Positions 1 to 64,000 of a stretch of 64,000 bases of DNA are shown here, in pieces. The position numbers and the translations under genes are program-made. Positions within the stretch are counted from its first letter, which is position 1; every line of letters begins with the position of its first letter. The DNA lies in assembly GCF_020520425.1 (NCBI RefSeq), contig NC_079492.1, forward strand, positions 144,429,861 to 144,493,860, read 5' to 3'. Origin of the DNA: Spinacia oleracea. Its lineage: Eukaryota > Streptophyta > Magnoliopsida > Caryophyllales > Amaranthaceae. The notes beneath the pieces were generated by a model, which ran no database searches, had not been told where the DNA came from, and saw only the letters and a program-made list of their open reading frames with translations.

Positions 1-361
1 AAAAAATATTTGTTAATAATTTATTTGACTAACCGATTAATTTAAATCTTAGTTTCTTAATTATTGTTCAATAGAAGTGACATTCCATACTACGTACTTA
101 GATTAATTATGCTTAAAAAAAATAAAAGCTTAAATGATACATGATCCCAAACTCTTTTTTGACATGAAGAACAACAACAAAATAAAAGGATGAACGAGAA
201 GCACATGTGATGCTATTATTGTATTGACTATCGGGTTGTGACCTTATTGTTGAGATCGCTCCACATTGTAGATAATATATTTTGCATCGATCTTGAACAT
301 AAATATAGGCGAACGTCCATGCCTACCAGATGTCAAACTCCCTCCTTACAATTTATTACAT
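1..361. other. AT-rich intergenic DNA, no gene seen
   Basis: Neither strand shows an open frame of useful length or a recognisable protein motif. It ends at the foldback that starts at 362. Confidence 0.5.
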
Positions 362-487
362 GTATCGTTATTGGACTATAAGGGAGATACATGTGTCTAC
401 AAGTCATATAACCTAGTCGTACAAGTCAGAGCCTAGGTTATACGACTTGTAGACACATGTATCTCCCTTATAGTCCAATAACGATAC
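362..487. repeat. Near-perfect 55-bp foldback (hairpin)
   Basis: Positions 362-416 and 433-487 are reverse complements with a single mismatch I can see, separated by a 16-nt loop. Arms start GTATCGTTATTGG and end in CTAG next to the loop. A transcript would fold into a long hairpin of the type that yields small RNAs. No protein is encoded. It may be a small foldback transposon, a young inverted duplication or a hairpin RNA locus; the sequence alone does not decide. Confidence 0.75.
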
Positions 488-539
488 CGCCAATAGATTT
501 GAGTGATTAATTTCTAAGTGTAAGCGATCGGTACGTTGC

Positions 540-1660
540 AAAGGACATAATTACAAAGCAAACACATTATAACTTCAAAATTCCAACCCCAATCCCTTAT
601 TCAAGGCTATACAAATTCAATCCCCAAGTTCAATTTCCAATTAAAAGATACAATCCTTTTAGCCATTTGATATTGTTCACAATGACTTATGGACTTCCCC
701 GGCCTTTTTTAAGATACAATCCTTTTTGCCATTTGATATCGATATTATGTTCTCTTCTTTGATGATTTTTCAATTTTTTTGTGAACATTTCCTTTGGCTG
801 AGAAATATTATGTGTATGGAAAATTCTTAGCATTTAAGGCCCATGTTCAAACCCAATTTGAACGTCATATTAAAAATGTCAAATGTGATAACGGGAGGGA
901 GTATGATAATGGTCAATTCGGGAAATATTATGAGTCAAATGAGATGTTCTTCAGCCATTCGTGTCCTCGTACGTCTTCCCAAAATGGAAAAGCCGAAAGA
1001 AAAATTCGATCCATAAATAACGTCACCCACAGTTTACTTGCATATGCCTCACTTCCCCATCCTTTTGGGGTCATGCATTGCAAATGACAACATATCTTCT
1101 AAATGTTTTACCAAGTCAATTATTGAGTCATGCCTCCCATCTCCAAATTCTTTACCAACGAAAACCTTCTTATTCTCATATTCGGTGTTTAGATGTCTAC
1201 GTTTTCCCCTATTTCCGTCAACTACTGCGTTTGTTTGGGGTGCCCTCCAAAATCATTATTTATCGTCATGTGACTTTCGATGAGACTAAGTTGCCGTTTT
1301 CTACTTTGAATTCACCAACAACTCACACTTATGATTTTTTGGATGAAGGTTTATCACCCTAGTCATCCATCACCTTGCCTCCCATTCTGCTGCACAGCCC
1401 AGCCCAAACACCTCCACGGAGGACCAGTCTGCCAGCCTCCCTCAATCCTCTATTTCTGATATGCACTCACTGCTGGCCCACAGCGCTCCTGCAGCCCAGG
1501 AAGCACCTAGTGTTGTCCCACTGCCAACTCAAGTGGATCAGCCCCCACACTTAGCCCAATCACCTACTGGCCCAAATCCTTATTTTCTATTCTACAGCCC
1601 ATACGTCTAAGCCAACAACCAATTGTCAAACAGATCCATAATCCCAGGGATAAGCGGATA
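540..1660 (+). mobile_element. Ty1/copia fossil, integrase and linker part only
   Basis: Translated pieces match the copia integrase core: a PFDIVHNDLW-like start near 660, then FKAHVQTQFERHIKNVKCDNG and the SSQNGKAERK region near 985-1010, followed by a Ser/Pro/Gln-rich linker at about 1370-1600 of the kind found between integrase and reverse transcriptase. LTRs, gag, reverse transcriptase and RNase H are not seen nearby. It is clearly broken, with several breaks, and looks old. A short direct duplication of the sequence at 643-673 recurs at 711-740. Confidence 0.8.
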
Positions 1661-2523
1661 ATTGGCGGAGACAAACCGACGCTGGGCATCTCTTGTCTCC
1701 ATACCAGGTACTCCGTACTTGGTATCATGGCATGCGACAATGTAGTTGGTATAAACAAGTTTATGACTAATTGGTGGTGATCAACTCGATGAATTGGATT
1801 TGGCAGGCCTCATGTGAGGTTAGTGGGGTCGTTGAGGATGCTAATCGGGATTTATCGAATTTGGATTCATTTTCAAACAATCATTAGTAAAGATATAAAC
1901 TTAATGCCTAGTGTAGTAAAGGAATAATTTGATTGAAACCAGGCCTAATTATGTAAAAGATTGAAACCAGGCCTATTCATGAATCATGAATCATGATTCA
2001 TGATAAACCTGAGCCACAACACCGACTCAGGTGACTGATGCCTATAAACGATCTCGAGAAAAAGTTCCATCTCTTTCTACGGGAAAAAGAAAAACTTACA
2101 TTGAGCAAACGGCAAACCCATCTTTGACATGGGTCGAAGGGAGAGTACGATTGTAAGAGTAGGGAAAACATTATTTCTTATTGCAGAGGATAATACGGAA
2201 TATTTTTTAGTATACGATAGAAAACTCTAGAAAGGAGTAGCAGCCAAAGAACATGATTTATCTGCATTGCATATACAGTTGCCGAGGACTATAAGATGCC
2301 TCACAAAATGAAAATCACTACACGATTTGTACATTGTTTCATAAAGTTATCTAAGGCAACGCATCAAGTCTCGCAAAATGAAGACCTGGATGACTCGAGA
2401 AACAAAACGATAAATATTGCAGTGAGCAATGTCTACCACAACATACGAGCATTGAAACACCAAATTGTAAGAGGATTATCTCTTAGGCAGTCTGTCATAC
2501 CTGTCCTAAAAGAAGCTTCAGCC
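1661..2523. other. Intergenic, 3' flank of KELP
   Basis: No coding signal was recognised here. A small palindromic cluster of TGAATCATGA-type words lies around 1978-2002. The part just left of 2524 should contain the 3' UTR of the minus-strand KELP gene. Confidence 0.4.
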
Positions 2524-5500
2524 TCAGTTCAACCGATCCTCCATTTTCTCGATAGCTTTCTCTATAGCAGGAATGTTCTTGTTGAAGGAGGACCACTGCT
2601 CAGCTGTTAAGCTAATTCCTACATGTAGAACAGAATAGCAGGGATATTATAAGGACCTGAAGCAATCAAAAGACAACACGACTCCTTTAAACATTACTTC
2701 TTATCAACACAACGCTGAAAACATCCCTAAGACTCCGTTTGGTAGGGTGTAAAACGTTTTCATGGAAAACGATTTTCCCTTTTTCAATCATTTTATGTTG
2801 TTTGGTTTGACAAGGATGAAAAACAATTTTCCATAACTCCTTCAAAGATGGAGAAACCTTTTTCCATTTCAAAGGGGGGTAACCACTTTTCCACCTTTCC
2901 TCCTCACCTCCCTCTCCCTTCTTCCCCTCAATATTCACCATCTTCTCCCATTTTCTTTTAAGCAACCAAACAAAGAAAAACTAGTTTGGAATTGTGTTTT
3001 TCCTTGGAAAATGTTTTCCATGAAAAATCATTTTGCATGGAGCCTAAAAGTCACCCATTAGAAGCACAATGAAATAATTTTCTCGATATCACCAAGGCTG
3101 TAAACAACTTATCTTAACTTCACAGTTTCCCAAGTTTTTATAAAAACTCTGTTGATTAAGGATTTAACTTATGCATCTCCAGTACATGCTCTATGCCTTG
3201 CTTCTTTTTTATTGAATGTTTTTGAGTAAAGAAGGTTCTTAGAATCATCTTAACTTCACAGTTTCCCAACTTTTTATAAAAACTCTGTTGATTAAGGATT
3301 AACTTATGCATCTCCAGTACATGCTCTATGCCTTGCTTCTTTTTTATTGAATGTTTTTGAGTAAAGAAGGTTCTTAGAATCATTTTAACTGCAGGTACCC
3401 CTTGATACTTTCAAATTAAAATCCATACCCCTTCAAGTTGACATTTTTAAAAAAAACAAGCGGGTAAAAAATGAATTTGCCTGGCAAATTACAAACTTGC
3501 AAGGAAACACAACTCATAGCTCTGAGCCTCTGATAACTGTGACACCTACAGCAGTTACTCCAGATATGGTTATCATTCCCAAAACAATTGCTTTCCACCT
3601 CGTCATCTACATTTAAGTTTTTGAGAATCCCGGAGGGATTGGGAAAGATCGTGTACCTTCAAATTTGTTAGATACGAGATACCTTTTCTTAAGGAAAATT
3701 TCTCAGATATGACCTTTATAAACACACTTTTGTCAGAAAGGACCTTGTAAAAGGTGGCAAACGAGGACCTTATAAATGGTTTTGGTTGCGAGGAAGGACC
3801 TTTTGCCGGTTTCCTAGAGTTGACAAATCTCTGGCATTGACTCTCACGTGGACTGCAAGTCGCTAACCATGGCTCAACATTGGATTTGGTTTGAAAATAA
3901 CCAAGGTATTAATAACCCTCTATGGATTCAATTACCTAAATTACCGCTTTATTTTTGTCCTCGAGTCGACTTTCTAAGAGACGAGAATGTAAATAGAAAA
4001 CGTCGCCTGAGAAAGCCTCACGCCCCCCCCCCCCCCCCCCGTTTCCTTTGTACGAGAGACCAACAACTAAAGAAAGAGCTTGTATGGACTGTTATAAACA
4101 AATGAAAGTTGCACATTTAGAAACACGAACCTCTTAAGAGCTCGGTTCCATGAAGGTGATGCAGAACTATAAATGGACTCCCTAAAGGTATACCACTTAG
4201 GCAGGAAGTAAACAGACCAATAATTGTACTTAGTAACATTTCTCCCTCTGAGGCAGGACCCAGGAAAAACTATAGAATCATTGCAGAGGAAGAAGAAGCA
4301 GTAAATGACATGCTGCCCACGTTATATAACATACAGAACTACTGAATCATGACTCTTTCAATATCTGACCCACATACAGCATTTCAGATTTTGACTCAAA
4401 TTCAGCATAAACATCAAAATTCAATATGCTCCTTAAAATAGATTGCTTCACCACGGACCTGCTATTTGGTTCGAGGCAAATACATTATAAACACTCGTCA
4501 AAGATAGAACACTCACAGATTCCAGTCTCATCCTAACAATGCCATCGCTGATAAAGCTTTACGGTTAAAAATCTGAAACGTATACTTAAGCGCACAGCCC
4601 CGCAAATACATATATAAACACGTAACACCATGCCATTTTCCTATTTATAAAATTGAAAAATATGTCAAAAAATAGTTACAAGCTACATTCCTTCTGCTCT
4701 TATTTTCACCTCAAGTATTCACTTCAACATGGTTATAGACTTATAGTCCTCACAAATACTTTACACTTCATTTCAAACCAAAAACTGCAACAAGTTGTGG
4801 CAAAACTAGACAAATTGACAGGTACCCATGCCCAACACTAGTGACTCATCTCAGTAACCGGGTAGGCGGGTACAAGTATCTCTAAAACTCTGATAGTACA
4901 ATTATTCACCAAAATACCAAACAATCAACAATCACTTCACTCAAAATATGCATTGTAAATTAGGGAAACTACATAATTAGCTTCAAGGAGAAGTGGAAAA
5001 CACATGGAATTTGCAAATATCGAATGACAATAAAGTTCACAATTTGAAGCTAGAAGTACCAATGTACCATAGAGAAAACCCAATGCAGCAGCACATATAT
5101 CTAGCCAATACAATGATGGCGGCAGGCCGGAAGTAAAATAGTAGACTCATACCTTTAGAGGTAGGAAGAAATTTTCCATCCTTCTTATAGTATTCCCTAA
5201 TTGACACCAATGTCTTCCCCTTGAAATCCTGAATCGTCACTCTTCGCTTTTCAGACAACTGCATGAAAAAATCATCCAATCAAATCCAATTCTGACAAGC
5301 TAGTTACCCCAGCTCATGAACAAATACACATAACATAGACAAAATTAAACCGAAAATGACAGAACTAATCGGTAAATTAAAGCATTTCAAGCGACAATAC
5401 ACAAAAACCTGAAACTAGGGTTTACAAAATCACAAATTATTTCAGAAATTCAAGCTTTAAAAACAAGTATTGCAAAATCACAAATTGAATAAGTTCAAAA

Positions 5501-5864
5501 CAGAAAAAGGAATTAAAGAACTAACTTGGCAGATGATAAGATCGCCGGCTTCGTCATACTCTTTGCCATCAGAACGTCTCTTATTACTCTCTTCCTCCTC
5601 CTCTTCCTGTTCTTCTTCTTGTTGTACCTCTTCTACTTCGCCGCCGCCGCTACCGCCTTCAGGAGCATCGATTTGCTGCTGCTGTTGAAGGAAACCTTCA
5701 ACAATCTGCCGGACAAACTTCTTACGAGAAGGTTCAGAAAGGTCTATACCGAGCTTCTCGCCGGCGAGAGTGCGGACGTTAAACTCGGTCATCTTTAGCA
5801 TATCGGCGGTACGAAGGATTTCTACCACCGTCTCTTCCACCTTCTCCTTCGTCGCCGCGTCCAT
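2524..5864 (-). CDS. KELP: RNA polymerase II transcriptional coactivator KELP (PC4 family), three exons
   Basis: The reconstructed coding exons are 5864-5526, 5258-5153 and 2618-2524. The donors read CAA|GTTAGT and AAAG|GTATGA; the acceptors are GCAG| and TGTAG|. The joined length is 540 nt, giving 179 residues. Residues 1 to about 60 form the DEK_C/KELP N-terminal domain (MDAATKEKVEETVVEIL, then FVRQIVEGFL). A Gln/Gly and acidic linker follows (about 61-105). The PC4 single-stranded-DNA-binding domain covers about 106-179, with the hallmark KRRVTIQDFKGKTLVSIREY, the YYKKDGKFLPTSKG stretch, and the end ISLTAEQW...AIEKMEDRLN. Plant KELP proteins bind DNA and act as nuclear coactivators. Length and domain order are those of an intact family member. 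The second intron is long (5152-2619) and holds a MITE-like element, a tandem duplication and a C18 run. The third exon is easy to miss because it is 95 nt long and 2.5 kb away. Confidence 0.93.
2729..3047. mobile_element. MITE-like inverted-repeat element in KELP intron 2
   Basis: The ends are imperfect inverted repeats of about 45 bp: AAGACTCCGTTTGGTAGGG... with TTTTCATGGAAAAC inside on the left, and the reverse complement of TAGGCTCCATGCAAAATG with the same TTTTCATGGAAAAC core on the right. The middle is purine/pyrimidine-biased and non-coding. The 'CTCCGTTTGG' start is common among plant hAT-like MITEs. I found no clean target duplication. Confidence 0.5.
3111..3381. repeat. Two-copy tandem duplication, about 136-bp unit
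   Basis: The segment starting ATCTTAACTTCACAGTTTCC at 3111 recurs at 3247 and runs to about 3381 with only a few differences. It lies in KELP intron 2 and creates a spurious repeated reading frame on the minus strand. Confidence 0.85.
4023..4040. repeat. Poly-C run (18 C)
   Basis: An uninterrupted run of 18 C lies in KELP intron 2. On the transcribed minus strand it is a G18 tract in the pre-mRNA and could fold as a G-quadruplex. Confidence 0.9.
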
Positions 5865-8800
5865 TTTCCACTCTCTGTAAGTCTGATGAACTGGCGTTCG
5901 TGCAGGCTGCAGCTGTGAAAGTGCAAGTTATATTCCGTTTTTGGAAGGACCGAATGAATGCGTAGGTGATTTCTTTTATATTCATGGCATTGTTTTGGTA
6001 ATTCACATAGGATTGAGATTGATAATAAAAAAATTAAAAATAAATAAATTAGGTAGGTAGGAAAATCTGAAGGTACGAAGGTAGTATTTCGGGTACAGTA
6101 CATACGAGTTTTAGTTTTGTAGAGCAATTTTCGGCAACAATGTTTAAAGATATCTCAAAATACGTCACATTTTCAATTAATTCTCAATCTATCGTCCACA
6201 TCAGCATTGACATAAACAGAAATACTAATGTTTCCGGTTCAGCGATTAAGGAAATATCGCTAATTCAATTGGCGATCAATTTGTGATGTTGCTCATATTT
6301 ATAACTAACTAAAAAAGTCTCTGGTCAAGTTTGACCAGAATTGATAACATAAGAACACCGCACCACCAAGCCTTCCTCAACTGCTTCCAACCTACTTGCA
6401 ACACAGCTCATTAACCTGACCTAGCCAACAGCCACTGCAGCGCATGAAATAACCACTACAAACCGACCACTACAATAAGGGACATAAACCTACCCCCCTT
6501 CAAGCTGACAGCCACGACTGCGCCATATCTGAAACGTCACCAGCAACAACATTCAAAACAATAGTCAAAACACACAATGACATGTTGTAACCAAAACTAT
6601 ATTCCTAGCCAATTAGCTCATATTTCAAATCAAGCTCATCCTTGCATAATACTTCTGCTAATATCACAAAATCAGAATACTTCTGCTAATATCACAAAAT
6701 CAGAATACTTCTACAGCTTGATTCGAAAACTACAGGATGAATTATTTTATCAATACAAAAGCTACTTCTTTTACCCTTTCAGTGCATTTCATATATTGTA
6801 GACTAAGCCTTGAATTTTACAACTTGTAGCAGATAAACAAAATTTAAAACCCTTCATTGTATAGACACCATCCCCGTTTGCACAGAACGACAGAAAAGGC
6901 TTAAGAAGTTATTTGAGTGAAAAAGGAATAGCAGAGGTGCAAACAACATACTCCATATGCATCTGATTGAGACAGACTTCTACCTAACATAACATTTGAT
7001 CAACTATTCAAGATCATGTTCAACACGTATCAAAAGAAAAATATAGTCATTGCATAAAGAAAAAACCCAGCTAGTTCATCTTGCATAAGAAAAGCAATCA
7101 AATCAAGGCACCAGGTAGTTTTTGTGAAAATAGAATACAATCTATTACGAGCTATGTAAATACATCTATTTTTTATGGGCTAGGAATTTAGATCGCAAAG
7201 TCGGTAAGTTTCAATATCATACTCTAAATTATTAAAATCCCATCACAATAGTTATTTTTGTAACATAAAAATCGGCAAAAGCTCAACATGAACTGATAAA
7301 TCAAGCATATTTTTTTCAAGTATTATTTATTCGCGAGAACATATTCATTACAAAAGGCAATATATTTGTATATCTTGATTTATTGAATCACCCAAATTAA
7401 GATGGTTGTAAAGCTAATATGAGAAACCCTCAAAGAATCAACACCAAACGAAACAAAAAGGGAAAAAAATAGCACTTGATTAATCCTACCTAGCAGGTAA
7501 AACGTACTTTCCGGTTCAAATTGAGTACCCTCCATGTTCTTATTCTCCCCAGTCCCCGATCCCCAATCCCTCCCACCCCCTCCCCCTCTTTCGCTCCCTC
7601 TCCCATTCTTTCTCCAACTCTTATCTTCAAGTATGTCGTACTCTTTATCCCTCTCTATCACCTCCTCTATCATTGTTTCAAATAGAAACTGAGAATTTAT
7701 GTATTGGTATAATTATGGTTAATTCAAAAATCATGTACAAGGGGATGATTAGTTGCAGAGTTGCAATGAATACCAACAAGATTATAATTGTGCATGCTTG
7801 CCTGAAAAACACAGCCATGCTCCAATTGTAGCAGCAACATCTGTTCAGAGCATCTGTTCTGTCTCCACAAAGTATTATGTATTAACAACATCTATTTATT
7901 ATGACTTCTAACTTGATGCCTCAAACTTGGAACTGATGTATAATTGTATATAAATATTACTTACCACAACAGCAAAAGAAAAAGTGAGGAGAAATGCACT
8001 TGCAAACATAATAGTCATCTCCATATGCAGTGCCAACTCCAAGAAATATACATAGTATACATTCTGAATAAGCTGAAGTTTACAAATAAAGTTCCTTTAT
8101 ATCCGACAAAAGCTATATTACTAAGCCATAAAAAACAAACCAGTAGAGCTTAAAAAGATCTACTATAATTGATGACCAAAAATCATGGGTGGGAATCCAT
8201 TTTCAAGTGTACTTATTCCGATGCTTGCGGAGTAAGCAGATTTCATATACTCTTTCTCCACTCTTGAGTTCACCTTTATGTTCTCAATTGATGACCCCTT
8301 ATAGTGCTTCTTCTTTAGCCTTGTTAGTAGGAAATTGAAATGTATTAACAAACAAAAAGGAGTCCAACGATAACATTAACTTGTAGTACTACTTCCATTT
8401 AAATGGGAAGATGGTGCAAAAAAAAGGACACAAAGCTCACCTAATAGTTCAAAAACCTGCAAATTTGTACCCCATCACAATTATAATCATACTTTTTAAT
8501 AGAATTTAGTAATGCTTGTTCAATAAATTTATATGTGACCTCCGAGAGTGCATTAGATGTTGGATCATATTAGTCGTAGATTTCAGAAAGTGCATTAGAT
8601 ATCCATTATACTTTTCCCTCTGACAAACAACACAATCGAAGCAGTTAGATTGTTCGGTTTTCATTAACATTCTATTTAAACAACAGACCCACTTTATTTT
8701 TACCCATCACGTACGTATTTGCTGTTCAATAAAAACAACAGTTTCTAAACTACCAACAACTCAACAAGTGATGCAAAGTATACGCAAGTAACAAAAGTGA

Positions 8801-8969
8801 GACACGATAATAATCTGTTCATAAAGAGTAACATCCAAAGATATTAAAGCAGATTCACATTTACAATTGTAAAGATTCAAAAACGAAGCAAAAAATTAGT
8901 CAATCAAAACCATATTCAAATCCAATATTGAACCTCAAAATTCAACATTGGATGAAGGAAGGTGGAGAG
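5865..8969. other. Intergenic region upstream of KELP, no gene recognised
   Basis: The first 100-300 bases right of 5864 should hold the KELP promoter and 5' UTR; no convincing TATA box stands out. Further right the DNA is AT-rich. The minus-strand frame at 8163-8351 (62 residues) matches nothing I recognise and has no supporting splice structure. Confidence 0.4.
6648..6703. repeat. Two-copy 28-bp direct repeat
   Basis: The unit AATACTTCTGCTAATATCAC plus eight more bases occurs twice head to tail (6648-6675 and 6676-6703), and a partial third start follows. Confidence 0.8.
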
Positions 8970-9493
8970 TAGAGCTGGCAATGGGTTGAGTTGGGTCGAA
9001 ATCAGGTCGACCCATTTATAAACGGGTTGAGATTTTCCCAACCCAACCCGACATGTTTAATTAAACGGGTTGAGATTTTCAACCCAATCCAACCCAACTA
9101 TAAACGGGTTGACCTGAAGTTGACCCTTTTAATTTTTTTTTCCCACTTTTAAGTGTAAATTGATTTGACTATAGAATTGCGAGGTGATTTTGTTATGGCA
9201 TATCTCATAGCAAAAAGTAATTTTTCAATATGTATTTGACATGAATCAAAACGTCAAATAATTATTCAATGTTGAAGGGAAAATGAGAAATAAAATCTTT
9301 CAAATCACATTATACATATCTATATTACATACTTGCTTGCACTTAAACGGGTTAGACGGGTTGTTTTCGGGTTGAAAATTTCAACCTGACCCAACCCATT
9401 TAATTAAACGGGTTAAAAATCTTGACCCAACCCTTTATTATTGGGTTGGGTTCGGATTGGGTTGGTGGGTTGGGTCAATTTTTGCCAGCTCTA
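8970..9493. mobile_element. hAT-type MITE, TIR TAGAGCTGGCAA, 8-bp target duplication
   Basis: The element starts TAGAGCTGGCAA and ends TTGCCAGCTCTA. The flanking 8-mers GTGGAGAG (8962-8969 and 9494-9501) are identical, which is the size hAT transposases make. The interior is rich in GGGTTGGGTC and GACCCAACCC words, so subterminal regions are also mutually complementary. There is no coding capacity, so it is a non-autonomous element. Confidence 0.92.
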
Positions 9494-9501
9494 GTGGAGA
9501 G

Positions 9502-10494
9502 AAACAAAGAAGATAGAAACCCTAGAAATCTCTTTCAATTATCTCCTAAATTAAACCCTAAAAAATCAAGACACTCAAGGAGGAACACCGTCCTCTATGA
9601 ATTAAACTCCAGTTCAATCAGCAGCAAAAGTTTCATGTTCCCTATTTTAATAGTGTAGTAAATTCATTAGGCACATCAGGATTCTACAATTCAAAAGATA
9701 CACATACACACCTTAGAATAAACAACTACTTCAAAATCAAATTAGGCTTTAGTTTTACAAGCGTATCTCATGGATGTAAACTTCCCCATCATAAGAGCTA
9801 GAACAAGAGCTTGCATAGCTGCATATAGATAGTAGAAACATTCTCAGACAAAGGAAAACAGTTTCATAACCAATTTCTTGACACAAAACGTTTACATGAA
9901 TAGTTGTTTGAGAATAAGCACAACCTCCTCATATACTCTACCCTTCAGCAAGACAGGTGCTCTAGCCTCTAAACCATTTTAGAATAATCACCATTGTCCA
10001 ATTCACTACATTGATCAGGGTGTTCATTCTACCCACAGTACCTACCCCTAATCTTTCAGCATTCAAAACAATATGACAAATTAATGGTCACTTCTATATT
10101 GTCAAAATAGAAAGAACCAAGAAAATAGTCAGGTTTCACCCTCATATCAGAAAAAAAAAAAAAACAGATGAAACTCAAGTTCGCTAGTTGGTCAGGTCTA
10201 ATACACGTGTTAAGTTTTCTTTCTCATAGTCCAAAGTGACATGGCTGACAGTGACGAACCAATTAGCACGTAAGTACCACCAAGTAATAAGGTCCCTGAG
10301 ATTATGAATAAGACAAAGATCTCTTATAGTTACTGCCATGATTAGCATCTACTTATTATCAGAGGGATAAACATTAATTCCTAAGCCTGAAAACCTCGAC
10401 CAATTTACCAGGGTCCAGGCCCTTGTTCAAATGAGTATAAAGACAAAAAAAAAAAACGCATGTACGGAAATGTACATCATTGTTGCAACATTGA
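9502..10494. other. Intergenic, no gene seen
   Basis: AT-rich DNA with a few A runs. I looked on the minus strand for the C-terminal PUF repeats that would follow the pseudogene at 10495-11560 and did not find them. Confidence 0.45.
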
Positions 10495-11560
10495 GACCAA
10501 CCTGAACAACATAGTTTCCGTACCTATCCTATACCAACACACTGCATAATCTCATCCATATACATTGAGTTGTTGGGTTGTTGCAGAACTCTGAGAATCA
10601 AAATTAACCAATCAAGATTCACATTATATCCCACTAACATCAGTTGTACAGCTTAGAAACATTTGCATCAACAAGAGACAATAAAAGTGTTAGTATTGTT
10701 AAACATGGATAACATGACAACCTTATGGATGGGTTAACAAATTTGCAACTTAATCATAGGAAGTTGATAAGATAAGCTAGATATAATCTTCAGGTATGCA
10801 CTCAATGAACTTTTGGGGATGCATGATTTCCATTTTGGTCGCGTACACAGCGCATCAGATGGTCATCAAGTTCCATAACCATATTCTTTTGCTGGTCCAA
10901 ATCAACAACGTAACTTCAAATCTTCAATGGCATGTTAAGCAAGAACAAAGCGTCAGAACCTCAAAGAAGTACGATGTAAGTCCTGATAACCAAAACATTC
11001 CCTATTTTTACTTTTCTTAAGAAAAATAACTGGAAGTTCCATTAATTGTGATAATCATTCATAAATAGTTTAAAAACATTGGCACTACGACTACTACCCC
11101 CTAAGCACTGAATTGAGTGAGAACAAAAGTTTCCTCTGAAACATATATTTCTGATAAAGAAGCTTTATCCGAAGCCAAGACTTTCGAAGCTTATTTTCTG
11201 AAAAGGGAGAAATAGAGAACTACAATAAAGAAAAAAAAAACCATACCTTCTGGTCAACAACCATACATTTGAAGACTTAGTGTCAAAATATGACCAGCTA
11301 TCTTATCAGCAAGTTCTCTGATTTGGGAAGTTGTTTCGTGTTCAAAACACTGCATGCCACAATTCGAATCTGTCGGGAAAAAGGTACAGTCCCATTTGAA
11401 AAATTAAACATAAGCACCATTGTTCGAAGGCTATAGAAAAACTCATAAACAAAGCACATGGATGCAGACATTTTGTTCTCCTTAACAACAAAAATATGAC
11501 ACTTAAAATATGCTTACAAACAACATAATTGGAACTGGCATGGGGCATAAAACGACACTC
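10495..11560 (-). pseudogene. Broken Pumilio/PUF RNA-binding protein copy with intron remnants
   Basis: Reading the minus strand from right to left, pieces appear in the correct order of a plant Pumilio domain. PHASSNYVV (about 11510-11545) corresponds to LPHAS...FGNYV and lacks about eight residues. FEHETTSQIRELADK, continuing to LTLSLQMYGC, lies at about 11245-11345 and is followed by a stop. VVDLDQQ then [20 protein letters not shown] at about 10830-10905 continues through an IECIPED-like part to LTHP at about 10715. MDEIMQCVGIG then DRYGNYVVQ lies at about 10500-10560 and ends at a GT. Frameshifts and stops interrupt every block. AG and GT borders flank several blocks, so this is a decayed duplicate of the intron-bearing gene and not a processed copy. 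PUF proteins bind 3' UTRs and repress mRNAs; this copy cannot make a full eight-repeat domain. The C-terminal repeats are missing. Confidence 0.85.
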
Positions 11561-11589
11561 CAACATTTTCGGCTTCCTATTGAACATAA

Positions 11590-12014
11590 CCTATAAAAGT
11601 TTATACTAACTACGAAGTATTTAGCATCTCCCCTTCCACATTACTAAAATCCCTCAACTCGGTGTAATTGATCATAAATTAAGACTTCCGGAAGCACCAA
11701 TAGTAACCAGATTCTAAACAATATAAGCTTTAAGAAAATGTCCAAATTTCACTTCAAATTCACATTAGGATGTTACCAGTACATCGAAAATCCATAAGGC
11801 TTAACAATCATACAAGTCTAAAATTGCAAAAGAAAATCTCGACCAAGACCTAGAAATTAAAATCGGGGATAAGTGAAAAAAGGCTAGAACCCTAATGAAC
11901 CAAAATTACGAACCTAACCAACATCCCAGTTGAGAAAACAGATAGAAACCTACACAACAAAACAATAAACCTTTGAATTCTATGCCAATTAAGCAAATCA
12001 GACAAACGCCTAAC
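11590..12014. other. Non-coding stretch between the PUF pseudogene and a possible exon
   Basis: AT-rich DNA in which no coding block was recognised. Confidence 0.35.
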
Positions 12015-12187
12015 CTTACGGAAATTGGGATAATTGGTGTTAGCATCATCTTCATCCGCTTCCTGTCAAATTTAAGGAAATTCAGAAATCCCTAATTCGA
12101 TTTTTGAATAAAGAACCCTAGAAACTACAATCATTGATAAGAAGAAAAACATACCTTAGCGTCACCATTCTTTGAATTGTTATTCAC
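12015..12187 (-). other. Possible spliced exon pair of an unrecognised gene
   Basis: On the minus strand, an open stretch ending NGDAK at 12155 has a CTAAG|GTATG donor. An AG|GAAGCG acceptor then opens a 48-nt block, 12062-12015, encoding EADEDDANTNYPNFRK with a GTAAG|GTTAGG donor. Both junctions are phase 0. No ATG is found in this frame upstream (two stops precede it), and no later exons were found. It could be the 5' end of a lost gene, a 5' UTR exon pair or chance. Confidence 0.25.
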
Positions 12188-13744
12188 TTATTACCGTCTT
12201 CAGCTCACAGAGATCTCCATAACTTGAATTCGAGAAGGGAATTGTGACAATCAATTGAGGATTTCAGCAAGCTCGCCTGCCACACTTTGAAGAAAAAAAG
12301 CAATTAAATATCAGATTTAACCCCCCAAAAAAAAAAGCAAAGACAATCCATTTGAAATATTGAACTTGGCGAAACAAAAATGGTGAGAGAAAAATAGAGT
12401 ACCAGGCTCGAGAACAACACAAAGAATTAGGGCACCGGATTGGGAGTGAAGAGGAGAGGGGAGCTAATGGCAAGGAGAACGTGGCACCAGATAGGGGCAA
12501 GGGCAGAATGTAAAACAAAGAAGAATTAGGGGTATTATAGTAATCTAAATGTTACAGGAATAGTAAATGAAGTTTAAGCCTTTATAAGTGTTAGGATTCG
12601 GTGTAATAACCATGCTTCTATGCTCTGTTATTTTAACTCTTGTAATGATTTGTTCTCCTTCATCACTCGAAATGATGAGTTAAGTTGGTCTTATTTTAAG
12701 AGTTAATATCGTTTCTATTTCCTTAAAAAAATAAAAAGGATGGTGTAATTCTTGTGAGATTTCTAGGTACAATATGGTATTCCTTAGTGCATGGTATTTC
12801 TCACCGTTTTAATGTGGAAAATTGTGTATTTAGTAAAAATATTTCACTTCTCATTAACATGGTGGAAATTTCCTCCACAATCATGATTTTACAATTATCC
12901 TGATTTTAAAATTATATTTTTGGGTTTTTATACCTGTTTTACCCCGTGAAATAATGCCCTATATTAACTATGTTTTGTTAATTTTTTTTTATCGAGATTT
13001 AGTTGATAGTTTTAGGAAGCAGTATGAAATGAATTGGGTTTATTTTGTAAGTTGTTGAGAAAATGTTACCGAGTAATACATACTCTATTACTCTGGTATG
13101 TTTTATTTTGTGTAGACTCTACTACCATGTGGAATGCGCGACGACAATTATGTGTGTATAGACACATTTTGGGTTTGTTGTAATGCTGGTTGAACAATAT
13201 TATATGGTAAGATTCGAGATATGCAATTTGATGTTTAGGCTTGTTTCAATAGGTAGAATTGGGATTAATACGTAGCGAGAGCCAGTTAATTCTAAGTCTA
13301 TGATTAGTATGGATTCGAGAGAGCATGCTAGTCTAATTAACTGTTTTATTGATTATTATTGATTGTTTATCATCCTGGATTGTTTTTCATTGGTGAACCT
13401 ATGCCCTAAACCTTTTAATATCTAACTTATTCCGTTTTCATTATTGTTTTAATTCTAATCTACAAATCATCTCATATTCTTGTTTCCCAGTAGTCTAGAC
13501 CTTATATTTAGTAGTAGAAAGAACGATGTTTCCCTGTGGCTTCGATCCTGACTTCCCTTGCTATTTAGCTAGTGATTTTAGGTTTATCTTTGACTAGGTG
13601 ATACGACTTTAACCTGTCAGTTGTGTTACATGTCAGGCATCTAAACATGATACTTCGGCTTACCCTGGTCTTCTGCAATATCTACGTACTACTGATCATT
13701 CATTCAAACTAAGAATTTTGTGGAAGATAATTAGTTTTGCCTAA
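12188..13744. other. Intergenic, no gene recognised
   Basis: The 12264-12518 interval is richer in G/A on the plus strand and may be a promoter or 5' leader of the uncertain minus-strand unit at 12015-12187. From 12540 to 13744 the DNA is AT-rich with no open frame longer than chance. Confidence 0.4.
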
Positions 13745-13923
13745 GCTCTGATACCATGCTAGATATTGTGAAAACTCCTTGAATTGGAGTGTATTCCATT
13801 ATTTAAATATATAGGGATTACAATCTGAGTCCTAATATAATTAGGAACATTAATATGACTAGAAGTCTAATATACATCAAATATCCTAAGAGATTAAATC
13901 CTAGTAGATTTCTATCTCTATCA
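13745..13923 (-). mobile_element. Short copia-type LTR with adjacent primer binding site
   Basis: In the minus direction the 167-bp unit starts TGATAGAGATAGAAATC (ending at 13923) and ends CTAGCA at 13757, followed at once by TGGTATCAGAGC (13756-13745), the initiator-tRNA-Met primer site used by many plant copia elements. No coding region is seen on the far side, so this is a remnant. Confidence 0.6.
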
Positions 13924-14279
13924 TTAACTATAAAAGAAAAAAAGAAAAAAAAGAAGGAAAGATTGACTTAAGATTATTTAACAATAATTCTTTTTAAAAA
14001 AAATCTTCTTGCTTCCTTTGTTTTGTTCATGTGACATAAAATTTAGATTTTGTAAATTTTGGATCCAAACATTATATGTTCTGAATTTTTTTTGAAGTTA
14101 ACATCAATTTCACTAATAGCATATTATTTGGAAGAGATAATAAAAGCAGTTGTAGAAATATGGATGATGATGAATTGCCGCAGTTTTTTTTCTTCAATTC
14201 ATTAATTTATGTTGTTAATTTTGTGCGGAAATATTCTAATTATATGATGATATTGATAAGGTTCATTGACAAGTAATTG
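13924..14279. other. AT-rich spacer, nothing recognised
   Basis: It contains an A/G-rich run near 13930-13960 but no gene signal. Confidence 0.4.
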
Positions 14280-14743
14280 TGTTTGTTATAACCAAACACA
14301 ACAAACACGTGCCACGAACTAGTGAGAATGAAACCTGCAAATACAATAAAGAACAAATAGCAAAAACAATAATAAAGGACACAAGTGTTTGTGAGGAAAT
14401 TTAGATTTCCTGCCCACAAATATTATCGTATTACGGAGTATTAAGTTTCTGCAAAATAATACAATAACCCCTCAATTGATGATTCATTTCACCAATGTAT
14501 TTTTTCCTCTTATTTTCTAGTTAGGCCTAAACCTCTTTTATAGGCTAAACTAGAAACCCTCGTCTACTAGAATTATATTTGCTCCCCAAGTCTAAATAAT
14601 TCAAGAGATTGTTACATACCAAAACATATCCAATTTCCTAATTACAATTCTAACTAAACTAGGAAACAACATATAAACTATGTTTGACTCCAAATCTGTT
14701 TTGTATTCTTGTCAATTTACTAAATTGTGTTTAATTCCTAACA
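14280..14743 (-). mobile_element. Solo copia LTR, about 464 bp
   Basis: In the minus direction it starts TGTTAGGAATTAAACAC and ends TTATAACAAACA, with TG...CA ends. It matches, along most of its length, the LTR part of the copia fossil at 22709-23128, including the ATTTAGATTTCCTSCCC and TAGGCCTAARC blocks. No internal region adjoins it. The flanking 5-mers are not identical, so the target duplication is unclear. Confidence 0.8.
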
Positions 14744-15356
14744 GTTAATGCCATAGATCCCATTTTGGAGGCTCATCACTGGAGTGCAACTTTTTTTTTT
14801 TGAAACAGAGCGCCAATGTGTTTTTTTAATATAAATACCAAATATCATTTTTTAATTGATTTTTTCATAAATTAAACTTTTAAATATATTAAATGTCAAA
14901 TAATCGCATGGACAAGATTTGAAAGATTGAGATTGAAAACAACTATAGTGGTGTGATTTTAGCTGTAAGTAGTTATTGAAAAGCCTTTCGTTTGGGCAAT
15001 TGGACTATGATTGAAAGTTGGATATACTCATATACATGACACGTATTAAAATTGACAAAAAATGAGGATAAGAATCACTCAATTTAAACAAAGCTTTACA
15101 AAATCTCAAAGCATTTTGACAATAATACATTAGTATAGAAAGTTGAAAAATCTAAATCTACTACTATGAAGTATGGATCATTAACATATGCATTCATATT
15201 GTATTCCCACAAAACCAATAAGATTTTAATTAATCTAGTGGTTAAGATGAGAGTTTTTAACCTGTGTACAATAAATTACAAGTCTGAATTCCTCCTCTTT
15301 TATAATTTGTATTGCCCTATTGGCTTGTTCTCACAAACCTCACTCTTTTGACATCA
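14744..15356. other. 3' flank of the glutaredoxin-like gene
   Basis: AT-rich; the right part should include the 3' UTR of the minus-strand gene that ends at 15357. The 61-codon frame at 15166-15351 has no recognisable content. Confidence 0.4.
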
Positions 15357-16499
15357 CTAGTGGCATAGAGGACAATGAATTAAACCATTTTCATTGCACT
15401 TGGGACATCTTTCCTTATCATTTCCAACTATCAACTTACAACTCCCTCCACATTCCATACATGGCACAAACCGGGCCCCACCACACCCTTCACATCCATG
15501 CCAACCAAGCCCTCTTTCAACTTGGGCCGAACTTAGTATCCGCCCGAGTCTACCCGACTCGTTTAGCTCCACCACCTCCTCCGCCCCTCCTAAATACCTC
15601 CCTTTCACAAACAACCTCGGCACCGGGACTCCCGTCCCGTTATCAACGCTCACCAACTCCTTCAACTCGCCTAGGAACGGGCCGTGTAACGACACGTTCC
15701 GTTCGTCGAACACGACCCGATGGTTCTCTAGGATAGCCCGGACCCGGTTACAATCTTCAAAAGTCCTCCTTACTCCTCCTAACGTAGTCGTATATAGAAC
15801 CACTAAGTGGGCCCCATTAGGAGGACATACCTCGGGAAAATCGCTAAGTGGGTCCCGTTTACTCTTCATTATCTTATCAAACACGGCCTCCTTTCCTTCC
15901 TTCTCTTTCTCCAACCGGTCCTTCATTATAAACGGGTTCGCCTTCAGTGACCCGCTCACCCCGCCCGAATTCAAAACCGGAACAAGCGACTCGTTCCTAG
16001 TCGACTCAGTCTTCCTCAGCCGACTCAGCTGGTTTTTAGCTTCATTACTACTCTCCAATGCTGAGAAATCCTTGTTCGACTCAGTTTTACGAAGCTGCGG
16101 CTTCTTCTTCTCACCATCTTCGTCCTTCTTCGCTTCCAAATCCTCAAGCGTGTGGAAGGAGAAGTTCTTCTTCATGGGCGGGCCTGATTCTGGGATCGGG
16201 TCCGGGCCGGGCTTATTGACAACCGGTCCTGGCTTCTTAAGGTCTTGCAACGCCTTGCTAACTTCCTCCCACGTGCCAGGACCATCAGAAGCTTCTTTCT
16301 CTAACGTGTCGAGTTTTTCAAGCAAGTGAGTTGGCACGTGTGAAGGCTTATTTTGCTGATTCTCTAGTTGAGCAGCATTGTCTAGCTTAAGCCACGGCTC
16401 TTCTATGGCGTTGATGTCGAATACGGCGAAACTAGACGGCGGTGGACGGTAGATATACGGCGTCGTAGCATCAACTTTCTTGGACGCGCCACACCCCAT
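15357..16499 (-). CDS. Glutaredoxin-domain protein with C-terminal CxxC zinc-ribbon-like tail (At5g39865-like), 380 aa
   Basis: A single uninterrupted exon. The N-terminus MGCGASKK is a classic N-myristoylation signal (Gly2) with Cys3 available for palmitoylation, so membrane association is likely. Residues 50-225 are a charged, low-complexity linker with two copies of LRKTES (136-141 and 161-166), possible basophilic kinase sites. Residues about 230-325 are the glutaredoxin-like fold: VVLYTTTLGGVRRTFEDC, VRAIL, and VPVPRLFVKGRYLGG with the cis-proline loop. The usual N-terminal active-site CxxC/CxxS is absent; TLGGVRRTF stands in its place, as in this plant subfamily. Residues 336-379 hold four CxxC pairs (CEGC, CMEC, CPKC, CPLC) that probably bind zinc. 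Its role in redox signalling is inferred from the family. It is more GC-rich than its surroundings. Confidence 0.93.
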   Translation of the reverse strand: MGCGASKKVDATTPYIYRPPPSSFAVFDINAIEEPWLKLDNAAQLENQQNKPSHVPTHLLEKLDTLEKEASDGPGTWEEVSKALQDLKKPGPVVNKPGPDPIPESGPPMKKNFSFHTLEDLEAKKDEDGEKKKPQLRKTESNKDFSALESSNEAKNQLSRLRKTESTRNESLVPVLNSGGVSGSLKANPFIMKDRLEKEKEGKEAVFDKIMKSKRDPLSDFPEVCPPNGAHLVVLYTTTLGGVRRTFEDCNRVRAILENHRVVFDERNVSLHGPFLGELKELVSVDNGTGVPVPRLFVKGRYLGGAEEVVELNESGRLGRILSSAQVERGLGWHGCEGCGGARFVPCMECGGSCKLIVGNDKERCPKCNENGLIHCPLCH

Positions 16500-16590
16500 A
16501 ATTTCTCTAATTAGAGAATTTCCTTTTTTTTTTCTTTTTTTTGGGGGGTTTTAAGGGGTTGTTAATCTTGTTATTGCATGGGGGAGATGG

Positions 16591-16600
16591 TTTATCTATA
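16591..16600 (-). promoter_or_regulatory. Candidate TATA box of the glutaredoxin-like gene
   Basis: The minus strand reads TATAGATAAA about 95 bases upstream of the start codon at 16499, which fits a plant TATA box plus a short leader. Confidence 0.5.
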
Positions 16601-16630
16601 AGGTGGAACTCGTGTGGGCTAAAAAGGTGG

Positions 16631-16636
16631 CACGTG
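16631..16636. promoter_or_regulatory. G-box CACGTG
   Basis: The palindrome CACGTG, in the context GGCACGTGTGG, lies about 130 bases upstream of the glutaredoxin-like start. Such sites bind bZIP and bHLH factors and often serve as ABA-response elements. That it acts here is inference. Confidence 0.45.
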
Positions 16637-17599
16637 TGGGTGATGGATGAATGGTTATGAATTAGCCAAGCATATATTCATAATGATTCCAAAAATTCAA
16701 TATTTGGATCGAATAATAAATGATATAGGATATGGTTTTCATACAAATAATTAAATGACAACCCCAAAAAAAAAAGTTATAATTCAAAGATTGATGTTGA
16801 TGGTATCAAGGGGTTAACCACTTAACATAAGTGGTTGTAATGGAATTTTGATTACTAGACTAACTTGGAAAATATTTCTCAAAGTACGGGATGCATAACA
16901 TAATAACACATAAACATAAATGATAGATTTTTTTGGTGGCAAACTGGCAACATAAATGATAGATGTGAGTATGATTCATTGTCTGCTTTACAATTACGTA
17001 CCATTTTATTTTACGGGTTGATAGTAACACGATTATAAATTTTAAAATTAAAAAATAATATGTATGAGAGTAAGAATATCATCAACGTACCCGTCAAAGA
17101 AGCCACACTAGAAATTCACACACTTAATTCGTAATTAATTTAGATATATTATCAATTTAAAAGATGGATAATCAATCAAAGCCCTAAATGTATTTTAGGG
17201 AAGTCTACTTGATGGAAATTGTTACTTGTAATTAAGATGGATAAGTACGTATGGATAAATTCTTACTTGGCATTGTTAAATGTATTTCATTTCAATAGTT
17301 TTGTTGATTTAAACAATAAAACAAACTAATAATCTCTCTAAGTTTTGTTTTCCTACATATATTTCCACAGTGTTACTTTATTCACTTATAGGGATTTGTT
17401 AGCCATTATAATCTCTAGCTCTCTATAAAGCGAAGTGAATGGTGAATCCAAAAGGGTTAATACTAAATTCCTTAACTTTGATTAGCTAATTAACAAGCTG
17501 TTTTTATTTGTTATTGTATAATAATACCATTAATATTCAAGAATTTAGGTCTTCCTATTTTGTACTCATACTGTTTTGGGTTTATACGTACGGGGTAAC
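16637..17599. other. Upstream intergenic DNA, no gene seen
   Basis: AT-rich. It would contain the distal promoter of the glutaredoxin-like gene; no coding block was recognised. Confidence 0.4.
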
Positions 17600-17604
17600 A
17601 AATA

Positions 17605-17755
17605 CAAGTCGGTGGAGTTGGTGGAAAACTCACCTTGTGACTTGGAGTTCGCAAGGTTTAGCCCCATCGATCAACTGCGAAATGCTTGGAAGTGGCTCAA
17701 GCGTAGACTAACCTGGGTTAATTAACATGAAGTAGACTAATAGGTGATGTTACAA
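17605..17755 (+). mobile_element. SINE-like element with tRNA-type pol III boxes
   Basis: TGGAGTTGGTGG near 17612 resembles a pol III A box. GCAAGGTTTAGCCCC near 17651-17665 resembles a B box (GGTTCRANNCC) at tRNA-like spacing. The copy ends in an A-rich tail near 17750. This layout is that of tRNA-derived plant SINEs; the exact ends are uncertain. Confidence 0.5.
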
Positions 17756-17974
17756 AAAAATGCATACGGAGTATGCAAATTAAGATTTCATTTATACGAG
17801 TTAGCACTGTGGCAATGCAATACTCGGTTTTATCAAGGTTGAAATATGGAGAACCTCGGAGCAATGTATTTAAACGTTATGTGGCACTATGCAGAGTTCC
17901 TTAAGCACATTAGCTTAAGTAATAAGACATCGAATAAAAGTAGCTTAAGAACACTTTTTTGCTTGCTACACTAC

Positions 17975-18338
17975 TAAAGATGGTCGTGGGGCGGACCGGA
18001 CTTCGTGCCGATACCACGGGCCTAACCGGACCGGGGCCAATCTAGGCCCACGTTGTGGCGTACCGGGACGGGCCGGAAAATTCAAAATAAGGCCCAGGCC
18101 CGGCACGAGTTCACGGGCTTTCGTGCCAGGCCGGGCCGGACGTCGTGCCTAAGGCTAACATTACAAAATTTAGCGTGCTTTGTCGTGCCGTGTCTTGCCG
18201 TGCTTTTTCCAAAAAAATTAAGGCCCATGCCCGGCCAACGACTTCGTGCCCGTGCCAGACCGGGTTTTTTCGTACACGGGCCAGGCTATTTTCGTGTTGG
18301 GTCGGGCTTCGGGCCGGGCCGGGCCATAACCATCTTTA
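17975..18338. mobile_element. hAT-type MITE, TIR TAAAGATGG, 8-bp target duplication
   Basis: Ends TAAAGATGGTCGTGGG and CCATAACCATCTTTA, with identical flanking TACACTAC (17967-17974 and 18339-18346). The interior is GC-rich with repeated GGGCCGG and CGTGCC words, unlike the AT-rich surroundings. Related copies are at 56379-56719 and 61088-61411. No coding content; the reading frames across it are spurious. Confidence 0.92.
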
Positions 18339-18346
18339 TACACTAC

Positions 18347-19296
18347 TAAAGTACTGAACTACTAAATTGGTTTACATTGCCATAATACTCAATGTATTGT
18401 GGCATTTCATTTTTGTCAACGTTGGGGTTGGCTATTGAAATTTATTCAAGCACCAATGTTAACTGTTACTAAACTTTCTTTTACCGTGTATTAAAATTGG
18501 AAAGGAGGAGTTTATGCGATCATTTTCTCACTGAAATCCTTAAGAGACTTCCCCGTTAAATGTTTTTTTTTTAAATATTATATGTATCTTTGTATGATCT
18601 TTTATTTGCAAGGTAATTTTAGGAACTATAACATATTTACTTAACATGATAAATCGTTTACTCCTCGTCTAATTATTCAACATATTTGGCTCGGTTCGAT
18701 TTGCTAATTGATTTTAATTTCTTGGGGAATCTGCGTGTGTACGTTGTTAAGATATCTTTAGATAATCATATCAGAGAATTATGTACAATAGGTACAGATA
18801 ATGATTTTGTAGAAATTTACATAATCCGTGGCGTGGCCGAATCTCAATTGGTAGCTTAATAAACTACGATTTTAGTATTTATAAAAAAATATGTTTGTAT
18901 GAATTCAGACTTATCAATTTATCATATATATGAAATAAAACTTTCATATTATTTGTGTCGTTAACATTTCGTTAATTCTCATTTTATGTTAGCGATAATT
19001 TTGTTTGTCGCTTTCAAAACCTTATATTTTAACGTTGCTCCGTATTTTATGGGGATTTATAGCATGCTTTTTGTAACACCCTGTATTTTTAAGCCTATTT
19101 TATTATTTTGTAATTACGATTATTAACGTAATTACGTCTTAATTTTTTTCCGATATTATTTTATATTTTGTATTATGTCTACCTTTTTATTGTGACATAA
19201 TACCAATCATTCGAGCCCAGTTTATTTTTCATAGGTGAAGTTTTCTCTTTTAAGCCAATCTTATTCTCCAAAATCTGCTTACTCATTTTGAGCTCT
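18347..19296. other. Intergenic, no gene seen
   Basis: AT-rich. A TGTAACACCCTG word at about 19074 resembles the start of a gypsy-type LTR, but nothing else supports a full element there. Confidence 0.35.
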
Positions 19297-20575
19297 GATA
19301 CCATACTGTAACGCCCCGACTTTTCGATACCTTAATTAACGGTAATAAGCCGTGCTTAGCTCATCATTAGCAGCGGAATTAGGCATAATTAATCCTAGGA
19401 CCTGTGGGTATGGGCCCACAAATAAAATAATTCTCAAATAACACTCCTTTAAATAATACAATATTTCCAAAATAAATATAACAATATTCTCATAATAAAA
19501 AATCCAATAACAGAATTTCCATAATAAATAATTTCTCGTCTTAAAATCTCCATAATAAAGTACTGACTCCAGTAATAACTCTCTTCTTGAGCAACTTTAG
19601 CTCCTTAACCGAAATTGTACATCATTATAAAATAGAAAACAGGAAAACACACAGAAAAATTCCAAAAATGAGTGGAAAACTCAGTAATATTACTCCAACT
19701 CGTCAAAATGGTTTTATTTTGAAAATCATTTGGAACATATCAATCATTAGCATTTATTGTTCGGAAATAACTAACTTAATCTCGTTATCTTATAAACTGT
19801 GTAGGCAAAGAATCATTTCCTTTACAGCTCATGGCAAGTACAGGTTTTGGCGGAACTTTTCTTACATCATTAAGGGGGGGGAACGCGTTCCATTTAACTT
19901 TGACTTAAGATGGCCTCCACTTGTAACTCGCCCATTTACTAGTTCAGTTCACTTTTCCATGCCGACAAAAGCAACATCGTATTTCTTTAAAATAACTTTA
20001 TCATAGTTATTCCCGAACAACGTCTTTAACATCATAAAATAATAACATAACATATTATATAACAATGAACTCATAAACCTTAAATTATCCATCATTTAGC
20101 ACATAATTCATATAATCACGTAATCACATATTTCATATACGGGCATATAAACTTAAATGCTAGACATTAAAATAATCTAATACTTTTATGTACGGACGTA
20201 TAAACATAATTGTTAAAATTACAATAACAATTACCTCGATCGCTTATCCTTAATCATCCGATTTGATCTCTAGTCATTATATCTGAAACCTTATTCACGT
20301 CCACTTATTTCCTTATGTTCCCATATGAAAGCATAAATTAGAAACTATATTTATTGTTCTTGACTTTTGGTTTAGGAAAATATCAAAACCATTAAATTAG
20401 GAAACTATTACTTAGCCTTCCTTCATATATTCTGACCAAGCCCAAACAAAATGATCTTTATTAAAATAAAACCAATGGCCCACTAACAACTCTTCTTTTT
20501 ATTTTGGTTGGGTTTCCATAAGGAGATTATGAATTAGAAGGAAGCAGCGTGAAGCAGAAACTGCTAATTCATTAT
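19297..20575 (-). mobile_element. LTR fragment with primer binding site (Ty3/gypsy-like TGTAACRCCCC ends)
   Basis: In the minus direction the unit ends GTCGGGGCGTTACA at 19313, then after three bases comes TGGTATCAGAGC (19309-19298), a tRNA-Met primer site. Inward, TTCCGCTGC and AATAAGCC-like words recall the end of the larger LTR-like unit at 30757-33678. The outer end is not defined, so the right limit is an estimate. No coding sequence is seen. Confidence 0.4.
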
Positions 20576-20580
20576 ATATA

Positions 20581-21115
20581 CTTCCTCCATTTATTTTTTA
20601 ATTGCACCATCCGAAATTTCACGTTTGCCAATGCACTATTTTAACCACTAATATCTCTCATTATATATACTCTTTCCGCATTTATTTAAGAGATACACTT
20701 GGCCGGACACGAGTAGAATTGAATGAAATAAAGTAATAAAACAAGTGGGATTGAGTAGATATTTTAATAAGAAAAACAAATGGGGACCATGTCATTTTAG
20801 GGAGTGGAGGGTGGGGTTGGGGTGTAGATATATTATTTAATTAGATGGTGGGGTTGATAAGTTACTAAAAATGGCAAGTGTATCTCTTAAATAAATACGG
20901 CCGGAAAAAGCAAGTGTATCCCTTAAATAAATACATAGGGAGTATTAAAAAATTATAAAAATTTGATAATTTCAAAGAATATTTCAAGACGAATCTAACA
21001 AGATCCCGCATTAATATATTTTTCCTTACATATAAATCACAAAAAATAACTACATAAGAATATGAAAATAGTGTTAAAACCAAGATGGTGCAATTATAAA
21101 AAAAAATGGAGGAAG
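20581..21115. mobile_element. Stowaway-type MITE, interrupted by a second MITE
   Basis: TIRs CTTCCTCCATTTATTTTTT on the left and the complement of AAAAAAATGGAGGAAG on the right, each bounded by TA; GCACCATC and GATGGTGC lie just inside. The interior is interrupted at 20670-20942 by another TA-flanked MITE. Confidence 0.85.
20670..20942. mobile_element. Stowaway-type MITE nested in the 20581-21115 MITE
   Basis: TIRs CTCTTTCCGCATTTATTTAA and TTAAATAAATACATAGGGAG, bounded by TA. An internal sub-end (AAATAAATACGGCCGG) repeats the terminus. It is closely related to the MITE at 53807-55642 and represents that element's uninterrupted form. Confidence 0.88.
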
Positions 21116-21199
21116 TATATATCTTCAGAATTATAAATTTGTATTAAAATTACTATTTTTGGTGGAAAATATTTTCAAACGGGATATCACAAAGCAAAA

Positions 21200-21645
21200 T
21201 GGGAGCCTAGTCTATGCTAACAAGTTTGCCCCTTTTATGCTCTTTGCTCCTCGATCCTATTTTATAAAGTAAAGTGGAGATACGAAAGACGATGGCGGAA
21301 TGTAATTGACCTAAATGACGATTAAGGATCAATATATAATTTTGCCCCTTTTGTATTTTTTACTCTTCGATTCTAGGTCTCGAGTTGAAGCGGAGTCATT
21401 AAAGAAGATGGTGGAATGAAGGCTAGACATTGTCGGAATTGGGATAAAATTGTGAGATCTTGGTTTTAATATAAAATATTATACCTCTATTCAAATGTTT
21501 TCAATTTTCACCAATCAGTTATGCGTCTAATTTTCAAGTTTCGAGGACGGAACTTTTTCTAAAGGGGTAAGAGTGTAATACCCCGAAATTTTTAAACTTG
21601 ATTTATCAAAATTAAAAATATTTTAGTTTTTAATTTTAATAAATA
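21200..21645 (+). mobile_element. Ty3/gypsy-type 3' end with LTR start, fossil
   Basis: TTTCGAGGACGGAAC at about 21540 followed by AAAGGGGTAAGAG (polypurine tract) and TGTAATACCCCGAAATT at 21573 matches the typical 3' end of a plant gypsy element running into its LTR. The LTR is cut off near 21645 against the copia fossil. Upstream, 21212-21297 and 21340-21425 are diverged direct repeats. Broken and old. Confidence 0.55.
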
Positions 21646-23128
21646 GCACAATCGAAGCCATCCAAACTACCCAAAGATATGAGATTGCGATTAAGTCTCG
21701 AAATATACCTCACCTCTCGTAATTTTTCATTCTTCCCATCACGTGTCTTGATCTCAACCTCACCTATACCCTCAACCTTAGCCTCTTCCCCGTTAGGCAA
21801 GGTTACACACAACCCATCACTTTGTTCATAAGAAGTAAACCACTCCTTCATACGACAAATATGTTGTGAGCATCCCGAATCCAAAATCCAACTCTCTTTT
21901 GGATCTTTACTCTCCTCCACCGTTAGAGTCATATCCTCATCAATAGCAATAGAAGCAGCACCTCTAACCCTACCGTTCCTCAACACCATCAAGTCTTCCT
22001 TGTACCTAGGACACTTCGATTGTATATGTCCTACCTCGTCACAGTACCAACACTTGATGTTCGGGTTTGTAGTGTTCGTCTTCTTATTGCCTTTCCATTT
22101 GTTGCTACTACCCTTCGCTACTAATCCTGCTCCTCCATGGATTGACGATCTCTCTTGCTTCATGAACCTCTCCGCCTCGAATAACGCCACCACGGTATCG
22201 TCCAAAGAAATTGTTGTCTTCCCTACAAGTAAACTAGTAATCACAGAGTTATAACTTTTAGGGAGAGATGTAACAATAAAATGGCCTTGTCCTCCTCCTC
22301 AATTTTCACATCCAAACTCGTCAATTGGGTGATCAAGCCATTAAACTTATTTAGATGATCTTGTAGTGCGTTGTCTTCTTCTATCTCGGGTGAATAAAGG
22401 TCTTTTTTCAAGAATAACTTGTTGGTCAATGACTTAGATGCGTACATCTTAACCAATTTGTCCCACAACTCTTTTGTACTAGTAGCCCGTAGTTGCATTT
22501 CCTCCCACTTGTCCTTGTCCATCGAATCGGGTTTCTTATACATCAAGGTCTTCACATTCTTATCCTCCAAAGTCTTGTGAAGACCTTGATGTATAAGAAT
22601 ACCCTTAATTGTACTTTGCCATATTGAGAAATTCGTCTTCCAATTAAAAAGTTCTACCTTGTACTTGTTCTCAGAATCATCCATGACTAAATCCCAGCTT
22701 TGATACTAGTTTGTTATAACCAAACGCGTGCCATGAATGATTAGGAACAAACCCACAAATACAATATAGAACAAATAGCAAAAACAATAATAAAAGAAAC
22801 AAGTATTTGTGAGGAAATTTAGATTTCCTCCCCTAAAATATTATCGTATTATTAAATTCCTTCAAAATAATACAATAACCCCTAAATTGATGATTCCTCT
22901 CACCAATGTATTTTTCCCTCTTATTTTCTAGCTAGGCCTAAGCGCTTTTATAGGCTAAACTACAAACCCACATCTATTAGAATTATACTTGCTCCCAGGC
23001 CAACTCTAAATAATTTTAGAGATTGTTACATACCAAAATATATCTAGTTTCCTAATTACAATTCTAATTAAACTAGGAAACAAGATATTAAACCAATCAA
23101 GACTTATATTTGACTCCAAGTCCGCTTC
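21640..23128 (-). mobile_element. Ty1/copia fossil: LTR, gag and start of protease
   Basis: From right to left on the minus strand: LTR sequence (about 23128-22709) homologous to the solo LTR at 14280-14743, a diverged tRNA-Met primer site, and gag (FNWKTNFSIWQSTIKGIL, then KELWDKLVKMY). Next come the zinc knuckle CWYCDEVGHIQSKC and the protease start ILDSGCSQHI. Everything downstream is missing. About one break is visible in gag besides the end truncation. A 21-bp inverted repeat (22535-22555 and 22577-22597) lies in the gag part. Confidence 0.85.
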
Positions 23129-23560
23129 TTATTATTTTGGGTTATGATTATCGATAATTTGGGTTGCGAGAGGTAGCAAAACATGAAAAATATTTGGGTC
23201 TTCCGACAATAATTGGAAGGTCAAAAGAAACTATATTTGCGTGTTTGAAAGAAAAAATATGGAAGAAGTTGAACGGGTGGAAGGAGAGATTTTTATCACG
23301 ACCGAGAAACGACGTACTTATCAAAGTTGTAGCACAAGCTACACCAAGATACATGATGAATATCTATAAAATTCCATAGGGTCTTTTTGATGAAATACAC
23401 TCCCTACTAAGTCGGTTTTGGCGGGGGTTTAGGGAGGATGCTCGAAAGCTACATTAACAAAGTTGGGAGAAACTGTGTGTGGCAAAAGATAAGGGTGGTC
23501 TGGGTTTTCGTGATCTCAAATGCTTTGACCATGCTCTATTGGCAAAGCAAATTTGGAGAC

Positions 23561-23808
23561 TATTGGATTATTATGTACTAAGTGATGCAATCAGCTTATT
23601 GTAGCAGCTGTGATTAATGCTAATTGTAACTAACTGTTGCTGACTCATCACCACATCAGCATAACAGATTCACTAGAAATCAGTTACGCATTGTAACAAC
23701 TTTTAGTACATTCTAGAATTATGCTAAGCTATAAATACTACTTGTAATAAGCTTGTGATTATCAATCAATACAATTTCTAAATTCTGTTTTCTTCCCAAA
23801 TCTTATCA
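23561..23808 (+). repeat. 5' LTR of the copia element in the LINE
   Basis: 248 bp, followed directly by the primer binding site. It contains a TATAAATA box near 23733. Confidence 0.93.
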
Positions 23809-24031
23809 TGGTATCAGAGCAGGTCTTATTACCTGCGTTCTTCCTGAAAATTTCGCGAAAAATTCTTCTCAAAATTGTTCCTGAAATTCGATTAAAATCA
23901 CAAAGTGTTTGCTGATTCTGATCAGAAATTCAGAAATTCTTTTCTGATTGATTGTCAATTTGTTATTTGGCTATCGTTTTTCTAGTTGATTACTTCCTGA
24001 AAATTGTTAATTCTTCATCAAAACACTGAGA

Positions 24032-27000
24032 ATGGCTGGTGAAACTGAATACAATGAGGATCTGAGAAACAATGGAGTTCTTCCTCCAAATCAAAATCCT
24101 GCACGCATATACTACATTCATCCATCAGATGCTAATACTGCACAGCTTGTTTCCTTCAAATTTAATGGAGAAGGTTTTGCTGGATGGAAAAGATCAATGA
24201 TGTTAGCATTGTCAGCAAAGAATAAGATTGGATTTGTGGATGGCAGCATAGTCAAGCCAGTTTTTGATACTATTGAGTGCAAAGCATGGGAAAGGTGTAA
24301 TGATCTGGTCTGTTCAATGATACTGGGAAATCTAAGTGAAACTTTGGCTAAAAGTGTGATGTTCTTGAAATCAGCAAGGGATGTTTGGCTGGATCTTGAA
24401 GACAGGTTTGGTTTCACTTCAATGACACAAGTTTATTCACTAGAAGAAAAAAAACTAGCTGAGTTGAGTCAAGGAGATAAGTCAGTATCTCAATTCTTTA
24501 CTGAGATTAAATCAATCAGGGATGCAATTGAGGAGGCACATCCAATGCCATATTGTACTTGCAATAACTGTACATGTAATGTCACCAAGAAGTTTTTCCA
24601 GAGGCAACAGGAAAAGATGGTGATGCAGTTCATGATGAAGCTAACAGACCAGTTTGCAACAATCAGAGGAAATGTGCTGATGGTACCTACTCTACCAAAG
24701 GTTTCAGAAGCTTACAGGCTGTTTACTCAAGAAGAAAGACATCAAGAAGTTTCAAAGAATGTTTTTTCCACAGAATCCATGGCATTTGCTGCAGAGAAAA
24801 GGAGATTTGGTGGTGATCATTGGAACAACAAGAGTTATAAAACTCAAGCAACAGGTTCTCATTCAGCCAATTTTCAGAAACCATTGCTCAGTAAAGGGAA
24901 ACCAGGATCTGGATATTTTTGCACACATTGCCAAATACCTGGACACAGTATTGACAGATGTTTCAAGATCCATGGTTATCCACCAGGTTTCAGGAATTTT
25001 AAGGATAACAGAACAGCTGCACTATCTTTTGATAATTCTGAAGTAGTGCCTACTAAGGTTGAGCCAACAACTACAATCTCTGTGGATCAATACCACCAAT
25101 TGATGGAGCTGCTAGGCAAGCAACAGCAACAGGCACAAGGAGCTCTAACAACTAATCAAAACCATAATGCAGCACTGATGGCAGGTAACATCTTCTTATT
25201 GTCTCATTCCAATTCTAAGTGGTTGCGTGATAGTGGTGCATCAGATCACTTTTGTTGTGATCTTTCACAATTCACTGCTTATAAAATTGTAGAAGATAAA
25301 TCTACCTATATCACTATACCTAATGGCAGCAGAGTTCCTGTGAAACACATTGGATCAGTTGTACTCAATGATGAGATCACTTTGCATAATGTCCTGCATG
25401 TACCAGAATTTAAGTATAATATGATTTCTGTACACATACTATGCAAGGACCTAGATTGTGAAATGCATTTTACTCATGAAAAATGCTTTGTTTGCTGTCA
25501 GAAAGGGAGGGTGATTCCTCTTGGTGATGTTAGTTCTGGTCTGTACAATGTGGGAGAACAACAATTAAGAGGAGCAGTTCCTGTGGAGTCACATGTTTGT
25601 AATGCAGGTTGTTCTTCAGTCATTGACAATGCAAAGTTATGGCACTTGAGAATGGGACACCTACCTTTTAGTCAGCTGAAACATGTAGACACTAATTATG
25701 AAATAAGCCCTTGTATGCATGATACTTTATGTCAAGTATGTCCTGTAGCTAAGTAGAATAGGTTAAGCTTTCCTCACAGTAGTATTAAGTCTAAAGCTCC
25801 ATTTGAGTTGATTCACATTGATGTTTGGGGACCTCATTCTGTAAAAATCTCAACTGGATGTAATCAATTTTTAACCATAATGGATGATTTCAGCAGATTT
25901 ACATGGATTCACATGTTGAGAAATAAAAAAGAAGTTGTTCCTGTTATGACAGATTTTTTGAATATGGTTCAGACTCAATTTGGTGTATCTGTCAAATGTG
26001 TTAGGTCTGACAATGCCAAAGAGCTGTGTGAGGGTGAATTGAAACAGTTGTATCTTAAACTTGGCATACTTACTCAAACCAGTTGTAGCCACACACCTCA
26101 ACAGAATGGGGTAGTTGAGAGAAAACACAAGCACTTATTGGAAACAGCAAGAGCTCTTTATATACAATCAAGGGTTCCATCAAGGTTTTGGGGAGAGTGT
26201 GTCATGTGTGCAGCTTATCTCATAAATAGAATGCCTTTGAAAGCTATCAATCTTGACACACCTTATTTCAGAATGTTTGGCATTGTTCTCAATCTCTCTC
26301 ACTTGAGAACTTTTGGATGTCTTTGTTATGTTTCAACTTCTAAGGTTGGGAGAACTAAACTTGACAGCAGAGCATCTCCATGTGTGTTTATGGGATACTT
26401 AGTTACTCAGAAGGGTTACAAGGTGTTAGACATTGATACTAATAAGTTATTTGTTTCCAGAGATATTCAATTTCATGAGAAACACTTCCCATACCATCTT
26501 TACAACAAACACAAACCACCTACTTCTAATTACACCAATGCCATCTTTCTTCCAGCTTTTGCTTCACCACCTTTATTTGATACTCCTGATTTCACCACTC
26601 CAGAACATATCTTTCCCACTTCTCATTCTATACCTAACACTCCCACTTCCTTCTCTTCTCCTGTTTCTTCTTCCCCACTTGTCACTTCTCCCATTGATAC
26701 TGGATCAACATCATCTTCCAGTCATAATACTCATAATGAAGAACAAATTGTTTCTTCCACACCTATGAACCCCATTTCTACTGTCACTCCTCCTCTAAAC
26801 CATCCTAGACAGTCCACAAGAAACCCCAAACCTCCTTCTTACCTAAAAGATTATATCTGTCACACAGCCACCTCTCAAGATCATATTCATGATCTAACCA
26901 CCACCCACTGGTGCAATCTGGTATCTTACATCACATTTCCCACAGATTTTAAAGCTTTTTTATCTCAAACCTGTGATATTCAAGAACCAGTGAATTACAC

Positions 27001-28519
27001 AGAAGCTGCTAAACATCAAATCTGGGTGGAAGCTATGCAGAAGGAGATAGAAGCATTGGATCACAATCTCACATGGGAATTGGTAGAATTACCAAAAGGA
27101 AAGAAAGCTATAGGTTGTAAATGGGTTTTTAAAGTTAAACTGAAGTCTTGTGGTGCTTTGGAAAGGTGCAAAGCAAGGTTGGTAGCTAAGGGATACAACC
27201 AGAAGTATGGGATTGATTATGAAGAAACTTTTAGTCCTGTGGTTAAAATGAGTACTATAAGATGTCTCATTGCAGTTGCAGCAAGTAAACACTGGCCACT
27301 TTACCAACTTGATGTAAACAATGCATTCCTTCATGGTGATCTAAAGGAAGAAGTATATATGCAAGTTCCAGAAGGCATTCCTAATCCTACAAACAAGGTC
27401 TGCAGATTACTCAAATCTATATATGGTCTAAAACAAGCATCAAGACAATGGCATGAGAAGTTAAGAACAGCTCTTGAACATCAAGGTTTTATTCAGTCTA
27501 AATTTGACTACAGCCTGTTCATTCACAGAGAAGGGAACCACATCAATATTGCTGCTGTGTATGTAGATGATGTCATTCTTACTGGCACTAATCCACAAAA
27601 ACTTGATGAGATGAAATCTTACTTACACACAGAATTCAGCATCAAAGATTTGGGGAGACTAAATTATTTTCTGGGCATAGAAGTTGGGTATACTGATGAT
27701 GGTGTCATTTTGAGTCAAAAGAAGTTTACTAAAGAACTTTTCTTTGACTGTGGTTTTGATCTCACCAAGAAAGCCATCACTCCTTTGCCTTTAAATATCA
27801 AACTCACTGCTACTGATGGAGTTTTATATGCAAACACAGAGAAGTATAGGTCTTTGGTTGGCAAACTCAACTTTTTGACCCATACAAGGCCAGATTTATC
27901 TTATACACTTCAATCTCTGAGTCAGTTTCTTCAAGCTCCTAGGGAACCTCATGTAGCTGCTTTACAACATACATTGAGATATGTTGCACATACTGAAGGA
28001 CAAGGGATCCTACTTAAAGCTGCAAACAATATTACTTTACAAGCTTTTTCAGACTCAGATTGGGCAGCTTGCCCTGATTCCAGAAGGTCAGTGACAGGCT
28101 ATGTGTTGTTACTTGGTGGATCACCTATTTCTTGGAAGTCAAAGAAACAAACAACTGTTTCTAGATCTTCAGCAGAAGCTGAATACAGGGCCATGGCAGC
28201 AGCAACATCAGAAGTCACCTGGATAGTAAATCTCCTAGCTGATATGGGGGTACATAATTTAAAGCCAATTTCTTTACTTTGTGACAATCAGTCAGCATTG
28301 CACATTGCCAGAAACCCAGTGTTCCATGAGCGTACTAAACACATAGAAATAGACTGCCATTTCACAAGGGACAAAATTCTTGATGGGCTCATTCACCTCA
28401 CTTACTTGCATACTCAACAACAGCTAGCAGATGTATTCACCAAGCCCTTGCCTTCTGCTCAATTTCAGCTGTTACTATCCAAGATGGGATTGTCTGATTC
28501 TCACCCCCTTCCATCTTGA
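24032..28519 (+). pseudogene. copia gag-pol coding region, about one break
   Basis: Parts in order: gag (FNGEGFAGWKRSMMLALSA), zinc knuckle CTHCQIPGHSIDRC, protease with the motif DSGASDHF, GAG-pre-integrase (LWHLRMGHLP), integrase core (IHIDVWGP, SDNAKELCEG, QQNGVVERKHKHL), Ser/Thr/Pro linker, reverse transcriptase (QLDVNNAFLHG, IYGLKQASRQW, AVYVDDVILTG), and RNase H (FSDSDWAACPDSRRSVTGY, SSAEAEYRAMA, HIEIDCHF). Domain order protease-integrase-RT-RNase H defines Ty1/copia. Treated as a fossil. Confidence 0.92.
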
Positions 28520-28526
28520 GGGGGGA

Positions 28527-28774
28527 TGTTGGATTATTATGTACTAAGTGATGCAATCAGCTTATTGCAGCAGCTGTGATTAATGCTAATTGTAACTAAC
28601 TGTTGCTGACTCATCACCACATCAGCATAACAGATTCACTAGAAATCAGTTACGCATTGTAACAACTTTTAGTACATTCTAGAATTATGCTAAGCTATAA
28701 ATACTACTTGTAATAAGCTTGTGATTATCAATCAATATAATTTCTAAATTCTGTTTTCTTCCCAAATCTTATCA
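28527..28774 (+). repeat. 3' LTR of the copia element in the LINE
   Basis: 248 bp, preceded by the polypurine tract and followed by GAGAC. Confidence 0.93.
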
Positions 28775-28907
28775 GAGACTACAACATAATACTGACACGT
28801 TATTAATTTCTTAGTATTCTCAAGGAGAGATATTTTAAGCATTTAAATGTAATAGATGCTTATCGTGGACCGTGGTTATGATCCTAGTTTTTCTCGGAGG
28901 AGTATGT

Positions 28908-28945
<38 letters not shown>
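28908..28945. repeat. Poly-G run (38 G)
   Basis: An unbroken run of 38 G lies inside the LINE fossil, directly after codons for SMWG. It is a strong G-quadruplex candidate and also a place where sequencing or assembly could be unreliable. Confidence 0.9.
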
Positions 28946-28946
<1 letters not shown>

Positions 28947-29460
28947 GCAAAGTCGATTATTAGAGATGGCTCGGTGTGGCGCGTGGAAAATGGTATGAAT
29001 ATAAAAGTATGGTATGATCCTTGGCTTATAGTCGACAGAAAAAGTTCATTATCCTACGCCAAATGATGCGTGCAATACGGATTTAAATGTAGATGACTTG
29101 TTCTTAGCTAATTGTGGTGAGTGGAATGATGAGTTGATCAAGAGTTTATTCCCCTCAAATATTTGCAATACAATACGGGCAATTCCTACAGCTACATGTT
29201 GGATGGTAGACACCATTTCCAGGATGCAAACATAGAATGAAGTGTACTCCGTTAAATCAGGGTACTGGTTGGCGGTGAAAATTGTACTCCGTACAAGATA
29301 GGCAGGATGCGATTGTTGAGGAGAAAGTATGTCGTACTACTTGGTTTATCGAAGGGCCTCCGAAGCTCAGCCATTTTCTGCGGAATGCATGTAAAATTGA
29401 CATGGCAGTACGAGATCGTCTTGTGTATCGTCACTATTGGAGTATAGAACATTAGCTTGT

Positions 29461-29760
29461 AACTACCTTGTAAATACTTAGTTATAAATACTCTAGTTTT
29501 GTACTATTCCTATTATCACGACATTAATAATTACTCTACCTGATATTTTTTGAGGATAAGAAGCCCAATTGCGTAATGGTGGCAACATGGTACTAACGGC
29601 TTGTGGAGGAGTATAACTCCTACTCATGTAAGGTGTTTCGACCAAGCGTCAATGTTGATACTTTGGCTTTTGTTTTTCAGGTTCTGATTTGCACATATAC
29701 GTTGGTTTTTGCTTTGCAAGTTCTGATTTGCACATATACATATAGTTTTATTACATAGTA
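29461..29760. other. Spacer between LINE fossil and MITE
   Basis: It holds a two-copy direct repeat (TTCTGATTTGCACATATAC at about 29680 and 29720), probably a short tandem duplication. No gene. Confidence 0.4.
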
Positions 29761-29999
29761 CTCCCTCCGATCCTATTTGTTGTATCCATTTGGAATCTTA
29801 GGGGGTTTTTTAAGAAAACTGGAATCTTGGTTTATATGGGTATAAGTGTAATAATTGGGTGTAAGAGAAATGATTGTGTGTAAGTGATTGGAATAAAAGA
29901 AGGAGAGAGAAAACAATAAATAATTAGTATAAATGGGAGATATTTTATTATTATTAATAAAACAAATCAGATTTCATCACCACTAATTTGTATACCGGA

Positions 30000-30465
30000 A
30001 TTCGAACAAAAATCAACAAAAAAAAATCAAGAAAATTCGAAAAAATTCAACCCGGAATTCGAACAAAAATTCAAACAAAAAAATCAACCTAAAAATCAAC
30101 AAAAAGAATCAACAAAAATTAACCCAGAAATTCGAACAAAAATTCAAACCCAGAAATTCGAACAAAAATTCAAACCCAGAAATTCAAATAAAAAAATCAA
30201 CGAAAAAATCAACCCAAAAATCAACAAAATTCAACCCAGAAATTCAAACAAAAATTCGAACCAAAATCAACCCAGAAATTCGAACCAAAATCAAGAATTC
30301 GAACCCATAAATCAAGAAATTCAAACCCAGAAATTCAAGAATTCGAACCCAAAAAACAAGAACTCGAACCTAGAAATTCAACCCAGAAATTCGAACCAAA
30401 ATCAACCCATAAATTCGAACAAAATCAACCAACAAAAAAGCGACAAATTCGAACCATAAAAATCA
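30000..30465. repeat. A-rich imperfect minisatellite
   Basis: Many degenerate copies of a unit built from AACCCAGAAATTCGAAC and AAAAATCAAC words, unit size about 20-30 bp, with no reading frame maintained. Confidence 0.75.
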
Positions 30466-30756
30466 ACAAAATAAAATAAAAATCGACAATTTTACCATGA
30501 ATCCAAGATTTTGAAGATTTAGAGGTCAAATTCGACCATTAAAACTCTAGATCTAGAATTTTTATGACCGAATTTCACCACCTAAAGCCTTAATATAGAG
30601 TTTTTTTTCCCAGAGGATGGTGGTGGAGGCGGCGGAGGCGGAGGCGGCGTGGGTGTGGTTGTGGTGGTTGCGGCAGAGAGAGAAATGAAGAAGAAGAGGA
30701 ATGAAGAAAATCACAGAGTTTTTGGAGGAGAGAGAAAAAAAATCGGAGAGGAAGAT

Positions 30757-33678
30757 TGTAATCCCCCGTAAATTTAGAAACATTATTTATATATTTTAAC
30801 ATATAGTTAATTATATTCAAATAGAATTTACGAATTTTAGAAATAAATATGTAATTAACGAATATTTATTTTTATACGTTTTAAATATTTCAACGATTTA
30901 TGAAATTAAAATAATTTAAGAATTCGATATTGAAAAGAATTTGAATTACGAAAACACGGTCGAATTTAGAAAACAATCTTAAGCGGTGTTGAATTCAAAT
31001 ACCAAACGTAATTCTAATCCTAGCCCAAGTTAGCAAAGCCCAAAATAAGTAAACCCACATCCCTTACCCATATTCCAAATTCATGTAAAACTCTCAATCC
31101 TCTCCTCTCCTTCACGTGAAAAGAGAAGCAGAAAAACCCTCAAACCCTCTTCAAGAATTCACGTGAACTCTCACACCTTAGTGCTCTCCTTGTCGCCGCC
31201 GTCCAGCCACCCACGCCGGACCACCGTCGTCCCTCGCCAGCCGCCGGTAATCCCCCTTCTCCCTTCTCCCTCTCTTGCTTCGTCCTTCTTTCTTCTCCTT
31301 AGTTTTATTGCTCTCCTCCTCACTCGTTTCTGTTGGTGCGCAGCCACGCACAACCATCGAGCACCGCCTTCTACACTCGTCGTTCCCCTCCACGCTGCGC
31401 CGCCCACCTGCAGCGTCTGTCCAAGCCGGCAACTCCCCCTCCTCCTCCTTGGATTCGGTTTCCACTCTCTCCCCCCCTAATCGCAGTGTCTTTGTTCGAC
31501 CAACAACCACTACTGCCTCCCACGACAACAACCGCTGCCGCGCCGCAACCGCCTCCACGTCGCCGTGCCTCTGACCCGGCTGCCCTCTTTCTCCTCTTGA
31601 TTTGGTTGATTTTCTTAAACCCTAAGCTAATTAAATGTTTTAATTATGTTGATTAATTCTAATTATGTTCTTGAATTAAATTTATAATCTTTATGGTTTG
31701 AATATGATTTTCAGATTTGGTGTTGATATTTATAAACTAATTATTTTCAGTTTTGGTTGATTAAAATATAAGTTAGGGTTTAATCATGTTTTATTAATTC
31801 GAATTATGTTTTCTTGAATTAAAGTTATAGTTTTTATGATTTAAATTATATATTTCAGATTATACGAATTATATAATAAAGTTACTAATTTCCAGATTAT
31901 ATTATATTGGTTAAATTAGTGCCTTTAAGTAGTAAAGTGTGACTTTAAAGCATAATAGAACGATTATATATTATTAAAGCTATTATTCTTATGATTCTAA
32001 GAATGTTAATTATGTTTTGGAGTAGTTTGAAATTAGTTATATTGCTGAAAGTTTAAAGTACGATGTTTGCAAAGAGTTTTCAATGAATTTCAATCACTAA
32101 TTCAATAATTATGATGCTAGGAAATCAAAGGTTTAAGTTTTGATATTGGGGAATGTTCAAAATATGTTTAGGATGTATTTAGAGTACTTTAATATTGCTG
32201 TAAATTGTTGGATATTGATTGGGGAATTTTATTGGTTGTTTTTAGGCGGAGAATTCTTTGTAGGCGACTTTTGAATTCTTTAAAGTGGCCTATCAGTTTG
32301 TTTACACAAGGTACGTACATACCTGTGTGCTTGGAATGAGTGTGATTTGTGGAAACCATGTTGAAATGATTCATGAACTTCGTTATGTTGAAATGATTAA
32401 GGAACTTGGTTATGTTGAAATTGTTGATGAACTAGATTATGTTGAAAGTGCATGTTTAATATTGTTGGATGGACATGTTAAGCATATATATTTCGTTATG
32501 AGAATTATAGCATGTTGGTATGGATGATTGATGCGAACATGTTGGTTGGGAACATTAAATTATCATATATGTTGATTCAGATCGATTGTTCAGTGTTCCC
32601 TTTTAGCTTTTCACTACTTTATAAGGGCCGAGGACCTTGTTTAGTAAGTTGAAACCTTATACCCATATAGAGGGGTTTATCAGTATTAAAGGAAAGGTTG
32701 AATTAATTGGAATAAGTCTTGTGTGACGTCTCTGTGATCACTTGTTTAATTCAAAGATAAAAGAAGTTGCGTTTACTTGTTGAATATAATATTTATGTTT
32801 GATGAGTCATAACCAAGTATTAAAAGTTAAGTCATGTAAAGTGAACATGAGTAGCAATAGCTTTAGACTGTGCACGTCTAAAGTGTCGGACAATCAGGAG
32901 TTGGGGTCATGGGTCGCCTATGGCTTTTTCTGGGGCCGGATTGATCACCGGTTCTATTTTTATTTAAAAGTCCCTCGATATCGCAGGTCATTGGGGTTTA
33001 CGGAGTCGCGCCCGTACCTCGTCTTCCTTAGTGAAGAAGAAGAAGTTTCTAGTAGACAACTCAGTCCATTGACTATTTCAATTAAAATAATGTTAATGAT
33101 ACAAAGGTCTAGTTCAGTCAAATATAGTTTTCAAGTCAATATATCTTGATTATCCTTGCTTATGTTTTATTTAGTACCATGTTAGGATTGTTCGTTTAAT
33201 AGAATCATGTTAGGATTATTATTGATTTAGTATGTAGTACTCAGCTTTGCTGATTACGTGCTTTTGCTTGTGCATGTTGATCATGGCTATGCCTTATTGA
33301 TCCTGTGATGACCCAATCTTTGGTGAGCAGTCTCTAAGGATCAATAAGCATTGTCCATCTGCAGGTTTGAAGATGTTGCATCATTGGGATCGGGAATAGA
33401 GAGCTTGTATTTAGTTTTGATTTGCTAAGTTAACTTGGGTTTGTTAATTGGGACTTTAAACTTGTCGTACTATTTATATTTCCTTATTTTCGTTGGATGA
33501 TTCTTGGGGACTAAATCTGTAATAGATTATTTATAAACCTAAAGTTAGTTTTATGTTTTCCGCTGCAAAATTCTGAATAAGCCGTTACGTTTTCACACGG
33601 GCGATAATGCCTTGATAATTCTCTACGTTTTATGTTAAAAGATTATTTTAGAAAAGAGAGAATTGTCGGGGTGTTACA
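30757..33678. mobile_element. LTR-like unit, 2.9 kb, probable solo LTR of a gypsy-type element
   Basis: It starts TGTAATCCCCCGTAAATT and ends GTCGGGGTGTTACA, the TGTAAYMCCCC...GGGGTGTTACA form seen in long plant gypsy LTRs. Flanking 5-mers AAGAT and AAGAA differ at one base, consistent with a decayed target duplication. No gag or pol motif occurs inside. The GC- and pyrimidine-rich part at 31190-31570 gives overlapping frames on both strands with no protein likeness. It could also be a non-autonomous element; solo LTR is the simpler reading. Confidence 0.6.
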
Positions 33679-34184
33679 AAGAAGGAGAGAATGAGGAGAG
33701 AGAGGAGTGAAAGGGAGTTTTTGGAGGAGATAGAAAAAAAAATCTGAGAGGAAGAAGGAGTGAGAGAGGAGAGAGACGTAAGAGAGGAGTGAGAGGAGTG
33801 AGAGGAGAGAGATGGGGGGGTGGGGAAGTGGGTTATAGGGGGGGAAAGTAATTTAATATTAGGGGTTGGGAAGATAAATTAATTTAGTATTAGGGGTTGG
33901 GAAATTTAGTGGGAATATGGGTAGAATCTTTAGGTATTTTGGTAATTAGATAGGAATGTGAGGGTATTTTGGAAAAAAAAATATGGCAAAAAATAGAATA
34001 GATTCTAAATGGGTAGAATAAAAAGAAACGCCTAAAATAAAACCGGGTAGAACAAATAGGATCGGATGGAGTATTATTTATTACACACTATTTATTTAAT
34101 TTCTTTTAGGCAAATACACATTTGTTCTTGTTGATCATTGGTTCCTCAGTTTCAGATAATGACCAACTAGCTTATATAACTATA

Positions 34185-43844: not shown

Positions 43845-46069
43845 TTGTTTGAACATATGTCCATGTCAAGTATTAAGACAGTATGCACTTCGTACTTTAT
43901 ACGGAGTCACCAATTCTGAAAAAGATTCGTTAAAGGCCAATTCTTTCAATAAAAAAATAAGATGGCAGAATTTTATATCAAATACGGAGTACTTGGATAT
44001 TATAAAATCAATTGGTGCGACTGTTTTTTTTTTTTTACGTTCTGTGTATGAATTTAAATTATTTGGGGGTTTGAATTAGTATTGATTTCGATTTTGTTGT
44101 TTATGTTCAAGAACAAAGAACCTCACTTAGTCACTTATCCTAACAATAAAATAATGCTATCGTACATACATGATACATACTCCCTACAAGAAAAGACGTA
44201 TTTGAGTTTGTTTGTTTGTTAATTTATACTCCGTAATAAATTATTTATTACTAAAGCTCAATCATCTAGGTTTCCTCAAACAAAGATTTATGGAGTATGA
44301 TTCATCTAAGAATAACCCTCATTTTTTAAGTTCTTGATTAAAAGAATGTGGTAGAAGAGAAAAGGTAGGAGTTCATTGTACGTTGTTAATAAACAAGCAA
44401 AAATTAAACACAATTCTTTATTGAAATGGGCCTAAAATAGTAGGGTGATGATAAAGATCGCGAGTTGCTACAACATTTAATTGTAGCAATCTTACGTGTC
44501 AGAGTTTAATTGGTACATATAGACGCCACGTAGGCTATGCGTCATTTGAATATTTTTACTACGGAAAATGAAAATAAGATAGCCGATATGAATAAGGAAA
44601 CAAATTATAATATTAAGATTTTCCTACATTTTTTTTAATAACATGTATAATAGGTTATACTCCGTATAAGTTAAATATTTTAGTTTCCAATTTAAATCAT
44701 GGCACATAAGCATATCATATCATCATTGTGACACAGCTTAAATATTGCATGTTACTGCCTCTATCATTTTTAAAAATGGTATATATTGGTTGCTCAATTG
44801 ACAACTCAAATTCGACTTCTTCTATCGTTTTAATCTAAAGTAACATATTTTGAACTACGTAGTACGAAGAACCACTTAACAACACTTTGATTTTAAAATT
44901 TTATGTCTGAGAAAAGCTCATACAATTATTTAACGTGGCAACAAAGAAAATAAACTAATTCACATTTTAAGTTTCGTATTTTAAGCATTTTGTACTTTGT
45001 TACGATTTATAATTTAGCAATAATTTTCATTTAACAAGGTTTTGTATCCAATAGATTTGGTACGCTTTAGATTTCAAATGGTGGAATTTTCTTTCATATG
45101 TCACTTTCGAAGACTTTGATTGGTAGATAGATATTCAGTAGAGAAATATGGAACCATGAATAATGGTCCAAAATATGAAACAATCAAAGTTTGAATATTT
45201 TACTCAAAATTTGAATTAGCGTAAGATAACGGTATGCCATTATGATAAACAATTGATAGTTCAACTTCAACCCACATAATACTCCGTAGTTGATATTTCA
45301 TTATTGATTGATAATTTGATTATCTTTTCATAATTCCTTCACTTAAAGCTGGTAGGCTCAACAATACACTTACCTCTCGTGACAAGAAACGTACATAACT
45401 TTCAATCTATCATGATGGTCACGGGCTCATGAGGTCAGAACGTTCACTATTCAATCGGTTGTATCTTGCGAGATTTTTCACCAAGACTATTTTTTCACTC
45501 TCGTCGCCGTATGTTCATAAGATATGAGCACATGGACAAGATACTAATCATAGTTATGGTTATGGTTGTATGAAAAATTACCCCGTCTCCGTATGAATAT
45601 CGAATTGAAGCATCGGATATTATAGTCTATTCCATACACAGTATGGGAGAAACGATTAAGATGTGGAAATGATATTTTCGCAAGTTTTGTATTATCAACC
45701 ACGAAACATCTAATGATGGAATTAATATAATAAAAAAACAAACTACTCCGTATGAATAAACTTCTTAAAGGAAGAAATACATATGATGGAACTCTATTAG
45801 GTATCTTTGAAGCTCCGATTTCAATTGACAATTGAAAAGGAAATCTACATATCTTCACAAAAAAGTATCCATCACTCTCTTCACGAGAAAGTCTATGTTA
45901 AAAATGACTTTAGTAATATCGATAAATTTGGTTTTCGTACTGATTATTGTGTTATTGGTCTATTAACACACTGACACTACAGTACTTACTACTTAGTACT
46001 ACTTCTGTTGTGTTATTAATACCAAAAAACATTATATCGGATAATTTACGAAAAGGCTACATATTATGG
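43845..46069. other. Intergenic, no gene recognised
   Basis: AT-rich with several TACTCCGTA words. Frames at 43837-44079 and 45544-45858 lack protein likeness. The tRNA-Cys upstream region is at the left edge. Confidence 0.45.
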
Positions 46070-46220
46070 GTATGGAATAGTGTCATGCCCTGGGCTGTGA
46101 TTGGTTTAGATTTATAAATTCCATGTAGGGTTGCTATTTTAGATTTGAATTTAAATCTCATGTGGGGTTGCTTATGTAAAAACAACCAATAGGAGCTCAG
46201 GGTATAACACTATTCCATAC
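46070..46220. mobile_element. Small MITE, about 151 bp
   Basis: Ends GTATGGAATAGTGTCATGCC and the complement of GGTATAACACTATTCCATAC, imperfect inverted repeats of about 38 bp that also include ATTGGTT/AACCAAT. The target duplication is unclear. Confidence 0.7.
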
Positions 46221-46826
46221 TCAGGCGGTATATATATCAGCTTCCAATAACTTATGTCCAATTTTTAATCCATTTGACAATTAGAAGAAAAAAAACCCAT
46301 TTTTTCTTTTTACCTGTACTCCAGAATTGTACCAAAGAATAGCAAAAGGACTATTTCAGCTTTAAAACAAATCGCAATATATAGATTAAATAGCACAAAC
46401 CATAAAATTCCCACTATAGATAGATTTGTACAACAACGGCACAAGTAGTCTAGTACCACTAACTTTGTGGTAGCTAGGCTTACCTGAAAAATCATTATTC
46501 GCAGATCGTACTTATTTTTTTCATAAATAAGACGACATACAGGCAAAGTAAGTAACCAGGTGACATCTCTATGCCCAACTTTACAAAATGTATGTCACAT
46601 TGTCGTTAACCATGTATTACACTATATATAAACAAACTTCTTTTTTTTAATCCCTGATAGTATGTGTTTCTTTCTCCTGTCTTAAACAAACCCACCACAC
46701 CGTATAACTATCTGTCTACTTAGCTTAGCTCATTCACTATTATCTTGTAGAAGTGTTTGATGTCTGATGTATATATATATAGGACTGCTCCTTTAACAAG
46801 GGTTTGTGTATTCTCAAGTACGGTTC

Positions 46827-49800
46827 TTACTTCTCAGCAAAAATGTCCAGAAGTGAAAGAGCCTGTAAACACAGAGAATTAGGATTAACATCTTAGCTTA
46901 ATAAGGCTAAAATAAGTAAGCAATGTAAACGCGATTATAAGGATAATCACGGGTTTATGTGTGTTTACCTCTGGCACGCTTAACTCAAGGCGGAATTTGG
47001 GACCGTCGTAATGATGAAGGATTGGCCTGAAAGCATCTTCGTCTAGAGGTTCGCAGAGTTTTCTAGATTGGACTTTAACCTATAAGTAGATTCAGATGGT
47101 AAGTAAGTAATCGAACAAAAACACAAAGCACAACATGTATACGAAATACGTTACCAGTGCATTTAAGAGCAACTTTAATGGCAAGATAATTTGACAATTA
47201 GCTTATAATGCTACATAAGATTACAAGTTATTTCATTTACTAGCTAATTTGTACTTCAATGGCTAGCAACTAGCTGGTTATTTGAATTGGTCTCACTTGT
47301 CTATTAAAGAGTAATTATTTGGCAATTTCTGACAACTATTTGTCAAACAAATTAATTTGTTAAAGCTAATGTGCTTGGCTAAGCTAATTAGTCATTCATT
47401 TTCGCTCTAATGGTCTAGCTATTACTAATGAGTAACTTAAAACTTTTATAAATTGCAAGCTAGTCCCTGCTAAAGCCATTAGAGTTGCTCTAATATATAG
47501 ACAGAACTCTTAATTTTTCATTTAGAATGCTAGAATCCAAACATAAGTAAACCTATTCTGTAAACAATTTCACTAACAGAAGTCTTAATCTTTCATTTAG
47601 ACTACTCGAATCCAAACATAAGTAAACCAGTCCAATACACATTTTCACAACGACTAATGGTTGCAAACAACGCAGGCAAAAAAACAGAGATTTGTGGTAT
47701 ACCTGAGCAGGAAAGCGAGATTCGCCGGGGTTCTTTTTGTCCTCCCAAGCTGTAGGATCAATGTTAGTTCCTCCAAAACTGGCAGCCTGTACACATAATT
47801 CTTTACCATTAGTCTTCATTTCCACTCAAGTTGATTATTGACAAACAAATCAAAAGTCATTTTCCTATCATTAAAATTAGGCCAAAAGTCACGAGTAACC
47901 TACAAGTCATAACCAACCACACCAACAAAGTTCCCAAAATAAATTGATTGGAAACCGTGGCTCACCTCATATATACCGTGAAGCTGGTGGGTGGAGTAGT
48001 TATACAGAAAAAGAGGTAATCCTGGTGTTATCTGTCTCACTGAATCGCGGTAACGTGGCGGTAAACCTGCAAAAACATATCCAAACACATGATCTTCTCG
48101 CCTAATTCCAACCACTTCCACAATTATGAACAATATACTACCACCACTTTCTACCCATATCTTTGTCAAATTACACAAAACTAACATCTTCCATCAATTT
48201 CATGGAATTTGAAAGCTAAGGATGATTGATGAACTAAATGCAAAATTGACACTTCAATACTATAAAGTATTCATATTTGTCTAATTTAAGCATGATTCAT
48301 AATCATATTATCCAGTATTATCCATTCGCGGACAACCAAACATAATTAATCAATCACATAAGGAGTAGCATCATACATAGCCTTAATGAGCAAATTCTGA
48401 TTGCCTCAGTTTCTTAATTATGTATGGAATGGCCTTTGTACCTTAAAGATTGCTTCAATATCCTAATCATGTAAGGAATGGCCGAATGGGGTAATCTTTA
48501 GGGTATGGAATGACCGAATGGGACGATCTTTAATTCCTTAAGGTATGGAATGGCCGAAAGGGGCAATCTTTAGGGTATGTAATGGCCAAAAGGACATTAT
48601 TTAACTCTTTTAAGGTGTGGAATGCCCGAATGGGACAATCTTTAGGGTGTGCAATTGTCAAAAGGGACGATCTTTAACTAAAGAAGCTAAGAAATGCCCG
48701 AATGGGATGATTTCGAAGGTCATAAATGGTCCGGATGGGACGATCTTTTAAGGTATGGAATGGCCGAATGGGATAATTAAGGTTGACCCAATTACAAAAC
48801 CACATGTCACGCACAAATGTACAATATGACACCAATCCCTAGAATTTAACATGCTTCAATCATAAGTACACCTTATATGATCCTCCTAAACATTCCAAGT
48901 CACTTACCATACACTCATACACACAACACAATTCCTTGGAAATCAAGATATAATCGATCAACCCTCAATTAGCTTTTATCCATTTTTCGAAATCAAAAAT
49001 TCTACAATGAATGTCATGTACCACTACACCACAATACTCATAATAAGTCAAATACTTGTAAAAATAAAAACAATAGTGAAGAAGGGATAACATACCAAAA
49101 AGTTGTCTTTTGAGATTTTCCTCCATGGTATCATTGTTGCACACAAAGATATAACCACCAACAGTCTCATCTCTAGGGAGTGCTTCAGAAGGTGGTAAAG
49201 TCTTAAACCTCTTATCAACCCCACTTTTACTCTCACCATTATTATTGTTGTTGTTATTATTATTATTATTCTCCTTTTTTACATCTTTGTTCTTCTTCCC
49301 ACTTTTTCCTCCAATGAGATGTTGACTAAACATATCATCCCCTTTCAAAGACACATTCTTGTGCCCCTTCAATCCAACATTATTGTTATAAATGTTATTG
49401 TTAATAATATTATTGTTGTTATTAATATTATTATTAACATTAGCATTAAAACTCCTCAATACTTGATCATTCTGATTAACACCAACTCCCTTTGAGTATA
49501 TTCCTTTGTTGAACCCGCCGTTGAGATTGATGCCCGACCCGAAACCCGACCCCAGCTTCCACCCATCGTTGAACGAGTTGAAATCCGAGTTTGACGAAGG
49601 AGGAGGGGTGGAATTGACGAAATTACCCTTGGGAATGGGATTGGGGTCGAGGTTTCCACCGACACGGATGTCGAAATTCCGGCGATCCTCTGTTTTCTTA
49701 GTGGGGTAAGAGTTGACGCTCCAGATTGAATCGTTGAGGGAGAGATTAGCTAAGTTGTTGTTTGAGGTGTGAACACGAAGCTCATCGCTGAATTGCCAGA

Positions 49801-49828
49801 ACGATTGTTGATTGTTGTTGTTCTCCAT
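46827..49828 (-). CDS. DCD-domain Asn-rich protein (NRP / B2-like), five exons
   Basis: The reconstructed exons are 49828-49096, 48066-47966, 47786-47703, 47079-46969 and 46862-46827, all with GT/AG borders. They sum to 1065 nt, or 354 residues. The first about 215 residues are low complexity and Asn-rich, including poly-Asn tracts coded by AAT/AAC near 49236-49275. The DCD domain covers about 220-354: GGYIFVCNNDTMEENLKRQL, FGLPPRYRDSVRQITPGLPL, FLYNYSTHQLHGIYE, AASFGGTNIDPTAWEDK, SRFPAQVKVQSRKLCEPL, FRPILHHYDGPKFRLELSV, and the end ALSLLDIFAEK. DCD proteins act in plant stress and programmed-cell-death signalling; soybean N-rich proteins are the best known. Intron 1 holds a minisatellite and intron 3 a PIF-type MITE. 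All expected DCD motifs are present, so it is probably functional. Confidence 0.95.
47167..47490. mobile_element. PIF/Harbinger (Tourist-like) MITE in DCD gene intron 3
   Basis: Ends GAGCAACTTTAATGGC and GCCATTAGAGTTGCTC, flanked on both sides by TAA (47164-47166 and 47491-47493), the 3-bp duplication of PIF/Harbinger elements. 324 bp, non-coding. Confidence 0.85.
48470..48785. repeat. Minisatellite in DCD gene intron 1
   Basis: About eight or nine degenerate units of the form GGTATGGAATGGCCGAATGG followed by GACGATCTTTAA, unit length about 30-50 bp. It is intronic and does not affect the coding sequence. Confidence 0.85.
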
Positions 49829-49992
49829 GTGTTCGATGAAATGCCTCAGAGAAGAAAATGGTTTGTATCAGAAAAAGCTTTAAAGTGAAGGTAAAGGTAA
49901 AGGTAAAGAGTTTATGTCACTTTGGTGGTTTTTGGGTGTGTTGTGTTTAAGAGAAGAGAGACTTAACAAATGGGAAAGATGGTGAAAATGGA

Positions 49993-50003
49993 ATTATATA
50001 TAG
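49993..50003 (-). promoter_or_regulatory. Candidate TATA box of the DCD gene
   Basis: The minus strand reads CTATATATAAT about 170 bases upstream of the ATG, leaving room for a leader of about 130 bases. Confidence 0.5.
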
Positions 50004-50658
50004 AGAGAGGAAAAAGTCTTTTTGAGGAAAGTTCAAGGAAATTAGTGGGGATAGCGTGTTAACTTGTCATAGGAAAAGTAAAGGAGGGTTACTAAATAAT
50101 TACACTCCGTGTATTTTTAGTTGGGGTTCAGGATTCTGTATATACGTTGTCTTAAGAATTAAGTTTAAATAATAAACGTTATTGTTATAATTATGATAAA
50201 TTATTGACTTTTAAAGTTACTCCGCATAAGACATTGTATGTTAATAGATATATTAATTTGTGTTTACTTTTTTTATAGAATGTTTATCTTATTTTCATTT
50301 TTCTAAAAAGTAAGTTTATGAAAAATAAGGGACAATCAAGCATGATTTAGCGATTTACAAATAAATTAAGTAAAAAGGGTTTAAATATTAGTTATATTCA
50401 GATAAGTAAAAGATTTAATCAGACGAATATAACACAAATCTAATACTTAATACTTTTTTGGGAATTGAAGGGAAAAAAATGACTAGTTGAAACTTCTAAT
50501 GAGAGTTGTTGGTTGACTTGATGGGGGGGTTTGAGCTCAAAAGCTAGTATTGTTTGCTAGAGCTTTTAGGAAGAGGGCTTTGTACTCTTGTAGTGGTGAT
50601 GAAATGAATATTGTATTCACGATGTACTCCGTATTTATCGGAACTTTTACTAAACACC
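50004..50658. other. Upstream region of the DCD gene, no other gene
   Basis: AT-rich, no coding block seen; distal promoter. Confidence 0.4.
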
Positions 50659-51398
50659 TAGGCTATGTTTGGCAACACAAGCTGAAATAAAGCTGAAACT
50701 GATAAGTTACCTGAAATTGATAAGATGATGTCTGAAACTGATAAGTTACCTGAACTGATAACCTACCTGGTTACGACAATTGTTTGGCAAAAGTAAATGT
50801 TTAGCTAACTTAAATTATACGATGATTATACAATTTATTTGCATTGTATTGAAATTTTATTATTATAATATATTTTACACTTTACCTATTTTCGTAACTC
50901 TTCATTATAATTTAGTAGACCATTACTTTTAACATGTTTTTATTTAAGTTTCTAGTTGTTCCTTATATACTTGCTCATACGAAGTATTAATTATATAATT
51001 ATTGATCATTCATATTAAATAATTACATTTCCTAACAAATATATTTTCCCACTATGATACAGTGATACAAGAAATTTTGCTCCCATTTACTACCTACATC
51101 ATAGTCAAATATACACAGGTGTCATATATTAGCGCTTTAATACCAACAAAATGTCAGATTAATGGCCTTGAGAAGCGAAGTAAAATACCGATGAAACTAA
51201 TGTTGCGATGGGATTTCAGCACCTGATTTGCAGACGTTACTTTTAGTAGCGTCTGTATTTCAGTCATTTTCTCAGCATTTCAGCTCCTGAAATATGATTT
51301 CAAATGGATACCAAACACATATATTCATTTAAGCTACCTTAAATTTCAACTAGCTGATCATTTAAGCTAACTGAAATAATTTACCAAACAGAGCCCTA
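50659..51398. mobile_element. hAT-like non-autonomous element, about 740 bp
   Basis: Imperfect terminal inverted repeats TAGGCTATGTTTGGCAA and TTACCAAACAGAGCCCTA. GCTGAAAT/ATTTCAGC words are repeated near both ends, including a tandem CTGAAACTGATAAGTTACC block at 50696-50760. No transposase. I did not find an 8-bp duplication. Confidence 0.6.
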
Positions 51399-51464
51399 AT
51401 CTAATCAATTGACGTAAGCCAATACTAATGCAAAGCATTAACAAATTATCTACTTCGTATAATT

Positions 51465-51870
51465 TAGGGATAGACAATATTAAATGGATTCTTATTCACC
51501 CGTAATTATTAAGGATAGAAATTCAAATTAAACGGATGATATGCGGGTGACGGATTAGGTCGGATACAAATGGCTCTCGCTCCATCCATTTAACACACTT
51601 TTAACCCAAATTTAATTAAAAAAAATTACATTAATGAAAATATTTTTAATTCTTGTTGAAAATTATGTTTTAAATTGATGTAATTTTTTAAAAAATAAAA
51701 CATTAATCTGTTAGTCATCTGATCCACCTATTACATCCGCATATGACCGGTGGGTGAAAATAGGTAATAAGTTAAGCGGATGACGGATGAATGCGGGTGA
51801 TTCTGATTGATAAACGGGTGAATTCGGATGAAGCTCCACCCGATTCGAATCCAACTTAGTACCATCCCTA
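51465..51870. mobile_element. MITE with TAGGGAT ends
   Basis: Ends TAGGGATAGACAATATTAAA and TTAGTACCATCCCTA. The interior is rich in CGGATGACGGAT/ATCCGC words, complementary across the element. Non-coding; ends less well conserved than in the other MITEs. Confidence 0.55.
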
Positions 51871-53245
51871 GTACGGAGTAGTATTTAGTCTGATTTCTAC
51901 AATTTGATCAATTAATAAAATTTGTCCTTTTCTGCTAGAAAATTACTCCTATATCTTTAACTATAAATATACTTGGTATAATCTTAAGATATAAAATTCG
52001 TCAAACCGTCGTAGTTCGTATTAGTTTATCATTTATCCCCTAATTGTTTTTTTTTGAATAGGAGAAAGGGGGTTTAGGTGAGCAAATAAGAGAAGAACGT
52101 CGGCCAAAAACGCGTATTAAAGATTGATGGAAAACGAAAGATATGATACTACTAGAAGAAAGGACTATTAGACCAATTCTAGGATGTTCGGTGAGTTCAC
52201 ATTGAACAATATTCTAATAATTTAATAATATGATGTGTTTTTAGATATTTTGCTTAGTTGCTAAGGAGAGCAAAGTGTGAGTTGGGGTGATAACATAATA
52301 ATAATATACGGAGTAATAAGAGAGCACATGACATGTGTATACGGTTGTTGTTGGTACTTGGTAATGCTGCATTTCTATTGGTCCAAGTGTGTCATGTTTG
52401 GGATGTATAATTGCCAACTAAGCAACTTGTATCCGTATGATTTGTGTGTTTTTTTAGTGACAAAAATATGTGGAGGGTACTTGTTCACTAATGGAGTAAT
52501 GGCCTTATGTCGTGGGGTTTTGCTCAACACGTCGTTATTGTTATTTTGGGGTGTGGGTATATGACTATATGGCCGTGTGGGTGGAGGATTAAGGGCTTAA
52601 ATTGGGACATGTATAAAGAATTAATATAAATTTTGTTATAAAGCGGTTTTACACAAAAGACCACATTGATTGATCTCATACAAGTTAAAGAATGAAATCA
52701 ATTAGTTAAGCACTTGAATCAATTAGTTAAGCACTAAAATTAATTAGTTAAGCAATTAAACTGGTATTTCCGATAAGGCGGTTTTACACAAAAGTTACAA
52801 AGAATTAAAGACCAAACAAAAGTGTAGAACTAAGTTACATACTTTTTTTTATTTTGTTTAGTTGTAACGTTTTAGACTTTCGCGCTTTTCAACCTATATG
52901 GTTAACTTATAATATATGTATAAGTAAAACTTATAAAAAGTACTCTGTATATATTATGAAAATATAAATTAAGATGAAACTAACATGTTCCGACATAACT
53001 ATGTTTTAGTTTATGTATAAATCAACAAATCTGGTCAATAAATAATGTAAAACTCAAAACTCTGCAACCAAAACAGAACAGGGAAACTATGTTTTCTTCT
53101 ATTTTCCTTTTTTGATTTTTTCTGATAAAATATGAACATACGACTTAGATGTAAATGGGAAACACTAACGTGTAACGAATAAGGTCATAGAAAATTTCGT
53201 AAAAGTAAATAAAAACGCTAACGAATAAGTTCAAATAAATACATA
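51871..53245. other. Intergenic with a small direct-repeat cluster
   Basis: CAATTAGTTAAGCACT-like units recur three to four times at 52700-52762. This cluster is bracketed by direct copies of GCGGTTTTACACAAAAG (52644 and 52785). The 95-codon frame at 52277-52564 has no recognisable content and is probably chance. Confidence 0.4.
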
Positions 53246-53500
53246 CTACCTCCGTTTGTGAAAGTTCTTTACGCTTTGAAAAATGTGTCCAAAATATAAA
53301 AACTTTGACCGTAAATTCTCACTATTATACACATCAAAACGTTATATGTAAGATCTTGTTAGATTGGTCTCGGTTTGTATTTTTAGAATATCAAATTTTT
53401 AATATTTTTTCACATACGAAATTGGATATATTAATAGTTAAATATCGCATTGGAGTTCGTGCAAATAGTAACCGTAAAGATCTTTTTGAAACGGAGGTAG
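53246..53500. mobile_element. Stowaway-type MITE
   Basis: Ends CTACCTCCGTTTGTGAAAG and the complement, CTTTTTGAAACGGAGGTAG, each bounded by TA; TTTACG/CGTAAA follow inside. 255 bp. Confidence 0.85.
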
Positions 53501-53806
53501 TATGATATAATGCCAAAGAAATAACTCAAGCATTACCACAATTTATTACATTATTCGTTCCAAAATAGTTACATCACTTTGATTTTCAAGTGTGCCAATA
53601 TATAACTTTGACCACTAATATTTGTAATGTACTAACAAAAATCATGAAAAAGTTATATATTTAAAATATACATAGATACAAACCCAGTATCATTTTACAT
53701 AATAACCTTATTTTTATTTATTAGTAGAAAATTATACTCAAAATAAGATAAATTCATAGTGTCAGAAGTCAAATGGTGCAACTAGTCTTTTTTAAAATAT
53801 CTGATA
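53501..53806. other. AT-rich spacer, possible decayed MITE
   Basis: TTCGTTCCAAAATAGTTAC near 53554 and a weakly complementary right side (GTGCAACTAGTC) suggest an old Stowaway relative, too diverged to delimit. Confidence 0.3.
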
Positions 53807-54142
53807 CTCCCTCCGTATTTATTTAAGAGATACACTTGACCGGGCACGAGTATTAAGAAAAAGAATTGAATGAAATAAAGTAATAAAACAAGTGGGGTTA
53901 AGTAGATATTTTAATAAGAAAAACAAGTGGGGACCATGTCATTTTAGGGATTGGGGGGTAGGGGTGTGGTGTAGATTTATTATTACGGTTTTTTCATGAA
54001 ATGCCCCTGAGGTTTCACGAAATTCACCAAATACCCCTGCGTGTTTCAAAATACATAGTATACCCCTATTTGAACTTAGAGTGCACCAAATACAACCTTG
54101 ACTTAACGGCCGTTAGTGTTCCGTTAACGTTATTTTACCTTT

Positions 54143-54733
54143 ATGCCCTTACTCACCCAATATTTTACATTTAACTTTTTTTTTTTAAAGAAAAAATTCC
54201 TCTCTCTTCTTCTTATTCTCTCTCCTCTCCTCTCTGTTGCTCGACCCATCTTTGACATCCTGTCTCTATTCATCTTCTTCTTCTCTCTCCTCTCTTCTTC
54301 TGCCATTGTTGCTCTCTTCACAAAACAAAAAAATATTTCTTGCCCATTGATTAGCCTAACCCAACGCGAATTCGTATCCATTTTCCAATCTGAATTCAAC
54401 CGTAAACCCTCTTCTTTGGGTTCGCCCTTCTTGTTTCTCCAATCTCAGTTCAAGCGGCGACTTATCCGACATGATATCGCCTCCGGTCAACCCATGTTGG
54501 TCGCCAATGAGAGCGGATCTCACCGCGGTGTGTCAGGCGTTCGCGACGGTGGCGGAACCGGACAAAAGTTTGGGTTTGCAATTTTCAATTTTTTACCCAA
54601 TTTGATTTGTTTGAGGTTTGGAATTTTAAAGATGGATAATGCGGTGAGTCGGAGGAGGGCGATAAACGCGAGTTTCTCCAATCTACCTTCCCGTATGTTC
54701 TCCTCTGTGTTCGGGCGATTATTTTCCAATTGA
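54143..54733 (+). other. Open frame of mixed origin in the TIR element
   Basis: A 196-codon frame runs from the left TIR through pyrimidine-rich DNA into more GC-rich sequence (54440-54700). Another frame there reads MRADLTAVCQAFATVAEPDK, which looks protein-like. This part may be a second captured piece or the 5' end of the captured CHCH gene, but I cannot identify it. Coding function is doubtful. Confidence 0.25.
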
Positions 54734-54827
54734 TGATTTCAATTGTTTTTACTCATTTCCCATTTCAATTTAGGGACACCAATTTATTTCAATTTATTTC
54801 AATTTATTTCTCCATTTGGTGAGTTAG

Positions 54828-55019
54828 ATGGGGATGTCTCCAATTCATGCTTTACAAGCCACTATAGCTCAAGGTGTTGCTTTTGGAACTGGAAGTGTCG
54901 TAGCACACAAGGCTGTGGATGCTATTATGGGACCTCGCACAATCCAACATGAAACTGTTGGTACAGAGGTTGACAATATGATTTTGGATCTATGTTGTAA
55001 ATGTAAAACAATTCATTGA
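54828..55019 (+). pseudogene. Captured fragment of a CHCH-domain (CHCHD2/MIX17-like) gene
   Basis: MGMSPIHALQATIAQGVAFG is followed by TGSVVAHKAVDAIMGPRTIQ and HETVGTEV. The block AFGTGSxVAHxAVDAxMGPRTIQHE is the conserved hydrophobic segment before the twin CX9C (CHCH) domain in plant CHCHD2-like mitochondrial proteins. The frame then runs into unrelated sequence and stops; the Cys-bearing CHCH domain is absent, so the copy cannot work as the parent does. It lies in the middle of the TIR element, so it was most likely carried there. Intactness of the frame over this stretch suggests recent capture. Confidence 0.8.
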
Positions 55020-55642
55020 AGGTTAAAGGTTGGCGGCGAATATGATTTCCGCGGATATGAGTTCCAATATTGTCAATTTTTCCATATGATTTGGGATCTA
55101 TGTTGTAAAAACAGCAGATTAGAGAGAGATTATATATAGACACTAGAATTCGAATTTGTAGTTTAGATTTTCGATTTTAGGAATTAAACTCTCAAAATTT
55201 AATATTCTCTTCTTCAATATTATGGGTTTTGTTCTTCAATTTTCACATGTGTTCTTCAATTTTGGGCTTCAAATTCAATTATTAATGGTATAAGCTGTTT
55301 GGGTATTTGGTACAAAAAACTTTATAAATAGGTGTATATTATGCAAAAAGTTTATAAATAGGTGTATTTGGTGAATTATAAACATGACTTAACGGAGGAC
55401 TAACGGAAAGTCATAATAGGGGTATTTGGTGAACCAGTTTGAAAAAATAAGGGTATTCTATGAATTTTGAAACGCGCAGGGGTATTTGGTGCATTATTGC
55501 AAACCTCATGGGCATTTCATGAAAAAACCGTATTATTTAATTAGATGGTGGAGTTGATAAGTTACTAAAAATGACAAGTGTATCTCTTAAATAAATACGG
55601 CCGGAAAAGGCAAGTGTATCCCTTAAATAAATACAGAGTGAG

Positions 55643-56378
55643 TACTAATTATAACTGACAGGCCGTGATAGATAATGAGCTTACTAAACCTCATAAATAC
55701 TCAACCAACTACCCTCTCTAAATTTACCCTATCCCTCCTTACTTTTCACCCAAATACACTTTTCACCTTTAACCTTCTCACCCACTCCGACTGACATAAA
55801 TCCGACAACAAAATCCGGCAACCACCACTCCGGCGAGGGGCAATTTCCCGCGCAACGTAAACCTCCGACGAACTTTTGTTTTTTGTCGGCAAAACTTACA
55901 GAGACTTTTACAGTTTGAATTTTCACCATGGTGAAGAGTTCTGCAGTCATGGCAAGAGCTCAAATAGAGTGGTGGAAGTCTCAAACTGGGGATTATGAAA
56001 TATCGTCCGTCAAGTGTACCACAGTACAAGTATCATCAGCAACTGGGAGGAGAGGTCTAGTTTCCCCTTGTTAGTGGGCAAATAGATATCCTATCTAAGT
56101 TGGGCCTCCTGCATTAGTACCATAACACAAAGGAATTCCTAACACAAATGCTTAGTAGTTAATACTTCGTACAATACAAATACAATATTTTTATATTGGC
56201 AGGTAATAAAAATAAAGCCCCCAAAGTCCCATTTTACACCCTCAGCCCCAATTAGGCCCATTGGACCCAGCCTCTTCCATCCTCATTTTCCACACTTTTT
56301 TATTTATTTTGAAGGGAAGTGAAAATCCGAATTTCCATATAACAAAAAAAATGGTGTATAACCAACATGTGCACAGAT
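55643..56378. other. Intergenic with a possible small frame
   Basis: A 48-codon frame (55928-56074, plus) reads MVKSSAVMARAQIEWWKSQ and onward to a stop. It is preceded by DNA richer in GC than its surroundings (55790-55900), like a leader. I recognise no family; it may be a gene fragment. Otherwise no gene is seen. Confidence 0.3.
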
Positions 56379-56719
56379 TAAAGATGGTCGTGGGCCACCC
56401 AGGTCCGAGGCCCGACCCGGCTTGGCACCTGGCACGAAAAAAAAGTACGTCGTGGCACGAGCACGAAGTCATGGTTCGTGGGACGGGTTTGGGCCGCATT
56501 TTTTTGAAAAAGCACGACAATACCCGACATGACAAAGCACCTAAATTTAGTAAAAATTAGGCTTAGGCAAGACAGCTCGTGGATCTGGAACCTATTTTGA
56601 ACTTTTCAGCCCGACTCCACCCGGTATAATGGAGAGTGGGCCTAACATGGGACCGGCCTGTTCAGGCTCACGTTCCGTGAACTTTGTCCGAAGCCCGGTC
56701 CGTCCCACATCCATCTTTA
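56379..56719. mobile_element. hAT-type MITE, TAAAGATGG family
   Basis: Starts TAAAGATGGTCGTGGG and ends CCCACATCCATCTTTA. The GC-rich interior with GGCACGA and GCCCGACCC words matches the family at 17975-18338. The target duplication is not preserved. Confidence 0.75.
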
Positions 56720-57278
56720 CCGAAACTCAAATGCTTAGTAGTTAGAGTGATGGGGTGTGATCATTGCCCTGCCGACAACAATTTTCCACAAAATTTAAGT
56801 GCGGTGGTAAATTGATTTAGAGTAATGGGGTATGATCATATGTATTAAGAATTTACGGACTATCAACGGATAGGAAATTTTGTAATTGTTTTCAAGTATA
56901 CACAACCAAAGATCAAACTCCAATGCCTAAGTGACCCAATTGAAACTCTATAGATAGCCATTAAATCAAATTTTGCTAGTTTACTAGTTTTGACTTGTAT
57001 TGTTGATCACTATTCACTAACTATACGGGGGAAAAAAAAATCGTAGAAAATATTTATTAAGTCATCCAGCACATAGCTCCAGTTAGTTAAGAATTTGGGT
57101 TCTAGTTGATTGAAATTTGGATGCGATAAAGAATCAAACCATGTGAGATGTAAACCTTCGAACACTAACCAGCTGAGAGTATGTTGTGACTTAACTCCTC
57201 CATGATGCTTGAAGACCGGTGGTAGTGGCGTTTGGCGAGGGATTGCCTTTTTGTCATTGGAAATTTTGTTAATATGAA
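56720..57278. other. Intergenic, no gene seen
   Basis: AT-rich; two near-repeats of 'GGGTRTGATCAT' at about 56752 and 56830 suggest a small duplication. Confidence 0.35.
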
Positions 57279-57711
57279 CTAGCTTTTGAGCTCGTTTATA
57301 GAACGGGCGGTTGTATAGTGGTTGTTCAGATGTCCTTTGAAGTTTTAATTAGTGATTACTTTTGATTTTTGGTAATATATGAATTAAATAGAGGTGTAAT
57401 TTGAAGGTTGGAAAAATATAAAAATTATATGTTGAATAAATATTGGATGTTAAAGGGTGGCGTGGAAGAGACTAATGAGTATATAAGACTATTAATAACT
57501 TGATGTTGAATAAGGAAAATAGAGTGGAAGAGACATTATAAGTTGTAAATCATAGAAACAATAAAGAAAAATTGAAAAAAAAAAAACAAAACAAAATAAT
57601 GGATGAAAAGAGAGATGCCACATGTCTTCTAATAATAAGATGGCACATGACTTCTAATAATCTATGATGTTCCTTTTTAAATACTAGGTATAGACTATCT
57701 ATATATATAGA
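57279..57711 (-). mobile_element. Non-autonomous Helitron
   Basis: The minus strand starts TCTATATATATAGATAG after an A, and CCTAGTATTTAAAAAGGAAC follows. It ends GCCCGTTCTATAAACGAGCTC (a short hairpin) then AAAAGCTAG before a T. The same family as 43266-43653 by start, end and several internal blocks. 433 bp, non-coding. Confidence 0.78.
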
Positions 57712-58239
57712 TTAAGAAAAAGATGGGCAGAAAGAGGCAAATTTTGGGCCAGGGTCGAAACTAGGCCCAACCATAAAATGATTAGGGTCAAGTCTGGCAA
57801 TGCTACATCTTTGGACCGAGTATCGTTGGCCCAAACTTAGTCATTATTTGGGCTTTTAAAAAAAATGTCTCTTCATATTAAAACATGTTTGTTTTCTCCA
57901 TCGTATTTGTTAATACGCATAAAATCTAATTAAGCATGTAATCATGATCTGATCTTCGGAATCCAAAGTGAATATGCTTTGAAGTATCTTCAACAAACTT
58001 GTGACTCAAGCATTTGACTTAACTTAAATTATTCCACATAATTAATACACTTATTTGCAACTACTGATGTCAACATGTAATGAAATACCTGTACACAACC
58101 AACTTGCAATTTACAAAAAATGGACTCATAACAAAACTACATTATTGACAAATGACAAATACATAAGAAATGGCCTTTATATATGGAATACTATGAGTTC
58201 CTATAACTTGGAAATAAGTTTCTAATGGTTTGGCATATT
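57712..58239. other. Intergenic, no gene seen
   Basis: AT-rich, no open frame of note. Confidence 0.4.
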
Positions 58240-58385
58240 TGTGATGTCAACTGGTTTGGCTGGTTAGGTTTTAAGGAGCTGGTACCCAAGACCTGAGATC
58301 GAATACCGTCTATATCATTTTTTACCTTGTCCGTTTTTGCTCTCTTTACATCAAAAGTAAATAAATAAATTACTTGTCATACTTT
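58240..58385 (+). mobile_element. SINE-like element
   Basis: TTGGCTGGTTAGG (A-box-like, near 58256) and GAGATCGAATACC (B-box-like, near 58296) are spaced as in a tRNA gene. A T-rich and then A-rich tail with AAATAAATAAAT follows. The ends are approximate. Confidence 0.45.
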
Positions 58386-59769
58386 GAAGCCTTTTTTTAA
58401 CGTTTATTTAAATGCTTCCCTTCTGTTGCAGATCGATTAAGAACTTTCAGTACCGATGAATGACTATGAAAGGTTTTATTTTCTCTAAGTAAATTATGAA
58501 AGAGAATACTATACTTTGGATAAACATGTGTTCAATTCGATATTAGTATGTTTCGTACGAGACTGTCTCGATTTAAATCAAAACGGACAGTATAAAGGTG
58601 TAATTCCTTATAAACCATAAGTTGTTTTGTAATACGAAGTAATTTTTAAAAGTTGTGTAATAATCCGCACTCCACAAAAATTAGTCCTGTCATTGACAAT
58701 AATCTATGCGTAAAATCTTAAGTCTCACTGCACCCTGAAATACGGTGACGCCTCTCACAATTTTTTACAATTGGTTACAGAGTAAGTACTACTCCATACT
58801 TGATAACTTGATAATATTATCAGAGCCGTGTTCGAAATTCAAATTACACCCATTAATGACAGCTGGTTTATGAATCCAGTGATCCGATCCACTGAAAGGG
58901 AAATAAAAAATTATATATTTGAGCCTTCTCTGTTAAATTATAATTACGCTCAATACTAAAACAAGTGATCACTACTTGCTCCATAAATTTGTGAATTTTG
59001 TAGCCATGTCAACCAACATTTTGTACACTTGAGGGTACTTATCAATTTAATCATTTTATACTTGGTTTCCTAGGCATTTTTAAAGAGTGTCACCATCCAA
59101 GTCGATTTTCTGATCCAAAAAATCAATACTACCAATTAGAAACGTTTTCTTCAATCGTGGAATATGCTACAAGTCAATTCATTCATTTGAACATCATTTT
59201 GGATCTTGATTATTTTAGATGAATTCTTAGTTTCGTCTATTCTTGATCAATCTTGTGATCCTTAGTTCTATATTTATGACCTTTTGTGACTCTGAAAATG
59301 TAAAACCCCTGTTTGTTTTGTTTTTTTCTTAATTTTATTGTTGACAATATTTAATTAAACATAAATCATTGTACAATTTTTTATTTTTTATTTTTTTATA
59401 ATCAATCATTGTACAATATTTGTTATTAACTTTTTAGTTATTGACGTAAATTGAAGAAAAATGAGCATTAACATTCCCTTTTTGGATAGGTACATAACTA
59501 CATATGGGCTTTGACCCACCTATCTTATGTATTTGGGCCCATTCGTGAGGAAACCTACCTTGTGAGTAGAATAGACCTAATTAACAATGGTCATGCAAGA
59601 AAAATGTGCGGGGTTGGGTAGTCCAAAACGCGTGATTTAACCAAAATCAAGCCTTATCCAGAAAAATCAACACAAACCAGTTTTGGTCCGAAAAACTTGT
59701 CCTGGTTTCGCAATCTTGGGCATGAGATTTTTGTGTTAAAGTCCAACCTAAACCGATTTTTCATCACCG
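58386..59769. other. Intergenic, no gene seen
   Basis: AT-rich, no conserved coding block. Confidence 0.4.
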
Positions 59770-59890
59770 TTTGATCACCTACTTTACCTCTAAAGTGGAG
59801 GGAGGGGTATTAACTTCCCACAAGTCCTAGCGATAAGATTTGAACTTGAGACCTTAAAGACAAATCGTTAGCAGAATTCCCACAAGTAGA
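59770..59890 (-). mobile_element. SINE-like fragment
   Basis: On the minus strand GGTCTCAAGTTCAAATCTTA contains a B-box-like GTTCAAATC. Similar strings occur in plant tRNA-derived SINEs. No clear A box or tail; possibly truncated. Confidence 0.35.
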
Positions 59891-61087
59891 AAAAGTCTTG
59901 CATGGTAGTATAATTACCTTCTATGTTAGTGAAACTCTCGAAACTAATTATAAATATATTGAATTGTCCACGATATTTTCAAGGCTATATTTACGGTGTC
60001 ATATAAATTTTTCATCCTTTTGAATTGAAAAGTCAAAAAAAATAACTCATTAATGGATATCTAAAAAGCAACAAAGAATTTTGTTCCCCATGTATGTATT
60101 CTTTTCGTCTTGCAACATTACTTGCATAGTAACTAGAGAAGGAAGGTGCTAATTAGGGTATCAAGTTAAGTTTTGATGATCACATATTAAAATTCTACTA
60201 TGTCAATGTTAGAGGAGGCTAAGTGTAAAGGATAAAGAAGTGAAAGTTTTGATTTGCACCACTAAACAATCTAGAGGGACCAAATTTCCACTCATCCATT
60301 TTTCTAAAAAAAGAATATTAAAAAAAAATGTGATAAAAAAATAATAATTAAATTGATATTAATATATGATTAGATGGATGCAAATATGCAATTGAGAAGG
60401 TTAAGGAATCCACTAACAAAGTTTCAAGTAATCGCCTAATTCCCATGATTGTATTCACATGGATTCCAATCTCATATGCTTTGATTTCTTTGGCTTTGCG
60501 CCGTGCAAATAGTTTGCATAAATAAACAAATCAATAATAGTTCTCCATTAATTATACTTTGCCTTTTTAATTTATTTATTTAATTAATTAATTAAACCTT
60601 TGAAATAGTGCAAACCTTAATAATGCTGAAACCTAGGAGTTGATGGTTCATTATAAAAATAAAATGATTAGAGCAAAACGCTTACTCATAATTCAACTTG
60701 GGGTGTTTCTGATTCGCAAGCCAAAGACCAAGTGCATTAGAGATAGGAAACCAACACCAACCGTATTGGTCTCCACGTGGGAGTTCTTCTTCTTTTTTTT
60801 TTCTCCCTCTTGTTTTGGAGGATTTTTTGGGTTGAGTTTGGATCAGATCATATTCGATTTTATTATCAATAGACTATCATTGGAATAAAATTAATCATCA
60901 ATAACTATATTTAGTATCGAGCCAATTCGGGTTAGATTGGGTTAAAATCAAGCCTGGTACACTTTTTAATTAAAGTGATTTCACCTATAATTAGATCTCA
61001 GATCAAGTGATATGGATCTGATAATCGCATACAAACCAATTTCTCGAGTTTACTCATAATAATATTTATTAGTGAGCCGCTCATAAT
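59891..61087. other. Intergenic, no gene recognised
   Basis: AT-rich. The 82-codon frame at 60640-60888 has no family likeness. Confidence 0.4.
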
Positions 61088-61411
61088 TAAAGATGGTTGT
61101 GGGTCGTGGCAGGTTGTGCCTTGTGCCGAGCCCATGTGGCCTTGGGCCTGAATAAGTCCGACACTCGCCAAGTCCTCTTGTTATGTGTTTGGTTTTTTCA
61201 TGCCTATAATTACAAAATAATGGTCTAGACTCTTGTGTCATGTTTACGATCCTAGCCCAAATTCACTCAATTTAACGTGCTTTTTTAGTGTCGGACATGC
61301 CTTGTCATTATTTTTCCAAAGAAAAAAAAAATATGATGTGTGTTGTCGGTTGTATTTTTCCGTTTTGGGTTGTCTCGTATCTCAGGTCGACCAGGTCCAA
61401 CACCATCATTA
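61088..61411. mobile_element. Diverged hAT-type MITE, TAAAGATGG family
   Basis: Starts TAAAGATGGTTGTGGGTCGT; a weaker complementary end CCATCATTA at 61411. Internal CGTGCT, GTCGGACATGCCTTGTC and GGGCCTG-like words match the family at 17975-18338. Confidence 0.5.
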
Positions 61412-61608
61412 CTTGCAGTGTTTCCTCCCCTTTTCACCCTAACATTTTATTTTCCTGGTTTAAGTTTTTGGGGCGATTAAACCACACGGACAACATTCAT
61501 ATACAAAGTATTACAAATGCCGAAGTGGACATCTGAACTTACGATCTACTATTGTACACAAACGACCAGTCTTAAATTTTAAACACTAGGTCACACAATA
61601 ATTCGAGT

Positions 61609-61837
61609 CTGGATCCTCTAGAGTTTTAATAAAACTCTACAAGGTAGAGTTTTAATAAAACTCTACAAGGTAGAGTTTTATCTAAATCATACATTTTAAA
61701 ATCAATGGCTCATATTGATCAGAAAAAATATGGAAACCTTTGGAAAGATAATATATGAACCATTGATTTTTCATTCAATGCTTGATATGCTCAAACTCTA
61801 CCTTATAGAGTTATTTTAGAACTCTAGAGGATCCAAA
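61609..61837. mobile_element. MITE with GGATCCTCTAGAG ends and internal tandem repeat
   Basis: Ends TGGATCCTCTAGAG and CTCTAGAGGATCCA are complementary, followed inside by CTCTACAAGGTAGAG and CTCTACCTTATAGAG. A unit of TTTTAATAAAACTCTACAAG plus GTAGAG repeats in tandem at 61624-61680. AATAATTC occurs outside both ends (61597 and 61842), a possible long target duplication as in Mutator-like elements. Confidence 0.7.
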
Positions 61838-63472
61838 ACCCAATAATTCAAGTTTGTATATTCTAATATATTTTCTCACAATAAGTTAGATTAGGAGAGT
61901 TGCCTAGTTGCCTTTTAGGCTAATTACAAGTGACACAAACTGTACTAAAAATGACCAATTATTGTCACATGTCGGAGAGGCCATTATGGATCTAGAAAAG
62001 TACTCTAAGTCACAACTACACAAGTAGTAAAAGCCCGGTCCTTTCTTCTGTAGGACTCATGTGAACTGTTGGGTCAATTTGAAGTAAATAGTTTCATCAG
62101 TAATTTAGTACAATACCCAATTCAATTATTGTACCATGTACCATGATCTACCATCTAAATTACAGATCCGTTTTACAAAAACTGTTTTGGATTATCTCTA
62201 ATTCTCTATGAATGTTGGTGTTTGATAAGATATTTCAAACTTCAACCTTTAAAAGTAAAGTGTAACCATTTTTATGAAACAGAGAAGAAGACTGATTAAG
62301 TATACTGTAATGATTATCCGGTACCAATGTGTTGTCAAACACTCAAACACCATGTACTATAGGGGACAAGTCTTTTGTAATTTTAACGATTACTTGAAGG
62401 ATTGATAGACTAGTCCGATCATGTGCAAATTGTTTATTTTCGTACAAGAATGGATAATGGAGGTCCCTCCGTTCCAAAATAAATACCACATTTAACTTTA
62501 AGCGTTACATAGTACTATTTAAAGTATTTAGATGAGTATTAAATTTTCTAATTAAACTATTACTAATGGACCACTTACATAAGGTTCTAGTGCATCGAAC
62601 TAATCGCAATTATTAGGTGAGTTTATCTTGGGTAAGTACCACGGAGTAATTAGTTGGAATTGGTAAAGGAAGAGGACCACAAATATAAATATGATCTATA
62701 ATGCATAAAGCTTTCTTCTTTAATGCTAAATTTAGTAGTATTATGGAATATCTCCCTTTCAATGAGTTTTGTTCTTTACAAAGAAAACAACTTTTTAATT
62801 TTTTGTCTAACATGGTTAATCATGTATAAAAGTTCTTGTGTATATTCTGTATACAATAAATTTATTGTATATCGTGTAACTTTTAATCAGTTCGGTTTAA
62901 TTTTTAACTTGTTTTGATTTATTTTGTATATTACCCTTTTTTAATAGTTTGTGAATGATGTACTTTAATTACTATTTAATATTAATAGAAGAAAAAGAGA
63001 ATGACTCTTCCAAAATGGCAAAGGTCGTTATTAGCACCTTTAAATTAAATTAATAATGACTTTAATAGAGATTAAAGCATGGGGTTTTATTAAAATAGCA
63101 ATCAACAGGTGTCGATCAGTAAAGTGAATGATACCAAATCTACCTTAATGCCTAATTTTTGCAAAGACAGTCAGACATTTCACATAACATACTACTCATT
63201 GGTTTGTCCTCAACTATTTCTATCTAACCCTTTTACAATAAGAAAATACGTTTCTACGTTTTTTTAGAGGTACTTAACTCGCTAATCCATAGCCAATTAG
63301 AATATAAAAAAATTTGGATCCGACCCGAAATCCGATTGGAGCAAGCTCTTCCAACAAATGATGTTGCGTTCGGTACTCAATTATGATTGAACCCTAATAT
63401 TGAACAACCCCGTTGCTAGACTCTCACTAAAACGGATTTGAGTCGAGCCAACTCATAACTAAGGTGTTAGAG
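61838..63472. other. Intergenic, no gene recognised
   Basis: AT-rich. CCCTCCGTTCCAAAATAAAT at 62465 resembles a Stowaway end; a weak partner ACCACGGAGTAAT lies near 62640, so a decayed MITE is possible. The frames at 62613-62917 have no likeness to known proteins. Confidence 0.4.
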
Positions 63473-63713
63473 TGTTGAATATGTTATTATGGACTATGGT
63501 TGTCTGACTACGTCTATTTTACTGGATTTCTGCATCTGTCTGGAGAATATTATATAAATTCCTTGGGTCATAACCGAATTGTATTTTGTAAATTGTACTC
63601 CTCGAGATCAATAAGACTCCCCCTTCTTTACTTGTGGACGTAGCTAACACATTGTTAGCGAACCACATTAAATCTTTGTGTTCTTACTTATCTTTCTTAC
63701 TTCCGTTATAACA
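63473..63713 (+). mobile_element. Probable solo copia LTR, about 241 bp
   Basis: Starts TGTTGAATATGTTATTATGG and ends TTCCGTTATAACA (TG...CA). Internal ATAAGACTCCC and CTTTGTGTTCTTACTTATC are typical of plant copia LTR 3' parts. No matching internal region or clean 5-bp duplication was found. Confidence 0.55.
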
Positions 63714-64000
63714 TGAGGTATGAAAAAAGCATTTTCCCAACAAATGTTGTTGTTTCCCAGACTTGAACTCGAACTCGAACTCGAACTCTGGTTAAGTTGA
63801 AACAACTCCTGTATCTATTGAGGATCCTTGCACTTGATAGATCTATTTTAGGTTAATTATCAGCATAATGGTAGCTTAGTTGCGCTTATCCACTTGATCA
63901 AAAGGGGTTAAATAAATTAATATAGTGGCAAAAAGATCAAGGAAAATGATCAAAGCAATGATCTCATGTTGCACCCATAAATTGCAAACATTTAATTAAA
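63714..64000. other. Intergenic with a (GAACTC)4 microsatellite
   Basis: Four copies of GAACTC at 63765-63788. No gene. Confidence 0.6.

Follow-up and report, generated by a model that had tools for sequence, protein, structure and literature searches.

The window, by which we mean the whole 64-kb stretch of DNA that was analysed, looks like plant DNA and carries a DEK_C gene, a glutaredoxin-type gene, a PADRE-domain gene and, on the minus strand at 43771-43845, a tRNA-Cys (GCA) gene, together with retroelements and repeats of several kinds. A Copia-type retroelement at 23563-28774 is confirmed by a Pfam match; its LTRs are 99.2% alike over 246 columns, and one in-frame stop codon splits its coding frame in two. 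A second, Copia-like retroelement (34995-40391) is 72-73% like the first and has LTR copies that are 100% identical over 351 aligned bases, a stop-to-stop frame of 1513 codons and, if the LTR is taken to start at TG, GTTTA on both sides; it is probably a recent insertion. Two palindromic stretches, one at 362-487 (self-pairing 90.6% over 128 columns) and one at 61597-61848 (several overlapping inverted repeats, 70-89%), are possibly small foldback-type elements. Dispersed repeats at 43266-43655 and 57277-57694 form an inverted pair (68% over 432 columns), and a tandemly repetitive stretch at 29920-30480, with an open frame rich in N, Q, K, E and F, is probably a minisatellite.

At 53985-55531 a TIR element is nested in a Stowaway-type MITE, as an earlier, sequence-only reading of this DNA had it. 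The flanks of the element are the two parts of one MITE on the plus strand (53804-53984 and 55532-55648), recognised by their match to an unbroken relative on the same strand; this relative was found where the sequence-only reading had placed it, although we measured its extent as 20667-20948 instead of 20670-20942. The left part is 86.7% identical to the relative over 181 columns and the right part 94.9% over 118 columns (55531-55648, of which one base is the element's last T). Both copies of the MITE start with TACTC and end with GAGTA, the Stowaway signature. The ends read TACTCCCTCCGT..GAGTGAGTA in the split copy and TACTCTTTCCGC..AGGGAGTA in the copy at 20667-20948, with TA adjoining inverted ends of the CTCCCTCCGT type; a search of IMG/VR with the MITE end gave no match. 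The sister MITE had also been put forward as the empty site of the insertion. Aligned to it without the target bases, the left flank shows 151 matches, 14 mismatches and 10 gap columns, and the right flank 105 matches, 6 mismatches and 1 gap column. These 20 mismatches and 11 gap columns mark the sister as a diverged paralogue, and it is therefore usable as a related empty site but is not a true empty allele. The sister MITE in turn lies within another small element with inverted repeats, at 20574-21122, whose arms (20574-20611 and 21084-21122) are 94.9% alike; a diverged unbroken relative of that element, with arms 95.1% alike, lies at 41907-42184.

The element inserted in the split MITE is 1547 bp long, an extent obtained by reading its ends and junctions and aligning its arms. 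ACGGTTTTTTCATGAAATGCCC begins at 53985 and its near-complement ends at 55531. The left terminal inverted repeat (53985-54127, plus strand) and the right one (55389-55531, minus strand) align with 77.5% identity over 151 columns (E 3e-26), which bears out the earlier description of a 1.55-kb element with long inverted repeats. The same description held that the element lacks a transposase, and we also detected none: 9 of the 21 element frames of at least 40 aa were scanned against Pfam, with 0 matches at the cut-off and no transposase domain, and we treat the element as non-autonomous. One frame resembled ParB at E 0.015, but its 15.9 bits fell short of the cut-off of 27, and the match, in a low-complexity stretch of the other strand, was dismissed as chance. 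No second copy of the element was found in the 64-kb window at E 0.01. TIR patterns had no match in the IMG/VR viral collection, nor had the TIR pattern any in prokaryote genomes, where a looser pattern picked out three bacterial stretches that we rejected as chance because blastn aligned them to the arms at E 0.058 at best. Papers matching the TIR strings were, judged by title and abstract start, not on transposons. Within the element, the stretch at 54405-54704 stands out by base composition, its G+C per 60 bp being 0.48, 0.57, 0.57 and 0.52 with one block of 0.30 in between. The frames tried over this stretch matched no Pfam family; it is possibly a second captured fragment, of unassigned source.

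The arms are modular. Four units of about 30 bp lie in the left arm at 53995-54098 on the plus strand (starts at 53995, 54025, 54054 and 54084; cores CATGAAATGCCC, CACCAAATACCCC, CATAGTATACCCC and CACCAAATAC), and six lie in the right arm at 55329-55521 on the minus strand (lowest coordinates 55507, 55477, 55448, 55417, 55359 and 55329), with a weak seventh at 55298. We scored chains of four similar 15-mers spaced 27-33 bp apart, tolerating gaps, against a null of 300 dinucleotide shuffles. Scores were 61 for the left arm and 67 for the outer 130 bp of the right arm, against 48 and 50 for the best shuffles; 0 of the 300 shuffles attained the four-unit chain, either for the left arm or for the outer four units of the right. 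A fixed-lag test for the ~30-bp period, with simple Markov resampling as its null, gave weak results. In the left arm the best lag was 21, and 32 of 1000 resampled sequences did as well; in the right arm it was 30, and 216 of 1000 did as well. The spacing of the units drifts, mostly between 29 and 31, a drift that a fixed lag does not capture. We also derived a motif from the element's own eight outer units, four per arm. It recovers two further right-arm sites, 55359 (20.2 bits) and 55329 (15.1 bits); beyond the element, its top score on the two strands of the window is 11.9 bits. Because of how the motif was built, only these two inner units, with the weak one at 55298, provide an independent check. 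In Galileo, repeats within long TIRs are described as extra transposase binding sites (PMC3688188, in the passages concerned). By analogy, the ~30-bp units may be candidate transposase binding sites.

Between the arms lies an exon-like piece (54828-54960, plus strand) that reads MGMSPIHALQATIAQGVAFGTGSVVAHKAVDAIMGPRTIQHETV. It opens a frame running from 54828 to 55016, has an acceptor-like TTAG directly 5' and is followed directly 3', after HETV, by a donor-like GTACAG. If these edges are splice sites, as we infer, then capture of the piece at the DNA level is probable. The sequence-only reading saw here a piece of a host CHCH-domain gene. The exon-like piece is indeed present, but its likeness is to the segment upstream of the CHCH domain and not to the domain, which was not seen in the cargo, and the resemblance to human CHCHD2 is weak, at 14 identities in 28 columns with a score of 44. 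That score was equalled or beaten by 14 of 2000 shuffles, the top shuffle reaching 60, and tblastn with human CHCHD2 on the window gave E 0.96 at the cargo, with one place better (0.30) and one equal. These figures leave room for a source gene other than a CHCHD2-type one, as does the lack of any match between the cargo and a Pfam family (2 frames) or a solved structure. Such a source is nonetheless fairly improbable, whichever superfamily the element belongs to, given that half of the aligned columns ahead of the CHCH domain are identical and that plant CHCHD2-like proteins carry nearly the same motif in that position, closer to the cargo than the human one. Derivation of the cargo from a CHCHD2-like host gene is, on sequence likeness, likely but unproven. 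No parental copy of the gene was found within the 64-kb window, and literature searches with CHCHD2-type strings returned matches to the animal string only. When the 63-aa cargo frame was searched in IMG/VR, 13 stretches matched the peptide pattern; we rejected them, as none encodes a relative.

The gene piece could also have reached its place in another way, by being filled in at the locus when a break was repaired, once the element was already in place. That only one copy is seen here, in a 64-kb window, fits such an origin, which has been suggested, in the relevant passages of PMC8277862, for the majority of single-copy Pack-TIRs in animals; the same source, however, quotes 481 of 1337 rice Pack-MULEs (36%) as multicopy. 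We regard break-repair fill-in as possible though somewhat doubtful, a judgement that is independent of the superfamily.

A perfect 6-bp repeat, ATTATT, flanks the element on both sides (53979-53984 and 55532-55537) when the ends of the element are read as ACGG..CCGT. On the sister MITE the matches of the two flanks overlap by 7 bases, 6 of which lie outside the element. We simulated 20000 insertions without duplication, using random 12-mers of the window as element ends, and an overlap of at least 6 arose in 59 of them. An overlap of this size is thus rare without duplication, and a target duplication is likely. The insertion point and the 6-bp ATTATT of the sequence-only reading are both seen by comparison with the sister MITE, but the length of the duplication is open to registers of 4, 8 and 9 bp. 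Scoring every end register and duplication length against the sister, we found that one base of the left flank differs in every register. No further change is needed for 6 bp with ACGG..CCGT ends, nor for 4 bp (TTAT, 53980-53983 on the left and 55533-55536 on the right) with TACGG..CCGTA ends. One further change gives 8 bp (TATTATTT) or 9 bp (TATTATTTA) with CGG..CCG ends, an eroded repeat whose copies lie at 53978-53985 and 55531-55538/39; at 9 bp, the left copy is short of one T. Two further changes are required for 6 bp outside TACGG..CCGTA. The 6-bp figure is drawn from one copy in an ATT-rich site, and one copy cannot fix the length of the duplication.

Because the 6 bp are read from this one copy in such a site, the earlier conclusion that the element fits no textbook superfamily is not forced: a MULE with an 8-9 bp duplication and CGG..CCG ends is one change away, and an IS3EU/GingerRoot element offers an alternative. 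A TIR lineage outside all described superfamilies, itself making 6-bp duplications, would account for the ACGG..CCGT register at no cost; with a single copy to go by, and two described kinds sufficing at one or two changes, we consider it very improbable. The ends can also be shifted by one base to CGG..CCG, which puts TA on both sides, the duplication expected of a Tc1/mariner-type element. That reading, however, requires an ancestral site with additional bases that are missing from the sister MITE, and a 2-bp duplication with CGG..CCG falls outside the 16 best-fitting register readings, making this origin barely credible.

We conclude that the element is probably a non-autonomous, Mutator-like (Pack-MULE-like) DNA transposon, an assignment to the MULE superfamily that is inferred from architecture and stands without a sequence match to any MULE. 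In its favour are the long arms with four ~30-bp units each, the target repeat, the exon-like stretch, the lack of a transposase domain in the scanned frames and the fact that an 8- or 9-bp duplication with CGG..CCG ends lies one change beyond the 6-bp reading. Against it, the error-free duplication with paired ACGG..CCGT ends is 6 bp, which is short for a MULE, the tips of the element resemble those of IS3EU, the fixed-lag test of the arms was weak, and a single copy was seen in the window. Pack-MULE target duplications are 8-11 bp long, usually 9. Among the literature matches, judged by title and abstract start, there was no report of a plant MULE with a 6-bp duplication, and the sole match for a Pack-MULE in Caryophyllales concerns grasses. 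For the MULE Muta1, duplications of 8-9 bp are given, within a MULE range of 8-10 (PMC5225508).

The main rival to the MULE assignment is that the element is a non-autonomous relative of IS3EU and GingerRoot, moved by an integrase-like DDD/E transposase. In the passages that describe them, complete IS3EU families invariably end in TA..TA and in most cases make 6-bp duplications, and GingerRoot of the clubmoss Selaginella lepidophylla has 6-bp duplications and mostly TA..TA termini (PMC10045372), while fungal IS3EU combines 6-bp duplications with TIRs of more than 30 bp and ends of the form TAYGG..CCRTA (PMC12730594). Our element likewise has TIRs of more than 30 bp, a 6-bp duplication in one register and, in another, TACGG..CCGTA tips, provided that the outermost T and A are counted as its own; they are equally readable as target bases. 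TAYGG is rare in the window, occurring at 191 of 127992 positions on both strands (0.15%), and repeat tables list IS3EU-labelled fragments in two plants, Stellaria (214) and sweet cherry (103). The tips and the duplication, however, fall in different registers: TACGG..CCGTA gives a perfect repeat of 4 bp only, the perfect 6 bp belongs to ACGG..CCGT, and joining the two in one register costs the two additional changes noted above. Moreover, the tip match was spotted post hoc, the plant labels are small homology counts in passages that carry neither duplication nor end data, the element offers no transposase for comparison in the frames scanned, and modular arms do not figure in the passages on these elements. 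We therefore see this rival as unlikely, if serious, and rank the MULE assignment above it because long modular arms and a gene fragment are a known MULE habit. Slightly less probable again is the fuller claim that the element is a gene-capturing, non-autonomous member or sister of IS3EU/GingerRoot, a 'Pack-IS3EU', in what appears to be a flowering plant. If true, it would have modular arms so far known from MULEs, and would extend the capture of gene fragments beyond the MULE, CACTA, Mariner, PIF and hAT elements covered, as far as its passages go, by the Pack-TYPE survey. Should further copies show 6-bp duplications and TACGG ends, a rarely noticed superfamily would join the gene-capturing elements of plants.

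For a Pack-MULE-like element, the history of the locus would run as follows. First, part of a host gene (probably a CHCHD2-like one) would have been captured between the arms as DNA, together with the edges of its introns. A transposase encoded elsewhere would then have recognised the arms, probably via their repeated ~30-bp units, and the element would have moved into an older Stowaway-type MITE, where it duplicated its AT-rich target. The duplication would have been one of 8-9 bp that is now slightly worn, or one of 6 bp as now read. The insertion of an element carrying a gene fragment into a smaller element is a type of event common in plants. The locus illustrates clearly how a nested insertion can be read against a related empty site, and how ends and duplication stay open to three readings when the target is AT-rich.

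The host and the insert are very probably of different kinds: the host MITE, with its TACTC..GAGTA ends, belongs with the Stowaway MITEs (Tc1/mariner), whereas the inserted 1547-bp element very probably does not. Like the Pack-MULEs of rice, which contain host gene fragments (PMC8903248, PMC13317346), and those of other plants, the element is non-autonomous and has long TIRs around an apparent host gene fragment; it differs from them in its error-free duplication of 6 bp. A close parallel is found in MuTAnT, a MULE family of Medicago truncatula that has long TIRs composed of modules and sits in AT-rich microsatellites, where repetitive flanks kept the authors from fixing most target duplications, which were 9 nt where clear (PMC4486113). 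Our element resembles MuTAnT in its modular long TIRs and in its insertion in AT-rich repetitive DNA with a duplication that is hard to fix, but MuTAnT has GGGG/CCCC ends, 90% of its copies measure 200-300 bp and its target is (TA)n. In root-knot nematodes, the Mutator/Foldback family Tm1 has TIRs that average 93% alike, compared with 77% in our element, and 45 of its 53 complete elements show duplications of 8-10 bp (PMC3169594). Like our element, both Tm1 and Arabidopsis FARE1 (named in PMC4486113) have composite TIRs with internal repeats.
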